Shown piece by piece: positions 1 through 64,000 of a DNA stretch of 64,000 nucleotides. The notes under the pieces were generated by a model, which saw nothing but the letters and a program-made list of their open reading frames with translations, was not told the DNA's origin and searched no databases. Source of the DNA: Pseudomonas silvicola (lineage in GTDB: Bacteria; Pseudomonadota; Gammaproteobacteria; Pseudomonadales; Pseudomonadaceae). Location: the NCBI RefSeq assembly GCF_026651855.1, contig NZ_CP093280.1:1652001-1716000 (forward strand), written 5' to 3'. Numbering within the stretch: the first letter of the stretch is position 1; every line of letters begins with the position of its first letter. The position numbers and the translations under genes are program-made.

Positions 1-2416
<2,416 letters not shown>

Positions 2417-2594
2417 GAGTGGCCTCGCACGGCGGGCGTAAACACAGGAGTATAAGGCCAAATACTGGATGGATGCACACTATTGGATGACATCCCTGAT
2501 GCCATTCATGACAACTGCGCGGCAAAGCGTCGCCATATACCCCCTCTATCGATGGGACTGGTAGAATCGCCGCCGGTTCACACGAGGTTTTTCC

Positions 2595-3989
2595 ATGCAC
2601 GATCTCCACAGCGAACGCATGAGTGGCAGCGAGACCCGCGCAGCCGGCGGCCTGGCCCTGGTGTTCGCCTTCCGTATGCTGGGCATGTTCATGGTGCTGC
2701 CGGTCCTGGCCACCTATGGCATGGACCTGGCCGGAGCCACGCCGGCCCTGATTGGTTTCGCCATCGGCGCCTACGGCCTGACCCAGGCTTTCCTGCAAAT
2801 TCCGTTCGGTATCATTTCCGATCGTATCGGCCGCCGGCCGGTGATCTACATCGGCCTGGTGATCTTCGCCCTGGGCAGCTTGCTGGCGGCGCACGCCGAC
2901 TCCATCTGGGGGGTGATCGCCGGGCGCGTGCTGCAGGGCGCAGGGGCAATTTCCGCGGCGGTCATGGCGTTGCTGTCTGACCTGACCCGCGAACAGCACC
3001 GTACCAAGGCAATGGCCACCATCGGCATGAGCATTGGCGTCTCGTTCGCCGTGGCCATGGTGGTCGGCCCGCTGGTAACGCGCATGTTCGGCCTGTCGGG
3101 GCTGTTCATCGTGACCGCGGTGATGGCCCTGGTGGGCATCGGGCTGATCGCCTTCGTTGTGCCCAAAGCCTCCAGTCACTTTACTCACCGAGAGTCGGGT
3201 GTAGCGCGCAAGGCCTTGCTGCCCACGTTGAAGCATCCGGACCTGTTGCGTCTGGACGCGGGCATCTTCGTGCTGCACGCCATCCTCATGGCCAGCTTCG
3301 TGGCGTTGCCGTTGGCATTGGTGGAGCGGGCGGGGCTGCCGAAGGAACAGCATTGGTGGGTGTACCTGACCGCCTTGCTGGTATCTTTTTTCGGGATGAT
3401 TCCGTTCATCATTTATGGTGAAAAAAAGCGCAAGATGAAGCGAGTCCTCATAGGGGCCGTTTCCGTCTTGATGCTCACAGAGCTGTTTTTCTGGGCGTTC
3501 GGGTACACCCTGAGCGAACTGGTGGTTGGCATCGTGGTGTTCTTCACGGCGTTCAACCTGCTGGAGGCGTCCTTGCCGTCACTGATCAGCAAGGTGTCGC
3601 CGGCCGGTGGCAAGGGCACGGCCATGGGCGTGTACTCCACCAGTCAGTTTCTGGGGGCGGCGCTGGGCGGTATTCTGGGGGGCTGGTTGTACCAGCATGG
3701 CGGCCTTGGCGTGGTCTTTGTCGGATGCGCCGGGCTGTTGGCGATTTGGCTGGCCATAGCTGTTACTATGCGTGAACCACCGTATGTGACGAGCCTGCGC
3801 TTGCCGCTGTCGCCCGAAGCCCTGCGCGAAGCGGGCCTGACCGAGCGCCTCAAGGCCGTACCAGGTGTGACAGATGCAGTGGTGGTGGCAGAAGAAGCCG
3901 CCATCTATATCAAATTGGACACAGAAATTTTGGATCGTGCATCCCTGGAGCGCCTGGTCAATCCGGCCCCAGAGACGTGCCAAGCCTAG
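2595..3989 (+). CDS. MFS transporter, YajR-like, with C-terminal soluble domain
   Basis: Twelve-helix major facilitator superfamily permease of 464 residues. The loop 2–3 signature is visible as DRIGRRP after helix 2. After the last helix (about residue 390) a soluble tail of about 70 residues carries a ferredoxin-like pattern (LKAVPGVTDAVVV…AAIYIKLD), as in the YAM domain of E. coli YajR. The start could also be the internal ATG of MSGSETRA. The gene ends ten bases before ssb, so ssb may be partly read from this promoter; a TAGAAT at 2562 is a possible -10. The substrate is not known and cannot be read from sequence. Confidence 0.88.
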   Translation: MHDLHSERMSGSETRAAGGLALVFAFRMLGMFMVLPVLATYGMDLAGATPALIGFAIGAYGLTQAFLQIPFGIISDRIGRRPVIYIGLVIFALGSLLAAHADSIWGVIAGRVLQGAGAISAAVMALLSDLTREQHRTKAMATIGMSIGVSFAVAMVVGPLVTRMFGLSGLFIVTAVMALVGIGLIAFVVPKASSHFTHRESGVARKALLPTLKHPDLLRLDAGIFVLHAILMASFVALPLALVERAGLPKEQHWWVYLTALLVSFFGMIPFIIYGEKKRKMKRVLIGAVSVLMLTELFFWAFGYTLSELVVGIVVFFTAFNLLEASLPSLISKVSPAGGKGTAMGVYSTSQFLGAALGGILGGWLYQHGGLGVVFVGCAGLLAIWLAIAVTMREPPYVTSLRLPLSPEALREAGLTERLKAVPGVTDAVVVAEEAAIYIKLDTEILDRASLERLVNPAPETCQA

Positions 3990-3998
3990 GAGAACGTT

Positions 3999-4526
3999 AT
4001 GGCCCGTGGGGTTAACAAAGTCATTTTGGTCGGTACTTGCGGTCAGGATCCTGAAGTGCGCTACCTGCCCAACGGCAACGCTGTCACCAACCTGAGCCTG
4101 GCGACCAGCGAGCAGTGGACTGACAAGCAGACCAACCAGCGTGTCGAACGTACCGAGTGGCACCGCGTATCGATGTTCGGCAAGGTTGCCGAGATCGCCG
4201 GCGAATACCTGCGCAAGGGTTCGCAGGTCTACATCGAAGGCAAGCTGCAGACCCGCGAGTGGGAAAAAGACGGCATCAAGCGTTACACCACTGAAATCGT
4301 CGTCGACATGCAGGGCACCATGCAACTGCTGGGCGGCCGTCCACAACAGGGCGACCAGAACCAGGGTGGCAACAACTACCAGCAGTCGGCCCCTCGCCAG
4401 CAAGCGCCGCGCCCTCAGCAGGCCGCGCCACAGCAGTCGCGCTCGGCCCCGCAGCAAGCCCCGCAACAGGCAGCGCCACAGCCTGCGGCAGACTTCGACA
4501 GCTTCGACGACGATATTCCGTTCTGA
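3999..4526 (+). CDS. ssb: Single-stranded DNA-binding protein
   Basis: SSB coats single-stranded DNA in replication, recombination and repair. The 175-residue protein has an N-terminal OB fold ([12 protein letters not shown]…, about residues 1–110), a long Gln/Pro/Ala-rich linker, and the conserved acidic tip DDDIPF, which recruits partner proteins. AGGAGA lies just ahead of the ATG. It sits between uvrA and its divergent neighbour, as in other Pseudomonas genomes, and is closed by a strong hairpin terminator. Confidence 0.97.
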
Positions 4527-4542
4527 TCGCTGCCGATGTCAT

Positions 4543-4573
4543 GAAAAAGCCCCTGCATTTGCAGGGGCTTTTC
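4543..4573. terminator. Bidirectional intrinsic terminator between ssb and the NADAR gene
   Basis: Inverted repeat AGCCCCTGCA / TGCAGGGGCT with a two-base loop, flanked by A-run and T-run (AAAAAGCC…GGCTTTT). The T-run on each strand makes it usable for ssb (plus) and the convergent gene ending at 4584 (minus). Confidence 0.9.
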
Positions 4574-4583
4574 TATTGGTGGG

Positions 4584-5135
4584 TCATGCCAGTCGATTGC
4601 GCACCTGCATCAAGGCGAAGCCCAGCAGGTTCAAGCCCTGCCACCGTGCCGGCTCTTCGGCCGCCGGGTCATCCGCGGCCAGGCCTATGCCCCAGATAGC
4701 ATCCACCGGGCTGGCTTCTACCAGTACCTGATCACCTGTATTCAACAGAAACACCTTGAGCGCGGGGTTCTGGTCGAACTTGCCCAGGTTGGCCGCGACC
4801 ACGATATCGAACCGCGATGCGAGCCATCGCGCGTCATCGTAGCCCTTCACTTCGCGCCCCAGCTTCTTCGCCAGCGCCGGGGTAGATGCCTTGAGGATAC
4901 GGTCGACAATGGCGGTATCGCCGAACAGCCGCGCCTTCTCGGCCATCATGTAGTGCTCGGCCGTGGCGTAGTGGATACCGTCCAGTTCGAACGCGGCCGG
5001 GAACCACTGGCTCAGGCAACTGCGGTCCGCCTTACCCGCGACCCGTGGCGTATGCCCCCAGAACGTCAGGTACTTCACGCGTTCACCGGCTTGAACCCGG
5101 GCCAGCAGCCCGCTCATATCAACAATGCCTTGCAT
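4584..5135 (-). CDS. NADAR family protein (YbiA-like N-glycosidase)
   Basis: A 183-residue protein matching the NADAR/YbiA family: aromatic start YLTFWGH, the GIHYATAEHYMMAEKARLF block with the conserved Glu/His core, and a late WGIGLAADD stretch. YbiA-type enzymes hydrolyse the N-glycosidic bond of early, reactive riboflavin-pathway intermediates; other NADAR proteins act on ADP-ribose-linked substrates. The start at 5135 has AAGGA ten bases upstream; MSGLL at 5117 is an alternative. A riboflavin operon lies 9 kb away, which fits a damage-control role but does not prove it. Confidence 0.82.
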   Translation of the reverse strand: MQGIVDMSGLLARVQAGERVKYLTFWGHTPRVAGKADRSCLSQWFPAAFELDGIHYATAEHYMMAEKARLFGDTAIVDRILKASTPALAKKLGREVKGYDDARWLASRFDIVVAANLGKFDQNPALKVFLLNTGDQVLVEASPVDAIWGIGLAADDPAAEEPARWQGLNLLGFALMQVRNRLA

Positions 5136-5393
5136 GGCTATTTATTCCTTCGCAAACAAACCCGTCAGTGCAGCAGTGCCCGTGACCGACAGCGGCCCCG
5201 ACCTCGTGCCACGCACTGCGCCGTATCGGCCAGCCTACCCCGTAGCGCCAAAACATGCCCGGCCAATCGATTGATCCGCGCAGCACAAATCCGCAAAATG
5301 CAATACCATGAGCCTCTTGACCGATCGCCACGCGGGCTTGGCCCCGGGCAATCGCTGGCTCATCGAATTCACCGGACTGGACCTGCTGACTCT

Positions 5394-6278
5394 ATGCGAA
5401 TGCGCCTTATGCTGTTGGGCGGCGGTAATGCCCTTGGGCAAGCGCTGATTCGTCTCGGGGCGGAGGAAGACATCGGCTTCCTCGCTCCGCGCCCGCCGGA
5501 AGCCGGCTGGGATGCGGCGAGCCTTACCCAGCTGCTCGACGATACCCGCCCCGACGCGTTGATCAACCTTGCCTACTATTTCGACTGGTTCCAGGCTGCG
5601 ACTGTCAGCGAGACGCGCCTTGCCCAGCAGGAACGTTCTGTCGAGCGGCTGGCCGAACTGTGCCAGCACCACCAGGTGATTCTGGTGCAGCCTTCCAGCT
5701 ACCGCGTTTTCGATGGCTCCCGAGCCACGGCCTATAGCGAAAAAGACGAGCCGGTGCCCCTTGGCCTGCGCGGGCAGGCACTGTGGCGGATCGAGCAGAG
5801 CGTGCGCGCTACCTGCCCGCAACATGTATTGCTGCGCTTCGGCTGGCTGCTGGACGATAGCGTCGACGGTGTGCTGGGACGTTTCCTGACCCGCGCCGAG
5901 CAGCCACAGGAAATCTTCCTGGCCGATGACCGTCGCGGCAACCCGACGCCGGTGGATGATGCCGCGCGGGTGATCATCTCGGTACTCAAGCAACTCGATT
6001 GTGCCGCGCCGTTGTGGGGTACCTACCACTACGCCGGCAACGAGGCCACCACGCCGCTGGCGCTGGGCCAGGCGGTCATCAGCGAGGCAGCCAGCCTGCA
6101 CCCGCTGGCGATCGAGGCACCCACGGCCCAGGCCCATGCCGCGCAACCCGACGCCGCTCAGGAGCCGCAGCACGCCGTGCTGGCCTGCAAGAAAATCCTT
6201 CACACTTTCGGGATCAAGCCGCGCGCCTGGCGCTCGGGGCTCCCAAGTTTACTGGACAGATATTACCGACATGGTTGA
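5394..6278 (+). CDS. RmlD-like sugar-nucleotide SDR reductase
   Basis: Extended short-chain dehydrogenase/reductase of about 294 residues. The N-terminal LMLLGGGNALGQAL is a Rossmann glycine motif. LINLAYYFDW, a Ser-containing VQPSSYRVFDG, and a PVDDAARVI stretch resemble dTDP-4-dehydrorhamnose reductase (RmlD) proteins. The canonical YxxxK pair is not evident (SYRVF instead), so activity is unclear. ATGs at 5394 and 5400 are both possible and neither has a strong SD. The stop codon overlaps the next gene's start by eight bases, implying translational coupling. No O-antigen cluster is nearby. Confidence 0.75.
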   Translation: MRMRLMLLGGGNALGQALIRLGAEEDIGFLAPRPPEAGWDAASLTQLLDDTRPDALINLAYYFDWFQAATVSETRLAQQERSVERLAELCQHHQVILVQPSSYRVFDGSRATAYSEKDEPVPLGLRGQALWRIEQSVRATCPQHVLLRFGWLLDDSVDGVLGRFLTRAEQPQEIFLADDRRGNPTPVDDAARVIISVLKQLDCAAPLWGTYHYAGNEATTPLALGQAVISEAASLHPLAIEAPTAQAHAAQPDAAQEPQHAVLACKKILHTFGIKPRAWRSGLPSLLDRYYRHG

Positions 6279-7200
6279 TGCACCTGTTTTGATCACCGGC
6301 GGTGCCGGCTTCATCGGCTCCAATCTGGTGGACGCCTTGCTGGAAAAGGGCCACGCCGTCCGTATTCTCGACGACCTTTCCACCGGCAAACGCAGCAACC
6401 TGCCGCTGGACAACCCACGGGTGGAACTGATCGAAGGCGATGTCGCCGACGCTGCCCTGGTAGCCCGCGCGGCCCAAGGTTGCAAGGCGGTAGTCCACTT
6501 GGCTGCCGTGGCGTCGGTGCAGGCTTCGGTGGACGACCCGGTGCGCACGCACCAGGCCAACTTCATCGGCACCCTGAATGTCTGCGAGGCCATGCGCGTC
6601 GCCGGCATCCAGCGGGTGGTGTTCGCCTCCAGTGCTGCCGTGTACGGCAACAACGGCGAAGGTGAGGCCATCGCCGAGGACACCCCCAAGGCGCCGCTGA
6701 CCCCCTACGCGTCGGACAAGCTGGCGAGCGAGTACTACTTCGATTTCTACCGCCGCCAGCATGGCCTGGAACCGGTGATCTTTCGTTTCTTCAACGTGTT
6801 CGGTCCCCGTCAGGATCCGTCCTCGCCGTACTCCGGGGTCATCAGCATCTTCTGTGAACGCGCCCAGCAGGGCATGCGCATCAACCTGTTCGGTGATGGC
6901 GAGCAGACCCGCGACTTCATCTATGTGGGTGATCTGGTAGCGGTGCTGGTGCAGGCACTGGAAGCGCAGGGCGTGGAAGAGGGGGCCATCAACGTTGGCC
7001 TGAACCAGGCCATGAGCCTCAACCAATTGCTGGCCGAGTTGAAGTCGGTGCTGGGTAGCTTGCCTGAGGTGAGTTACGGCGAGGCACGACCTGGCGACAT
7101 CAAGCATTCGCGAGCCGATAACGCGCGCATGCTGCAACGCTTTACCTTGCCGCCCATCACCCCCATGGCTACCGGCTTGAAGCGTCTGCTGGGGCTGTAG
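6271..7200 (+). CDS. NAD-dependent epimerase (GalE/WbpP-like extended SDR)
   Basis: A 309-residue extended SDR. TGGAGFIGSNL at the N-terminus is the NAD-binding glycine motif, DDLSTGKRSNL follows it, and the active site is SSAAVYG with YASDK (catalytic Tyr and Lys). The C-terminal half has FRFFNVFGPRQ and the DFIYVGDLV pattern typical of UDP-hexose 4-epimerases. The ATG lies inside the end of the previous SDR gene in another frame, so the two are probably made together. The exact substrate cannot be assigned. Confidence 0.87.
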   Translation: MVDAPVLITGGAGFIGSNLVDALLEKGHAVRILDDLSTGKRSNLPLDNPRVELIEGDVADAALVARAAQGCKAVVHLAAVASVQASVDDPVRTHQANFIGTLNVCEAMRVAGIQRVVFASSAAVYGNNGEGEAIAEDTPKAPLTPYASDKLASEYYFDFYRRQHGLEPVIFRFFNVFGPRQDPSSPYSGVISIFCERAQQGMRINLFGDGEQTRDFIYVGDLVAVLVQALEAQGVEEGAINVGLNQAMSLNQLLAELKSVLGSLPEVSYGEARPGDIKHSRADNARMLQRFTLPPITPMATGLKRLLGL

Positions 7201-7209
7201 AGCGCTTGC

Positions 7210-7246
7210 CATGCAGGGCCTGGGGCTGGCCGCCCGGCCCTGCATG
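7210..7246. terminator. Inverted repeat between convergent epimerase and oprG genes
   Basis: CATGCAGGGCC and GGCCCTGCATG form an 11-bp perfect stem with a 15-base loop just after the epimerase stop and before the oprG stop on the other strand. There is no T-run on either side, so a Rho-independent role is uncertain. Confidence 0.5.
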
Positions 7247-7254
7247 CGAGTGAG

Positions 7255-7932
7255 TCAGAACTTGTAACCCACGCCTACCATGTACACCCATGGGTCGACA
7301 TCGACGTTCACCTTGGTACGGCCTACGCCCAGCGCGGTCGGGCCGTCGACGCTGGCCTGGGTGTCGATGTCCACGTACCAGACGGCGGCGTTGAGCATGA
7401 TGTGGTCGGTCAGCATGTAGTCGGCACCCACCTGCGCGGCCCAACCCCAGGAGTTCTTCAGGTTCAGGTTGCTGAAGCCCTGGGCCTTGCGCGCGCTGCT
7501 CAAGTCTTCGTCATAGAACCAGGTGTAGTTCAAGCCCAGGCCCGCGTAGGGCTGGAACTTCGAGCTGCTGTCCAGCGGGTAGTACTGCAGCGACAGGGTT
7601 GGCGGCAGTTGCTTGATGTCGGCCAGCTTGCCGTCCAGGCCCGCGCCCTTCACGCCCACGGTGTGCTGGAAGGGGGTGGCGGCCAGCAGCTCCACGCCCA
7701 CGTGGTCGGTCAGCATGTAGGCAAAGGCCAGCCCCAGCTGGGTGTCGCTGTCCAGGGTCGCCTTGGTACCGGCGACTTTCGCCCCGTCGAGTTTCAGGTT
7801 GCCGCTGTCCTCATTGGGGGCGGTGGTGGCAGAACCCGCGCGGACGATGAAATCGCCGGCCTGGTGAGCGTGGGCAAAAGGCGTGACAAGGGCCAGGCTG
7901 AACAGCGAGGCCCCCAGGAGTTTGGTGTTCAT
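7255..7932 (-). CDS. oprG: Outer membrane protein OprG (OmpW family)
   Basis: An eight-strand OmpW-family beta-barrel of 225 residues. It has a Sec signal peptide (MNTKLLGASLFSLALV, ending AHA), family blocks GDFIVRAGSATTAPN and LQYYPLDSSSKFQPYAGLGLNYTWF, and a C-terminal Phe (GVGYKF) for BAM assembly. The start at 7932 has GGAGA five bases upstream. OmpW/OprG channels admit small hydrophobic molecules across the outer membrane. Upstream is an FNR/Anr-type site spaced correctly to a -10, matching the known anaerobic control of P. aeruginosa oprG. Confidence 0.92.
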   Translation of the reverse strand: MNTKLLGASLFSLALVTPFAHAHQAGDFIVRAGSATTAPNEDSGNLKLDGAKVAGTKATLDSDTQLGLAFAYMLTDHVGVELLAATPFQHTVGVKGAGLDGKLADIKQLPPTLSLQYYPLDSSSKFQPYAGLGLNYTWFYDEDLSSARKAQGFSNLNLKNSWGWAAQVGADYMLTDHIMLNAAVWYVDIDTQASVDGPTALGVGRTKVNVDVDPWVYMVGVGYKF

Positions 7933-7970
7933 CGGGTCTCCATCGGACAAGGGGGAAAAAGCCTTGGCCA

Positions 7971-8012
7971 ATGGTAGGAATGCTCTGGGTCGAGGGTTTT
8001 GACCCAGCTCAA
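7971..8012 (-). promoter_or_regulatory. Anr/FNR-type class II promoter of oprG
   Basis: Read on the minus strand, TTGAGCTGGGTCAA (7999–8012) matches the FNR/Anr core TTGA-N6-TCAA. A TACCAT -10 lies at 7971–7976. The distance between the two centres is 32 bp, exactly that of a class II site centred at -41.5. An overlapping 7-bp inverted repeat (CTGGGTC 7985–7991 / GACCCAG 8001–8007) is also present. Confidence 0.7.
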
Positions 8013-8036
8013 TAAAACCGTCATTAACCGACGAAT

Positions 8037-8549
8037 TTACTCCGGCAATTCGTAGATATAGATCTTGTCCGCTTCCAGCTGGTAGCCGGCGTCGGCCAGT
8101 TCGCTGCTGGACGGCTTGACCCGCAGGGTGCCTTCGACCCAGAACGCCTGGTACAGGTCATCGAGCTTGACGCCCACTTGGCTGGTCACGTGCACGATCT
8201 GGTTGGAGGGCGGCGGCGGTACGTGAATGCAGGCGCCGTAGTAGGGCACCAGCAGAAAGTCGGTGGTGCGGCCTTCATCGCTGACTTCCAATGGCACGAT
8301 AAAACCGGGCATCTTCACGTTCTGGCCATCCAGCGCCTTGACCACCGGGGCATCGGGTTCCTGCTGCTTCACCGCCGGTGCCGATTCCATGTCGCTGCCC
8401 ATCTTGGACAGGTCGTGCAGGGGCGTCATTTGCGGGGCCACCTTCGGCGCATCGGGTGGAATCATTTCCGCCCAGGTCAGTTCGCGCGGCGCGGCGGCCC
8501 ACAGGGTGGGGGATACCAGCAACAGCAGGCACAGCAAAGCGGCTTTCAT
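8037..8549 (-). CDS. DUF3299 periplasmic protein, last gene of zinc-linked ABC operon
   Basis: A 170-residue exported protein with signal peptide MKAALLCLLLLVSPTLWAAA, followed by a DUF3299 domain: KMPGFIVPLE, DFLLVPYYGACIHVPPPP and a C-terminal KIYIYELPE. The Cys-His pair in GACIHVPPPP is a plausible metal site. It is separated from the upstream permease stop (8561) by only 11 bases and is the distal gene of a four-gene unit equivalent to PAO1 PA4063–PA4066 and related to the Vibrio zrg genes. The molecular role is unknown. Confidence 0.82.
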   Translation of the reverse strand: MKAALLCLLLLVSPTLWAAAPRELTWAEMIPPDAPKVAPQMTPLHDLSKMGSDMESAPAVKQQEPDAPVVKALDGQNVKMPGFIVPLEVSDEGRTTDFLLVPYYGACIHVPPPPSNQIVHVTSQVGVKLDDLYQAFWVEGTLRVKPSSSELADAGYQLEADKIYIYELPE

Positions 8550-8560
8550 GTTGGCAAGGC

Positions 8561-9826
8561 TCACAGGTGAATGGACAGGCCATCGGCCAGTGACTGCCGG
8601 TAAGCACGCCAGGCCGGCACGGCGCCCATGACCAGGGCTGCGCCGAGGATAATCCCCAGCAGCGACCATTCATAGGCCGTCGGTGCCGACAGCGGCAGAT
8701 ACAGGCCGTAGTTGGCTTGCACATACCCTTGGGCAGCCGCGATACCGGCATAGAGCAAGGCCACGCCGGCGCCAATGCCACACAGGGCCAACGCGAAGGC
8801 TTCCAGGATCAGCAAGCTGGCGATATGCCACGGCCGAGCGCCAACGGACCGTAGTATCGCCATTTCCCGCCGACGCTCGTTGAGGCTGGTGAGGATAGCC
8901 GTGAGCATGCCGATCAGGCCAGTCAGCACCACGAACAACGACACCACGAACAACGCCTTCTCCGCGGTGCCCATCAGGCTCCACAACTCTTGCAGTGCTA
9001 CCCCGGGAAGAATGGCCAGCAATGGCTCGCCCACGAAATCATTGATTTCCCGCTGCAGGGAGAAGGTCGAGATCTTGTTGTTCAGCCCCAGCATCATCGC
9101 CGTGATGGCGCTGGGCGTGAGGTCCATGTTGCGCGCCTGGTCGGCGCTGATGCGCCCGGCGCCGCGGGCCGGCACGCCGTTGTGCCAGTCGATGTGGATA
9201 GCTTCCATGCCGCCCAGGCTGATGTGCAGTGTGCGGTCCACAGGCGTGCCGGTGCGCTTGAGGATGCCCACCACGGTGAAGGGCTTGTCATCGTGCTTGA
9301 CCAGGCTGATGGCCGCTGTGCCGTGGGCCAGCACCAGGGTGTCGCCCAACTTGTAATGCAGGGCGTCGGCGACTTCGGCGCCCAGCACCACTTCGAACGG
9401 GTCGGTGGCGAAGAAGCGGCCGGCGGCCATCTCCAGGTTCTGGTGGCGGCCGTACTGGTAGTGCTCGAAGTACGACTGGTCAGTGCCCAGCACGCGATAC
9501 CCCCGGTGCGAATCCCCCAGGGACATGGGAATGGCCCATTTTACCCGGGGATCGTGGGCGTAGTGCTGGAAGCTGTCCCAGCGGATGTTGTTGGTAGCAT
9601 TGCCGATGCGAAACACCGAGTACAGCAGCAGGTTCACAGAGCCGGAGCGGGCACCGACGATCAGGTCGGTACCGCTGATGGTGCTGGCGAAGCTGTTGCG
9701 GGCTTCGGTGCGCACCCGTTCAACGGCCAGCAGCAGGCACACCGACAAGGCAATGGCGAACGCGGTAAGAAATGCCGTGAAGCGGCGGTTGGCCAGGCTG
9801 GCGACGGCTAGGCGGAACAGGTACAT
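8561..9826 (-). CDS. MacB/FtsX-type ABC transporter permease
   Basis: A 421-residue permease with the MacB/LolC layout: one N-terminal helix (FTAFLTAFAIALSVCLLLAV), a large periplasmic domain of about 220 residues (ISGTDLIVGARSG…), then three C-terminal helices with NERRREMAILRSVGA between the first two, the usual coupling segment. The ATG overlaps the ATPase stop by one base (TGATG), so the two are translationally coupled. Context with ZrgA-like and DUF3299 proteins and a Zur-like box suggests a zinc-responsive export or mechanotransmission system rather than a classical importer. Confidence 0.86.
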   Translation of the reverse strand: MYLFRLAVASLANRRFTAFLTAFAIALSVCLLLAVERVRTEARNSFASTISGTDLIVGARSGSVNLLLYSVFRIGNATNNIRWDSFQHYAHDPRVKWAIPMSLGDSHRGYRVLGTDQSYFEHYQYGRHQNLEMAAGRFFATDPFEVVLGAEVADALHYKLGDTLVLAHGTAAISLVKHDDKPFTVVGILKRTGTPVDRTLHISLGGMEAIHIDWHNGVPARGAGRISADQARNMDLTPSAITAMMLGLNNKISTFSLQREINDFVGEPLLAILPGVALQELWSLMGTAEKALFVVSLFVVLTGLIGMLTAILTSLNERRREMAILRSVGARPWHIASLLILEAFALALCGIGAGVALLYAGIAAAQGYVQANYGLYLPLSAPTAYEWSLLGIILGAALVMGAVPAWRAYRQSLADGLSIHL

Positions 9827-10548
9827 CAGACTTCCCCTGGGGCAGCGGGGCGCACGGCCCGGTTGAGTTCGGCCAGTGACAGGCTGCGGTCGAACAGGGG
9901 TGCCAGGCTCTGGTCGTGGCTGACGAACAGCAGGCTGGAACCGGCGTCGCGGCATTCAGCGAACAGCAGGCGGATGAATGCCTCCCGTGCGTCGTGGTCG
10001 AGGGCCGAGGTGGGTTCGTCGGCGATCACCAGTTCCGGCTGGCCGATCAATGCGCGGGCGGCGGCCACGCGCTGCTGCTGGCCGATGGACAGGGTGTCGG
10101 CGCGGCGTTCCAACAACGCCGGGTCGCCAAGGCCGAGGTGGGCCAGCAGCGTCGCGGCGGCCTGGTCGATGCTGCCGTAGCGCTGGCGGGCCTTGTCGGC
10201 CCGCAGGCGGGAAAAGTGACAGGGCAACTCGACGTTCTCGCGTACCGAGAGGAACGGCAGCAGGTTGAACTGCTGGAAGATGTAACCGGTGTGGTCGACC
10301 CGGAAGCGGTCCCGGCGGCCCTGGCTCAGGTCGCTGAGCTCCTGGCCCAGCACCTGAACGCTGCCGCTGACCGGTTTCTGCACGCCGCCCAGCAGCCCCA
10401 GCAGGGTCGTCTTGCCACTGCCGCTGGGGCCTTTGAGGAACAGTGTTTCGCCGGCCTGCAATTCAAACGCGGGTATGTCCAGCAATGCCGGTTGGCGCGG
10501 CCAGGCGAAATGCAGGTCGCGCAGTTCGATGAGAGCTGTGCTAGCCAT
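9826..10548 (-). CDS. ABC transporter ATP-binding protein (LolD/MacB type)
   Basis: A 240-residue nucleotide-binding subunit. Walker A is GPSGSGKTT (about residues 40–48), the Q-loop is IFQQFNLLPF, the signature is LSIGQQQRVAAARAL (LSIGQ instead of LSGGQ), Walker B is LVIADEPTSALD, and the H-loop His is in FVSHD. It pairs with the MacB-type permease that starts on its stop codon. Its own ATG touches the stop of the preceding DUF2796 gene. Confidence 0.92.
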   Translation of the reverse strand: MASTALIELRDLHFAWPRQPALLDIPAFELQAGETLFLKGPSGSGKTTLLGLLGGVQKPVSGSVQVLGQELSDLSQGRRDRFRVDHTGYIFQQFNLLPFLSVRENVELPCHFSRLRADKARQRYGSIDQAAATLLAHLGLGDPALLERRADTLSIGQQQRVAAARALIGQPELVIADEPTSALDHDAREAFIRLLFAECRDAGSSLLFVSHDQSLAPLFDRSLSLAELNRAVRPAAPGEV

Positions 10549-11129
10549 CAGAATGTCAGGGCGCTGTTGTCCGGGGTCGCGTCCAGGCCTTTCTGGCCGG
10601 CTGGGCCGATCATCTGCACCACGACTTTGTGGGTGGCCGGGAACGTCTTGAACAGTTGGGCGGTGTCCAGGGCCTTGAGCTTGTCTGGCGCGGTGCAGTT
10701 CAGCTCGTAGCTCGCGTGAATCTCACTGTGGTGGTGCGCTTCACCGGCGGCGTGCTGGTCATCGTCATCGTCGCCATCATCGGCGGGCATCGCATCACCG
10801 AACAGCGGGCTTTGCAGGTGTTGGCTGGTCACGCTGCAACCGGCCGCGGCTGGCAGGCCGAACAGGGCCAGGGGTTTTTCAAGCAGGGCGCGGGCCTTGG
10901 CGACGGCCGCTTTGTCGGCGTCGGTGGTAGCCAGGTGCTCGAAACCGACAATGTTCATGGCCGGGGTTTGCAGTTCCAGAGCCAGGGTCTGGTCGTCCAG
11001 AGCGGCGTTGACGCGGGCGGTACCATGTTCATGCGTGCCGAGGCTGCCGTGTTTTACCGTGGTGTCGTCAGCGTGGGCAATGGCCAGTGGCAGCAACGCG
11101 AAGGGCAGGGCGAGCAGAAGTCGGCGCAT
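10548..11129 (-). CDS. ZrgA-like periplasmic zinc-binding protein (DUF2796)
   Basis: A 193-residue exported protein with signal peptide ending IAHA. The mature part has KHGSLGTHEHGTARVNAAL, then an acidic/His-rich loop (DDGDDDDDQHAAGEAHHHSEIH, about residues 116–137), the type of segment that binds zinc. DUF2796/ZrgA proteins are the first genes of Zur-repressed zinc transport loci. It heads the operon with the ATPase, permease and DUF3299 gene, all touching or nearly so. Likely a periplasmic zinc binder delivering to or sensing for the ABC unit. Confidence 0.85.
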   Translation of the reverse strand: MRRLLLALPFALLPLAIAHADDTTVKHGSLGTHEHGTARVNAALDDQTLALELQTPAMNIVGFEHLATTDADKAAVAKARALLEKPLALFGLPAAAGCSVTSQHLQSPLFGDAMPADDGDDDDDQHAAGEAHHHSEIHASYELNCTAPDKLKALDTAQLFKTFPATHKVVVQMIGPAGQKGLDATPDNSALTF

Positions 11130-11156
11130 GAAGAAATCCTGGTGGAATAGGGATAA

Positions 11157-11173
11157 TTGTAACGTTATAACAA
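11157..11173 (-). promoter_or_regulatory. Zur-like operator upstream of the zinc-linked operon
   Basis: TTGTAACGTTATAACAA, containing the perfect palindrome GTTATAAC, resembles gammaproteobacterial Zur boxes (TGTTATA-N-TATAACA). It lies 28 bases upstream of the ZrgA-like start, where a repressor would block transcription. The left half is imperfect. Confidence 0.6.
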
Positions 11174-11272
11174 CTTTAAAGTGCCTGCGCCATAAAGCCC
11201 CAGATGAAATTTCTCTCAGGCGCTATAGGTGGGAGCTGTGGGAACATGGCCATTCGCACCAGAGGAATGACC

Positions 11273-11620
11273 ATGTTACGAATTCGCGGAACCATCGGCG
11301 CCTGGCCGGTGGACTTGACCATCGAAATGGATGCCGCCGACTGGCAGCAGCTGGGGGCGCACCTCCAGGTACAGGCCGAGCCCGCCCCTGTGCCCGCCCC
11401 TGAAGCGAAGCCGGCTGGGCAGGGCGACGCGCTGTGGCAGACCACCCTGCAACTGGTGGAACAGGCCGGGCAGATCAGCGGCCCCGAATTGCTCGGGCAG
11501 CTCGAGGGGCTGGCGGGCAGCACGGCGGCGGGCAAGCGTCTGCTGGTGCGCCTGCGCCATTGCCGTGAAGTGCGGGTGGAAAGCGGCGCTGACGCGCCGC
11601 TGTATTGCTGGGTGGGGTAG
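11273..11620 (+). CDS. Conserved hypothetical protein, 115 aa
   Basis: Not recognised. The likely start at 11273 (MLRIRGTIGAWPVDL) has GAGG seven bases upstream; ATG 11267 lies too close to that SD. The N-terminal segment is beta-rich, a Pro/Ala linker follows (PAPVPAPEAKPAG, about 46–58), and a helical C-terminal half (LWQTTLQLVEQAGQISG…LLVRLRHCREVRVESG) looks like a small two-domain cytoplasmic protein. It is convergent with cnoX one base away, with no terminator visible. Confidence 0.7.
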   Translation: MLRIRGTIGAWPVDLTIEMDAADWQQLGAHLQVQAEPAPVPAPEAKPAGQGDALWQTTLQLVEQAGQISGPELLGQLEGLAGSTAAGKRLLVRLRHCREVRVESGADAPLYCWVG

Positions 11621-11621
11621 A

Positions 11622-12494
11622 TCAGTACAGCGCGGCGAACAGCTTGCGGCGGTAGGTGGTCACCAGCGGGTGGTCATTGCCCAGCAGGTCGAATACCTGC
11701 AGCAATGTCTTGTGAGCAACGCCTTCGTTGAAGCTGCGGTTGCGCACGAACAGTTTCAGCAGGGCGTCCAGGGCCGCCTCGTATTGCTGGCGGGCGAGCT
11801 GCTGGATGGCCAGCTGGAACACGGCCTCGTCGTCGCCCGGGTTCTGCGCGATACGGCTTTTCAGGTCGGCGGCGTCCGGCAGGTCGGCGGCCTGGCGCAG
11901 GAAGGTCAATTGCGCCTTGGCGCCGGCGAGCGCGGCCTTGTGCTCGTCGCCCTTGACCGCATCCAGCACGGTCTGTGCTTCAGTCAATTCGTTGCGTTCG
12001 GCCAGGCAGCGGGCATACAGGATCAGCGCCTTGGCATTGCTGTTGTCCGCTTGCAGCAGGTTCACCAGCACTTGCTCGGCCTTGGCGTACTGACCCTCGC
12101 TGAACAGCGCCTGGGCGGTTTCCAGAGGGTCGGCCTCGGCCGGAGCCGGCATGTGCACATGCGGCTCGAGCATGGCGCGTATTTCCGACTCCGGCCGCGC
12201 CTCGGCGAAGCCGTCCACCGGCTTGCCCTCCTTGAACAGCACCACGGTCGGCAGGCTGCGAATGCCGAAGTGGGCGACGATGTCCTGTTCCACATCGCAG
12301 TTGACCTTGGCCAGCAGCAGCTCGCCCTGATAACTCTCGGCGATCTTTTCCAGCAGTGGCATCAGCACTTTGCAGGGCGCGCACCATTCGGCCCAGAAAT
12401 CCACCAGTACCGGCTGCTCGAACGACTTGTCGATCACGTCCTGTTGGAAGGTGGCGGTGGTGACATCGAAAATATACGGCGTGGGCTGGCTCAT
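11622..12494 (-). CDS. cnoX: Chaperedoxin CnoX/YbbN-like thioredoxin with TPR tail
   Basis: A 290-residue protein with an N-terminal thioredoxin domain (residues 1–110) and a C-terminal tetratricopeptide region. The active-site motif is intact, WAEWCAPCK, whereas E. coli CnoX has lost the first Cys, so this one may have real oxidoreductase activity. CnoX proteins hold oxidised or chlorinated unfolding clients and pass them to GroEL or DnaK. The start MSQPTPYIF at 12494 fits the family. It is a separate unit from the methyltransferase gene beginning at 13207. Confidence 0.88.
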   Translation of the reverse strand: MSQPTPYIFDVTTATFQQDVIDKSFEQPVLVDFWAEWCAPCKVLMPLLEKIAESYQGELLLAKVNCDVEQDIVAHFGIRSLPTVVLFKEGKPVDGFAEARPESEIRAMLEPHVHMPAPAEADPLETAQALFSEGQYAKAEQVLVNLLQADNSNAKALILYARCLAERNELTEAQTVLDAVKGDEHKAALAGAKAQLTFLRQAADLPDAADLKSRIAQNPGDDEAVFQLAIQQLARQQYEAALDALLKLFVRNRSFNEGVAHKTLLQVFDLLGNDHPLVTTYRRKLFAALY

Positions 12495-12559
12495 CGTGCA
12501 TCTCGAAAAAAGCGGTAATGGTTGCACTATAAAGGCTGGCGCCGCTGGCCGAAAGCGCC

Positions 12560-13207
12560 TCAGCCGCGGCGTGCGTGATAGAGGCTGACGTTGCGGAATT
12601 CGTGAGGCTCGGCCAGATCCGGCAGGGTGCAGGCTTCAAGGCGCGCCAGTTGCCGGTAGACCGGGTGGCTGAAATCCCGCACCCGGGAGTCGGCGACCAG
12701 TGCCTGGTGGCCGCGGCTGAGGAAGTGGTCGAGCAGCGGTAGGTTGGCGCGGTCGTACAGCACGTCGGCCACCAGGATCAGGTCGAAGCGGTCGGCTTCG
12801 GCGAAGAAATCGGCGCTGTACCCTAGTGTCACACCGTTGAGCCCGGCGTTCGCTCGGCAGGCATCCAGTGCCAGCGGGTCCAGGTCGCAGGCGACTACTT
12901 CAGCGGCCCCGGCCTTCGCCGCGGCGATGGCGGCAACACCGGAGCCAGCGCCGAAATCCAGCACGCGCAGGCCCTCGACCCATTGCGGCTGCTCGGCCAG
13001 GTAGCGGGCAAGTGCCAGGCCGCTGGCCCAGCAGAAGCTCCAGTAGGGCGGCTCATGCAGAATGCGCCGGGTCTCCTCGGGGCTGAATGCCCGGTCCATG
13101 TTGTCGCCGTCGAGCAGCCACAGGCGAATATCCGTGCCGGGCAGCGCAGTGGGTACCAGACGGGCGTCGCCCAGCAAGTCGCCAAGCGCCTGTTGCAATC
13201 TCTTCAT
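12560..13207 (-). CDS. Class I SAM-dependent methyltransferase (Nnt1/ETFB-KMT-like)
   Basis: A 215-residue Rossmann-fold methyltransferase. Motif I is [16 protein letters not shown] (about residue 82), an acidic SAM-ribose residue sits in [10 protein letters not shown], and [11 protein letters not shown] is the post-II motif of the METTL20/Nnt1 group of protein lysine methyltransferases. [15 protein letters not shown] precedes motif I as in that group. Its ATG overlaps the lipoprotein stop by four bases, so it is co-translated with that gene. The substrate is unknown. Confidence 0.82.
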
Positions 13208-13656
13208 GGTGCCTGCAGCAATTGCAGTTGGCCCAGGGACTGGGTAGTGGGTTGGTCAACCGGCACGGCCGGCAGGTGCAGGATCAGAATGCCGGACTGG
13301 CTGGCACGCCCGCGCAGTTCGACCCGCAGGTTGCTGGGAAAGGCCTCCGGGTTGAACCGCAGCTGGAAGGGCAGTGGCTTGCTGGTGCCGGTCTGCTTGC
13401 TGCTGGCCAGCAGTTTCTGCGGCCGGCCGCGCTCATCCACCGCCAACAGTGCCAGTTCTACCTCGGCGCCAGCAGGGGCGCCCAACAGGGTGCCGGTCAG
13501 TTCACGCTGGTAGGCGGGCAGCGGGCCCAGGGGTTCGGGCCCGGCCACCGCGGCTTTGGGGGCCGGTGCCACGGGGGCAACGGGTTTGGGCTTATCGCTG
13601 CCACAGGCCGCCAACAGGGCGACCAGGCTCAGCAAAACAAGGGGGCGTAGGGGCAT
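13204..13656 (-). CDS. YbaY-family lipoprotein
   Basis: A 150-residue lipoprotein: signal peptide [18 protein letters not shown] with lipobox LAAC, a Pro/Ala/Lys linker, then a YbaY-like beta domain ([23 protein letters not shown]…[12 protein letters not shown]). YbaY-type domains resemble type III secretion pilotins, but no secretion genes are present here and the role is unknown. The upstream ATG at 13668 (MDLPMPLR) is an alternative start. Translationally coupled to the methyltransferase downstream. Confidence 0.8.
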
Positions 13657-13763
13657 TGGCAGATCCATCGCAATAAATTACCTCTGTATACCGCAAAGGC
13701 TTTGGCTTGTCTTGCCAGTGGGATGCGCTACCATGGCCCTCCCATTTTTTGTTGCCTGCCACC

Positions 13764-14228
13764 ATGCACTGTCCCTTCTGCGGTGCCAACGACACCAAGG
13801 TCATCGACTCGCGACTGGTCGCCGAGGGCGAGCAAGTACGCCGTCGTCGCGAATGCCTGGCCTGCGGTGAGCGTTTCACCACCTTCGAAACCGCCGAACT
13901 GGTTTTGCCCCGCCTGATCAAGCAGGACGGCAGCCGCCAACCCTTCGACGAAGAAAAATTGCGCGCCGGCATGCAGCGGGCGCTGGAAAAGCGCCCGGTC
14001 AGCGTCGAGCGGCTGGAAGCGGCCCTGGCCCACATCAAGCACAAGCTGCGCGCCACCGGCGAGCGCGAGGTCAAATCGCTGGTCGTCGGCGAACTGGTGA
14101 TGGCCGAGCTGCAGAAACTCGATGAAGTCGCCTACATTCGCTTCGCCTCGGTGTACCGCCGTTTCCAGGACCTGGACGAATTCCGCGAGGAAATCGATCG
14201 CCTGGCCCGCGAACCGTCCAAGGAGTGA
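13764..14228 (+). CDS. nrdR: Transcriptional repressor NrdR
   Basis: NrdR represses ribonucleotide reductase genes in response to dATP/ATP. The 154-residue protein has the N-terminal zinc ribbon (MHCPFCG at 1–7 and CLACGERF near 31) with a basic RRRR stretch, then an ATP-cone domain from about residue 48 ([20 protein letters not shown]). It heads the riboflavin operon, as in many proteobacteria, and ends just before ribD. The longer in-frame upstream sequence has no family similarity. Confidence 0.95.
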
Positions 14229-14230
14229 TC

Positions 14231-15367
14231 ATGACCAGCGAGCAAGCCGTCCTCGATGCACATTACATGGCCCGCGCCATCGAGCTGGCGCGCCGCGGCC
14301 AGTACACCACCCACCCCAACCCCCGTGTCGGTTGCGTGATCGTGCGCGATGGCCAGGTGGTGGGCGAGGGCTGGCATGTGCGCGCCGGCGAAGGCCATGC
14401 CGAAGTGAATGCCTTGCGCCAGGCCGGCGAGCTGGCCCGTGGCGCCACCGCCTACGTCACTCTGGAACCGTGCAGCCACCATGGCCGCACGCCGCCCTGT
14501 GCCGATGCCCTGGTCAACGCCGGGCTGGCGCGGGTGGTGGCGGCCATGCAGGACCCCAATCCACAAGTGGCCGGCCGTGGCCTGCGGCGCCTGAATGATG
14601 CCGGCATCGCTGTGCACAGCGGTGTGCTGGAAGGCGAGGCGCGGGCGCTCAACCCTGGCTTCCTCAAGCGCATGGAGCATGGCCTGCCGTTCGTGCGGGT
14701 CAAGCTGGCCATGAGCCTGGACGGCCGCACGGCCATGGCCAGTGGAGAAAGCCAATGGATCACCGGGCCGGCAGCACGCTCTGCGGTGCAACGCCTGCGG
14801 GCACGGTCCAGCGTGGTGCTGACCGGTGCCGACAGCGTGCTGGCTGACGGTGCGCGCATGACCGTGCGTGCCAGCGAGCTGGGCCTGGACCCCGAGGCCA
14901 CCGCGCTGGCCACTGAGCGGCCGCCGCTGCGGGTGTTGATCGACGGCCGGTTACGGGTGCCTCTGGACGCGCCTTTCTTCCAGGCCGGTTCCGCCCTGGT
15001 GGTCACCTGCCCAGGCAGCGGCGCGGCCGCGCGTTATCAGCAGCAGGGCCACGAGCTCCTGGAGATCGCTGGCCCCGGGGGCCACGTCGGCCTTCAGGCT
15101 CTGCTTGAGGCGCTGGCGGCGCGCGGTGCCAGTGAGGTCCTGGTCGAGGCCGGGCCCACGTTGGCGGGCGCGTTCGCCCAGGCCGGGCTGGTGGATGAGT
15201 ACCAGATATTCGTCGCCGCCAAGTTCCTGGGCTCCAGCGCCCGCCCGTTGCTGGACTGGCCGTTGGCCCGCATGAGCCAGGCGCCACACCTTGAAATCAT
15301 TGAAATGCGTGCCGTGGGGGCTGACTGGCGAGTCATCGCGGTACCTGCCAAGGCGCCAAGCGTATAA
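14231..15367 (+). CDS. ribD: RibD, bifunctional pyrimidine deaminase/reductase
   Basis: Carries out the second and third steps after GTP in riboflavin synthesis: deamination, then NADPH reduction of the ribosyl side chain. The N-terminal deaminase has zinc ligands in GHAEVNAL and in PCSHHGRTPPCADAL. The reductase domain starts near residue 150 (VRVKLAMSLDGRTAMASGESQWITG). Length 378 is normal. AAGGAG sits five bases before the ATG and overlaps the end of nrdR; an in-frame GTG at 14225 is less likely. Confidence 0.95.
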   Translation: MTSEQAVLDAHYMARAIELARRGQYTTHPNPRVGCVIVRDGQVVGEGWHVRAGEGHAEVNALRQAGELARGATAYVTLEPCSHHGRTPPCADALVNAGLARVVAAMQDPNPQVAGRGLRRLNDAGIAVHSGVLEGEARALNPGFLKRMEHGLPFVRVKLAMSLDGRTAMASGESQWITGPAARSAVQRLRARSSVVLTGADSVLADGARMTVRASELGLDPEATALATERPPLRVLIDGRLRVPLDAPFFQAGSALVVTCPGSGAAARYQQQGHELLEIAGPGGHVGLQALLEALAARGASEVLVEAGPTLAGAFAQAGLVDEYQIFVAAKFLGSSARPLLDWPLARMSQAPHLEIIEMRAVGADWRVIAVPAKAPSV

Positions 15368-15412
15368 TTTCAGCCTCGCGCCCAGCGCAGGCCCGGTTCC
15401 GTAGGAGGATCC

Positions 15413-16075
15413 ATGTTCACCGGCATTATCGAATCCATCGGCAGCATCCGTTCGTTGACCCCCAAAGGCGGCGACGTACGTGTTTACGTAGAGACCGGCA
15501 AGCTGGACCTTGCCGACGTCAAACTGGGTGACAGCATCGCCGTCAACGGCGTGTGCCTGACGGCCGTCGAGCTGCCGGGCGATGGCTTCTGGGCCGACGT
15601 CAGCCGCGAAACCCTGGACTGCACCGCATTTCATGACTTGAAGGCCGGCAGCCGGGTCAACCTGGAAAAGGCTCTGACACCAAGCTCGCGCCTGGGCGGC
15701 CACCTGGTCAGCGGCCACGTCGACGGTGTTGGCGAAGTGGTCTCGCGTGAAGAAAACGCCCGTGCCATCCAGTTCCGTGTCCGTGCCCCCAAAGAGCTGG
15801 CCAAGTACATCGCCCACAAGGGCTCGATCACCGTCGACGGCACCAGCCTGACCGTGAACGCCGTCGATGGCGCCGAGTTCGAATTGACCATCGTTCCGCA
15901 CACCCTGGCCGAAACCATCATGGCCGACTACCGCGCTGGCCGTAAGGTCAACCTGGAAGTGGACCTGCTGGCCCGTTACCTGGAGCGCCTGCTGCTGGGC
16001 GACAAGGCCGCCGAGCCATCCAGCGGTGGCATCAGCGAAAGCTTCCTGGCCGCCAACGGTTACCTGAAGTCCTGA
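15413..16075 (+). CDS. ribE: Riboflavin synthase alpha chain
   Basis: Dismutates two 6,7-dimethyl-8-ribityllumazine molecules to riboflavin. The 220-residue protein is an internal duplication of two beta barrels: MFTGIIESIGSI with VNGVCLTAV in the first half, and RLGGHLVSGHVDGVGEV with IDGTSLT-type VDGTSLTVN in the second. AGGAGG lies seven bases before the ATG. The 45-base gap from ribD shows no FMN riboswitch. Confidence 0.95.
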   Translation: MFTGIIESIGSIRSLTPKGGDVRVYVETGKLDLADVKLGDSIAVNGVCLTAVELPGDGFWADVSRETLDCTAFHDLKAGSRVNLEKALTPSSRLGGHLVSGHVDGVGEVVSREENARAIQFRVRAPKELAKYIAHKGSITVDGTSLTVNAVDGAEFELTIVPHTLAETIMADYRAGRKVNLEVDLLARYLERLLLGDKAAEPSSGGISESFLAANGYLKS

Positions 16076-16090
16076 CATAGGGGGTGCCGC

Positions 16091-17182
16091 GTGGCGCTCA
16101 ATACGATTGAAGAGCTGGTGGAAGATATCCGCCAGGGCAAGATGGTCATCCTCATGGATGACGAAGACCGGGAAAACGAAGGCGACCTGATCATGGCCGC
16201 CGAATGCTGCCAGGCCGAGCACATCAACTTCATGGCCAAGCACGCCCGTGGCCTGATCTGCATGCCCATGACCCGCGAGCGCTGCGAGTTGCTCAAGCTG
16301 CCGTTGATGGCGCCGCGCAACGGTTCGGGTTTCGGTACCAAGTTCACCGTGTCCATCGAAGCCGCCGAGGGCGTTACCACCGGCATCTCCGCCGCCGACC
16401 GCGCGCGTACCGTGCAAGCGGCCGCTGCCAGGGACGCCAAGGCTGAAGACATCGTGAGCCCAGGCCACATCTTCCCGCTGATGGCTCAGGCCGGCGGTAC
16501 CCTGGCCCGTGCCGGCCACACCGAGGCCGCCTGCGACCTGGCGCGCATGGCCGGTTTCGAGCCCAGCGGCGTGATCTGCGAAGTGATGAACGACGACGGC
16601 ACCATGTCCCGTCGCGCCGAACTGGAAGCTTTCGCCGCCGAGCACGGCATCAAGATCGGCACCATCGCCGACCTGATCCACTACCGCATGATCCACGAAC
16701 GTACCGTTCAGCGGATTGCCGAGCAGCCGCTCGACAGCGAACTGGGCCAGTTCAACCTGGTCACCTACCGCGATTCGGTGGAAGGCGACGTGCACATGGC
16801 CCTCACCTTGGGCACTATCTGCGCCGAGGAACCGACCCTGGTACGGGTGCACAACATGGACCCGCTGCGCGACCTGCTGATGGTCAGGCAGCCTGGCCGC
16901 TGGAGCCTGCGGGCCGCCATGAGCGCGGTTTCCGAGGCCGGCAGCGGCGTGGTGCTGTTGCTGGGCAACCCGGTGGACGGCGATGTGCTGCTGGCGCATA
17001 TACGCGAAACCAGCGAAAGCGCGCCGGTGAAAAAACCGACTACCTACAGCATCGTCGGGGCCGGTTCCCAGATCCTTCGCGACCTGGGCGTGCGCAAGAT
17101 GCGCCTGATGAGTTCGCCAATGAAGTTCAATGCGATATCCGGATTCGATCTGGAAGTAGTAGAATACGTGCCCTCCGAATAA
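16091..17182 (+). CDS. ribBA: DHBP synthase fused to a degenerate GTP cyclohydrolase II domain (RibBX type)
   Basis: The N-terminal half (about residues 1–200) is RibB, which makes 3,4-dihydroxy-2-butanone 4-phosphate: DDEDRENEGDLIMAAE and HTEAACDLARMAG are the catalytic signatures. The C-terminal half aligns with RibA in length but lacks the zinc and catalytic signature (the [12 protein letters not shown]-type motif) and the RQEGRG motif, so it should have no cyclohydrolase activity. This is the RibBX form; a complete RibA is encoded at 20640. The start is GTG at 16091. Confidence 0.92.
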   Translation: MALNTIEELVEDIRQGKMVILMDDEDRENEGDLIMAAECCQAEHINFMAKHARGLICMPMTRERCELLKLPLMAPRNGSGFGTKFTVSIEAAEGVTTGISAADRARTVQAAAARDAKAEDIVSPGHIFPLMAQAGGTLARAGHTEAACDLARMAGFEPSGVICEVMNDDGTMSRRAELEAFAAEHGIKIGTIADLIHYRMIHERTVQRIAEQPLDSELGQFNLVTYRDSVEGDVHMALTLGTICAEEPTLVRVHNMDPLRDLLMVRQPGRWSLRAAMSAVSEAGSGVVLLLGNPVDGDVLLAHIRETSESAPVKKPTTYSIVGAGSQILRDLGVRKMRLMSSPMKFNAISGFDLEVVEYVPSE

Positions 17183-17315
17183 ACACCGGTAAGAGGGTCG
17201 CCAGATTGCCAGGCCAGCGCTATGGTTTTCAGTGACCCCGTACGTGCTTGTTCGTGAACCATTACCCCCATAGGGCGCCCCTGGCGTCCTTGCTCTTTAA
17301 GACGAGACTCACCGA
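17183..17315 (+). other. Unusual 133-base spacer between ribBA and ribH
   Basis: The other junctions of this operon are tight, but this one is 133 bases. It has GGTCGCC and GGCGCCC segments able to pair locally and an 11-codon ORF (ATG 17222 to TGA 17255–17257) without a good SD. The FMN riboswitch conserved segments were looked for and not found. Function unknown. Confidence 0.4.
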
Positions 17316-17792
17316 ATGACCCTGAAGACCATCGAAGGTACCTTCATTGCCCCCAAAGGTCGCTATGCCCTGGTGGTTGGCCGTTTCAACAGCTTCGTCG
17401 TCGAAAGCCTGGTGAGCGGCGCGGTTGATGCCCTGGTTCGCCACGGTATCAGCGAAAGCGACATCACCATCATCCGTGCGCCTGGCGCCTTCGAGATCCC
17501 GCTGGTTGCGCAGAAGGTCGCTCAGCAGAGCGAGTACGACGCGATCATCGCCCTGGGCGCGGTCATTCGTGGCGGCACCCCGCACTTCGAATACGTGGCT
17601 GGCGAATGCACCAAGGGCCTGTCCCAGGTTTCCATGGAATTCGGCGTGCCGGTCGCCTTCGGCGTGCTGACCGTTGATTCCATCGAGCAGGCCATCGAGC
17701 GTTCCGGCACCAAGGCCGGCAACAAGGGCGCCGAAGCGGCCCTGTCCGCCCTGGAAATGGTCAGCCTGCTGTCGCAGTTGGAGGCCAAGTGA
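17316..17792 (+). CDS. ribH: 6,7-dimethyl-8-ribityllumazine synthase
   Basis: Condenses the RibB product with the RibD-pathway pyrimidine to give lumazine, the substrate of RibE. The 158-residue protein shows family motifs [40 protein letters not shown] (phosphate-binding and catalytic His) and [12 protein letters not shown]. The stop overlaps the GTG start of nusB by four bases. Confidence 0.96.
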
Positions 17793-18289
17793 TTTCCGAC
17801 GAAAGCGATCGTTTCAACCCGCGCGATCCAAAACCTGCGGATGCTGGCAAGCCTTCCAAGAGCATGAAGCGCCGTGAAGCCCGCAAGCTGGCGACCCAAG
17901 CCCTGTACCAATGGCACATGGCAAGCCACTCGCTGAACGAGATCGAAGCGCAGTTCCGGGTCGACAACGACTTCACCGACGTTGACGGCGCCTACTTCCG
18001 CGAGATCCTGCACGGCGTTCCTGCCAGCAAGACCGAGATCGATGCCGTGCTGAAGCCGTGCATGGACCTGGCCCTGGAAGAGCTGGACCCGGTTGAACTG
18101 GCCGTGCTGCGCCTGTCCACCTGGGAATTGCTCAAACGTGTCGACGTGCCGTACCGCGTGGTCATCAACGAAGGTATCGAACTGGCCAAGGTCTTCGGTT
18201 CCACCGACGGCCACAAGTTCGTCAACGGCGTGCTGGACAAGGTGGCGCCGAATGTCCGCGCCGCCGAAGTGAAGGCGTTCAAGCGCTGA
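17789..18289 (+). CDS. nusB: Transcription antitermination factor NusB
   Basis: NusB binds boxA RNA with NusE (S10) in rRNA antitermination. The 166-residue protein has the all-helical family pattern: [33 protein letters not shown], and [30 protein letters not shown]. The GTG at 17789 overlaps the ribH stop; the first 25 residues are a hydrophilic extension, and the core could begin at MKRREARK. Placement after ribH is widespread in proteobacteria. Confidence 0.95.
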
Positions 18290-18307
18290 TCCACGCGCTT
18301 GCAGACC

Positions 18308-19273
18308 ATGGGCGAGTTTGAGCTTATCCGACACTTCTTCGCCGCCGCGCCCTGTGCGCAGGGCGGCGACGGGGTGGCGCTCGGCATTGGCGATGACTGC
18401 GCCCTGCTGGCCCTGCCAGCCGGCCAGCAGTTGGCCGTGTCGACCGACACCCTGGTAGCCGGGGTGCATTTCCCCGACCCTGCCGACCCCCTTCTGCTCG
18501 GCCAGCGCGCGCTGGCGGTGGCTGCCAGTGACCTGGCGGCCATGGGCGCTTCCCCACTGGGCTTTACCCTGGCGCTGACCTTGCCGTCTGTGGCCGAAGG
18601 CTGGCTGCAGCCGTTTGCCGAGGGCCTGAACCGCATGGCCCGGCAATGTGGCCTGAGCCTGATCGGCGGGGACACCACCCGTGGGCCATTGAGCCTGACC
18701 GTTACCGTGTTCGGCGCTGTACCCGCCGGGCAGGCGCTGCTGCGCAGTGGCGCCCAGCCGGGCGACCTGCTGTGCGTGGGCGGGGTGTTGGGCGACGCTG
18801 CCGGTGCCTTGCCGTTGGTGCTGGGCCAGGCCCAGGCGCCGGCTGTGGTGGCCGGGCCGCTGTTGGCCCATTACTGGTCGCCCCCGCCGCAATTCGGCCT
18901 GGGCCAGGCCCTGCGCGGCAAGGCCACCGCCGCCATGGATATCTCCGACGGCCTGCTGGCTGACTGCGGGCATATTGCCTCGGCCTCCGCCGTGGCGCTG
19001 GCGCTGGAGCTCGAGGCCATGCCGCTGTCGGATGCGCTGGTGGCGTTTTGCGGCCGCGAAGGCGCGCAGAACGCGGCGCTCACCGGAGGGGATGACTACG
19101 TGCTGGTGTTCAGCCTGCCACCCCGGCACCTTGACAGCCTGCGGGCCGATGGCTGGCCGATTCATGTGGTGGGCCAGGTACGCGCGGGGCAGGGCGTCAG
19201 CCTGCTGGACGGCGCCGGCCGTGACATCACCCCGGTTGTGCGGGGCTACCAACATTTTCGGGAGACGCCGTGA
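18308..19273 (+). CDS. thiL: Thiamine-monophosphate kinase
   Basis: Phosphorylates thiamine monophosphate to thiamine diphosphate. The 321-residue protein starts MGEFELI, has the metal/ATP motif GIGDDCALL (about 26–34), STDTLVAGVHF, SDLAAMGASP, GGDTTRG and the late MDISDGLL and GGDDYVLVF motifs of ThiL. An in-frame TTG nine bases upstream is a weaker start choice. Stop overlaps the GTG of pgpA by four bases. Confidence 0.95.
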   Translation: MGEFELIRHFFAAAPCAQGGDGVALGIGDDCALLALPAGQQLAVSTDTLVAGVHFPDPADPLLLGQRALAVAASDLAAMGASPLGFTLALTLPSVAEGWLQPFAEGLNRMARQCGLSLIGGDTTRGPLSLTVTVFGAVPAGQALLRSGAQPGDLLCVGGVLGDAAGALPLVLGQAQAPAVVAGPLLAHYWSPPPQFGLGQALRGKATAAMDISDGLLADCGHIASASAVALALELEAMPLSDALVAFCGREGAQNAALTGGDDYVLVFSLPPRHLDSLRADGWPIHVVGQVRAGQGVSLLDGAGRDITPVVRGYQHFRETP

Positions 19274-19779
19274 CACACCCCTCCAACCAGGCCCTGGCAG
19301 AGAACGCAGTTCCGTCGGTGTGGCGCAACCCCTGGCATTTCATGGCCTTCGGCTTCGGTTCCGGTACGCTGCCCAGGGCGCCCGGTACCTGGGGGTCATT
19401 GGTGGCCATTCCGTTCATGCCCCTGTGGCAGATGCTGCCCGGCTGGGGCTACTGGCTGATGCTGGGCATCACCCTGCTGTTCGGCTTCTGGCTGTGCGGC
19501 AAGGTGGCGGACGACCTGGGAGTGCATGACCACGAAGGTATCGTCTGGGACGAAATGGTGGGCATGTGGATAACCCTGTGGCTGGTACCCCAAGGGTGGG
19601 AATGGCTGCTGGTGGGTTTTCTGCTGTTCCGTTTTTTCGACATACTCAAGCCCTGGCCGATCAGTTGGGTCGACCGGCATGTGCACGGGGGCTTGGGCAT
19701 CATGCTTGATGACGTCTTGGCCGGCCTGTTCGCCTGGCTGGCCATGCAGGCGGTAGTCTGGGGGTGGCACTTCGTTTGA
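19270..19779 (+). CDS. pgpA: Phosphatidylglycerophosphatase A
   Basis: Inner-membrane phosphatase removing phosphate from phosphatidylglycerol-phosphate. The 169-residue protein has FGSGTLPRAPGTWGSL near the N-terminus, the acidic HDHEGIVWDEMVGMWI motif with catalytic Asp/Glu residues, FRFFDILKPWPI, and DDVLAGL near the end. Starts on a GTG coupled to thiL. Length and membrane pattern are typical. Confidence 0.94.
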   Translation: MTHPSNQALAENAVPSVWRNPWHFMAFGFGSGTLPRAPGTWGSLVAIPFMPLWQMLPGWGYWLMLGITLLFGFWLCGKVADDLGVHDHEGIVWDEMVGMWITLWLVPQGWEWLLVGFLLFRFFDILKPWPISWVDRHVHGGLGIMLDDVLAGLFAWLAMQAVVWGWHFV

Positions 19780-19793
19780 CAGGGAGCAGGGCG

Positions 19794-20522
19794 ATGGTCA
19801 AAAGGATTCTGGTGATGGTGCTGGGCCTGCTGGCGGTAGCCCGCGTGGCCGCTTCCGAGCCGCCACCGGCACAGATAACCGTCGTCAGCGAAGAGTGGAG
19901 CGACTACACCAATGCCGACGGCACGGGCCTGGGCTGGGACATACTGCGCAAGGTGTTCGAGCCTGCCGGGGTTCAGATCCACACCCGCAGCGCACCGTAT
20001 ACCCGTTCCATGGGGTTGGTGCAGCGAGGCGAGGCCGATGCCTGGGTCGGCTCTTACCATGACGAGGTCGCCAACACGCTCTACCCCCGTTGGCACTACG
20101 ACACTGACCATATCTACGCGCTGGGGCTGGCAGACAAGCCAGCGCCTACGCTGAACACCATCGGTCGTTACCGCTTGGCCTGGGTGCGTGGCTACGGTTT
20201 CGAACGCTACCTGCCCGCCATTCACCAGTACAACGAAGTGCAGCGCCGCACTGGCATCCTCTCGATGCTGGTTCACGACCGCGCCGACTATTACATCGAC
20301 GCCTTCACCGAGGCCGACGGTATTCTCAAGGAGGCCGACAATCCGGGGCAGTTCAAGCTCACGCATATCGCGGAGCTGCCATTGTTCGTCGGCTTTGCCG
20401 ACAGCCCGAGAGGCCGGGCCCTGATGGCGCTGTTCGATCAGCGCATGGACGAGCTGGTGCCCGGTGGTGGGCTGCGGCCAATCTTCGCCCGCTGGAACCA
20501 GCCTTATCCCTTTACGCCATAA
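19794..20522 (+). CDS. Periplasmic solute-binding protein, SBP_bac_3-like
   Basis: A 242-residue exported protein with signal peptide MVKRILVMVLGLLAVARVAAS and a type II periplasmic-binding fold. ITVVSEEWSDYTNADGTGLGWDILRKVF resembles amino-acid-binding family 3, with RSMGLVQRGEADAWVGSY around residue 70. No ABC membrane or ATPase genes accompany it, so it may act as an orphan or sensor-type binding protein. The start at 19794 follows AGGGAGCAGGGCG; it lies 14 bases after pgpA and may be cotranscribed. Confidence 0.78.
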   Translation: MVKRILVMVLGLLAVARVAASEPPPAQITVVSEEWSDYTNADGTGLGWDILRKVFEPAGVQIHTRSAPYTRSMGLVQRGEADAWVGSYHDEVANTLYPRWHYDTDHIYALGLADKPAPTLNTIGRYRLAWVRGYGFERYLPAIHQYNEVQRRTGILSMLVHDRADYYIDAFTEADGILKEADNPGQFKLTHIAELPLFVGFADSPRGRALMALFDQRMDELVPGGGLRPIFARWNQPYPFTP

Positions 20523-20639
20523 GCGATCAAACTTCCTGATCTTTAGCCCCAATAATTCAGCCTAAGCGCCGTCCGTAAGCTGCTGTTACAATGCTGCCCT
20601 GGGTCAATTTTCACGTCAGATATTTGATAGGAGCACACG

Positions 20640-21257
20640 GTGCCCGTCGTTTTCGTCGCCGCTTCCAAGCTGCCAACGCCTTTTGCGCAATTCACCATGC
20701 ACGGTTTCCTCGACGAAGCCACCGGCCGCGAGCACGTTGTGCTGAGCCTGGGCGATGTAGCCGACGGCGAACCCGTGCTGGGTCGTCTGCATTCCGAGTG
20801 CCTGACCGGTGATGCCCTGTTCAGCCAGCGTTGCGACTGCGGTTCGCAACTGGAAGCTGCCCTGCAGGCCATCGCGCGCGAAGGCCGTGGCGTGTTGTTG
20901 TACTTGCGCCAGGAGGGCCGCGGCATCGGCCTGTTGAACAAGATCCGCGCCTATGAGCTGCAGGATGGCGGCGCTGATACCGTCGAGGCCAACGAGCGCC
21001 TGGGCTTCGCCGCCGACCAGCGTGATTACGCCATGTGCCTCCCAATGCTGGAACACCTGGGGGTCAAGTCCCTGCGGCTGATGACCAACAACCCGCGCAA
21101 GGTCAAGGCCCTGACCAACATGAACATCGTGGTGGCCGAGCGCGTGCCGCTGCACACTGGCCACAACCCCCACAACAAACACTACCTGGCCACCAAGGCC
21201 GGGAAGTTGGGGCACATGATGGGCAACGAACACCAGAGTGAGGTTGGCCAGGCGTGA
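20640..21257 (+). CDS. ribA: GTP cyclohydrolase II
   Basis: First committed enzyme of riboflavin synthesis, opening the GTP imidazole ring. The 205-residue stand-alone enzyme carries the complete signature [21 protein letters not shown] (zinc cysteines) and the [13 protein letters not shown] loop, then NPRKVKAL. It supplies the activity lost from the RibBX C-terminal domain at 16.8 kb. The GTG start at 20640 has AGGAG about seven bases upstream. A TACAAT at 20587–20592 is a possible -10 without a clear -35. Confidence 0.96.
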
Positions 21258-21294
21258 GCCTGCTACAGGCGGACCGTCAACCAGTGGCAACATC

Positions 21295-22119
21295 GTGCCG
21301 GCACGGCATTCCCCGTCAGCGCGCCTGACGCGCTGGGGGCTGATTTTTTGCCTGTTGTTCTGCACCGTGGCGTCGGCGGCGCAGCGGGTGGTCAGCCTGG
21401 CGCCTTCCTTGACGCAAATCGTCGTTGAACTGGGGGCGCAGCAGCGCCTGGTGGGCATGCTCGACGCCGGCCCGCGGCCTGCAGGCCTGGCCCAGGTGGC
21501 GTCGGTCGGGCATTACGGCCAACTCAATAGCGAAGCCTTGCTGGCGCTCAAGCCCGACCTGCTGTTGCTGTGGCCGGGCAGCGTCGGGGCGGCCCAGCGC
21601 GATCAGCTCCAGCGTCTGGGCATTGCCACGTTGGTGGTAGATCCGCATACCCTCGACGAGCTCGCAGGGCAGATCGAAGTGGTGGGCCAGCATCTGGGGG
21701 CGTCCGAGCGCGGGCAGCGCCTTGCCACCGGTATCCGACAACGGCTGGCGGCGCTCAGCGTGCGTTACCGCCGGCAGGTACCGTTGCGGGTGTTCTACCA
21801 AGTGTGGGACAAGCCGCTTTTCACGCTGGGTGGCCAGCAGATCATCAGCGATGCGCTGCGGGTGTGTGGTGGGGAAAACATTTTCAATGAACTGCGCGTA
21901 CCGGCACCGCAGGTGAGCATCGAATCGGTGTTGCAGCGCGACCCCCAGGTGATACTGGTGCCGGACCAGGCCCAGGCTGATGCCTGGCGTGCCTGGCCGA
22001 AGGTAGAGGCGGTCAAGGCAGGAAGGGTGTGGACAAGCGATGGTGCGCTGGAGCGCCCCAGTGCCGCGATGATCGATGCCGTTGAATCGCTTTGCCGCAA
22101 AATGGCGTCGCACACCTGA
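21295..22119 (+). CDS. Cobalamin-binding protein, BtuF-like
   Basis: A periplasmic-binding protein of about 274 residues in the helical-backbone (BtuF/FhuD) class. After a signal peptide (TRWGLIFCLLFCTVASAAQ) it reads RVVSLAPSLTQIVVELG, then SVGHYGQLNSEALLALKPDLLLLWPG and KPLFTLGGQQIISDALRVCGGENIF, all typical of BtuF. The start is uncertain: GTG 21295 is used here; GTG 21238, inside ribA, is an alternative. It converges on btuB. No BtuC or BtuD gene is in the window. Confidence 0.83.
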   Translation: MPARHSPSARLTRWGLIFCLLFCTVASAAQRVVSLAPSLTQIVVELGAQQRLVGMLDAGPRPAGLAQVASVGHYGQLNSEALLALKPDLLLLWPGSVGAAQRDQLQRLGIATLVVDPHTLDELAGQIEVVGQHLGASERGQRLATGIRQRLAALSVRYRRQVPLRVFYQVWDKPLFTLGGQQIISDALRVCGGENIFNELRVPAPQVSIESVLQRDPQVILVPDQAQADAWRAWPKVEAVKAGRVWTSDGALERPSAAMIDAVESLCRKMASHT

Positions 22120-22165
22120 TGGGAAGGGGTCGCCACGCAACCAGGATTTTCCCGAAAGCCCGCGC

Positions 22166-24034
22166 CTAGAGCGCTGGCTGCCACGTCAGCCCAATGGTCC
22201 AGGCGCGTCCCTGCTCTCGATACTTATGCGCCTGCCCATCAAACTCGTACAGCACCCGGCTGTACTGGCGATCGAACACGTTATCTACCTTCAGGTCGAT
22301 CTTGACCTGGGGCGTCACCGCCCAGCTGCCGCGTAACCCCATCACCGCGTACCCGCCGATCCTTTGCTGGTTGGAGGCGTCGTTATAACTGCGGCTCACC
22401 GCTTGCCAGGTCATGCCGACGCCCAGTGCCCCGAAGCGCCGGTCCAGCTCCCAATTCAACGTGCGTCGGGCCCGGCGGGTCAAGGTATGGCCGCTGTCGC
22501 GGTCGCGGGGGTCGATCACCGCTACGCTCAGGGCGCTTTCCCAGCCGAGGACTTGCTGGCGCAAGACGCCCTCGGCACCGTTGATACGCGCGTGGCCAAT
22601 GTTCTGCGGCAAAAAGTTGCTGTCCAGCACGATGGCGTCGCTAAGGTCGATACGGTACAGCGAGGTCTCCAGGCGCGTGGTATCGCTCAGGCGGCTGCGC
22701 CACTGCAGCTCATGGCTCTTCGAATGCTCCGGTGTGAGGTTCGGGTTGCTGTAGCCCGGGTAATAGAGATCGTTGAACGTCGGTGCACGGAAGCCTTCGC
22801 TGTAGGACAGCACCAGGTCATTGCTGCGGTTGACGAACCAGGTCAGTGCCGCGCTCCAGGTGTTCTGCCCACCGAACTGCTGATTCACGTCGCGGCGCCA
22901 GCCGACCTGGGTCCCGAAGCTGTCGCCGCGATAGCTGTGCTGTACGAACGCCGCGCGGTTCCAACGGCTGTCCTCATCGAAAGCGGTGCTGCTGTTGACC
23001 CTGTCCTGGAACATGTCCACACCCGCCAGCAGAGTGTGACGTTCATCCAGGCGCAGGGTGTTCTGCCAGCCAAGCGAGTCGCGGTAGGTATTGAACACGG
23101 AATGCTCGTCGCTGAGGGTGTCGCGCGATATTTCCCTGTTCTCGCTATGGCCCAGTTCCACGCGGCTCTTCCACCGCTCGGTGAGGCGGGCGTCGACATA
23201 AGTGCCGAAACTGCTCAGCTGAAAGTCGCTGTAGGGTTTTTGCCCGACCGAGGTGAGGCGTGCGGGGTCAAAACGGCCAAAAGGGTTGTCGTACTCGTTC
23301 TTGCCCTGGTTATCCAGCAGGTTGAACCCAGCCTCCAGGTCGTCGGTGAAATAATGGCTGGCGGTCAAGCTCAGGGACCGGTTGCGGTAGGCGTCATGGT
23401 CCTGGTCGCTGGCAAACGATGCATGGGTTCGGTTGATGCCCGCGCTTTCGTCCAGCCCGGCGCTGAGAGCGAAGCGGCTGTCGTCATCGGCCCCGGATAG
23501 CCCGAGGTCGTGCTGCCAGCGCCCTTCACTGCCAGCCGCCACGCGCACGCGGCCCTGCAACCCCGATTGATCGGCGCGGCGGGTAAAGATCTGGATTACC
23601 CCTGCCATGGCGTCGGCGCCATGAATTGCCGAACGGGCACCACGCAACACCTCCACCCGTTCGATCTGGTCGACGCCGAGGTGTTGCAGGTTGCTGTCGG
23701 CCGACGTGGCCGTGGCCACCCGCACCCCATCCACCAGTACGAGGGTCTGGGAGGATTGCATGCCGCGAACGAAGATCCCCGGCAGGCTGCCGCGACCGCC
23801 GCTTTGGGCCACCTGTACCCCAGGCACGCGGTTGAGCAGGTCAACGACGCTGTCGGGCTGCAGGCGATCAATATCGGCTCGTGTGAACACGGTGCTGGCG
23901 CTGGTACTGGTGTCGCGGGATTCGCGCTGCCGGTTGGCAGTCACCAGCGTGTCGGCCAGCTTCAACGGCTCATCGTCGGCAAAAGCGTCCGGCGGGCACA
24001 GCAGGGCGAGGGGCAGCAGCAGGGCGGGGCGCAT
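22166..24034 (-). CDS. btuB: TonB-dependent vitamin B12 receptor BtuB
   Basis: Outer-membrane TonB-dependent receptor of 622 residues. Signal peptide MRPALLLPLALLCPPDAFA, a TonB box-like LADTLVTANRQ, a plug domain (VVDLLNRVPGVQVAQSGG, SLPGIFVRGM, IERVEVLRGARSAIHGADAMAGVIQIFTR), and a 22-strand barrel ending LTWQPAL. Length matches E. coli BtuB (about 614). AAGGA sits seven bases before the ATG. The convergent BtuF-like gene supports B12 transport. A cobalamin riboswitch cannot fit in the 57-base gap after dxs, and none is seen. Confidence 0.9.
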   Translation of the reverse strand: MRPALLLPLALLCPPDAFADDEPLKLADTLVTANRQRESRDTSTSASTVFTRADIDRLQPDSVVDLLNRVPGVQVAQSGGRGSLPGIFVRGMQSSQTLVLVDGVRVATATSADSNLQHLGVDQIERVEVLRGARSAIHGADAMAGVIQIFTRRADQSGLQGRVRVAAGSEGRWQHDLGLSGADDDSRFALSAGLDESAGINRTHASFASDQDHDAYRNRSLSLTASHYFTDDLEAGFNLLDNQGKNEYDNPFGRFDPARLTSVGQKPYSDFQLSSFGTYVDARLTERWKSRVELGHSENREISRDTLSDEHSVFNTYRDSLGWQNTLRLDERHTLLAGVDMFQDRVNSSTAFDEDSRWNRAAFVQHSYRGDSFGTQVGWRRDVNQQFGGQNTWSAALTWFVNRSNDLVLSYSEGFRAPTFNDLYYPGYSNPNLTPEHSKSHELQWRSRLSDTTRLETSLYRIDLSDAIVLDSNFLPQNIGHARINGAEGVLRQQVLGWESALSVAVIDPRDRDSGHTLTRRARRTLNWELDRRFGALGVGMTWQAVSRSYNDASNQQRIGGYAVMGLRGSWAVTPQVKIDLKVDNVFDRQYSRVLYEFDGQAHKYREQGRAWTIGLTWQPAL

Positions 24035-24053
24035 GGCGTGTCCTTGCAATGCG

Positions 24054-24085
24054 CTTCCCGGGGCCCTGTGAGGACGCCCGGGAAG
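24054..24085 (-). terminator. Hairpin in the dxs–btuB junction
   Basis: Perfect 9-bp inverted repeat CTTCCCGGG / CCCGGGAAG with a 14-base loop, starting seven bases after the dxs stop and ending about 20 bases before the btuB ATG. There is no T-run, so it may be an mRNA stability or attenuation element rather than a full terminator. Confidence 0.5.
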
Positions 24086-24091
24086 TCTGGC

Positions 24092-25987
24092 TCAGAGACC
24101 GAGCAGTTGCAGGCGCCGGGCCACGGCGGCTTCGATGCCGGCCTCGTCCAGGCCGCATTCGGCCAGCATCTGGGCGGGTTTGGCGTGTTCCACGTACGTA
24201 TCCGGCAGCCCCAGGTGCAGCACGGGCTTGAGCAGGTTCTCGCGGGCCAGGAACTCGCTGACCGCGGCACCGGCGCCGCCCATGATGCTGTTTTCCTCGA
24301 CGGTCACCAGCAGTTCATGACGGGCAGCGATGTCGCGCACCATGGCCTCATCCAGTGGCTTGACGAAGCGCATGTCGACCACGGTGGCGTCGAGTTTCTC
24401 GGCCACTTTCAGGGCTTCGGCCAATTGCACGCCGAACACCAGCAAGGCCGTCTTGCTGCCTTGGCGGCGAATGATACCCTTGCCGATTTCCAGCGGCTCC
24501 AGGCCTGCCTCGATAGGCGCGTTGGGGCCGGTGCCACGGGGGTAGCGCACTGCGGCCGGGCCCGGGAACAGGTGCCCGGTGGTGAGCATCTTGCGCAGTT
24601 CGTTCTCGTCGCTCGGGGTCATGATCACCATGCCCGGAATGCAGCGCAGGTACGACAGGTCGAAGCTGCCGGCGTGGGTCGGCCCATCTTCGCCCACCAG
24701 GCCGGCGCGGTCGATGGCAAACAGCACGTCGAGGTTCTGCACCGCCACGTCATGCACCAACTGGTCATAGCCGCGCTGCAGGAAGGTGGAATAGATAGCC
24801 ACCACCGGCTTGGCGCCTTCGCAGGCCATGCCCGCGGCCAGGGTCACCGCGTGCTGCTCGGCGATGGCCACGTCGAAATAGCGCTCGGGGTAGCGTTCGC
24901 TGAAGTCGACCAGGTCCGAGCCTTCCTTCATCGCCGGGGTAACGCCCACCAGGCGTTCGTCGGCGGCGGCCATGTCGCACAGCCACTGGCCGAATACCGC
25001 GGAGTACTTCGGCCCCGTGGCTTTCTTCGGCGCGGCGGGCGCGTTCAACGGCTCCAGCTTGGTGATGGCGTGGTAGCCGATCGGGTCCACTTCGGCCGGC
25101 GCGAAGCCCTTGCCCTTCTTGGTGACCACATGCAGGAACTGCGGGCCCTTGAGGTCTCGCATGTTGCGCAGGGTAGCCACCAGGGTGGGCAGGTCGTGGC
25201 CGTCGATGGGGCCGATGTAGTTCCAGCCCAGCTCTTCGAACAGGGTGCCGGGTACCAGCATGCCCTTGGCGTATTCTTCGGTACGGCGGGCAATCTCCCA
25301 GGCGCCTGGCAGGCGCGACAGCACTTTCTTGCTGCCTTCGCGCATGCTGGCGTAGGTGCGGCTGGACAGGATCTTCGCCAGGTAGTTGGACAGGCCACCG
25401 ACGTTGCGCGAGATCGACATGTCGTTGTCGTTGAGGATCACCAGCATGTCGGCGTTGACCTCGGGTGCGTGGTTCAACGCCTCGAAGGCCATGCCGGCAG
25501 TCAGTGCGCCATCACCGATCACGGCGATGGATTTGCGCCCGCTGTTCTGCAGGCGCGCGGCGATGGCCATGCCCAGGGCGGCACTGATGGACGTGCTGGA
25601 GTGGCCGACGCCGAAGGTGTCGTACTCGCTCTCGCTACGCCGCGGGAAGGCCGCGAGGCCGTCCTTCTGGCGCAGGCTGGCCATGCGCTCGCGACGACCG
25701 GTCAGGATCTTGTGCGGGTAGGCCTGATGGCCCACGTCCCACACCAGGCGGTCGTCTGGCGTGTCGAAGACGTAATGCAGCGCAATCGTCAGTTCGATGA
25801 CGCCCAGGCCGGCACCGAAGTGCCCGCCGGTCTGGCCAACGGTATAGAGCAACTCCTGGCGCAGTTCATCGGCCAGGGTTTCCAGCTCGGCTTCACCCAG
25901 GTGGCGCAGCCCGGCCGGCGTGTCGGCACGGTCCAGCAGGGGCGTCAGCGGGCGTTCGCGGGGAATCTCTTGAAACGTCGTGGGCAT
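24092..25987 (-). CDS. dxs: 1-deoxy-D-xylulose-5-phosphate synthase
   Basis: Thiamine-diphosphate enzyme that condenses pyruvate and glyceraldehyde 3-phosphate, the first step of the MEP isoprenoid pathway; DXP also feeds thiamine and pyridoxal synthesis. The 631-residue protein has [39 protein letters not shown], the ThDP motif [16 protein letters not shown]…LNDNDMSIS, and the transketolase-type [18 protein letters not shown]. It follows ispA by about 96 bases, the usual xseB-ispA-dxs order. Confidence 0.97.
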
Positions 25988-26083
25988 CAGGCGAATCGTT
26001 ATAGATATGAAGTGGCGGCAGTTTAACCTATGCAGCGCCGACTGCCCACGCGATGACGCATCGGGTGGTTGGCGCCGGGTTGT

Positions 26084-26971
26084 TCAACTGCGACGTTCGA
26101 CAATGTAACGGGCCAGTTCGCGCAGCGGTTCGGCTGCTGCGTCAAAGGGCCGCAGGGCCTCCAGCGCCTGGTCGCGCAGCTGCAGGGCATAGGCCTTGGC
26201 CAGGTCCAGGCCCAGCAGCGCCGGGTAGGTCGGCTTGTCGCGGGCGATGTCTGCGCCCTGGCGCTTGCCCAGGGTCTGGGTGTCGCTTTCCACGTCCAGA
26301 ATATCGTCCTGAACCTGGAACGCCAGGCCGATGGCCTGTGCATAAGTCTTCAGTGCCTCGCGCTGTTCAGGCGTGGCCCGACCGCTGGCCAGCGCACCCA
26401 GTTGCACACTGGCCTCGATCAGGGCGCCGGTCTTGTGCCGGTGCATGAACTCGAGGGCGTTCTGGTCGAGCTTCTTGCCCACCGACCCCAGGTCGATGGC
26501 CTGGCCGCCGACCATGCCGGCGGGGCCCGCGGCCTTGGCCAGGACCATGGCCATCTGCAAGCGCAGGGCCTCGTTCTGAGGGCTCAGGCGATCATCCAGC
26601 AGCGCACCGAAGGCCATGCTTTGCAGCCCGTCACCGGCCAGGATCGCGCAGGCTTCGTCGAAAGCCTTGTGAGTCGTGGGCTGGCCGCGGCGCAGGTCGT
26701 CATCGTCCATGGCCGGCAGGTCGTCGTGCACCAGCGAATAGGCATGAATCAATTCCACCGCGCAGGCGGCGCCATTGCCATGCTCGGCCGGCGCGCCCAA
26801 GGCTTCGCAGGCCGCATACACCAGCAGAGGGCGCACGCGCTTGCCGCCGTTCATCACGCTGTAGCGCATGGCTTCGTAAAGCCGCGCCAGCTCAGGGGCG
26901 GGCGCGGTGAACAGGCTATTCAGGGCGCCATCGACACGTGCCTGGCAGGTGGCCTGGTAAGTGCTGATCAT
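26084..26971 (-). CDS. ispA: Farnesyl diphosphate synthase
   Basis: Prenyl transferase making farnesyl diphosphate from IPP and DMAPP/GPP. The 295-residue protein has the first Asp-rich motif in [22 protein letters not shown] and the second in [13 protein letters not shown], plus [11 protein letters not shown] near residue 43. Its ATG overlaps the xseB stop by four bases, so the two are coupled. Confidence 0.97.
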
Positions 26972-27210
26972 TCGGGCTGTTCCGCGTCAAAGGGCTCTTG
27001 GGTCAGCTCCCCGTCGCGTTCGAGCAGCACTTGCACCTTCTGTTCGGCCTGGGCCAGCGCGGCCTGGCAGTCGCGGGTCAGGCCAATGCCTTGTTCAAAG
27101 GCGGCCAGGGAATCTTCCAGCGACAATTCGCCGTTTTCCAGACGCTCGACCAGGGTTTGCAGATCGGCCAGCGATTGCTCGAAATCCACGGAAGCTTTCT
27201 TACGGGCCAT
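26968..27210 (-). CDS. xseB: Exodeoxyribonuclease VII small subunit
   Basis: An 80-residue helical subunit of ExoVII. Family pattern: [32 protein letters not shown], then the [15 protein letters not shown] helix. Start MARKKAS at 27210; the frame remains open upstream but without family similarity. First gene of the xseB-ispA-dxs-btuB minus-strand unit. Confidence 0.95.
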
Positions 27211-27367
27211 GGCGGCTCTCTCGACAGGGTTCAAACCGCGCGACACTAGCAGAGCAGGGCGCCACGGGCAAATCAGTGGTTGCAAAACACTGTTGCAGGT
27301 TGGCGCCGTTGGTCACTTTTTCGCCAGTGCAGCGCAAATTTCTTGAGTGCCCCATGCGCCTGCCTTA

Positions 27368-27383
27368 CTGTATATAAAAACAG
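27368..27383 (+). promoter_or_regulatory. LexA (SOS) box
   Basis: CTGTATATAAAAACAG matches the gammaproteobacterial LexA operator CTGT-N8-ACAG in full, with an A/T-rich centre close to the ideal TATATATA. It ends 14 bases before the radical-SAM gene start, so it should repress that gene and its partner until DNA damage. Confidence 0.88.
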
Positions 27384-27397
27384 TGCCGAGAAAACCC

Positions 27398-28618
27398 ATG
27401 CAGCTGATCGAGAAACTCAGCATCCTCGCCGACGCCGCCAAGTATGACGCTTCATGCGCCAGCAGCGCCGCGCCCAAGCGCAGCTCCGAAGGCAAGGCCG
27501 GGTTGGGCGCCACCGATGGCATGGGCATCTGCCACAGCTATACGCCGGACGGGCGCTGCGTGTCGCTGCTCAAGATCCTGCTCACCAACTTCTGTTTGTT
27601 CGACTGCCAGTACTGCGTCAACCGCCGCTCCAGCGACGTGCCCCGGGCGCGCTTCACGCCGGAGGAAGTCGTCACCCTGACCCTGGATTTCTACCGGCGC
27701 AATTGCATCAGCGGACTGTTCCTGAGCTCCGGTATCATCCGCTCCGCCGACTACACCATGGAGCAACTGGTGCGCGTGGCCAGACTGCTACGCGAAGAGC
27801 ATGAATTTCGCGGCTATATCCACCTCAAGACCATTCCCGAAGCCGACCCGCGCCTGATCGAAGAAGCTGGCCGCTACGCCGACCGCCTCAGCGTCAATAT
27901 CGAACTGCCCACCGACGCCAGCCTGCAGACGCTGGCGCCGGAAAAGCAGGTCAGCTCCATTCGCCAGGCCATGAGCACCATTCATGTCGGCCGCGAGGCG
28001 GTGGTCAACGAGCCCAGGGCGCCGTCCTTCGCCCCGGCCGGGCAGAGCACCCAGATGATCGTGGGTGCCGACGACACCGATGACAGCACCATCCTGCACA
28101 GCGCCGAGAGCCTGTACGGCAATTTCAAGCTCAAGCGGGTGTACTACTCGGCGTTCAGCCCGATTCCCAACAGCCCCAAGAGCGTGCCCCTGGCTGCGCC
28201 GCCACTGATGCGCGAACACCGTCTGTATCAGGCCGATTTCCTGTTGCGCGGCTATGGCTTCAAGGCCGGTGAGCTTTTTCAGGGCCCCGGCCACCTGGCG
28301 CTGGACATCGACCCCAAGCTGGCCTGGGCGCTGGAACACCGCGATGTGTTTCCCCTGGATCTCAACCGTGCCGAACCTGCCTTGATCGCGCGTATCCCCG
28401 GCATCGGCATTCGTACCACTCAGCGTCTGGTGGAGCTGCGCCGCCAGCGCCGCATTCGCTACGAAGACCTCACACGTCTGCGCTGCGTGTTGGCCAAGGC
28501 CAAGCCATTCCTGATCACCAGTGACTACCATCCACGCCAGGCCGAGAGCAGCAGCCACCTGTTGCGCGAACAATTGCGCGACCGCCCGGCGCCCCAGCAG
28601 ATGGGGTTATGGGGATGA
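27398..28618 (+). CDS. Putative DNA modification/repair radical SAM protein (TIGR03916-like)
   Basis: A 406-residue radical SAM enzyme. The cluster motif is NFCLFDCQYCVNRRSSD (CxxxCxxC, about residues 67–74). After the barrel, a helix-hairpin-helix-like segment (LIARIPGIGIRTTQRLVELRRQ, about 330) suggests DNA binding. This fits the family linked to uracil-DNA-glycosylase/DUF4130 genes and called putative DNA modification/repair. The start at 27398 follows the LexA box directly. The substrate and reaction are not established for the family. Confidence 0.88.
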   Translation: MQLIEKLSILADAAKYDASCASSAAPKRSSEGKAGLGATDGMGICHSYTPDGRCVSLLKILLTNFCLFDCQYCVNRRSSDVPRARFTPEEVVTLTLDFYRRNCISGLFLSSGIIRSADYTMEQLVRVARLLREEHEFRGYIHLKTIPEADPRLIEEAGRYADRLSVNIELPTDASLQTLAPEKQVSSIRQAMSTIHVGREAVVNEPRAPSFAPAGQSTQMIVGADDTDDSTILHSAESLYGNFKLKRVYYSAFSPIPNSPKSVPLAAPPLMREHRLYQADFLLRGYGFKAGELFQGPGHLALDIDPKLAWALEHRDVFPLDLNRAEPALIARIPGIGIRTTQRLVELRRQRRIRYEDLTRLRCVLAKAKPFLITSDYHPRQAESSSHLLREQLRDRPAPQQMGLWG

Positions 28619-29439
28619 TCTGCCTGGACTGCGACGACCTGTTCGCCACCTGGCGCCAACAGGCACGCTGGTTGCTCAGCCACGGGGTAGACCCCAGCCA
28701 GGTCAGTTGGGAAACCGTGGACCTGTTCGCCACCGACCAGGACCTGCCTGCCACCCCCGGGCCGTTCCAGGCGCGAATTCCGCTGGCGCTGGTCGAACAG
28801 TTGGAAGCGGCCGCCCGCTACCGTGGCCAGCAGCGCTGGAGCCTGCTGTATGAAGTGCTGTGGCGGGTGAGCCATGGTGATCGCACCGCGATGCTTGCCG
28901 GCGACAGCCTGGGCAGCGAGCTGCATCGGCGCTTGAAACAGGTTTCCCGTGAGGCCCATCACCTGCACGCCTTCGTGCGCTTCGTGGCCCTTGCGCCGGC
29001 CGAGGGCGCGGCAGGCCAGCCAGAATACGTGGCTTGGCACGAACCGGCCCACGACATCCTGGAAAGTGCCAGCGCGCACTTCATCGGGCGCATGGGTCGT
29101 CACCGCTGGCTTATTGCTACACCTCGGGATGGCGTTTACTACGACGGTGAACAACTGCACTACCAGCGCCAGTGCCCCGTGGCATGGCAGCAGATGGCGC
29201 AGCAGGCCGAAGACCCTCATGGCGAACTGTGGCTGACCTATTACAGCCACATATTCAACCCGGCGCGGCTCAACACCCGTGCCATGCAGGGGCACCTGCC
29301 CAGCCGTTTCTGGAAACACCTGCCGGAAGGGGCATTGATTCCCGGGCTGATCAGCGAAGCCCGCACGGGCAAGCAGCGGGATGGCCAGGCGGGCTCCATT
29401 GGCGCCCGCCAGGGCAAGCGCATCGTCACCGGAGGATGA
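28615..29439 (+). CDS. DUF4130-type putative DNA metabolism protein (TIGR03915-like), radical-SAM partner
   Basis: A 274-residue protein beginning MICLDCDDLFATWRQQARWLL. The pattern EAHHLHAFVRFV, YVAWHEPAHDILESASAHFIGRMG and WLIATPRDGVYYDGEQL matches the family found next to the repair-type radical SAM gene. In some bacteria it is fused to a C-terminal uracil-DNA glycosylase; here it ends at RQGKRIVTGG without that domain. The ATG overlaps the upstream stop by four bases, so both are under the LexA box. An in-frame ATG at 28609 is an alternative start. Confidence 0.85.
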   Translation: MICLDCDDLFATWRQQARWLLSHGVDPSQVSWETVDLFATDQDLPATPGPFQARIPLALVEQLEAAARYRGQQRWSLLYEVLWRVSHGDRTAMLAGDSLGSELHRRLKQVSREAHHLHAFVRFVALAPAEGAAGQPEYVAWHEPAHDILESASAHFIGRMGRHRWLIATPRDGVYYDGEQLHYQRQCPVAWQQMAQQAEDPHGELWLTYYSHIFNPARLNTRAMQGHLPSRFWKHLPEGALIPGLISEARTGKQRDGQAGSIGARQGKRIVTGG

Positions 29440-29528
29440 GCACTGCTCGACATTTCCGGCGTGTGGCCGATTGTTAAACATCAGGCAACTGGTTAATCTT
29501 CGCCCGCCTTGAAAACGGGCTATAAAGG

Positions 29529-29567
29529 GTGTCCGGGAATAGACACTCATCATCATGCATTGCAGGA
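29529..29567 (+). promoter_or_regulatory. Possible RsmA/CsrA leader of the mag operon
   Basis: The mRNA leader has a perfect 5-bp stem GTGTC / GACAC (29529–29533 and 29542–29546) with loop CGGGAATA exposing GGA. A second GGA is in the SD region (GCAGGAAGC, 29563–29570) just before the first ATG. A loop GGA plus a GGA over the SD is the layout used by RsmA. Neither site has the full A-N-GGA core. Confidence 0.45.
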
Positions 29568-29574
29568 AGCACCC

Positions 29575-30363
29575 ATGCGATTTCTTCTCTGGTTGAGCGC
29601 CATCTTCTGGGCATCCAGCGCCCTGGCGGACACCACGGCCACCCTCGACAGCCCCGTGGGTGGCTGGCGTTATTTCGGCCTGCTCGACCGCACCGAGAAC
29701 CCGCGCGTGGCCTATCCCACGCCGCCCATCGACCGTGGTATCCAGCGCAACCGCAGCATGATCGAGGGCCAGATCAAGGCCACTTCAGCCGTGCGCCAGC
29801 CCCACACCCTGGCCGTGAACGGCAACGCCCTGAGTCTGTATACCGACGAACAAGGCCGCTTCGCCCGGCCCTACGCCTTCGGGGCGGGCTCCAACAGCGT
29901 CGAGGTGCGCAGCAGCGAAGGCAAGTCGCTCAAGCGCGTGCAATTCTACGAAGCCAACGACCAGCGCACGCCCGCACGCATTCGCATCTTCCTGGCCTGG
30001 GATGACCCCAAGGCCGAACTCGACCTGCACATCATCACCCCCGACGGCCAGCACGCCTTCTACGCCAACCCGGTATTGAGCAACGGCGGGGGCCTGGACA
30101 CCGACAGCGTCGACGGGCCCGGCCCGGAGATGTTCACCATGACCGCGCCGATGCACGGCACTTATCTGGTCTACGTCAACTACTGGGGCAACTACAGTAA
30201 TGGCGGCTATAACTTCGAGGAGCGCGGCAACCAGAACGAGGTGATCACCTCGCAGATCAACCTGGTGCTCAACGAAAACACCGTCAATGAAAAACGCGAG
30301 AGCTTCATCGTGCCCTTGCGCGCCATCGGCGACCTGCTGCTGGTCAAGACCTTCACTTATTGA
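29575..30363 (+). CDS. magA: MagA-like DUF2135 periplasmic protein (YfaP family)
   Basis: First gene of the alpha-2-macroglobulin operon. The 262-residue protein has signal peptide MRFLLWLSAIFWASSALA, the shared start LDSPVGGWRYF, an N-terminal beta-sandwich-like region (HTLAVNGNALSLYTDEQGRF), and a DUF2135 core: FLAWDDPKAELDLHIITPDG, GPGPEMFTM, HGTYLVYVNYWG. It is related to the last gene of the operon (38949), so the operon is bracketed by paralogues. DUF2135 proteins accompany MagD/YfaS; their exact function is unknown. Confidence 0.86.
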   Translation: MRFLLWLSAIFWASSALADTTATLDSPVGGWRYFGLLDRTENPRVAYPTPPIDRGIQRNRSMIEGQIKATSAVRQPHTLAVNGNALSLYTDEQGRFARPYAFGAGSNSVEVRSSEGKSLKRVQFYEANDQRTPARIRIFLAWDDPKAELDLHIITPDGQHAFYANPVLSNGGGLDTDSVDGPGPEMFTMTAPMHGTYLVYVNYWGNYSNGGYNFEERGNQNEVITSQINLVLNENTVNEKRESFIVPLRAIGDLLLVKTFTY

Positions 30364-30375
30364 ACCCTGCACCGC

Positions 30376-32124
30376 ATGGATGAATCGGGCTTTGCGAACA
30401 TGAGCGAAAACACCGCTGTACCGGCCGCCACACCCGCGGCGCCGTCACCTTCCAGCACCGGCAAGCGCCGCAACCTGCTGCTGGCCGCCGGCCTGTGCCT
30501 AGTGGCCGCGGTAGCGGGCGGCATGGGCTGGTTCCTGCACAAGCCCGCCTTGCCGGCCGTGGCCCTGGCCATGGACAAGTTCGGCCTCAGCCGCCCTGAT
30601 GCGCTGCTGGAGACCCGGTCCCTCAGCCAGTTGCCCCGCGACCTGCTGAGCGTGCCGTTCCTGCGCGACACCCTCACCGAGGATTTCGTCTTCTACTACG
30701 AAACCCACGGTGACCGCCTGGGCCTGATCGGCAGCTTGCGGCGCATCATCTACGAGCATGACCTGAAGCTGCAGGACAACCTCATCGAAGCGCTGTTCGA
30801 CCAGCCCGCCGACGTGGCCCTGTGGCGCGGCGCCGATGGCCGCCTCAAGGACTTCCTGCTGGTGATGGACCGTGGCGGCCTGGCCAGACTGCTGGAGCCA
30901 CTGGCCCATGTCGCGCTGGACGATCAGCAACTGAGCAAGGTCGGTGAGTTGAAAGTGGCAGGGGAGGCTATCCCGCTTTACCGCCTGAGCTACAACGCCA
31001 CCAGGTCGTTGCTGTTCGCCTCCCGTGGCGACAAGCTGGTGGTGTTGTCCAACCCCGACAAGCTTTACGAACACGCCGATGACAGCGAAGTGGCGCAGGG
31101 CGCGGTGTCGACCCAGGCCCTGGCCGCGCTGTTGAGCGGCAACCAGCTGTTCCCCGAGGCATTTGGCCTGAAACCGCGTGACGGCGGAATCAAACAGCGT
31201 ATTTCCATCGGTTCCAGCGTGCTTGCCATGGGCTACCAGCGCTTCATACCCACCTTCGCCGGTGTGCGCCTGGACATGGACGACAAGGGCTGGCACAGCT
31301 ACCTCGCGCTGGATGAAACGGCAAGCGGCGCGGACCTGAATTTCGCCCCCGTGTGGCAAGCCATGCCGGTTGGCGCCAGTGCCTGTGTGGCGCTGCCTCT
31401 GGCTGCCGAACAGCAACAGCCCTTGCTGGTGAAACTGGGCGCCGACGAACAGGCCGCCAAGGCCCTGACCGGCCACATGACCGGCGCGGCAGGCCTGTGC
31501 TGGTACCCGGACTCCAAGCTCTATACGCCATTGCTGGTAGCCGGCCTCGACACTGCGGACGGCGGCAAGCTGGACGCAGACCTGGGCAACCTGTTCGGCT
31601 CCATGGTAGGGGCGTGGGAAAGCAAGGTACCTGGCGGCAAGTTCGCGGTCAGCGAGCAGGCGCCAGCCGACGGCCATCAATGGCAACGGCAGGTGAGTTC
31701 CAACTTCGGCCAATACCGCAACCGCGAGGCCGAGAAGCCTGACAGCATCACCGGCAAGGGCTTTTTCAAGATCAGCCTGGCGCGCCATGGCTCGACCCTG
31801 CTGTTCTCGCTGGACGACAAGCTGGTGGACAAGGCCGTTGCCACCCTGGACAAGCACTTCGCGCCGCTGGCCGATGTAGCGCCCAAGGATGCCCTGATGT
31901 CCGTGTACCTGGGGCCTGAATCCCTGGCACAGCTGATGCAACAGGAAACACTCGATAGCCTGCCCCAGGACATGGAGCCGGTGTTTCGCAATGCCGCCCA
32001 GACCCACCTGATCCCCAAACTGCAGAAGTTGGCTGGCTATGGCAAATACGCGCTGACCTTGCCCGAGGGCAGTGAGCCGGATGGGCACTGGCAGTGGCTA
32101 CCCTTGCAATGGCGTGCCCTGTGA
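30376..32124 (+). CDS. magB: MagB-like DUF2138 membrane-anchored periplasmic protein (YfaA family)
   Basis: A 582-residue protein with a cytoplasmic N-terminus, a single anchor helix ([21 protein letters not shown], about 33–53), and a large periplasmic domain with repeated modules ([33 protein letters not shown]). DUF2138 members occur only with alpha-2-macroglobulin genes. Start 30376 is 12 bases after magA; ATG 30400 (MSENTAV) is equally possible and neither has a strong SD. Its stop overlaps the start region of the DUF1175 gene. Confidence 0.82.
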
Positions 32125-32750
32125 AATCATTCGTCCTGGGCATGGCCGCGCTGCTGTTCAGCGTTCGGCTGCTGGCCGCGCCCATACCGGCGCTGGATGC
32201 CGAACAGAGTCAGGTGTTCCGCGCCTGGTTCGTGCGTATCGCCCAGGAACAACTGACCCAGGGCCCCAGCCCGCGCTGGTACCAACAGGACTGCGCGGGC
32301 CTGGTGCGGTTCGCCGCCAATGAAGCGCTCAAGGTTCACGATGACAAGTGGTTGCGCGCCAACGGCCTGTCCAACCGCTATCTGCCGCCAGAGCTGGCGC
32401 TCACGGATGCCCAGCGCAGCCTGGCCCAGCAGTGGCAGCAGGGCGGCGGCCAGGTCGGCCCCTACGTCAATGCCATCAAGCTGGTTCAGTTCAACAGCCG
32501 CCTGGTAGGCCGTGACATCAACCAGGCTCGCCCTGGCGACCTGATGTTCTTCGACCAGGGTGACGACCAGCACCTGATGATCTGGATGGGCCGTTACATC
32601 GCCTATCACACCGGCACCACCACCCCCACCGACAACGGCATGCGCTCGGCAAGCGTGCAGCAACTCATGACATGGAAGGACACCCGATGGATACCCGACG
32701 CAGCCAACCCGAATTTCATCGGTGTGTATCGGCTCAATTTCCTGCGATGA
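32109..32750 (+). CDS. magC: MagC-like DUF1175 protein (YfaT family)
   Basis: A 213-residue exported protein. The signal sequence [19 protein letters not shown] is followed by [28 protein letters not shown] and [16 protein letters not shown]. This Cys … PGDL … H order is that of NlpC/P60-type papain-like amidases, suggesting peptidoglycan-related hydrolase ancestry. GTG 32121, giving a GTGA overlap with magB, is an alternative start. The stop overlaps magD by four bases. Confidence 0.83.
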
Positions 32751-35700
32751 GCCGCGCGCTGGTGGTGCGCCTGTGCCTGTGGCTGCTGTGCCTGCTGGCG
32801 CCCGTGGGCCTGGTGCGCGCCGAAGACTCGGTGCCGGCCAGCGACTACGCGCCCCTGGCGGGCGAAAGCTTTTTTCTGCTGGCCGACAGCAGTTTCGCCA
32901 CCGATGAGCAGGCCATGGTGCGCCTGGAGGCACCGGGGCGTGATTACCGTCGGTTCCGCATGGAGCCCTACGGTGGCGCTGACATTCGCGTCTACCGCAT
33001 CGACCAGCCGCTGGAATTCCTCAAGCGGCAGAAGAACCTGCATCGGGTGGTCAGCGAAGGCCAGTTCAAGGGTGAGGGGCTGTCCAACACCCTGGCGTAC
33101 CTGTGGGATAATTGGTACCGCAAGTCCCGGCGCGTGATGCAGCGGGCGTTTTCCTACGAGTCGCGCAAGGAAGTGACTGAACAGGTGCCGGAACTGAAGA
33201 TGGGCAATACCATCGCCGCACCCACCCAGTACGATGCCCAGCCCCAGTACGCGCCCATTCCCGGCCTGCCGCTGGTGACCCAGTTCCGCTACCCGCTGTG
33301 GCAAGCCAAGCCGATCCAACCGCCCAAGGGCGTCGACCTGGCGGGCTCCTCCAGCGAGTTCATCAGTGTCGCCCCTGGCAACGTCTACATTCCCCTGGGC
33401 AAGCTGAAGCCCGGCCTGTACCTGGTGGAAGCGCTGATCGGCAAGTACCGCGCCACCACCGTGGTGTTCGTCTCCAATACCGTGGCCGTGAGCAAGATCG
33501 CCGGCGACGAACTGCTGGTGTGGGCCGCGCGCAAGCATGAAGGCAGCTCGGTACCCAAGGTGAAAGTGCTCTGGACCGACGGCCTGGGCGTGATGAGCAG
33601 TGGCGAGACCGACAACGACGGCTTGCTGCGCCTCAAGCACGTCAGCCCCGAGCGTTCCTTTGTCATTGGCGAAGACGCCGAGGGCGGGGTGTTCGTCTCG
33701 GAGAACTTCTACTACGACAGCGAAATCTACGACACCAAGCTCTATGCCTTCACCGACCGGCCGCTGTACCGGCCTGGCGACTGGGTGTCGATGAAAATAG
33801 TGGGGCGTGAATTCAAGAACGCCCGCGACTCGGTCAACCCCGCGGCTGGTGCCGTGCACGTCAGCGTCATCGATGCCACGGGTACCACCCTGCAAGGCAT
33901 GGACCTGAACCTGGACGCCAAGGCCGGTACCCAGGGCCGCTTCCAGTTGCCCGACAATGCCGTGGCCGGGGGGTACGAGTTGCGCTTCACTTACCGCGAC
34001 CAGACCTACAGCAGTGCCTTCCGGGTAGCCGAATACATCAAGCCGCACTTCGAGATTTCCCTCGACCTCGCCAAGCAGGACTTCCGTACCCATGAACCAG
34101 TCAAGGGCAAACTGTTGCTCATGTACCCCGACGGCAAGCCGGTGGCCAACGCCAAGCTCACCCTCAGCCTGCGCGCCCAGCAATTGTCGATGGTGGAAAA
34201 CGAGCTGCAGTACCTGGGCCAGTTCCCGGTGGAACTCACCAGCACTGAACTGACCACCGATGCCAAGGGCTACGCGAGCATCGAGCTGCCGGCGGCTGAA
34301 AAGCCCAGCCGCTACATGCTCACCGTGTTCGCCAGCGACGGCGCCGCGTACCGGGTCAAGACCACCAAGGAAATCCTCATCGAGCGGGGGGCCGCCCAGT
34401 ATCAGCTCGGTGCCCCCGAGCGCTTCAGCGCCGTGGGTGACAAGGTCGCGTTCAGTTACCAGAGCGAGCAGCCGACTCCGGTCAAACCCGCGGCCTACAC
34501 CTGGGTACGCCTGGAAGACCAGACCACCGGCGGCGCCAAGCTGGGGGCGGCGGACAAGGGCTTCACCGTTGCCTTCGACCGGCCCGGCACCTACAACCTC
34601 AGCCTCGTCGACGAACACCAGCGCATCCTTGGCGCCACCGGCCATTCGGTGACTGGCGACGGCGTCAAGGCAGTGCCGGGTACCGTGGAGATCACCCTCG
34701 ACAAGGCCGAGTACAAGGCGGGCGACGAAGCCTTGGCGCTGATCACGTTCCCCGAGCCTGTCAGTGATGCCTTGCTGTCGCTCGAGCGTGACAAGGTCGA
34801 GGCCACCGCGCTGCTGACCAAGGGCGGCGACTGGCTGAAAATCGATACCCTCAGCCCCACCCAATACCGCGTGCACATCCCGGTGAAGGATACCTTCGCG
34901 CCCAACCTGACCTTCTCGGTGCTGTACACCAAAGGCGGCGAATACAGCTTCCAGAACGCTGGCATCAAGGTCATGCAGCCGCAGATCGACATTGCCATCG
35001 CGACCGACAAGGACCACTACCAGCCCGGCGAGACCGTTACCGTCGATCTCAGCACCCAGTTCGTCGGAAAGGCCATTCCCGCACACCTGACCGTCAGCGT
35101 CGTCGACGAAATGGTCTATGCCTTGCAACCGGAAATCGCCCCTGGCATTGACCAGTTCTTCTATCACCCACGGCGCAACAATGTGCGCACCAGCGCCAGC
35201 CTGTCGTTCATCAGCTACGACGTCGCCCTGCCGGGCAGCCCCACGGCACCTGGCAAGGCCAACCGCAGCGAGCGTGGCGTGAAGGTGCTGGAGCGCCCGC
35301 GCCGCGAAGACGTCGACACCGCTGCCTGGCAGCCGGAGTTGGTCAGCGACGCCAGCGGCAAGGCGCGCTTCACCTTCCGCATGCCCGACTCCCTGACCCG
35401 CTGGCGCATCACCGCACGGGCCATCGCCGATGACGGCCAGGTGGGGCAGAAAAAGCAGTTCATCCGTTCCGAAAAGCCCCTTTACCTGAAATGGAGCGGC
35501 CCAACGCGCTTCCGCGCAGGTGACAAGCCTGACCTGGGGGTGTTCGCCTTCAGCCAGGCAGAACAGGTGGTCAAGGCTGAACTGGTTATCCACGACGCCG
35601 GCCAAGAACAACGCCTGCCCCTGACCCTCACCCCAGGCATCAATTACATTCCCTTGCCTGGCGAGGCGCTGCAACTGGCCTTGGGAACGACCAACCTGAC

Positions 35701-37306
35701 GGCCGAGATCCAACAGGATGGCAAAACCCAGGACGCCCTGGCCATCGACCTGAAAACCGTCGCCGACGGTTGGCAGACCGTTCACACCCAGGCCCTGGAC
35801 GTTACTGCTGGCGACATCCCCCTGTCGTTGCCCATCGATGCCAGCAACCTGCGCCTGCGCCTGGACGACAGCCCGCAAGCCCTGTTCCGCGCCAGCCTCG
35901 ATGACCTGCTCGAGTACCCGTGGGGCGGTGTCGAACAGACGGCCAGCCAACTGTTGCCGTTGACCATCGCTTACCCGGCCATGACCGCCGACCCCGGTGT
36001 GCGTGACCGCCTGCGGCTCATTCTGCAGAACAGCCGCCTGCGCCTGGTGCAGATGGCCGGGCCCGAAGCGGCGTTCACCTGGTGGGGCGAAGACCGTGCG
36101 CCCGATGCCTTCCTGACCGCATACGCCTATTACGCCGACTGGCATGCCAGCAAGGCCTTGGGTCTGACCCTGCCGCCAGAGCATTGGCAGCGAGTAATGG
36201 ACGTGTATGCCAAACAGGCGGCCAGCACCCCCTTGCTGCAACGGGCGCTGATCCTGTCGTTTGCCCGCGAGATGCAATTGCCGGTCAACACCCTGCTCAG
36301 TGGCCTGATGGCCGACCTCGCCAAGGCTGGCCCGGGGGCCAACGCCAACCTGATGGACGATGGCGAAGACAGCGTGGTCATGGACGCCCCCGAGTCAGCC
36401 CTGGGCCTGGCCAGTGCGCGCGTATTGACCGCAGCCCTGGCGCAACAGGCCAAGGTCACCCAACCGCCGGCCTTCGCCAGCGGCCTGGAAGAGGCTCGCC
36501 AACGGGTTGCCACCAGTGGCCAGCCGTTCGCCGCGGCCTTGGACCTGTCGTTAAAACCTGCCACTGCCGACCAGGTCCGCGACCTGCTGCAACGCCTGTT
36601 GCCGCAGCAGTCGACCCTTGAGCGCGCGCTGGCTCTGACCTGGCTGCAACGCAGCATCGAACAGGCACCCAAGCCCACTACCTTGGCCCCCGCGGCTGAC
36701 TGGCGGGCGGCACAGGGCGCCACCGGCACTGGCTTCTGGCAGTGGCAGGGCAGTGGCGTACCGGCCGCCCTCAACATCACCGGCACCAGTGAGCGCCCAG
36801 TTCGCGCAGTGCTGACCTTCAACAGCAAGCAGACCGCCCCGGATGACCTGCCGGTGGTGGTCAAGCGCCGGCTGCTGCGCCTGGTTCCCGGGGACCAAGC
36901 CTTCACCTTCAAGCTCGAAGCAGTGGGCAACAAACCTCTGGCCAGCGACAGCCTTTACCTGGATGAGGTGACGGTCAGCACCAAGGGCCAGCCATTGCGC
37001 TATGGCATGCTTGAAGTGCCGCTGCCGCCGGGCGCCGATGTGGAACGCACCACGTGGGGCATCAAGCTGACAGGGCAGGGCGCCACCGACGCCGCACCGC
37101 TGGAAAAGGCCCGCTTCGAACCCGGGCAGATGGCCTACGGGATCGCCGTCGACAGCCTCAGCGGCGAGCTACGCTTCCGCCACCTGGTACGCTTCTCGCA
37201 GAAAGGCCAGTTCACCTTGCCGCCTGTGCGCTACACCCAGCTCTATGCGCCGCAGCACAAGGCCGAAGAGAAGAAGGCAGCGGTTGGCCAGGTTACGGTC
37301 CAGTAA
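32747..37306 (+). CDS. magD: MagD, periplasmic alpha-2-macroglobulin (YfaS type) without thioester
   Basis: A 1519-residue protein with signal peptide ending in VRA, many macroglobulin-like MG domains, and the family core [20 protein letters not shown]. Near residues 1057–1066 it reads [12 protein letters not shown]. Thioester-bearing relatives have GCxEQ here; the Cys is Val, so no covalent trapping is possible, as known for MagD and E. coli YfaS. Bacterial A2Ms are thought to bait and trap invading proteases in the periplasm. The ATG overlaps the magC stop by four bases. Confidence 0.93.
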
Positions 37307-37307
37307 C

Positions 37308-38945
37308 ATGAGACGTGCGCTGCTGGGCAGTTTGCTGTGCCTGCTTCCTCTGCTGACCTGGGCAGGGGAGGCGCCTCTGCGCCTGGCCTGGCCCCATGGC
37401 GCAAGGTATGAGCTGGTACAGTTCAGTGAAACCCAGGCCATCGGCCGCGCGCCACTGCCGGCCGACTTGACCACGCCTCTGGGCAGCCTGTGGAAACTGT
37501 TCGTCTATGCCTGGCTGGTGGACACTGACCAGCACGAACCGGCCTATGACTGCCAGGGCCAGGACCGCGACGAAGTCTATTGCTGTACCCCCGGCGGCAC
37601 CATTGCCCGTGACGCGGCGCTGGTGCATTCCTGCGGGCTGTATTTCGACCCGCGGCGTTTGCAGATCGATGTGCAGCAGTGGCATGACTACTGGCACGCC
37701 CGCCAGGCCCCGGCCTGGCTTGCCGACCTCGGCCAACTCCAGCCCGGCACCCGCGTCCCGGTGGCGCAATTGCTCGACAGCCTGCGTACCTTGCCAGCCC
37801 AGGGGCAGGCCCGGCAGTTGTTGCTGGACGTGGTGCTCGACGCTGCCGACGGCCAGGCAGTGGGCAGCCTGGGCGGCCGACTGCGGGTGAAAACCTGGAG
37901 CTGGCTGGCCGACAGCGACCCCAAGGCACGCCAGGGCGGTTTTGCGGGCTGGCTGCAGGATGGCACGCCGATCTGGGTTGGCGGGCGCGGTACCAGCCAG
38001 ATGGTCCTGCGCCATTATGCCGACGTGCTCGGCGCTTTCCTGCCGGCGCCCTGGCCCAGGGACACCGGGCGTTGCGTGGAGGTCGACCTGTTCGCCCGCT
38101 ACCCGCTCAAAAGCGTGCTGACCCCCTCGGGTACCCCAGCACCCCAGGGCATGCTGCAAGGCCGCTACCGCGCTGTATTCGCCAATGGCAACGATCTGGA
38201 TATCGACAGCAGCGGCGACCTGTACCTGCAGCAAGGTGCCCATCTGATCGCTCGCCTTGACCGCGAGGAATACGTTGCCCGGGTGCTGCAACGGGAGGCG
38301 AAAAGCCAGCCCGCCGAAGCGGCCAAGGCACTGGCCGTGGCGATTCGCACCTACCTGCTGCAGAACGCCGGGCGCAATGGCGATTGCCTGAGCATCGACG
38401 ATAGCAGCAGCCGCCAGCGCGTCGCCCCGCGTGCCGCCACGGTCGACACCCGGCGCATCGTCGCGTGGACCAGCGACCTGGTGCTGGCCGGCAGCCCGGT
38501 CACCTACCACTCCGATACCCCCGGGCCGGACAAGCTGTCCTGGGCCCAGGCCGTGCAGCAAGCCCGTGATGGCCTGCGTTACGATGTCATTCTGCAGCGC
38601 GCCTACCCTCGTGCAAGCCTGAGCCGCTGGGACAACCCGGTCGCCTCCTGCGAAGCGCTACCCGCCGCCCAGGAGTGGTTGCAGAGCCAGAAACGCCAGT
38701 GGCGACCGGCCCTGGACAACGAAGTGGGCTACAACGAACTCAACACCTTTGCCGTGTGCCGCCTGGCCTACGGCCGCCCCTACGTGGACCGCGAACGCCA
38801 GCGTATCTACGTGCGCGGCGTCCTCACCCTGCAAGACCGCCTGGACCTGACCCATGAATACCTGCACCTGGCCTTCGAGGCCCACCCCAATGGCCAGGAT
38901 GAAACCTACATCGAAGGGCTCGCCCGCCACCTGCTTCTGGACTAG
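37308..38945 (+). CDS. magE: MagE-like DUF2300 protein (YfaQ family) with SxxK and SpoIID-like regions
   Basis: A 545-residue exported protein (MRRALLGSLLCLLPLLTWAGE). The first half has TPLGSLWKLFVYAWLVD with an SxxK pattern (S60–K63), and VKTWSW further on, reminiscent of penicillin-binding or beta-lactamase folds, with a Cys-rich segment YDCQGQ…VYCC. The second half (from about residue 319) has EEYVARVLQRE…AKALAVAIRTYLL, resembling SpoIID/LytB cell-wall proteins. The catalytic competence of either half is uncertain. Only one base separates it from magD. Confidence 0.82.
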   Translation: MRRALLGSLLCLLPLLTWAGEAPLRLAWPHGARYELVQFSETQAIGRAPLPADLTTPLGSLWKLFVYAWLVDTDQHEPAYDCQGQDRDEVYCCTPGGTIARDAALVHSCGLYFDPRRLQIDVQQWHDYWHARQAPAWLADLGQLQPGTRVPVAQLLDSLRTLPAQGQARQLLLDVVLDAADGQAVGSLGGRLRVKTWSWLADSDPKARQGGFAGWLQDGTPIWVGGRGTSQMVLRHYADVLGAFLPAPWPRDTGRCVEVDLFARYPLKSVLTPSGTPAPQGMLQGRYRAVFANGNDLDIDSSGDLYLQQGAHLIARLDREEYVARVLQREAKSQPAEAAKALAVAIRTYLLQNAGRNGDCLSIDDSSSRQRVAPRAATVDTRRIVAWTSDLVLAGSPVTYHSDTPGPDKLSWAQAVQQARDGLRYDVILQRAYPRASLSRWDNPVASCEALPAAQEWLQSQKRQWRPALDNEVGYNELNTFAVCRLAYGRPYVDRERQRIYVRGVLTLQDRLDLTHEYLHLAFEAHPNGQDETYIEGLARHLLLD

Positions 38946-38948
38946 GCC

Positions 38949-39764
38949 ATGACGCCGCGTACCTGTACTACCGCCCTGTTCCTCAGCGCCTTGCTGACGT
39001 TGCCGACCGCCCGCGGCGACAACCCCGTCAGCCTTGATACCCCCATCGGCGGCTGGCGCAGCGCTACCCCGGAAGGCGAGCACTTTCGCCAGACCGTCAA
39101 TTACCCGGCCTCCTCGGTGAACACCCCCGCCGACCAGGCCGACACGGCGCGCATCATGGGGGCCATCAAGGGCATGCCCAAAAGTGCGGACCAGCCTGGC
39201 AAAGTCATCGTCAACGGCGTCGCCATGCCGCTGAAACTCGACGGCAACGGCCACTTCGACCGCCCGTTCTCGTTCCCCAGCGGCACCAACAGCGTTGAAA
39301 TCCGCAGCCCTGACGGCCAGCAGAAACGCCGCGTGCAGTTCCTCAACACCGGCAGCGCCAGCCCCGCCAAACTGCGCATCCTGCTGTCATGGGACAGCGA
39401 CAACACCGACCTGGACTTGCACGTCATCACCCCTGACGGCGCACACATCTGGTACGGCGACCGCACCGCCCCCAACGGCGCGGCACTGGACGTGGACGTC
39501 ACCACCGGCTACGGCCCGGAGATCTTCGCCATGCCCGCGCCGCAAAAGGGCCAGTACCTCATCTACGTCAACTACTTCGGGGGCGGTTACCGCAGCGATG
39601 GCGACGACAGCGGCGGCCAGGCAAACCCGGTCAAGCCCCTGACCACCGCACAGATCACCCTCATCACCGAGGAGGGAACCCCCAGCGAAAAAATGGAAAC
39701 CTTCCTGGTCCCCATGCGCGCCCCGGGCGAGCTGACGCTGGTGCACAGGTTCAGTTACCCCTGA
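38949..39764 (+). CDS. magF: MagF-like second DUF2135 protein
   Basis: A 271-residue exported protein paralogous to the first gene of the operon: LDTPIGGWRSAT, GKVIVNGVAMPLKLDGNGHF, LLSWDSDNTDLDLHVITPDG, GPEIFAMPAPQKGQYLIYVNYFGG. Signal peptide MTPRTCTTALFLSALLTLPTARG. It begins three bases after the DUF2300 stop, so it is the sixth gene of the operon. The two DUF2135 proteins probably contact the same complex; their function is unknown. Confidence 0.85.
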   Translation: MTPRTCTTALFLSALLTLPTARGDNPVSLDTPIGGWRSATPEGEHFRQTVNYPASSVNTPADQADTARIMGAIKGMPKSADQPGKVIVNGVAMPLKLDGNGHFDRPFSFPSGTNSVEIRSPDGQQKRRVQFLNTGSASPAKLRILLSWDSDNTDLDLHVITPDGAHIWYGDRTAPNGAALDVDVTTGYGPEIFAMPAPQKGQYLIYVNYFGGGYRSDGDDSGGQANPVKPLTTAQITLITEEGTPSEKMETFLVPMRAPGELTLVHRFSYP

Positions 39765-39793
39765 GCCCGCTGACCGCCTGTAGCGGTGGGATT

Positions 39794-39813
39794 GTGGGAG
39801 CCCGGCTTGCCAG
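39794..39813 (+). repeat. Degenerate REP-like half element
   Basis: GTGGGAGCCCGGCTTGCCAG resembles one arm of the GTGGGAGCGGGCTTGCC intergenic repeats common in the P. putida group. The partner arm is not clear. It lies just after the mag operon. Confidence 0.35.
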
Positions 39814-39902
39814 TGAAAAGGGCGGGGTGGTCCGCCCGGAGCAATGCGGCGCTGCCTGGTCGCGTATGGGAGCCCCCCGGAAACGGGAGCTTGGGCGCTG
39901 GT

Positions 39903-39938
39903 ACCGTACAAGTAACCGTACAAGTAACCGTACAAGTA
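39903..39938 (+). repeat. Three tandem 12-bp repeats upstream of the Fic gene
   Basis: ACCGTACAAGTA occurs three times head to tail without a gap, ending 22 bases before the Fic ATG at 39961. Each unit contains the half-palindrome GTAC. A further GGTGTACC follows at 39943–39950. The spacing (about one helical turn plus) suits cooperative binding of a regulator on one DNA face. There are no spacers, so it is not CRISPR. Confidence 0.85.
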
Positions 39939-39960
39939 GATCGGTGTACCATTGCGGCTA

Positions 39961-41025
39961 ATGACGCCCCATTCACCTTCAACTGACCTGCCGGAAAGCC
40001 CATTGAATCGTTACCAGCCGCCCCTGACCCTCACTACACGCATGCTCGCTCTGGTGGCAGAAATCAGTGAGCAGGTTGGCCGTCTCTCGGAACGCCGTGA
40101 AGCCGAACTCACCCCGCAATTGCGGCGCGGCAACCGCATCCGAACGATTCAGGCTTCGCTGGCCATTGAAAACAACACCCTGAGCCTCGAACAGGTCACC
40201 GCCGTGCTCGACGGCAAGCGAGTACTCGGGTTGCCCCGCGAAATCCAGGAAGTACGCAACGCGTTCACGACCTATGAGGCCATGCCGACTTTCCGCCCAG
40301 ACTCTCGAGCGCATTTGCTGCAGGCGCACAGGACGCTGATGTTCGGTCTGCTGGACGACGCAGGTGAGTTCCGTGGTGGCGGTGTAGGCATTTACCGAGG
40401 GGATCGCCTTGTACATATGGCGCCTCCTGCCAGCCGTGTCGCTACGCTGGTTGACTCGCTGTTGCAGTGGGCGGGCTCAACCGAGCTGCATCCACTGATC
40501 GCGAGTTGCGTGTTCCATTACGAGTTCGAGTTCATCCACCCGTTCGCCGATGGCAATGGCCGAATGGGGCGTCTCTGGCAGACCTTGCTGCTCAGCCAAT
40601 GGCGCCCCGTGCTCGCTTGGTTGCCAGTAGAGACCGTGATACGCGACCAGCAGGATGCCTACTACGCGGCACTCTCGCGGGCCGATCAGTTGGGTGAGGC
40701 AACGCCCTTCGTCGAGTTCATGCTGAGTGCCTTGCAGCAGGCTTTGCTGGATGCAGGTAGCACTGATGACCACAGCACCGAGCCATTGAGCGACCAGGTT
40801 GCAAGCCTGTTGCGGTGCTTAAGCCACCGTCAGGCGATGAGAGCTGCGGAGTTGATGGACAGTTTGGGAATTTCCCACCGTGCCACCTTCCGTGAAAACT
40901 ACCTAAATCCCGCGCTTGCCCAGGGGTTGGTCGAGATGACTCATCCTGATTCACCGCGCAGTCCTGCACAGAAATACCAAATTAGCCAGAAGGGCGCCGA
41001 TTGGGTCGCCTCGACAGCGGGCTGA
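39961..41025 (+). CDS. Fic family protein (AMPylator-type), class II with inhibitory helix
   Basis: A 354-residue protein with an N-terminal helical domain, an inhibitory motif SLAIEN (Ser66–Asn71, the S/T-xxx-E-G/N pattern), and the complete Fic active site HPFADGNGRMGR (His193–Arg204). A C-terminal winged-helix-like tail follows (QAMRAAELMDSLGISHRATFRENYL). Fic enzymes usually transfer AMP from ATP to a hydroxyl on a target; the intact Glu70 suggests self-inhibition. Start 39961 is chosen over a TTG at 39952. No separate antitoxin gene is adjacent. Confidence 0.9.
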   Translation: MTPHSPSTDLPESPLNRYQPPLTLTTRMLALVAEISEQVGRLSERREAELTPQLRRGNRIRTIQASLAIENNTLSLEQVTAVLDGKRVLGLPREIQEVRNAFTTYEAMPTFRPDSRAHLLQAHRTLMFGLLDDAGEFRGGGVGIYRGDRLVHMAPPASRVATLVDSLLQWAGSTELHPLIASCVFHYEFEFIHPFADGNGRMGRLWQTLLLSQWRPVLAWLPVETVIRDQQDAYYAALSRADQLGEATPFVEFMLSALQQALLDAGSTDDHSTEPLSDQVASLLRCLSHRQAMRAAELMDSLGISHRATFRENYLNPALAQGLVEMTHPDSPRSPAQKYQISQKGADWVASTAG

Positions 41026-41037
41026 TCAGGTTGCCCC

Positions 41038-41910
41038 TCAGTCATACAACCAAGGCTTCAATGCCTGCAGGTTTTTCACCACGATCTGCTGTGCCTCCGG
41101 CTTGGGGTTCAGGTTCTTCGGGTCCAGCTGATAGCGCTGCAGCACATATTTCACCAGCGCCCGACGGCTGGGTACCAGCAATTGCCCGTCGACCATGCCG
41201 AAGTCCGTCTCGATGATCGCCTTCTGCACCGGTTCCAGGCGCGGGTCCGGTGTGATGACCACATCAATGTCCGTGTTCCAGTCCACGTCGGCAGCGCTGC
41301 CGTTGTCCGACAGGCCGAGCAACTCCGGTTCGCCACGCAGTCGGCTCAGCACAAAGTCGCGATACTGGCCGTTCTTCTCGCAGTACGCCCGCACATGCCA
41401 GCGCATGCCGGTATACACCAGGGTGTGCGGCGCAATCAGCCGGACCTCGGCTTGCGGCGTGTTCAGTGACACATACTCGGTCTCCAGCCGCAGCCCCTCG
41501 CGGCACGCCTTCAACAAAGGCCGCAGTACCTCCGGACGAATCGGCCGGTCAGGTACTTCCAGTACCCGCGTGTGGGCATAGGCCAGCGCGAGCCCTTCGA
41601 TATGGTCCTGGCGTTCATTGTTCTGATACAGCAGGTGCAGGTAGGCGCTGGCGCTGTTCTCGATGAACCGCGGCGCGAACACGGAGGTAGGCACGTAGCC
41701 TTTTATTTGTTTGTCATATGTAAGGTTTTCAGGCGCATGCTCGTTGATGTACGTGTTGATGTCCTTGGAGGCCTGCTGACGGCTGATGCCGAAGCTCTGG
41801 ATCAAGTGCCCCGTGGTCAGCCGGCCTTCCCACCAGGCGACGGTCTCGATCAAACGATAGCGAAGTGCCAGATCCCAGCGGACCTGTTCGATTTCCTGCA
41901 AGCGTTTCAT
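41038..41910 (-). CDS. WYL-domain transcriptional regulator (BrxR/CapW-like)
   Basis: A 290-residue protein with an N-terminal winged helix (LTTGHLIQSFGISRQQASKDINTYI, about 31–55), a WYL domain (about 130–195, with LVYTGMRWHVRAYCEKNGQ and FVLSRLRG), and a C-terminal WCX-like region ending LQALKPWLYD. Size and three-part layout match BrxR/CapW proteins, which repress phage-defence operons and sense nucleic acid or nucleotide ligands through WYL. It is divergent from the small membrane protein/ADP-ribosylglycohydrolase pair with an inverted repeat between. It converges on the Fic gene. Confidence 0.88.
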   Translation of the reverse strand: MKRLQEIEQVRWDLALRYRLIETVAWWEGRLTTGHLIQSFGISRQQASKDINTYINEHAPENLTYDKQIKGYVPTSVFAPRFIENSASAYLHLLYQNNERQDHIEGLALAYAHTRVLEVPDRPIRPEVLRPLLKACREGLRLETEYVSLNTPQAEVRLIAPHTLVYTGMRWHVRAYCEKNGQYRDFVLSRLRGEPELLGLSDNGSAADVDWNTDIDVVITPDPRLEPVQKAIIETDFGMVDGQLLVPSRRALVKYVLQRYQLDPKNLNPKPEAQQIVVKNLQALKPWLYD

Positions 41911-41946
41911 CGGTGCTCCATGTGTGCAAATTGTTTACCTGTATAA

Positions 41947-41961
41947 GTCTACATTCTAGAC
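41947..41961. promoter_or_regulatory. Inverted-repeat operator between WYL regulator and small membrane gene
   Basis: GTCTA-CATTC-TAGAC, a perfect 5-5-5 inverted repeat, is flanked by near-matching outer arms GTTTAC (41933–41938) and GTAAAAC (41966–41972). CCTGT occurs on both sides. The whole 40-base block sits midway between the divergent starts, where an autoregulating WYL repressor would be expected to bind. Confidence 0.6.
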
Positions 41962-42029
41962 CTGTCGTAAAACACTACATATCGTGTGTCTGGCAAAGGC
42001 ATTCCCGGCCTCCAAAAAGGACACCGAAC

Positions 42030-42284
42030 ATGAGTATTTCAGAGCTGGTATCGACAGGCGCCATCGCCCTTATCGCTGCGATCCTGCTGATCCTCCTGAT
42101 GCAATACCTGCGGCTGCGCGAACTCTGGGAACTGGCGCGCGACTGCCAAAAGGGTGCACGCTGGGCACGCATCCATGCCATGGAAAACCGCGAACTACGC
42201 CGCACCCTGCGCGCTGAAAAGGCCCGTATCATTGAACTCAAGCAAGCACTGGCCCGCCTGCAGCACACCGAACTGGCATCGTAA
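42030..42284 (+). CDS. Small membrane protein with coiled-coil tail, 84 aa
   Basis: Not recognised as a named family. One N-terminal helix (ALIAAILLILLMQYL, about 12–26) is followed by a charged, heptad-like tail (ENRELRRTLRAEKARIIELKQALARLQ, about 52–78), suggesting a membrane-anchored coiled coil facing the cytoplasm. AAAAAGGA lies seven or so bases upstream of the ATG. The stop codon merges with the AAGGAG of the ADP-ribosylglycohydrolase gene, so the two are one operon, divergent from the WYL regulator. Confidence 0.72.
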   Translation: MSISELVSTGAIALIAAILLILLMQYLRLRELWELARDCQKGARWARIHAMENRELRRTLRAEKARIIELKQALARLQHTELAS

Positions 42285-42294
42285 GGAGACCGCC

Positions 42295-43347
42295 ATGAAC
42301 CGACTCGACCGCATCAAGGGCTGCCTGCTGGGGGGCGCCGTTGGCGACGCCCTGGGTGCCCCCGTGGAGTTCCTCGAGTGGCCGGTGATCGAAGCCCGCT
42401 ACGGCCGACGCGGCATCATCGACTTCACCCCGGCCTACGGCCGTATCGGCGCCATCACCGACGACACGCAAATGATGCTCTTCACCGCCGAAGGCTTGCT
42501 GCGCGCTTACGTACGCGGCAGTTCCCGGGGCATCTGTCACGTGCCCGGCGTCATACACCACGCCCTGCTGCGCTGGCTGGTCACCCAGAACGAACAGCCG
42601 GCCACGCACGTGAGCCAGGACGGTTGGCTCATCAGCGAAAGAGCGCTCTGGGCTCGCCGCGCCCCTGGCACTACCTGCATCAGCGCCCTGAAGGCCAGCA
42701 AGCGACTGGGCATTCCCGCCCAGAACAACAGCAAAGGCTGCGGCGCGCTGATGCGCTCCGCACCCTGCGCCTTCTTCGCCAACGCCTTCGAGTGGGCCAG
42801 CGAAGCCGGTCAACTTACCCACGGCCATCCCAGCGGCTACCTGGCTGCCGGCCTGTTCGCCGACATCCTGCAACGCATGGCCGACCACGGCGCGGGCCTG
42901 GAAAGAGCCGTGGTCGACAGCCTGGCCACACATGGCGACAAACCCGGCATGCATGAAGTGCGTGAGCTGCTGGAGCGCGTATTGTTTTTCGTTCGCGAGG
43001 GCTACCGGCCCACCCCCGAGCGCATCAGTGAACTGGGCGCCGGCTGGGTCGCCGAAGAGGCGCTGGCCATTGGCGTGTGGTGCGCATTGATGGCTGACAA
43101 CCTGGAGGACGGCATCATCCTGGCAGTGAACCACAGCGGTGACAGCGACAGCACCGGGCTGGTGGCGGGGCACCTGCTGGGCATCGAGTACGGCGCGGCG
43201 GCCATACCGGCACGCTGGTTTCAGCGGCTGGAGCTGCGTGCGGTGATCGAGCGGGTGGCGGAAGACATCGAGCGTGTGCCGCGCGATTACTGCGGGTATG
43301 GCGGCGAGGACGATGAGTGGATCGAGTTGGCGTATCCCGGGGGTTGA
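42295..43347 (+). CDS. ADP-ribosylglycohydrolase (DraG/ARH family)
   Basis: A 350-residue hydrolase with the complete family signature: GCLLGGAVGDALGAPVEF at residues 10–26, ITDDTQMMLF (metal ligands Thr/Asp/Asp, 55–57), GCGALMRSAP (148–157) and HSGDSDSTG (280–288) with the second metal site. Such enzymes remove ADP-ribose from proteins, nucleic acids or small molecules using two magnesium ions. AAGGAG six bases upstream overlaps the end of the small membrane protein gene. No ADP-ribosyltransferase is seen nearby, so the substrate is open. Confidence 0.92.
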   Translation: MNRLDRIKGCLLGGAVGDALGAPVEFLEWPVIEARYGRRGIIDFTPAYGRIGAITDDTQMMLFTAEGLLRAYVRGSSRGICHVPGVIHHALLRWLVTQNEQPATHVSQDGWLISERALWARRAPGTTCISALKASKRLGIPAQNNSKGCGALMRSAPCAFFANAFEWASEAGQLTHGHPSGYLAAGLFADILQRMADHGAGLERAVVDSLATHGDKPGMHEVRELLERVLFFVREGYRPTPERISELGAGWVAEEALAIGVWCALMADNLEDGIILAVNHSGDSDSTGLVAGHLLGIEYGAAAIPARWFQRLELRAVIERVAEDIERVPRDYCGYGGEDDEWIELAYPGG

Positions 43348-43421
43348 GCTCGGGCGAGGACGGATACCGCGACATGCGGAATGTAACTACAGGTATTCAT
43401 TCTATTTTTTTGCTTTCGAGC

Positions 43422-43450
43422 TTGACGCCAAGCGCGTAAAAACGTCTAAT
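43422..43450 (+). promoter_or_regulatory. Sigma70 promoter of tRNA-Phe
   Basis: TTGACG (43422–43427), a 17-base spacer and TCTAAT (43445–43450), followed by a G/C-rich discriminator CCCGCCTGCG before the tRNA. The G/C-rich discriminator is typical of stringently controlled stable-RNA promoters. Confidence 0.8.
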
Positions 43451-43460
43451 CCCGCCTGCG

Positions 43461-43536
43461 GCCCAGATAGCTCAGTCGGTAGAGCAGGGGATTGAAAATC
43501 CCCGTGTCGGCGGTTCGATTCCGTCTCTGGGCACCA
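43461..43536 (+). tRNA. tRNA-Phe (anticodon GAA)
   Basis: A 76-base cloverleaf with encoded CCA. The acceptor stem GCCCAGA / TCTGGGC pairs perfectly, the D arm is GCTC…GAGC, the anticodon stem-loop is GGGGA-TTGAAAA-TCCCC, and the T arm is GGCGG-TTCGATT-CCGTC. Anticodon GAA reads Phe codons. Confidence 0.97.
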
Positions 43537-43543
43537 CACATTG

Positions 43544-43578
43544 AAAAACCCCTGAATCGCAAGGTTCAGGGGTTTTTT
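43544..43578 (+). terminator. Intrinsic terminator of tRNA-Phe
   Basis: AAAACCCCTGAA / TTCAGGGGTTTT stem with a short loop (TCGCAAGG region) and a run of six T residues, beginning eight bases after the tRNA CCA. Confidence 0.92.
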
Positions 43579-43670
43579 CGTTTCGGTGCTGATGGCGAAT
43601 AAGTCTGCGACGCAGGCTCTGTACGAAAATTCTTGTTTCGGGCCACAGAGACCCCTGATACGACAGGCAT

Positions 43671-43695
43671 TAAAAAGCCGGCTTGTGGCCGGCTT
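43671..43695 (-). terminator. Intrinsic terminator downstream of the repressor unit
   Basis: AAGCCGGC / GCCGGCTT with a 5-base loop. On the minus strand it is followed by a T-run (CTTTTTAATG), so it serves transcripts arriving from the repressor gene and its small coupled ORF. Confidence 0.8.
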
Positions 43696-43774
43696 CTCGG
43701 GGACGGCGTTGGTCTATTTTTGGTAGACCGCCACCGCCTTCAAAAATGTAGAACCAATGACCTTGCGTCACCGG

Positions 43775-43894
43775 TTAGCCAGGCCGCGATGTACACCGCC
43801 CAACTGGGCAAGCCGGCTGCCTGTGCAGCACGCCTTGCGAAAACGTGCGGCAAGAATAGCGGCATTGCCGGCAAATGCCCAGCACAAATGTCAT
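43775..43894 (-). CDS. Candidate 39-aa cysteine-rich ORF coupled to the repressor
   Basis: ATG overlaps the repressor stop in an ATGA arrangement and follows GAGAAGGA. The predicted peptide has five cysteines, several in a CRQCRYSC-like stretch, and ends before the minus-strand terminator at 43671–43695. There is no family similarity I recognise. The coding call rests on position only and may be chance. Confidence 0.35.
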   Translation of the reverse strand: MTFVLGICRQCRYSCRTFSQGVLHRQPACPVGRCTSRPG

Positions 43895-44619
43895 TCCTTC
43901 TCATCCGGCCGGCGGGTTTGAAGGGTCGACCACCAGAATACCCAGCCCAGTACTTCTATCGCATCCGTGGCACTGGCCAGTTCATCGCTGAACTGCGACA
44001 GGTTGTGCGGGCGCAGGCGCGTGGCGTCGCAGGTCATGGGGTAGAGGGTGCGGATCGCCAGGTCGCCGCCGTGCAATACGGCATAGAGATGGCCGGGCTG
44101 ATACAGGGTGTGGCTGCGGTCGATGGCCAAGGCGGCGCCAGGCTGGATGCGGGGGGCCTGGCTGGTGTCGGGCATGATCAGGGCGGCGCAGTGGTCGGGG
44201 TATATGCACAGGCTGTCGATGGCTTCCCGGGGCAGGCGCAGGTAGCGGTCGTCGACGGCGATGAGCTGTTGGTTAAGGGGCCGATGGAACGGGATGAGGA
44301 CATCCTCCAGGGTGCTGGCGGCCAGAGCGGTAGGGCTGGGGGCAGGGTGCAGGAGGTTGTCCTGGTCGATGAACTGGTCTTGGGGGTCGAGGGGTGGGGA
44401 AGGCGGGGGGAAGCGGTATTTGGGGCCCATGCCGGTGCGCAGCCAGTGGGTATGGACGCACAGCAGGCCGGCGATGTCGTCGAGGCGGGCAATGGGGACG
44501 CCGCGGCGGATCCAGTTGTTGACGTGCTGGGGGAGGATGTTGCGGTGCAGGGCCAGGTCGGACGGGGACAGGTGGCATTCCTGCAGCAGGGTTTTGAGGC
44601 GGTCGCCGGAGGTGATCAT
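43891..44619 (-). CDS. CI/LexA-like phage-type repressor with degenerate S24 domain
   Basis: A 242-residue regulator. An N-terminal HTH (DRLKTLLQECHLSPSDLALHRNILPQHVNNWIRRGVP) is followed by a Pro-rich linker and a C-terminal LexA/CI-type beta domain (ALIMPDTSQAPRIQPGAALAIDRS…GHLYAVLHGGDLAIRTLYP). In self-cleaving repressors the Ser-Met and Lys of the dyad sit at DTS and AIR; the Lys is replaced here, so autocleavage is unlikely. It has an unusually Pro- and Thr-rich composition and strong strand G/C skew. No phage structural genes are adjacent. Confidence 0.8.
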   Translation of the reverse strand: MITSGDRLKTLLQECHLSPSDLALHRNILPQHVNNWIRRGVPIARLDDIAGLLCVHTHWLRTGMGPKYRFPPPSPPLDPQDQFIDQDNLLHPAPSPTALAASTLEDVLIPFHRPLNQQLIAVDDRYLRLPREAIDSLCIYPDHCAALIMPDTSQAPRIQPGAALAIDRSHTLYQPGHLYAVLHGGDLAIRTLYPMTCDATRLRPHNLSQFSDELASATDAIEVLGWVFWWSTLQTRRPDEKE

Positions 44620-44734
44620 GGGCGCGGGATTCCCGGGCTGGTGGGTTCGCGAGGGAGTGTGGCGGGGGGATTGGCGTGGGGATGTAGGACGTTTCTGAAT
44701 GACGAGGGGGGCGGGGCGTGAAAACGCGAGCATG

Positions 44735-44764
44735 AAAAAGCCCTGCGCGAGGGCAGGGCTTTTT
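44735..44764. terminator. Intrinsic terminator downstream of ppa
   Basis: AAAAAGCCCTGC / GCAGGGCTTTTT with a 6-base loop, 13 bases beyond the ppa stop. The T-run on the minus strand terminates ppa transcripts; the plus-strand T-run could also act. Confidence 0.9.
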
Positions 44765-44777
44765 CGGGCCGGGTGGC

Positions 44778-45305
44778 TTAGCCTTTGAAGGCAGCGACCG
44801 ACTTGGTGATTTCGGCACGGGCGGCGTCTGCGTCGCCCCAACCTTCGATCTTGACCCACTTGCCTTTTTCGAGGTCTTTGTAGTTCTCGAAGAAGTGCTT
44901 GATCTGTTCCAGCAGCAGGGCTGGCAGGTCGGTGTATTCCTTCACGTCGACGTACAGTTGCGACAGTTTGTCGTGCGGTACGGCGATGACCTTGGCGTCG
45001 CCGCCGCCGTCGTCGGTCATGTGCAGGATGCCGACCGGACGGGCGCGGATCACCGAGCCAGGGGCTACTGGGTACGGGGTGACGACCAGCACGTCCAGGG
45101 GATCACCGTCGTCGGCCAGGGTGTTAGGGATGAAGCCATAGTTGGCCGGGTAGAACATTGGGGTGGCCATGAAACGATCAACGAACAGGGTGTCGCTGTC
45201 CTTGTCGATTTCGTATTTGATCGGCGCGTGGTTGGCCGGAATCTCGATGGCGACGTAGATGTCGTTCGGCAGGTCTTTGCCAGCCGGAATCTTGCTGTAG
45301 CTCAT
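44778..45305 (-). CDS. ppa: Inorganic pyrophosphatase (family I)
   Basis: Hydrolyses pyrophosphate, pulling biosynthetic reactions forward. The 175-residue protein shows [18 protein letters not shown], the signature [15 protein letters not shown] with the three metal-binding Asp residues, and [17 protein letters not shown]. Length and sequence are typical of the hexameric bacterial enzyme. Monocistronic, with its own terminator. Confidence 0.97.
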
Positions 45306-45417
45306 TGGGCGTTGCCCCCGTTGTAGGCCAGTAAAAATGGCCGTCTAGGCCAAAAAGTGGCAGAGATTATTGCATAGTTTGTCGGCGTTGCCACGCCCGG
45401 CCGGACCGCCGTCTGCC

Positions 45418-46236
45418 TCAGCCGTGGTGGGGCTGGCGGTAGTCCGGGTGGCTGGCCTGCAGGGCTTGCAGGCGGGCAAGTGGATCCTGGCGATAGAACG
45501 CCTGGAGCTGCGTATAGACACGCGGGTAAGCCTGGTGCAGCAAGTCAGGGGCGCTGAAGAAGTATTCGCTGGTAACCGCAAAGAATTCGGCCGGGTTTTC
45601 CGCGGCGTAGGGGTCGATGGCGGTTTCGGCGTCGGGGTTCTTGTCCAGTTGCCGGTTCATGTCGTCGTAGGCGTGCTGCATGGCCGTGGCCCAGTCGCTG
45701 ACGCGCATGTCACTGTGCAGGGGCGGTAGGCCATTGGCGTCGCCATTGAGCATGTCGAGCTTGTGCGCCAGTTCATGGATGACCAGGTTGTAGCCTTCCC
45801 AGCCGCCACTGGCCAGCACCCCAGGCAGCGCCAGGATGATGGGGCCTTGTTGCCAGGCTTCCCCGCTATGTTCGCCGTCCCAGTTGTGTTCCACGCCGCT
45901 GGCGTCGCGGTGGCGCTGGGGGCTGAGGAAGTCGTCGGGGTACAGCACGATCTCGTGGAAGTTGCCGTACCAGTTCAGGTCGCCCAGGTGCAGCAGCGGC
46001 AGCTGGGCCTGGGCGGCCAGCAGCAGGCGAGTGTAGTCATCCAGTTCCACGCCGGGCAGGCTGGTGAGGTGCTTGTCCAGCAGGAACAGAATGCAGGCGT
46101 CCTGCAGCCACTGGTCCTCCTCGACACTGATGCCGTCGAGGATCGCCAGTTGGTGCCGGACCCGCTGCCACAGGCCCGGGTCGATGGGGTGCCGGGCCAG
46201 CGCCCGTCGGCGCCGCCAGGCGCGCAATGACCACAT
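45418..46236 (-). CDS. MtfA-like M90 zinc metallopeptidase
   Basis: A 272-residue cytosolic protein with NLVIHELAHKLDMLNG, the HExxH zinc motif with the downstream pattern of MtfA, and ENPAEFFAVTSEYFF giving the third ligand Glu. E. coli MtfA interacts with the Mlc repressor and controls glucose uptake genes; whether this Pseudomonas protein does so is unknown. The gene starts just after the DedA stop on the same strand, so the two may be cotranscribed. Confidence 0.88.
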   Translation of the reverse strand: MWSLRAWRRRRALARHPIDPGLWQRVRHQLAILDGISVEEDQWLQDACILFLLDKHLTSLPGVELDDYTRLLLAAQAQLPLLHLGDLNWYGNFHEIVLYPDDFLSPQRHRDASGVEHNWDGEHSGEAWQQGPIILALPGVLASGGWEGYNLVIHELAHKLDMLNGDANGLPPLHSDMRVSDWATAMQHAYDDMNRQLDKNPDAETAIDPYAAENPAEFFAVTSEYFFSAPDLLHQAYPRVYTQLQAFYRQDPLARLQALQASHPDYRQPHHG

Positions 46237-46239
46237 GGC

Positions 46240-46896
46240 CTAGCGCGAGGAGGCCTTGGCGGCTTTGCCGCCCATGCGGCTCTTGACGATGCCGATGACC
46301 ATGGGCACCAGCGACAGCAGGATGATCGCCAGCACCAGCAACGACAGGTTCTTCTTGATGAACGGCACATTGCCGAAGAAGTAACCCAGGGTCACCAGGC
46401 CACCTACCCACACCACGGTACCGACGACGCTGAAGGCCAGGAAGCGCGGGTAGAACATTTTGGCGATGCCGGCCACGAACGGCGCGAAAGTACGCAGGAT
46501 CGGCAGGAAGCGGGCCAGGGTGACGGTCTTGCCCCCGTGGCGCTCGTAGAAGTCATGAGTTTGCTGCAAGTAGTCGCGGCGGAAGATTTTCGAGTTCGGG
46601 TTGCTGAACAGCTTTTCCCCCGCCGTGCGGCCGATGATGTAGTTGGTACTGTCGCCCAGGATGGCCGCGGCCATCAGCAGCGCACCTACCAGCCATGGGT
46701 CCATGCCGCCGCCCGCCGCCACGGCGCCGGCGATGAACAGCAAGGAGTCACCCGGCAGGAAGGGGGTCACCACCAGGCCTGTCTCGCAGAAGATGACCAG
46801 GAACAGGATCGCGTAGATCCAGGGGCCATAGTTGGTCACCAGCAGGTCGAGGTAAGTATCGAGGTGGAGGATCAGGTCGAGCGGGTTGAAATCCAT
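46240..46896 (-). CDS. DedA family membrane protein
   Basis: A 218-residue polytopic protein with the DedA/SNARE-associated core: [39 protein letters not shown] and the [19 protein letters not shown] segment with conserved Arg residues. DedA proteins act in undecaprenyl-phosphate or phospholipid recycling across the inner membrane and in proton-motive homeostasis. Start 46896 ([10 protein letters not shown]); a GTG nine bases upstream is an alternative. Confidence 0.9.
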
Positions 46897-47111
46897 GTGC
46901 AACACCTGTGCAGGGCCCGACGCTACGGGCTTGGGGCTACTTGAGTGGGGCGTGGTCGTACGGTAACAAATCGTACAACTTGGCGAGCCGGGATTATACG
47001 ACCGCAGAGCGCCAATACCCCATGACTTTGTAGCCAGGCATTACGGATGTCTGTCGCCACGGGCAGTTGCAGGAGCTGGATTGCCAGCCCCCGCCCAGGC
47101 GGTGCTACCGG

Positions 47112-47570
47112 TCAGTCGGCGTTGATGGGCAGCACGTAGTTGAGGAATTCGGTGTCCTTATGGAAACCGATGGACTCGTACGTCTTCTGCGCCACTTCGT
47201 TGCTGGCGCTGGTGGACACCCGCAGGCGCACGGCCTGGGTTTCCTTGGCCATTTTCTTGGCGGCGCGGATCAGGTGGTCGGCTACCAGCTGGCGGCGGGC
47301 GTCTTCGGCGACATAGATGTCGTTGAGGATCCACACGCGTTTGAGCGATAGCGAGGAGAAACTGGGGTAGAGCTGGCAGAAGCCCAGCAACTTTTTGTCA
47401 TCATCGTCCGGCAGGGCCAGGTAGATGGTCGATTCCTCGCGTCGAAGACGTTTTTCCAGAAAGGCGCGGGAAGAGTCGGGGTAGGGCAGTTCGCCGTAGA
47501 ACTCGCGGTACTTCACGAACAGTGGAGCGATCAGGTCCAGATGCTCCAGCGTTGCTTGAACAATTCGCAT
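47112..47570 (-). CDS. GNAT family N-acetyltransferase
   Basis: A 152-residue acetyltransferase. MRIVQATLEHLDLIAPLFVKYREFYG is the usual first strand and helix; LKRVWILNDIYVAEDARRQLVADHLIRAAKKMA contains the acetyl-CoA-binding stretch, with RRQLVA in place of the canonical R/Q-x-x-G-x-G/A; and NEVAQKTYESIGFHKD is the C-terminal motif. The substrate is unknown. Single gene between DedA and exaC. Confidence 0.87.
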   Translation of the reverse strand: MRIVQATLEHLDLIAPLFVKYREFYGELPYPDSSRAFLEKRLRREESTIYLALPDDDDKKLLGFCQLYPSFSSLSLKRVWILNDIYVAEDARRQLVADHLIRAAKKMAKETQAVRLRVSTSASNEVAQKTYESIGFHKDTEFLNYVLPINAD

Positions 47571-47681
47571 ATCGGGCCTCGCGTGCTGGACAGAGAATGG
47601 CAACCAATACCACGGCATGCCGTCGGTCCGATGCTGCCTCAAAACAATTGGAAAGCGCAATCAAACGGACGCTGAAATGAA

Positions 47682-47713
47682 TCAGCCCGGTCATGGGACC
47701 ATGACCGGGCTGA
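47682..47713. terminator. Strong inverted repeat downstream of exaC
   Basis: A 15-bp perfect stem TCAGCCCGGTCATGG / CCATGACCGGGCTGA with a 2-base loop, 13 bases after the exaC stop. The minus strand continues TTCATTT, a weak T-run. It probably ends the exaC transcript and insulates the GNAT gene. Confidence 0.75.
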
Positions 47714-47725
47714 CCTGGTTTCAGC

Positions 47726-49246
<1,521 letters not shown>

Positions 49247-49312
49247 GGTGAGTTTCTCCTTGGTTTTTTTACTTTTGGCTGGAGGACGCGTCTGTGGCGT
49301 TCAATAGCGTAG

Positions 49313-49328
49313 AGCAAGTGTCGGGCCA
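49313..49328 (-). promoter_or_regulatory. Sigma54 promoter of exaC
   Basis: On the minus strand TGGCCCGACACTTGCT matches the -24/-12 consensus TGGCACG-N4-TTGCW with a single mismatch and correct spacing. It is 67 bases from the exaC start codon. Confidence 0.75.
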
Positions 49329-49393
49329 GCGCCTGACAACCCAGTCAAACCGCGGCTTGCAGCGGTGGGCATGGCCTGCTGTCGCACGCTTTG

Positions 49394-49443
49394 GTGACAA
49401 CCACGCGACAGGTGGCGTGACACTTTGTGCCAGCCACGTGACA
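49394..49443. promoter_or_regulatory. Probable upstream activator sites for the sigma54 regulator
   Basis: GTGACA occurs at 49394, 49417 and 49438; the last two share CGTGACACT. GCGACA and TGTCGC elements nearby add dyad symmetry. The cluster lies about 65–115 bases upstream of the sigma54 promoter, where an enhancer-binding protein is expected. Confidence 0.5.
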
Positions 49444-49529
49444 CTACCCACCACGGGGCCGAAGGTGGCATTGCATTGGGGCGATGGCTGGAGGATGCTG
49501 GGGGAAACCCACTGGGAGAATAATAAAAA

Positions 49530-51424
49530 GTGCACAGTGACCATCTCAGCCGTCATGCCCGCCAGGTATTGACCGTCACTCGTGGCCCGGCCCCATTGCG
49601 TGGTCCGGCCAGCGACCCTTCCATCGCCCGTTCCTGGCTGCGTTGCCTGGAGGACTACCACCTCGACCCGTCAGTGGCGGTGGCGCCCACCGTATTGGAA
49701 CACGGGCGTATCCTCGAAAGCCGCGAGCGCATGCAGCAGGTGTTGCAGATCGCCGGCGGGGAAATGGCCAGCCTGCACCAGCAGTTGTCCGGTGCTGGCC
49801 ACGCGGTGCTGCTCACCGACGCTCGTGGCGTGATCCTCAACTGCGTGACCGCGCCCACCGAGCGCAAGGTGTTCGAGCGCGCCGGCTTGTGGCTGGGCGC
49901 TGACTGGAGCGAAGCCCGGGAGGGCACCAACGGGATCGGCACGTGCCTGGTGGAGCGACAGGCGTTGACCATTCACCAGGACGAGCATTTTCGCGGACGC
50001 CATACCGGGTTGACCTGTTCCGCCAGCCCGGTGTTCGACCCCAATGGCGAGCTGTTGGCGGTACTGGATGTATCTTCGGCACGGGCGGATGTGTCGCGCC
50101 AGAGCCAATTTCACACCATGACCCTGGTCAACCTCTCGGCGAAGATGATCGAAAGCAACTATTTTCTGCACCATTTCGAAGACCAGTGGTTGCTGCGCTT
50201 CCACTTGCAGGCCGAGTCCGTGGGCTTTTTCAGCGAGGGCTTGCTGGCGTTCGATGAGCAGGGGCGCATTGCCGCTGTCAACCAGAGTGCCTTGAACCTG
50301 CTGGCGCGCGGGCGCAGCACGCTGGTGGGCCAGCCGGTGGACAACTGCTTCGACTGCTCACTGGGTGAACTGCTGGGCCGCGCGACCTTGGAGGCCAGTG
50401 CCAGTTGGCCGCTGCGTACCCGTGACGGCCGTTTGCTGTTCGCCAGCCTCAAGGGGCGTCCGCCGGCGCTGGCAGTACCGTTTGCCAAGGCAGCGGTGCC
50501 GACGGCGGATATCTGCCTGGGCGACGAGCAGTTGCAGCTGGATTTCCGTCGCGCGCTGAAAGTCTTCGAGCGTGACGTGCCATTGATGGTCCATGGCGAA
50601 ACCGGGTCGGGCAAGGAGGCCTTCGCCAAGGCTGTGCATCAAGCCAGCCGCCGGGCCGGCAAAGCCTTCGTGGCGCTCAATTGTGCTTCGTTGCCCGAAA
50701 GCCTGATCGAGAGCGAGCTGTTCGGCTACCGGGGCGGCAGTTTCACCGGCGCGCGCAAGGAAGGCATGCGCGGCAAACTGCAGCAGGCCGATGGCGGTAC
50801 CTTGCTGCTGGATGAGATCGGCGACATGCCGCTGGCCTTGCAGACGCGCCTTTTGCGGGTACTGGAAGACCGCATGGTGGTGCCGCTGGGGGGTGAGGCC
50901 GTGGCAGTGGACGTGCGCATCATCAGTGCTACCCACCGCGATTTGCTGGAGCGGGTGCGCGATGGCAGCTTTCGCGAAGACCTCTATTACCGTCTCAATG
51001 GCCTGGAAATCGACCTGCCCGCCCTGCGTGATCGCACCGACAAGCCCGCCTTGCTGGCCTTCGTCCTGGCCCAGGAGGCGGCCGGTGAGCCGTTGCACCT
51101 TGAGGAACGTGCCCGCCAGGCATTGCTCGCGTACTCTTGGCCGGGCAACGTGCGGCAGCTGCGCAATGTGCTGCGCACGCTTGTGGCCCTGAGCGAAGGT
51201 GGGCGGGTGGCGTTCAGCGACCTGCCGGCGTATGTGCGTGAGCAGGGCGCGGAGGTACCGCAACCCGAGCAACCACTGGCGCAGGCCGAGCGTACCGCGT
51301 TGATCGGCGTGCTGAGCGCCAGCGCTGGCACATGACCCATGTGGCTGAGGAGTTGGGGGTCAGCCGTAATACCTTGTATAGAAAGTTGCGCAAGCATGGT
51401 ATCAGCCGGCAGATGAATGCCTGA
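49530..51424 (+). pseudogene. Sigma54-dependent activator of exaC (AcoR/EatR-like), frameshifted near 3' end
   Basis: The frame from GTG 49530 gives 601 residues: a GAF-type sensor domain (about 60–200), a PAS-like segment (220–300) and an AAA+ domain with Walker A GETGSGKE (about 355) and GSFTGA, the GAFTGA loop with Ser. It stops at TGA 51333 in SASAGT. From 51320 another frame reads QRWHMTHVAEELGVSRNTLYRKLRKHG, the expected Fis-type helix-turn-helix, ending at 51424. One missing C at GCGCC/AGCGC (about 51318–51321) would restore a single ORF. Could be a sequencing error. Confidence 0.85.
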
Positions 51425-51541
51425 GTCTCGATCAGGCGTGAAGGCGGGCCCGCAGCGATACACCCGGCGGCGTGCAACAATCAACGCGTGAGATTTTTCC
51501 TACCGTGGGCTACCCTGCCTCGATGTTTTGCGAGGTCAATC

Positions 51542-52891
51542 ATGCACATTCACATTCTCGGTATCTGCGGCACGTTCATGGGGTCGCTGGCGGTTCTCGC
51601 CAAGGAATTGGGCCATCACGTCACCGGCTCCGACGCCAACGTCTACCCGCCCATGAGCACTCAGCTGCAGGCCCAGGGCATTGAGCTGACCCAAGGCTAC
51701 GACGCAGCCCAACTGGACCCGGCGCCGGACCTGGTGGTCATCGGCAACGCCCTGTCGCGCGGCAACCCGGCGGTGGAATATGTGCTGAACAAAGGCCTGC
51801 CTTATGTGTCAGGCCCGCAATGGCTGGCTGACCATGTGCTGCAAGGCCGCTGGGTGCTGGCCGTGGCCGGTACCCATGGCAAGACCACCACCAGCAGCAT
51901 GCTGGCGTGGGTGCTGGAACACGCCGGCATGGCGCCAGGCTTCCTGATCGGCGGCGTGCCGCAGAATTTCGCGGTGTCGGCGCGCCTGGGGGATACCCCG
52001 TTCTTCGTGGTCGAGGCCGACGAGTACGACAGCGCCTTTTTCGACAAGCGCTCGAAGTTCGTCCACTACCGCCCACGTACGGTCATCCTCAATAACCTGG
52101 AATTCGACCACGCCGATATCTTCCCGGACCTGGCGGCCATTGAGCGCCAGTTCCACCACCTGGTGCGCACCATTCCCAGCGAAGGCCTGGTGATTCACCC
52201 TACCACCGAGCCTGCGCTCAAGCGCGTCATCGACATGGGTTGCTGGACGCCGGTGCAGACTACCGGCCAAGGTGGCCAGTGGCAGGCGCGCCTGCTGAGT
52301 GAAGACGGTTCGCGCTTCGAAGTGCTGTTCGAAGGCGAGGTGGAAGGTACGGTGAACTGGCCATTGACGGGCCAGCACAACGTTGCCAATGCCCTGGCCA
52401 CCTTGGCGGCCGCGCGCCATGTGGGCGTGGTACCGGCCATGGGCATCGAAGCGCTGAGCGCATTCAAGAACGTCAAACGGCGCATGGAGACCGTGGCCCA
52501 GGTGCAGGGTGTGACCATCTACGATGACTTCGCCCACCACCCGACCGCCATTGCCACCACTCTGGATGGCCTGCGCAAGCGTATAGGCGATGCACCGCTG
52601 ATCGCCGTGATCGAGCCGCGCTCCAACTCCATGAAGCTCGGTGCCCACCGTGACGGCTTGCCGGACAGCGTGCGTGATGCCGACCAGGTCATCTGGTACG
52701 CGCCGCCGAACCTGGGTTGGGATCTGGCCGCAACCGCCGCGCTGTGCCCGGTTCCCGCCATCGTCGCCGATTCGCTGGAGGCCATCATCGCCCGGGTGCA
52801 AAGCCAGGCCCAACCCGGCACCCATGTGGTCATCATGAGCAACGGCGGCTTTGGCGGCCTGCACCTGAAGCTGGCCGAGGCGCTCAAATGA
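51542..52891 (+). CDS. mpl: UDP-MurNAc:L-alanyl-gamma-D-glutamyl-meso-diaminopimelate ligase
   Basis: Recycles peptidoglycan tripeptide onto UDP-MurNAc. The 449-residue Mur ligase begins [31 protein letters not shown], has the ATP loop [14 protein letters not shown], the [17 protein letters not shown] Mpl-specific stretch and [12 protein letters not shown]. It is separate from the dcw cluster, as expected for Mpl rather than MurC. The ATGA overlap with ubiX couples the two. Confidence 0.95.
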
Positions 52892-53517
52892 GTGGCCCGG
52901 AACGTATCACGCTGGCCATGACCGGCGCCTCGGGCGCCCAATATGGCCTGCGCCTGCTCGATTGCCTGGTGCGCGAAGATCGTGAGGTGCATTTCCTGAT
53001 ATCCAAAGCCGCGCAGTTGGTGATGGCGACGGAGACCGATGTGGTATTGCCGGCCAAACCCCAGGCCATGCAGGCTTTTCTCACCGAGTACACCGGTGCG
53101 GCGGCGAACCAGATTCGCGTGTACGGAAAGGAAGACTGGATGTCGCCGGTGGCCTCGGGCTCTGGCGCGCCGGCCGCCATGGTGGTGGTGCCCTGTTCCA
53201 CCGGGACGTTGTCGGCCATCGCCACCGGCGCCTGCAACAACCTGGTCGAGCGTGCGGCCGATGTCACCCTCAAGGAGCGGCGGCAGTTGATTCTGGTACC
53301 TCGCGAGGCGCCGTATTCCAGTATTCACCTGGAGAACATGCTCAAGCTGTCGCAGATGGGCGCGGTGATCCTGCCGGCATCGCCGGGCTTCTATCATCAG
53401 CCCCAGACCATTGATGACCTGGTGGACTTCGTGGTGGCGCGGGTGCTCAACCTGCTCGATATCCCGCAAGACATGCTGCCGCGCTGGGGTGAATACCACC
53501 TGGGCGGCGATGAATAA
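52888..53517 (+). CDS. ubiX: Flavin prenyltransferase UbiX
   Basis: Prenylates FMN to make the cofactor of the UbiD decarboxylase in ubiquinone synthesis. The 209-residue protein has [17 protein letters not shown] (FMN phosphate binding), [34 protein letters not shown] and [17 protein letters not shown]. Typical length. Its FMN requirement ties it to the riboflavin genes earlier in the window only in a general way. Confidence 0.96.
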
Positions 53518-53797
53518 ACGACTGATCGGCCTGCTGGCGGCGCTTCAATTGACGGGGTGCGCCACTGTCAGCACATTGAACGCCGCCAAGCCAGGCGCCC
53601 CGGTGGTGTACTCCGGGGCGCGGCTGGATTGGTACGCGATCGAAGGCGGTTGCTGTGCGATGGATCACTTCGGCGCGCAAGCCCCGGCCTGGCCGCGCGT
53701 GGACCTGCCGTTCAGCACCTTGCTCGATACGCTGCTGTTGCCGATATCGGCGTTGACCGCCCTCGGTTTCGGTGTGCAGGCCCACGGCGGGATGTAA
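53510..53797 (+). CDS. YceK/YidQ-family lipoprotein
   Basis: A 95-residue lipoprotein: [17 protein letters not shown] with lipobox LTGC, then [16 protein letters not shown] and [20 protein letters not shown], the DUF1375 (YceK) pattern. It overlaps the end of ubiX by eight bases. Function unknown. Followed by an imperfect inverted repeat (AACCCTGC / GCAGGGTT, 53796–53850) that may separate it from the convergent gene. Confidence 0.83.
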
Positions 53798-53848
53798 CCC
53801 TGCATGGCAGGCCTGCCTTTCGCACCTCGGTGGGGCAGGGCGGCAGGG

Positions 53849-54490
53849 TTATTTGCCCAGCCGGCGCAACTCGTCGGACTCGACCACGCGGATGCCGTCC
53901 TGTTCCTCCAGTGCCAGGCGCCACAAGGCTCGGGCCAGGTCACACACTTCGATGCCCCGATACTTGCCCGGAATCAGCTTCGACAGCGGCCCTGCCAGCT
54001 GTTCGCCCAGACGCGGTTCCAGGCGCTGGCCCAGCAGCAGCGACGGCCGCACGATGGTCAACTGCGGCCAGTTCATGGCCTTGAGGTCGCGTTCGGTCTC
54101 GCCCTTCACGCGGTTGTAGAAGATCTTCGACTTGTCATCGGCATCAATCGCGCTGATCACCAGCAGGTGCCGTGCGCCCAGTTCCCGCGCGCGTTTGGCA
54201 TAAGCCACCACCAGGTCATGGTCGATCTGGCGGAAGGCTTCCTGCGAGCCGGCCTGCTTGATGGTGCTGCCCAGGCAGCAGAAGGCAATATCGACCCGGC
54301 CGCTCAGGCCAGGCAACAATTCGTTGAACGCCCCCACCGGGTTTTCCAGGTGCGGGTGCTCGGCAAGGGGGCGACGGGTAGGGGCCAGAACACGGCTCAC
54401 GGTGGGTTCGCTGAGCAGGCGGTCAAGCAGATGTTCACCGGTCAGTCCGGTGGCTCCAGCAAGCAGGATGTGCTGCGGCGTCAAGTACAT
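53849..54490 (-). CDS. NAD(P)-binding atypical SDR oxidoreductase
   Basis: A 213-residue Rossmann protein: [20 protein letters not shown] is the glycine motif, with [27 protein letters not shown] and [29 protein letters not shown] (Tyr and Lys of a YNRVK active site) in the HTATIP2/TIP30-like group. AGGGAGA precedes the ATG. The role is unknown; it stands between the ubiX block and the MORN/C13 gene. Confidence 0.85.
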
Positions 54491-54516
54491 GATGTCTCTC
54501 CCTTGATACAGGAAGC

Positions 54517-56250
54517 TTAGTGGCTCCCGGTATTTTTTGCCTCTCCCGTGACACCCAGTGAGGCGCTTTGCAACGCATGCCTGGCTTGCTGCTGACGCAG
54601 CCGCTGCCAATGCGCCAGCACGCCTTTGGGCGCCCAGATCTGTGGGTCGGACGCTTCGAAACCGTCCGTCGCTTCACGTTCGGCAACATGCTTGCGGGCA
54701 AGTTCGAATGCCTGTTGCAGGTCATCGGTTTCGTTCAGCGCCTGGGCGAACAGGGCATCGCCGAAATACGTGAAGTCCGACTCCTCCGAGCAGCCGAACG
54801 ACACGCGGTCGGCCCGGGAAGCCGTCATGACCAGCGTGTGGTCATCCTTGATGGCGGGAATGAAACCACCGGAGTAACAGGCGGAAATGACCACGACCTT
54901 GTCACGGTTTTTCAACGGTGCCAGCACCGCCGCCAGTTCGTCGGGCGGCAGGTCTGACAGCTGAAGGCGGGGTTGGTCCAGCACCAGCTCGTTTTCGTGG
55001 GTGCCGTGGCTGGTGAGGTAGATGAACACCAGGTCATCGGCCTTGCTGCGCTGGGCAATGGTCTGTACTGCGCGGCTCAGGGTTTCGCGGGTCGCCATGG
55101 GGCGGTCGTCCAGATGGTCGCGGTGGTTGATCAGGTTGACCTGGCCCACGGCGCCGAATCGGCTGGCCAGCATGTGGTTGACGTAGTCGGCTTCGCGCAT
55201 GAACACGCTCTGCTTGCCATCCCCTGCCAGGGTGATGGTGTACAACTGCACGTCGTTGCCCGTGGCAGCGGGCACGGCGGCCAAGGCCTTGTCCAGCAAC
55301 GCGCCCTGGTTCAGCAGGCCCAGTTCAAGGGTGTCGGGCAACAGCTTGCCCTGGGCGTCGCGCACCCGCTGGCCATTGGCCCACAGGCCGCTTTCGACTT
55401 CGCCGTCCTTGTGGATCAGCGTGCCTTTGCCGTCGTAGGCATCCTTGTCGAAATTGCCGACGTAGGCGCTGCCATCGGCCAGGGACAGGCTGCCCGGGCC
55501 TGTGAAGTGCCAGTCATCGAAGTGGCCCTTGTAGTGGCTGCCGTCGTTGCCGAACATCTCGCCTTCGCCGCTCAGCGCGCCTTCCTTGAACTGGCCGATC
55601 CACACGTCGCCCTCGGCGCTCTCGTACCGGCCGCGACCGTGCAGTTGGCTGCGGTGGAAGTCGCCGATGTACTGGTCACCCTCGGAACTGCTGAACGTGC
55701 CATGGCCTTCCAGCTCGCCGTTGGCGAAGGTACCGGTGAACTGGTTCCCGCTGGCATCGCTGCGCACCCCTTCACCGTTGGGTTTGCCATGGGCGAACAC
55801 GCCCTGGTAATCGCTGCCATCGTCGAGTTCGAGGTGGCCGGCCCCCGAATACTGGTCGGCCTTGAACTCGCCGCGGTAAGTCTGGCCAGGCTCCTTGAGG
55901 GTACCTTCACCGTCGCGGCGGCCCAGTTTGAAGCTGCCCACGTACGTTGTGCCGTTGGCGCTCAGGTTGCCCTGGCCGTCGAACAGCCCCTGCTGGAAGC
56001 CGCCGCGGTAGACCTCGCCATTGCTGCCGTGCCATTCGCCCTGGCCATGCCACTGGCCATTCTGGAAATCGCCGGCGTACCAGCTGCCGTTGGGATAGTC
56101 GATCCGGCCCTGGCCCTGCAACAGGCCATTGACCACCTCGCCCCGGTACCGTCCGCCGTCGGGCAGGCGTGCATCAGGTGGGGAAAGGGACTCGCCATCG
56201 CCACAGGCGGTGATCAGCAGGGTCAGGGCGAGGGGAACGAGTGGGCGCAT
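54517..56250 (-). CDS. Lipoprotein with MORN repeats and C13 (legumain/caspase-fold) peptidase domain
   Basis: A 577-residue lipoprotein: signal [16 protein letters not shown] with lipobox ITAC. Residues about 30–310 are roughly a dozen 23-residue MORN-type repeats (patterns such as [41 protein letters not shown]). The C-terminal 250 residues are a C13-type peptidase: [11 protein letters not shown] with catalytic His and [12 protein letters not shown] with catalytic Cys. It should face the periplasm or outer membrane. Targets are unknown, and MORN modules may bind lipid or cell wall. Confidence 0.9.
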
Positions 56251-56294
56251 GGCGGGATCCGGGCAAGTAAGGCGCCGAGTATGCCGCACAACAC

Positions 56295-56317
56295 CCCCGG
56301 TGAAACAGCCACCGGGG
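56295..56317 (-). terminator. Hairpin between MaoC and MORN/C13 genes
   Basis: CCCCGGTG / CACCGGGG, 8-bp stem and 7-base loop, downstream of the MaoC stop on the minus strand. There is no clear T-run. Confidence 0.5.
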
Positions 56318-56338
56318 TGGTTTGAGCGCTGGCCGGTA

Positions 56339-56794
56339 TTAAACGAAGCAGAGCGACAACGGTTCAGCTATATAGGCCGGTTTTTCCTGACCTTCGATTT
56401 CCAGCGTGGCGACTGCCTTGAGCAACCATTGGCCGGGCTTTTTCTCGGTGACTTCGGTCAGTTCCACCTTCAGGCGCACGTTGGAGTCGACCTTCACTGG
56501 CTGGATGAAGCGCACGCTGTCCAGGCCATAGTTGACCACCATCTTCAGGCCCTCTGGCACCACCAGCAGGTCTTCCATCAGCTTGGGGATCAGTGACAGG
56601 CTGAGAAAGCCATGGGCGATGGTGCCGCCGAACGGGGTCTTGGCGGCCTTTTCCGGGTCCACATGGATGAACTGGAAGTCACCCGTGGCCTCGGCGAACA
56701 AGTTGATGCGGGCCTGGTCGATTTTCAGCCATTGGGAATACCCCAGTTCCTTGCCCACGTACTGCTTGAGTTCTGCAACAGGTACAAACGGCAT
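56339..56794 (-). CDS. MaoC-like (R)-specific enoyl-CoA hydratase
   Basis: A 151-residue single-hotdog protein. The hydratase 2 motif is visible as FAEATGDFQFIHVDPEKAAKTPFGGTIAHGFLSLSL (catalytic Asp and His). In Pseudomonas such proteins link fatty-acid oxidation to polyhydroxyalkanoate synthesis; the substrate here is not proven. Start at 56794 with AAGGAGA seven bases upstream. Divergent from lrgA. Confidence 0.9.
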   Translation of the reverse strand: MPFVPVAELKQYVGKELGYSQWLKIDQARINLFAEATGDFQFIHVDPEKAAKTPFGGTIAHGFLSLSLIPKLMEDLLVVPEGLKMVVNYGLDSVRFIQPVKVDSNVRLKVELTEVTEKKPGQWLLKAVATLEIEGQEKPAYIAEPLSLCFV

Positions 56795-56917
56795 CGAGAC
56801 TCTCCTTGTTGAGTGGCGCGTTGGCGTGCGCCCGCTTAGATCAGCACGCTGTGCCGGGCCGGTCAAGCCTCCATGGCGTTGGCGAATGCCGGTTTATAGG
56901 CATCAACCTTGCGTGCT

Positions 56918-56923
56918 TATAAT
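56918..56923 (+). promoter_or_regulatory. -10 element of the lrgAB promoter
   Basis: A consensus TATAAT lies 30 bases before the lrgA ATG. No convincing -35 is seen at 16–18 bases, so an activator may be needed. Confidence 0.55.
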
Positions 56924-56952
56924 GGTGCCGGATGCCGGCGGGGGAGGAAAAT

Positions 56953-57306
56953 ATGTTGTTACGTGGTTTGACGTGGCTGATCGTGTTCCAACTGTTGGGC
57001 ACCGCGCTCAATCACCTGGTATTGCGCATGCTGCCTGGGCCGATCATCGGCCTGCTGCTGTTGCTGGGGTTCCTGATCATTCGGGGTGAAGTGGGCAAGC
57101 CGCTGGCCGATGCATCTGCCAGCCTCCTGCGCTACCTGCCATTGCTGCTGGTGCCGCCCGCCGTGGGCGTGATGGCCTACGCCAGCGACATTGCCGCCGA
57201 CTTCTGGGCCATCGTCGGCACGCTGTTCATCTCGGTGCTGGTGTCCATGGCCCTGGTGGGCAAACTGATGCAGAAAATGCTCGCTCGCCGCGGGGAGCAC
57301 CCATGA
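56953..57306 (+). CDS. lrgA: CidA/LrgA family holin-like protein
   Basis: A 117-residue four-helix membrane protein: LIVFQLLGTALNHLVLRMLPGPIIGLLLLL, then RYLPLLLVPPAVGVMAY, the CidA/LrgA signature. With LrgB it forms a holin-like pair implicated in lysis control and in transport of pyruvate-type metabolites. GGAGG sits seven bases before the ATG; the stop overlaps the lrgB start by four bases. Confidence 0.9.
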   Translation: MLLRGLTWLIVFQLLGTALNHLVLRMLPGPIIGLLLLLGFLIIRGEVGKPLADASASLLRYLPLLLVPPAVGVMAYASDIAADFWAIVGTLFISVLVSMALVGKLMQKMLARRGEHP

Positions 57307-58019
57307 ACCTTGACTGGCACGGCGCACTGGAATCGGTCATTCACCACCCGCTGTTCGGCATCGGCATTACCCTGGGTGCCTATCAACTGGTGCTGGCGGG
57401 GTACGAGCGTACCCGTTGGGTCTTTCTGCAACCGGTGCTGGTGTCGATGCTGCTGGTGATCGGGGTGTTGCTGCTGACCGGCGTCAGCTATGGCGAATAC
57501 CGCAAGAGCACCGAGATACTCGGCACTTTGCTGGGGCCGGCCACGGTTGCCTTGGCGGTGCCGCTGTTTCTCAACCTGCGACGCATCCGTCAACTGCTGG
57601 CGCCGGTGTTGGCTACGCTGGTGATAGGCGGGGTTTTTGCCACCGGCCTGGGGCTGTTGCTGGCGTGGTGCTTTGGCGCCGAGCGCATGATCCTGATGAC
57701 CATGGCACCCAAGTCGGTCACCTCGCCCATTGCCATGCTGGTGGCGGAGCAGATCGGCGGTGTAGCCGCCCTGGCGGCGGTGTTCGTGCTGATCACCGGG
57801 GTCATCGGGGCGATCTTTGGCCCCGCGCTGTTGTCCATGCTCAAGGTGCACAGCCCCGAGGCCCGTGGCATGGCCCTGGGCATGACCGCCCATGCGGTGG
57901 GCACTTCGGTGGCCCTGCAGGAAGGTGAAGAGTGCGGGGCGTTTGCCGCATTGGCCATGAGCCTGATGGGGGTATCGACCGCGGTATTCCTGCCGCTGGC
58001 CGTCAGCCTGTTCGTTTAA
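57303..58019 (+). CDS. lrgB: LrgB/CidB family membrane protein
   Basis: A 238-residue polytopic protein with GITLGAYQLVLAGYERT, LLGPATVALAVPLFLN, the strongly conserved MAPKSVTSPIAMLVAEQIGG and MTAHAVGTSVALQEGEECGAFAALAMSLMG. It partners with LrgA, to which it is translationally coupled. Ends ten bases before the Lon-substrate-domain gene. Confidence 0.92.
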   Translation: MNLDWHGALESVIHHPLFGIGITLGAYQLVLAGYERTRWVFLQPVLVSMLLVIGVLLLTGVSYGEYRKSTEILGTLLGPATVALAVPLFLNLRRIRQLLAPVLATLVIGGVFATGLGLLLAWCFGAERMILMTMAPKSVTSPIAMLVAEQIGGVAALAAVFVLITGVIGAIFGPALLSMLKVHSPEARGMALGMTAHAVGTSVALQEGEECGAFAALAMSLMGVSTAVFLPLAVSLFV

Positions 58020-58029
58020 GGAAACCACT

Positions 58030-58620
58030 ATGACGTTGCCGCTTTTTCCCCTCAATACCGTGCTGTTCCCGGGCTGCATCCTCGATTTGCAGATTTTCGA
58101 GGCGCGCTACCTGGACATGATCGGGCGCTGCATGAAGCAGGGCGGGGGCTTTGGCGTGGTCTGCATTCTCGACGGGCAAGAGGTTGGCCCGGCGCCAGTT
58201 GGGCACGCGATGGTCGGTTGTGAAGCCGTGATCACCGACTTTCAGAAGCAGGACAATGGCCTGCTGGGTATTCGGGTGAAGGGCACTCGGCGGTTCAAGG
58301 TAACGGCTACCGAGCTGCAGCGCGACCAATTGCTGGTGGCGGATGTGGAGTGGCAGGACGAGGCCGCTGACCAGCCGTTGGTGGAAGAGGATGACGATCT
58401 GGTAGCGTTGCTGCATGCCCTGGCCGAACACCCCATGGTGGCGGCGCTGGACATGGGCACCGAAGTGCCCGGGCGCCAGTCCCTGGCCTACCAACTGGCC
58501 TATCTGCTGCCGTTTCCCGAGCAGGACAAGATCGACCTGCTGACCCTGACTGACCCGGCTGAACGGCTGGCTGGCATTCAGGTGCTGCTGGATGACTTGC
58601 AGGGCGAGCTCTTCGCTTAG
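58030..58620 (+). CDS. LON peptidase substrate-binding domain protein
   Basis: A 196-residue protein consisting of the N-terminal domain of Lon only: LPLFPLNTVLFPGCILDLQIFEARYLDMIGRCMKQ, FGVVCILDGQEVG, and GIRVKGTRRFKV. There is no AAA+ or protease domain. Such stand-alone proteins may deliver or bind substrates, but their role is not established. Closely spaced after lrgAB and probably cotranscribed. Confidence 0.9.
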   Translation: MTLPLFPLNTVLFPGCILDLQIFEARYLDMIGRCMKQGGGFGVVCILDGQEVGPAPVGHAMVGCEAVITDFQKQDNGLLGIRVKGTRRFKVTATELQRDQLLVADVEWQDEAADQPLVEEDDDLVALLHALAEHPMVAALDMGTEVPGRQSLAYQLAYLLPFPEQDKIDLLTLTDPAERLAGIQVLLDDLQGELFA

Positions 58621-58656
58621 TCGCTCTACCGCGCAATGCGCGGCGGCCTCGAACGG

Positions 58657-59973
58657 TCAGTAGGCATACCGCAGCAAAGTATGGGAGAAGTCCCGCGTAG
58701 CGAAGAAGCCCAGCAACACCACTATCACTGGCATCACTGTCCACCATACCCGCGGTGCCATCGCTGGCAATGGCTGGCGCCACTGGTTCAAGGTCAGGCT
58801 GGCCGCGCAGACGAAGCATGCCAGCAGGGTGCCCGCCAGAATATCCGTGGGCCAGTGCGCCCCCAGGTACACGCGCGACAGGGCAATGCCCGCTGCCGGC
58901 AGCCCCGCCAGCACCAGCCAGGCCAGGCGCAGACGCGGTGGTTGGCCGCGCCCGGCCAGCACGCCCAGGGTCAGGAACAGCGCGAACGCCGCCGAACTGT
59001 GGCCGCTGGGCATGCTGTAGGTGCCCAGCGGGTGGGTCATCACCTCCGGGCGAATGCGCGCGAACACGTGCTTCATCAAGCCGTTGCCCAGCGCGGTAAA
59101 TAGCAGCGTGCCCATGGCGAACATCGCGGGGCGCCACTGGCGCTGCACCACCAGCAGTCCGCACACCACGGCCGCCAGGAGGAACTGACTGCGAAAATCA
59201 CCCATCTTCGTCAAGGCGATGGCGACGTCGTCCATGAACGGGGCGCGGTGCTCCTGAACCAGGGACATGATCCCCTGATCGAACTGCACCAGGTGCGGCC
59301 AGCCGAGGAAGACCCCGACCAGCAGCACCAGGCACATGCCCGTGACCAGGCGCGTGCCATGGGGCCGCGAGCGCCAGGCGGCACTGATACTCAAGCCAAC
59401 GAGCACGGCGAAGCCCGCCGCCAATACCCCGGCCTGCCCCCAGAACCCCTCTGGCAGCGGCAGTCGCATGGCCGCGCCGGTCGCCCAGCCCGGCATCAGG
59501 TACACCACCGACCAACCGGCGCCCGCCAGCAGGCTCACCCCCACGAAGCGCAACAATGGCATGTCGAACATGCCCGCCACCATGGGCAGCATGGGCCGCA
59601 GCGGGCCGATGAAGCGGCCCACCAGCAAGCTGGCAATGCCATAGCGTTGGAAATACCCCTCGGCGCGGCCGATCCATTCCGGGTGGTGGCGCAGCCCGGG
59701 CAAGCGGCGGATGTTCTGGTGGAAATGGCGCCCGGTGAAGTAGGACAAACCGTCACCCAGTAATCCGCCGATGTAGCCCAGCAACAAGGTTTCACCCAGC
59801 GACAGCGCACCATTGCCAGCCAGCACGGCAATGGCGAACAGCAGCACGGTGCCGGGCACTATCAGCCCGACAATGGCCAGGCATTCGGTGCACGCCACCA
59901 GCACAATCGCCAGCCCCAGCCATTGAGGGTGTGCGGACAACCAGGCGGTCAGCCCGTCGAGCCATGGGCCCAT
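58657..59973 (-). CDS. DedA–PAP2 fusion membrane phosphatase
   Basis: A 438-residue protein of two membrane domains. The first half is DedA-like (VGLIVPGTVLLFAIAVLAG, GGLLGDGLSYFTGR, RFIGPLRPMLPMVAGMF). The second is a PAP2 phosphatase with KHVFARIRPE, PSGHSSAAFAL and SRVYLGAHWPTDILAG, the three catalytic motifs including both His residues. Coupling of a lipid translocase-like domain with a lipid-phosphate phosphatase suggests undecaprenyl-pyrophosphate or lipid-phosphate recycling. Confidence 0.9.
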   Translation of the reverse strand: MGPWLDGLTAWLSAHPQWLGLAIVLVACTECLAIVGLIVPGTVLLFAIAVLAGNGALSLGETLLLGYIGGLLGDGLSYFTGRHFHQNIRRLPGLRHHPEWIGRAEGYFQRYGIASLLVGRFIGPLRPMLPMVAGMFDMPLLRFVGVSLLAGAGWSVVYLMPGWATGAAMRLPLPEGFWGQAGVLAAGFAVLVGLSISAAWRSRPHGTRLVTGMCLVLLVGVFLGWPHLVQFDQGIMSLVQEHRAPFMDDVAIALTKMGDFRSQFLLAAVVCGLLVVQRQWRPAMFAMGTLLFTALGNGLMKHVFARIRPEVMTHPLGTYSMPSGHSSAAFALFLTLGVLAGRGQPPRLRLAWLVLAGLPAAGIALSRVYLGAHWPTDILAGTLLACFVCAASLTLNQWRQPLPAMAPRVWWTVMPVIVVLLGFFATRDFSHTLLRYAY

Positions 59974-59976
59974 GTT

Positions 59977-60675
59977 TCAGTTTCCTTGCGCAAGGGTAAA
60001 AAAGTCGCGACCTTCGACTTGGCCGCGGCGCAAGGGGTTCCTTGTGCAATGGCGGGCATGCTCGGCGTCCACGAAACGGTACGGCAGATGTTCGTCGCGC
60101 CCGTGGGGAATGCCCAGGCGAGTGGTCTGGATAATTTGTTTCGGGATGATGCCAAGGTCATCGACAAATAATTGTTCATGGTCGAATCGCTTGGCGTCCC
60201 AGTTCGGTACCTTCAGCCCCATGGCCTTGCACAACAGTGTCTGGCCGGCACAGAGGCGTTCGATCGGGCGTGGGTTGCCGGCGGCGTCGGGGTTGTTCAG
60301 TTGCATCTGGGCCAAGGCGTTTTCGTCGGCATGGGCGTCCACCCAGGGGTAGCCGGACTTGATCAGCACTGCGTTGCCAGGGCCCTTGGCGCTGAAGTTC
60401 AGCGAATCACCGCCCCGGGCGTAGTACATGTAGATGTGCCCGCCATCCAGGAACAGCGCCTTGCGTTTCTCCGTGTAGCCCAGCGAGGCGTGGCTGCCTT
60501 TCTCGGCGCAGTAGTAAGCCTCGGTCTCGATGATGCGGGCCGATAGCCAGTACGGGCCCTGCTTGTGGCGAATCACCTTGCCCAGCAATTCGCAGGCAAG
60601 CAGTTGGGCGTCGCGGTCGAAAAACGCGTCGGGCAGGGGGCGTGCGTCTGGCCAGGGCAGGGCATTGAGCAGCAT
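59977..60675 (-). CDS. mpg: DNA-3-methyladenine glycosylase (MPG/AAG type)
   Basis: Removes alkylated purines from DNA. The 232-residue protein has FFDRDAQLLACELLGKVIRHK, IIETEAYYCAEKGSHASLGYTEKRKALF (with the catalytic Glu in ETEAY), GGHIYMYYARGGDSLNFS and GPGNAVLIKS. The start MLLNALPW at 60675 is chosen; the frame runs further upstream (ATG 60723 and 60777) without family similarity. It is convergent on no gene and lies back to back with proA. Confidence 0.9.
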   Translation of the reverse strand: MLLNALPWPDARPLPDAFFDRDAQLLACELLGKVIRHKQGPYWLSARIIETEAYYCAEKGSHASLGYTEKRKALFLDGGHIYMYYARGGDSLNFSAKGPGNAVLIKSGYPWVDAHADENALAQMQLNNPDAAGNPRPIERLCAGQTLLCKAMGLKVPNWDAKRFDHEQLFVDDLGIIPKQIIQTTRLGIPHGRDEHLPYRFVDAEHARHCTRNPLRRGQVEGRDFFTLAQGN

Positions 60676-60814
60676 CGGCGATTTACCGCAAGTTACGAAA
60701 GAACCTGCAAGGATAATATTCATTCGTGGCTTAATCACGGCTGAATCATTGCTCTGGCGCAGACTGTTTTCGACCATCCGCCTGCCGCCGCTGTCAGTGG
60801 CCGGTCGAGACAGC

Positions 60815-60820
60815 TATAAT
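60815..60820 (+). promoter_or_regulatory. -10 element of the proA promoter
   Basis: A consensus TATAAT 36 bases before the proA ATG; TGTCAG at about 60792 is a weak -35 with 17-base spacing. Confidence 0.55.
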
Positions 60821-60855
60821 CAGCCGCTTTCCTCTTTGCCAAGACCACAGAGACC

Positions 60856-62127
60856 ATGACTGAGTCCGTTCTTGACTACATGACCCGTCTGGGTCGCGCC
60901 GCCCGCGAAGCCTCCCGCGTGATCGCGCGCGCCAGCACTGCGCAGAAGAACCGCGCCCTGCTGGCTGCTGCCAACGCGTTGGACGCGGCCCGTGGCGAGC
61001 TGACTGCCGCCAACGAGCAGGACCTGGCCGCTGGCCGCGCCAATGGCCTGGAACCGGCCATGCTCGAGCGCCTGGCGCTGACCCCGGCACGCATCGACGG
61101 GATGATCGTCGGCCTGCGCCAGGTGGCCAGCCTGCCAGACCCCGTGGGTGCCATTCGCGACATGAGCTATCGGCCGTCGGGCATCCAGGTGGGCAAGATG
61201 CGCGTGCCCCTGGGGGTAGTCGGGATCATCTATGAGTCGCGCCCGAACGTGACCATCGACGCAGCCAGCCTGTGCCTGAAGTCCGGCAACGCCACCATCC
61301 TGCGCGGCGGCTCCGAGGCCATCCACTCCAACCGTGCCATCGCCGCCTGCGTCCAGCGTGGCCTGGCCGAGGCCGGCCTGCCGGCTGCCGTGGTGCAGGT
61401 CGTGGAAACCACCGACCGCGAAGCCGTGGGCGCGCTGATCACCATGCCCGAGTACGTGGACATCATCGTGCCCCGTGGCGGCCGTGGCCTGATCGAGCGC
61501 GTCAGCCGCGACGCCAAGGTGCCGGTCATCAAGCATCTGGATGGCATCTGCCACGTTTACGTGGCCGCCGACGCCGACCTGGCCAAGGCCGAGCGCATCG
61601 CCTTCAACGCCAAGACCTACCGCTACGGTATCTGCGGCGCCATGGAAACCCTGCTGGTGGACGCTGCCGTGGCCGCCGACTTCCTGCCGGCCATGGCTGC
61701 CCGGTTCGCCGAGAAAGGTGTCGAGCTGCGTGGCTGCGAGCGCACCCGCGATATCATCCAGGCGCTGCCGGCCACCGAAGAAGACTGGCACACCGAATAC
61801 CTGGCGGCGATCCTGTCGATTCGCGTGGTCGACGGCCTGGAACAGGCCATCGACCACATCAACCATTACGGTTCGCACCACACCGATTCCATCGCCACCG
61901 AGAACTTCGGCGAAGCCCGGCGCTTCACCGCCGAGGTCGACTCCGCCTCGGTGATGATCAACACCCCGACCTGCTTTGCCGATGGCTTCGAGTATGGCCT
62001 GGGTGCCGAGATCGGCATTTCCACGGACAAGATACACGCCCGTGGCCCGGTGGGCCTGGAAGGCCTGACCTGCGAGAAATACATCGTGATTGGCGACGGC
62101 CAGTTGCGCGGCCAGGAGCCTGCCTGA
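60856..62127 (+). CDS. proA: Gamma-glutamyl phosphate reductase
   Basis: Second enzyme of proline synthesis, reducing gamma-glutamyl phosphate to the semialdehyde. The 423-residue protein has the ALDH-superfamily pattern [54 protein letters not shown] and the catalytic Cys in [14 protein letters not shown]. It heads the proA-nadD-rsfS-rlmH-mrdA run; nadD begins two bases after its stop. Confidence 0.96.
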
Positions 62128-62128
62128 C

Positions 62129-62806
62129 TTGGGTGACGTCAGCCGCCCAGGCAGCCAGCCCGTCCCGCGCCGTATCGGTGTGCTGGGCGGCACGTTCGAC
62201 CCGGTGCACATCGGCCACCTGCGCAGCGCGCTGGAAGTGGCCGATGCCCTGGGCCTGGACGAGCTGCGCCTGACGCCCAACGCGCGGCCGCCGCACCGCG
62301 ACACACCGCAGGTGACGCCCCACGACCGCCTGGCCATGGTGCGCTGCGCCGTGGAGGGCGTGGCGCCGCTGACCGTGGATGCCCGGGAGCTGCAACGGGA
62401 CAAGCCGTCGTACACCATCGACACGCTGGAACTGATGCGCGCGGAACTCGCCGCCGACGACCAGCTGTTCTTGCTGCTGGGCTGGGATGCCTTTTGTGGC
62501 CTGCCTTCCTGGCACCGCTGGGAAGAACTGCTGCAGCATTGCCATATTCTGGTATTGCAGCGGCCTGACGCCGACAGCGAGCCGCCGGATGCCTTGCGCA
62601 ACCTGCTGGCCGCGCGGTCGGTCAGCGACCCGCTGGCCCTTGAAGGGCCTGGCGGGAATATTACTTTCGTCTGGCAGACACCCCTGGCGGTGTCGGCCAC
62701 CCAGATCCGTCAACTGCTGGCCAGCGGGAAGTCGGTACGTTTCCTGGTGCCTGACGCGGTACTGGCCTACATCGAGGCGCACGGGCTGTACCGTGCGTCC
62801 AATTGA
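62129..62806 (+). CDS. nadD: Nicotinate-nucleotide adenylyltransferase
   Basis: Adenylates nicotinate mononucleotide in NAD synthesis. The 225-residue protein has the nucleotidyltransferase motif [23 protein letters not shown] (HIGH), [29 protein letters not shown] and the late [13 protein letters not shown]. The start is inferred as TTG 62129, ten bases after AGGAG; no ATG lies ahead of the core. Confidence 0.94.
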
Positions 62807-62822
62807 ACTGAACGAGTTTTAT

Positions 62823-63215
62823 ATGACCAAGCAAAAAATCAGCGTATCCGGCGAAGAGCTGGTTGAACTGGCCAAGGCCGCCCTGGAAGACGTCAAGGCC
62901 CAGGACATCCTGGTGATCGACGTGAAAGACAAGCACAGCCTGACCGACTACATGGTGATCGCCACCGGTACCTCGAACCGCCAGATCAACGCCATGCTCG
63001 ACAAGGTTCGCGAGAACGTCAAAGCCAAGGGCGCGCAGCCACTGGGCGAAGAAGGCAAGGGCGAAAGCGACTGGGTACTGCTGGACCTGGGTGACGTGAT
63101 CGTGCACATGATGACCGCCGCTGCCCGCCAGTTCTACGACCTGGAACGCCTGTGGCAGGGCGCCGAGCAAAGCCGTGCCGCCAGCGGCGCGCACCACACC
63201 CCAGGCAACGAATAA
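62823..63215 (+). CDS. rsfS: Ribosomal silencing factor RsfS
   Basis: Binds ribosomal protein L14 and blocks subunit joining when nutrients run low. The 130-residue protein has the DUF143 pattern AALEDVKAQDILVIDVKDKHSLTDYMVIATGTSNRQ and WVLLDLGDVIVHMMTAAARQFYDLERLW, with a short polar tail. Start ATG 62823, ten bases before rlmH at its other end. The nadD-rsfS-rlmH order is conserved. Confidence 0.95.
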   Translation: MTKQKISVSGEELVELAKAALEDVKAQDILVIDVKDKHSLTDYMVIATGTSNRQINAMLDKVRENVKAKGAQPLGEEGKGESDWVLLDLGDVIVHMMTAAARQFYDLERLWQGAEQSRAASGAHHTPGNE

Positions 63216-63224
63216 GGCCGGGCC

Positions 63225-63692
63225 ATGCGTCTGCGTCTGATTGCTGTCGGTTCGCGCATGCCCAAGTGGGTGGAGGACGGTTGGCAGGAATACGCCAAGC
63301 GTCTGCCGTCCGAACTGGCGCTCGACCTGGTGGAAATTCCGCTCAACACCCGCGGCAAGAACGCCGACGTGGCGCGCTTCATCCGTCAGGAAGGCGAGGC
63401 CATGTTGGCCAAGGTTCAGCCGGGTGAGCGTATCGTCACGCTCGAAGTGCACGGCAAGCTGTGGAGCACCGAGCAGTTGGCGGTGGAACTGGACCGCTGG
63501 CGGCTGGACTCGCGCACCGTCAACTTCATGGTCGGCGGCCCCGAAGGGCTGGCGCCGGAAGTCTGCGCGCGGGCTGACCAGCGCTGGTCGCTGTCGCCGC
63601 TGACACTGCCGCACCCGTTGGTTCGTATCCTCATCGGCGAGCAGCTGTATCGCGCCTGGACCGTGTTGTCCGGGCACCCTTACCACAAATAA
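63225..63692 (+). CDS. rlmH: 23S rRNA pseudouridine-1915 N3-methyltransferase RlmH
   Basis: SPOUT methyltransferase of 155 residues modifying helix 69 of 23S rRNA. Family blocks: [47 protein letters not shown], and the knot region [13 protein letters not shown] with [24 protein letters not shown]. Typical length; 18 bases before mrdA. Confidence 0.97.
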
Positions 63693-63710
63693 GCGTACAA
63701 GCCGCCTTTC

Positions 63711-64000
63711 ATGTCCCAGCCGATTCACCTCAAGGATCACGAGAAGGACGCACGCCTGGTGCGTGGCCGCGTCGTGGTCGGTGCAATCGTGGTGATGGTG
63801 ATGGTGTGCGCGCTGGTGGCGCGGCTGTATTACCTGCAGGTGATCCAGTACGAGTATCACTCCACGCTGTCGGAGAACAATCGGGTGCACGTGCAGCCGA
63901 TTCCGCCGTCGCGTGGGCTGATCTACGACCGCAACGGCGTGATCATCGCCGACAACCGCCCCAGTTTCAGCCTGAGCATGACCCGCGAGCGCGCGGGGGA
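63711..64000 (+). CDS. mrdA: Penicillin-binding protein 2 (5' part only)
   Basis: N-terminal 96 or so residues of PBP2, the transpeptidase of the elongasome. MSQPIHLKDHEKDARLV leads into a single anchor helix (VVVGAIVVMVMVCALVARLYYLQV), then SENNRVHVQPIPPSRGLIYDRNGV, the conserved pedestal start. The transpeptidase domain lies beyond the window. Follows rlmH as in other pseudomonads. Confidence 0.95.
   Translation, partial: MSQPIHLKDHEKDARLVRGRVVVGAIVVMVMVCALVARLYYLQVIQYEYHSTLSENNRVHVQPIPPSRGLIYDRNGVIIADNRPSFSLSMTRERAG

Follow-up and report, generated by a model that had tools for sequence, protein, structure and literature searches.

What does an ADP-ribosylglycohydrolase do behind a regulator related to those of BREX and CBASS loci, and which of its neighbours work with it? 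The question arises from the window, a 64,000-nucleotide stretch of Pseudomonas silvicola DNA, in which the original prediction had gathered a Fic enzyme, a BrxR/CapW-type WYL regulator, a small membrane protein (here SP84) and an ADP-ribosylglycohydrolase (DraG) into one set. All four genes proved real and intact, their coordinates and reading frames being confirmed (Table 1).

Table 1. Features of the locus in window coordinates
Feature	Position	Strand	Remarks
Fic enzyme	39961-41025	+	354 aa; PF02661 + PF21247; adjoins unit, not member
WYL regulator, BrxR/CapW family, wHTH-WYL-WCX layout	41038-41910	-	290 aa
Divergent promoter/operator region (putative)	41911-42029; core 41930-41986	.	sequence conservation
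SP84, small membrane protein whose C-terminal helix is conserved	42030-42284	+	84 aa
DraG, ADP-ribosylglycohydrolase	42295-43347	+	350 aa; starts 10 bp past SP84
tRNA-Phe, extra copy within variable stretch	43461-43536	+	second genomic copy elsewhere
Conserved segment, right border of variable slot	43664-43770	.	matched in 17 relatives' regions
S24-type repressor, slot flank	43891-44619	-	PF00717
ppa, presumably inorganic pyrophosphatase, backbone flank	44778-45305	-	84-99% identical in relatives

A conserved unit of regulator, promoter region, SP84 and DraG

The unit comprises a WYL regulator of the BrxR family, the conserved promoter region between the divergent genes, SP84 and DraG. For the regulator, which matches PF13280 (2.8e-13), the BrxR/CapW-type label was right: among solved structures its best matches are BrxR (7t8k, E 1.3e-65, residues 12-262; 43% identity over 249 aa, SRQQ motif retained) and CapW, and with further BrxR/CapW matches to 7tb5 (1.3e-43) and 7tb6 (2.5e-42; 9-288) this structural homology spans nearly its whole length. 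Copies at E 1e-70 or better occur in 34 of 149 genomes, its own included, the relatives being 70-84% identical.

Upstream of the regulator, the 57-bp promoter core is on average 89% identical in 27 relatives (lowest 77%; alignment of 31 loci, three distant loci left out of the identity count), compared with 56% at third codon positions of the WYL gene. Distant members carry a perfect 18-base palindrome in this core, and a genome-wide search of P. silvicola that allowed up to 3 mismatches gave one match. A scan of positions 39700-43900 detected no sigma-70-type consensus promoter, and a possible hairpin in the promoter DNA was rejected, its fold being ordinary (z-score -0.95).

SP84 matched no Pfam family below E 0.1. 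Its most hydrophobic 19-mer begins at residue 6 (mean hydropathy 2.75), and M1, E55, L56, L60, R61, A62, E63, L70 and Q78 are invariant across 15 homologues. DraG matches ADP_ribosyl_GH (PF03747, 7.6e-67; 226.4 bits, cut-off 26.2), has DraG, Tri1 and ARH as solved relatives and yields an AlphaFold model of mean pLDDT 96.3.

From 103 confirmed DraG loci we kept 80, half of which (40) count as WYL-linked; at L103, L121, L128 and L155 the WYL match is partial or more distant. Among the 40 unlinked loci, 32 served as neighbourhood controls and 24 entered the DraG tree, short contigs and duplicates being left out. Loci L097 and L146 end close to DraG, so the absence of WYL there is not proven; at L097, where DraG occupies the same slot as in the window, no SP84 occurs in the 237 bp upstream and the contig end precludes judging WYL. 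In 32 of the 40 linked Pseudomonas loci, the starts of WYL and DraG lie 383-390 bp apart, and SP84 was found in 36 of the 40. As a trio, the predicted association of WYL, SP84 and DraG was borne out, in a unit that moves horizontally and often sits in defence-type neighbourhoods.

Cargo and neighbourhood of the WYL-SP84 cassette

WYL, the divergent operator and SP84 very probably form a control cassette with exchangeable cargo. Among 45 WYL copies, SP84 stands beside 33, and DraG or a remnant accompanies 16. Twelve of the 29 DraG-less copies lie near a recognised defence-type or GTPase gene (dynamin-like, Juk, Bunzi, DISARM or restriction); the other 17 lack a recognised defence-type gene, a count for which a minority of their cargo was scanned. 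When 10 hand-picked proteins of other cargo were compared with PADLOC, 8 matched (BnzA, HNH, PDC-M26A, JukA, type I methyltransferase, LeoBC, DruE-like and DrmD). Other cargo near the same chromosomal slot, a check proposed at the outset, was observed: close to ppa, where the window has its unit, WYL-SP84 comes with a dynamin-like pair, with a Bunzi-like gene or with no recognised cargo in three relatives (L220, L221 and L222). The dynamin-like genes of L225 and the ZorAB genes of L229 are oriented the opposite way and cannot be read from the WYL-SP84 promoter. On a WYL tree built by a quick method from 66 chosen rows, the DraG label changed 13 times (at least 8) and the SP84 label 5 times (at least 3).

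Dynamin-like GTPases (Pfam Dynamin_N, PADLOC LeoBC/LeoA) lie within 10 kb of 21 of the 40 linked loci, compared with none of the 32 DraG loci lacking this WYL and none of 18 other regions; linked loci supplied the queries for these and the remaining markers, and the loci are not independent. BREX (5), ZorAB (4), Mokosh-like (10) and IetA-like (6) markers also occur within 10 kb of the 40, such that 30 loci have at least one marker of the five kinds and 10 have none. The 32 controls contained IetA-like markers in 4 cases, Mokosh-like in 2 and BREX in 1, and a second WYL family lay near 7 of them. This neighbour scan covered 131 representatives minus 3 left out for size. In the window the unit stands alone: the 10 window proteins scanned around it include no defence genes and no ADP-ribosyltransferase family, and no phosphatase or peptide chaperone partner was found in the window or, for its relatives, among the 25 Pfam families listed first out of 127.

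Horizontal spread is visible in a DraG that is identical across P. lactis, P. lactucae and P. palmensis and in a plasmid-borne copy in P. veronii. A phage origin of DraG was considered and rejected; a pattern-limited scan returned no viral-contig relative, and the best phage record is 37.7% identical.

Candidate roles of DraG and SP84

Our best explanation, a control cassette with DraG as cargo that reverses phage ADP-ribosylation, has in our view about an even chance of being right as a whole. By analogy with tested BrxR/CapW relatives, a WYL dimer would repress its own gene and the SP84-DraG operon through a shared intergenic site; infection or DNA damage would supply a ligand, repression would be lifted and DraG would be made. 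DraG would most likely cleave off the ADP-ribose with which phage ADP-ribosyltransferases modify proteins or RNA of the host, a removal that would restore host functions, and SP84 may tether DraG or the regulator to the inner membrane. In this reading the cassette cargo is mostly of defence type; in this genome it is DraG. An anti-phage role for this DraG is probable; that it acts as an eraser of phage-made ADP-ribosylation is a plausible proposal somewhat short of even.

The window DraG retains D56, D57, D283 and D285 within TDD and GDxD-type metal motifs typical of the superfamily; the metal and ADP-ribose ligand residues are assigned from DraG/ARH structures. All four aspartates are kept in 22 of 41 WYL-linked DraG proteins. 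At least one is lost in the other 19 (D57 in 13, D285 in 14, both in 9), compared with 2 of 24 DraG proteins without this WYL. These losses map to 7 changes, of which at least 5 are forced on a first tree that included the metal-site columns and at least 4 on a tree built by a quick method without them. Residues S146, R154, T175, H176 and H178 are invariant in all 56 alignment rows. The main incomplete-site clade is still under purifying selection, with a median dN/dS of 0.136 (36 pairs, 9 chosen rows) and 0.090 in complete-site relatives (87 pairs, 14 chosen rows). Across 32 loci, SP84 distances track those of DraG (partial r 0.82) and not those of WYL (0.06), values that become 0.71 and 0.02 once a distant clade is removed.

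These losses, the invariant residues, the retained selection and the covariation of SP84 with DraG would fit another role, in which DraG is mainly a binder: SP84-DraG would sit at the membrane as a receptor that recognises ADP-ribose or a ligand modified with it, with hydrolysis optional, and would signal infection or gate a defence partner. We consider this reading possible though on balance unlikely. Against it, the window copy belongs to the group keeping all four aspartates, the residue roles are carried over from DraG/ARH structures, a single metal ion may still bind and one of the 41 linked proteins also has N at 178.

SP84 could instead be a membrane-held partner of WYL, acting as sensor or anti-repressor with cargo genes unrelated to it. 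Consistent with this, DraG is absent from 18 of the 33 SP84-bearing WYL copies, SP84 was found at none of the 40 DraG loci that have no copy of this WYL adjoining DraG, and the SP84 label changes less often than the DraG label on the WYL tree. However, 12 of the 45 WYL copies lack SP84, so WYL can do without it, and the tracking of DraG by SP84 in DraG-bearing loci weakens the view that SP84 belongs to WYL only; we consider such a partnership rather unlikely. A bolder, joint proposal, which we regard as decidedly speculative, is that proteins like SP84 link BrxR-type repressors to the inner membrane, forming a membrane-to-promoter switch that would command exchangeable defence cargo across Pseudomonas, with DraG as the cargo that binds ADP-ribosylated ligands. 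The job of DraG would then be binding, so nearly half of the WYL-linked family could shed metal-site residues with selection kept.

Broken copies invite a further reading, that DraG is a costly or neutral passenger of mobile islands and heading for loss. In the 149-genome set, 4 of 16 WYL-linked copies are broken (G051, G059, G069 and G148), and the metal-site losses would fit as well; L039 and L041, where gene calling missed DraG and another search showed it intact, were counted as intact. Median dN/dS values of 0.09-0.14 within clades and the conserved spacing argue against a passenger, which we consider improbable. It is even harder to credit a housekeeping protein ADP-ribose hydrolase under WYL control for metabolic reasons: chromosomal DraG without this WYL does exist, for example in the P. 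graminis group, but orthologues (57% identity or more) occur in only 16 of 149 genomes, its own included, and the neighbourhoods are of defence type.

Bystanders and known systems

Fic is a bystander outside the unit. It matches PF02661 (8e-19) and PF21247, and its translation contains SLAIEN and HPFADGNGRMGR. None of the 80 DraG loci contains Fic (one 30% partial match in L173 was disregarded), the three genomes holding both Fic and a DraG orthologue have them on different contigs (G056, G068 and G069), and Fic matches at E 1e-60 or better occur at other places in 26 of 149 genomes, its own included. The four-gene nucleotide-modification system first envisaged, suggested by adjacency in the window, is refuted as a conserved set by these distributions and extremely improbable; nucleotide modification itself found no support, DraG-family enzymes being removers of ADP-ribose. 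The 12-bp repeats before Fic were also rejected as a unit operator, being missing upstream of 11 Fic relatives.

The locus was said to adjoin tRNA-Phe between backbone flanks. The tRNA gene is present; it is an extra copy and not a backbone anchor, 83% identical over 156 bp, upstream flank included, to the other copy of the same genome (C1:575684). It is absent from the slot in L097 and in 17 relatives' regions (of 24 same-genus relatives), and as an anchor it was rejected with none in 18 loci, none in 13 loci and none in 17 slot regions. The right-border segment lies 57 bp past the end of the mag operon in G021 (L079). The S24-type gene is present in all 17 fetched slot regions, which were drawn from 19 same-genus slots with an S24 gene, and missing near ppa in 5 of 24 same-genus loci, the 5 slots left out.

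Conflict systems combining ADP-ribosylglycohydrolase and WYL were already predicted in 2022 (Iyer et al., Viruses 14:1977, PMC9503650), the closest printed prediction being the removal of phage-made ADP-ribosylation (section 3.8). Similar to the ARG-centred WYL/Nudix systems described there, the window pairs an ADP-ribosylglycohydrolase with WYL. Those systems have no linked ADP-ribosyltransferase (PMC9503650); none occurs among the 10 proteins scanned around the unit in the window, a comparison that for the neighbours of relatives covers the first 25 families listed. Unlike in those descriptions, DraG has no phosphatase or chaperone beside it (common there, not universal; PMC9503650), a small membrane protein that section 3.8 does not mention stands between WYL and DraG, WYL and SP84 are found with different cargo as well, and many DraG metal sites are incomplete. 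With BrxR/CapW regulators, as portrayed in the three reports, the unit shares WYL sequence kinship (E 1e-65) and association with many defence systems (PMC9122601, PMC9122589, PMC9122588); it differs from the loci they portray in its divergent SP84, shared intergenic region and DraG cargo (Picton 2022, Luyten 2022, Blankenchip 2022), and the string 'ADP-ribos' is absent from the main text of Picton 2022 (PMC9122601). Shield II of P. aeruginosa is likewise described as a Pseudomonas defence locus headed by a BrxR-type regulator, although there the cargo, in place of DraG, is a nuclease-active protein with an RmuC domain (PMC10270631). DraT-DraG and Tri1 belong to the same enzyme family, whose expected motifs the window copy retains, but it scores 90.5 bits against the TIGR02662 cut-off of 337.05, with no transferase among 10 neighbours scanned, and 71 bits against the cut-off of 490 for the ADP-ribosylarginine hydrolase model NF041672. 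In the literature searched we found neither the membrane protein, nor the cargo exchange, nor the metal-site loss.

The WYL-SP84-DraG unit is a compact, testable candidate for defence. Our results suggest that, within one genus, several types of defence share a single cassette of regulator, promoter and membrane protein; looking at what lies behind this cassette could therefore reveal unknown defence genes. They also make two questions testable: whether hosts reverse phage-imposed ADP-ribosylation, and why a family of ADP-ribose hydrolases repeatedly sheds its metal-site residues yet persists.

Delimiting the unit and its chromosomal slot

The original prediction, which joined Fic, a WYL regulator, a small membrane protein (here SP84) and DraG into one cassette next to tRNA-Phe, is real as an observation but drawn too wide. 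The positions of the four proteins and the tRNA were confirmed, as were the identities of Fic, the BrxR-family WYL regulator and the ADP-ribosylglycohydrolase (Pfam and solved structures). The 84-aa SP84 had no Pfam family at E < 0.1, and neither it nor DraG matched a PADLOC model at E 1. SP84 has a single hydrophobic stretch near its N-terminus and a conserved, helix-like C-terminal part, whose charges suggest that it faces the cytoplasm.

DraG orthologues (at least 57% identity) occur in 16 of 149 genomes of the genus Pseudomonas, our own included, and most are surrounded by the same divergent order of WYL, SP84 and DraG. Scanning GTDB species genomes yielded 80 DraG loci, 40 of which carry the WYL gene divergently just upstream (linked loci); SP84 lies between the two genes in 36 of these, and in 32 the starts of WYL and DraG are 383–390 bp apart. 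Fic was found at 0 of 80 DraG loci (setting aside one 30% partial match). Matches to Fic at E 1e-60 or better occur in 26 of 149 genomes, and none of the other three genes adjoined the 11 Fic relatives seen. Because divergent order and spacing recur while Fic is unlinked elsewhere, we define the unit as WYL–SP84–DraG. Three perfect tandem copies of ACCGTACAAGTA lie at 39903–39938, just upstream of Fic; these repeats were not found upstream of the 11 Fic relatives.

The empty state is seen in one genome (G021), where 57 bp separate the mag operon, as we presume it to be named, from a conserved segment, behind which come an S24 repressor gene and ppa. In the window, where the mag operon contains DUF2138, DUF1175, DUF2300 and DUF2135, 3.9 kb comprising Fic, WYL, SP84, DraG and tRNA-Phe lies between operon and conserved segment. 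The stretch upstream of the S24–ppa pair (43664–45305; L079–L094, L096) varies in content among 17 relatives' regions and looks like a hot spot. By eye, G004 and G006 have integrase-like genes at the slot border, and G011 has a toxin–antitoxin-like pair in this stretch. On the S24 side of ppa, WYL–SP84 stands at a distance of about 7.5 kb in L220 (with a dynamin-like pair) and L221 (with a BnzA-like gene); in L222 it is 3.4 kb from ppa, and neither recognised cargo nor a match to S24 was seen. The fetched flanks of 8 of 80 DraG loci include ppa, far more than the roughly 0.3 expected by our own estimate, the loci being not all independent.

The tRNA-Phe is not an anchor, because the closest DraG overall (gammaproteobacterium L18, 83% identity) occupies the window's slot without it; no SP84 was found there in the 237 bp upstream, up to the contig end. 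Our own genome has two tRNA-Phe genes (43461–43536 and L095:7685–7760) whose 76-base bodies are identical, and the window copy shares its upstream flank with the other (83% over 156 bp). Identical DraG is found in P. lactis, P. lactucae and P. palmensis, and a P. veronii plasmid carries the whole unit; a pattern-limited scan of viral contigs found no DraG relative. Our own genome is large compared with the others listed in the DraG orthologue search (8.65 Mb, 3 contigs, 8% estimated contamination).

Exchangeable cargo and the shared promoter region

The WYL subfamily is commoner than DraG, occurring at 45 places in 34 of 149 genomes. Across 45 copies examined (44 of the 45 places plus G051, with one G138 fragment left out), SP84 is present at 33 and DraG or a remnant at 16; 18 of the 33 SP84-bearing copies have no DraG. 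Recognised defence-type or GTPase genes lie within 9 kb of 12 of 29 DraG-less copies, and the other 17 showed no recognised defence-type gene among the minority of their genes scanned.

Recognised genes within 9 kb of DraG-less WYL copies
Gene(s)	Locus
Dynamin-like genes	L220, L225, L227, L230, L232
GTPase pair	L226
JukA; ZorB–ZorA on other strand	L229
HNH nuclease	L227 (second WYL)
BnzA-like protein	L221
Type I methyltransferase	L236
DrmD	L241
DruE-like helicase	L248

On a WYL tree (quick method, 66 chosen rows), the DraG label requires 13 changes, at least 8 of them forced, and the SP84 label 5, at least 3 forced. WYL of L129 is 96–98% identical to that of L225 and L226 from another species; the first adjoins DraG, the other two dynamin-like or GTPase genes. 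Within 32 DraG-bearing loci, SP84 sequence tracks DraG (partial r 0.82), not WYL (0.06). One WYL subclade mostly lacks SP84 (L235, L237, L239–L242, L244, L245, L247, L248) and precedes other large genes, DrmD and the DruE-like helicase among them; SP84 is present in the exceptions L236, L238 and L246.

The WYL–SP84 gap, 119 bp in the window, was aligned across 31 loci. Its 57-bp core averages 89% identity to the window (lowest 77%) in 27 relatives, with three distant loci excluded, versus only 56% at WYL third codon positions. The distant members' gap holds a perfect palindrome, TTTACCTGTACAGGTAAA. Core and palindrome look as would be expected for a predicted dimeric-regulator site; Acinetobacter BrxR binds a pseudo-palindrome overlapping a predicted promoter (PMC9122589). 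A 34-base part occurs once in our own genome with up to 3 mismatches allowed, and a consensus promoter scan found none.

Defence-type neighbourhoods

Dynamin-like GTPases lie within 10 kb of 21 of 40 linked loci, compared with none of 32 DraG loci lacking this WYL and none of 18 other regions, controls that are not fully fair since the queries were taken from linked loci. Independent scans agree with this enrichment: of 128 linked neighbour representatives, 12 were matched by PADLOC LeoBC and 14 by Pfam Dynamin_N, and LeoBC was absent from the best 25 of 167 families among 125 control representatives. Also within 10 kb of the 40 linked loci are Mokosh-like (10), IetA-like (6), BREX (5) and ZorAB (4) genes; 10 of the 40 had no marker of these five types. 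The 32 control DraG loci gave IetA-like genes at 4, Mokosh-like at 2 and BREX at 1, and a second WYL family near DraG at 7.

ZorA/ZorB-like genes share 318–319-aa and about 400-aa partners in L098, L099, L115, L129 and L229; ZorA of L099 has only a distant PADLOC match (6.6e-11) and thus possibly belongs to an unmodelled Zorya subtype. A trio recurs left of the unit (L107, L108, L113, L114, L116, L121, L131): a large Mokosh-like protein, one of 226 aa, and one of 493 aa whose representative matched nothing in Pfam or PADLOC. DraG of the P. graminis group (L117–L120, L125), which lacks this WYL, adjoins a 231-aa protein, which in L120 matches PADLOC candidate PDC-S63 (5.6e-67). In Oceanisphaera, Oceanimonas, Halopseudomonas and a MAG (L143, L144, L145, L148), DraG relatives are close to a different WYL-like regulator, so DraG and WYL may have become paired on several occasions.

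DraG metal site and related systems

Window DraG retains all four aspartates (D56, D57, D283, D285) of what we take, from DraG and ARH structures, to be the expected two-metal site. At least one is missing in 19 of 41 WYL-linked DraG versus 2 of 24 others, both from Halomonas; linked losses affect D57 in 13, D285 in 14 and both in 9. On the DraG tree, loss requires 7 changes, at least 5 forced with site columns and at least 4 without. Residues that presumably line the ADP-ribose pocket (S146, R154, T175, H176, H178) are invariant in a 56-row alignment, and one linked DraG in a 65-row set has N178. Median dN/dS is 0.136 in the main incomplete-site clade (9 rows, 36 pairs) and 0.090 in complete-site relatives (14 rows, 87 pairs). 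Selection thus maintains DraG proteins whose metal centre is altered, and this combination speaks for a binding role of at least some family members, or for an enzyme variant with one metal ion.

The pairing of an ARG enzyme with a WYL regulator, and the idea of undoing phage ADP-ribosylation, are already in Iyer et al. 2022 (PMC9503650); the systems in its section 3.8 come without mention of a small membrane protein, whereas the window unit has SP84. Picton et al. 2022 (PMC9122601), whose main text does not contain the string 'ADP-ribos', note that genes adjoining BrxR homologues may represent defence systems yet to be discovered. ADP-ribosyl glycohydrolases also occur in defence islands near Brig1 homologues (PMC11078745), and PMC11833690, where the string 'WYL' is absent, concerns RNA ADP-ribosylation reversal. 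Among the open-licence PMC papers listed by our searches, we found no other describing the unit. The function of WYL–SP84–DraG is throughout one that we infer. These three genes, the core of the original observation, are a variant of a predicted kind, and the genomic evidence that a WYL–SP84 cassette carries exchangeable cargo is good.
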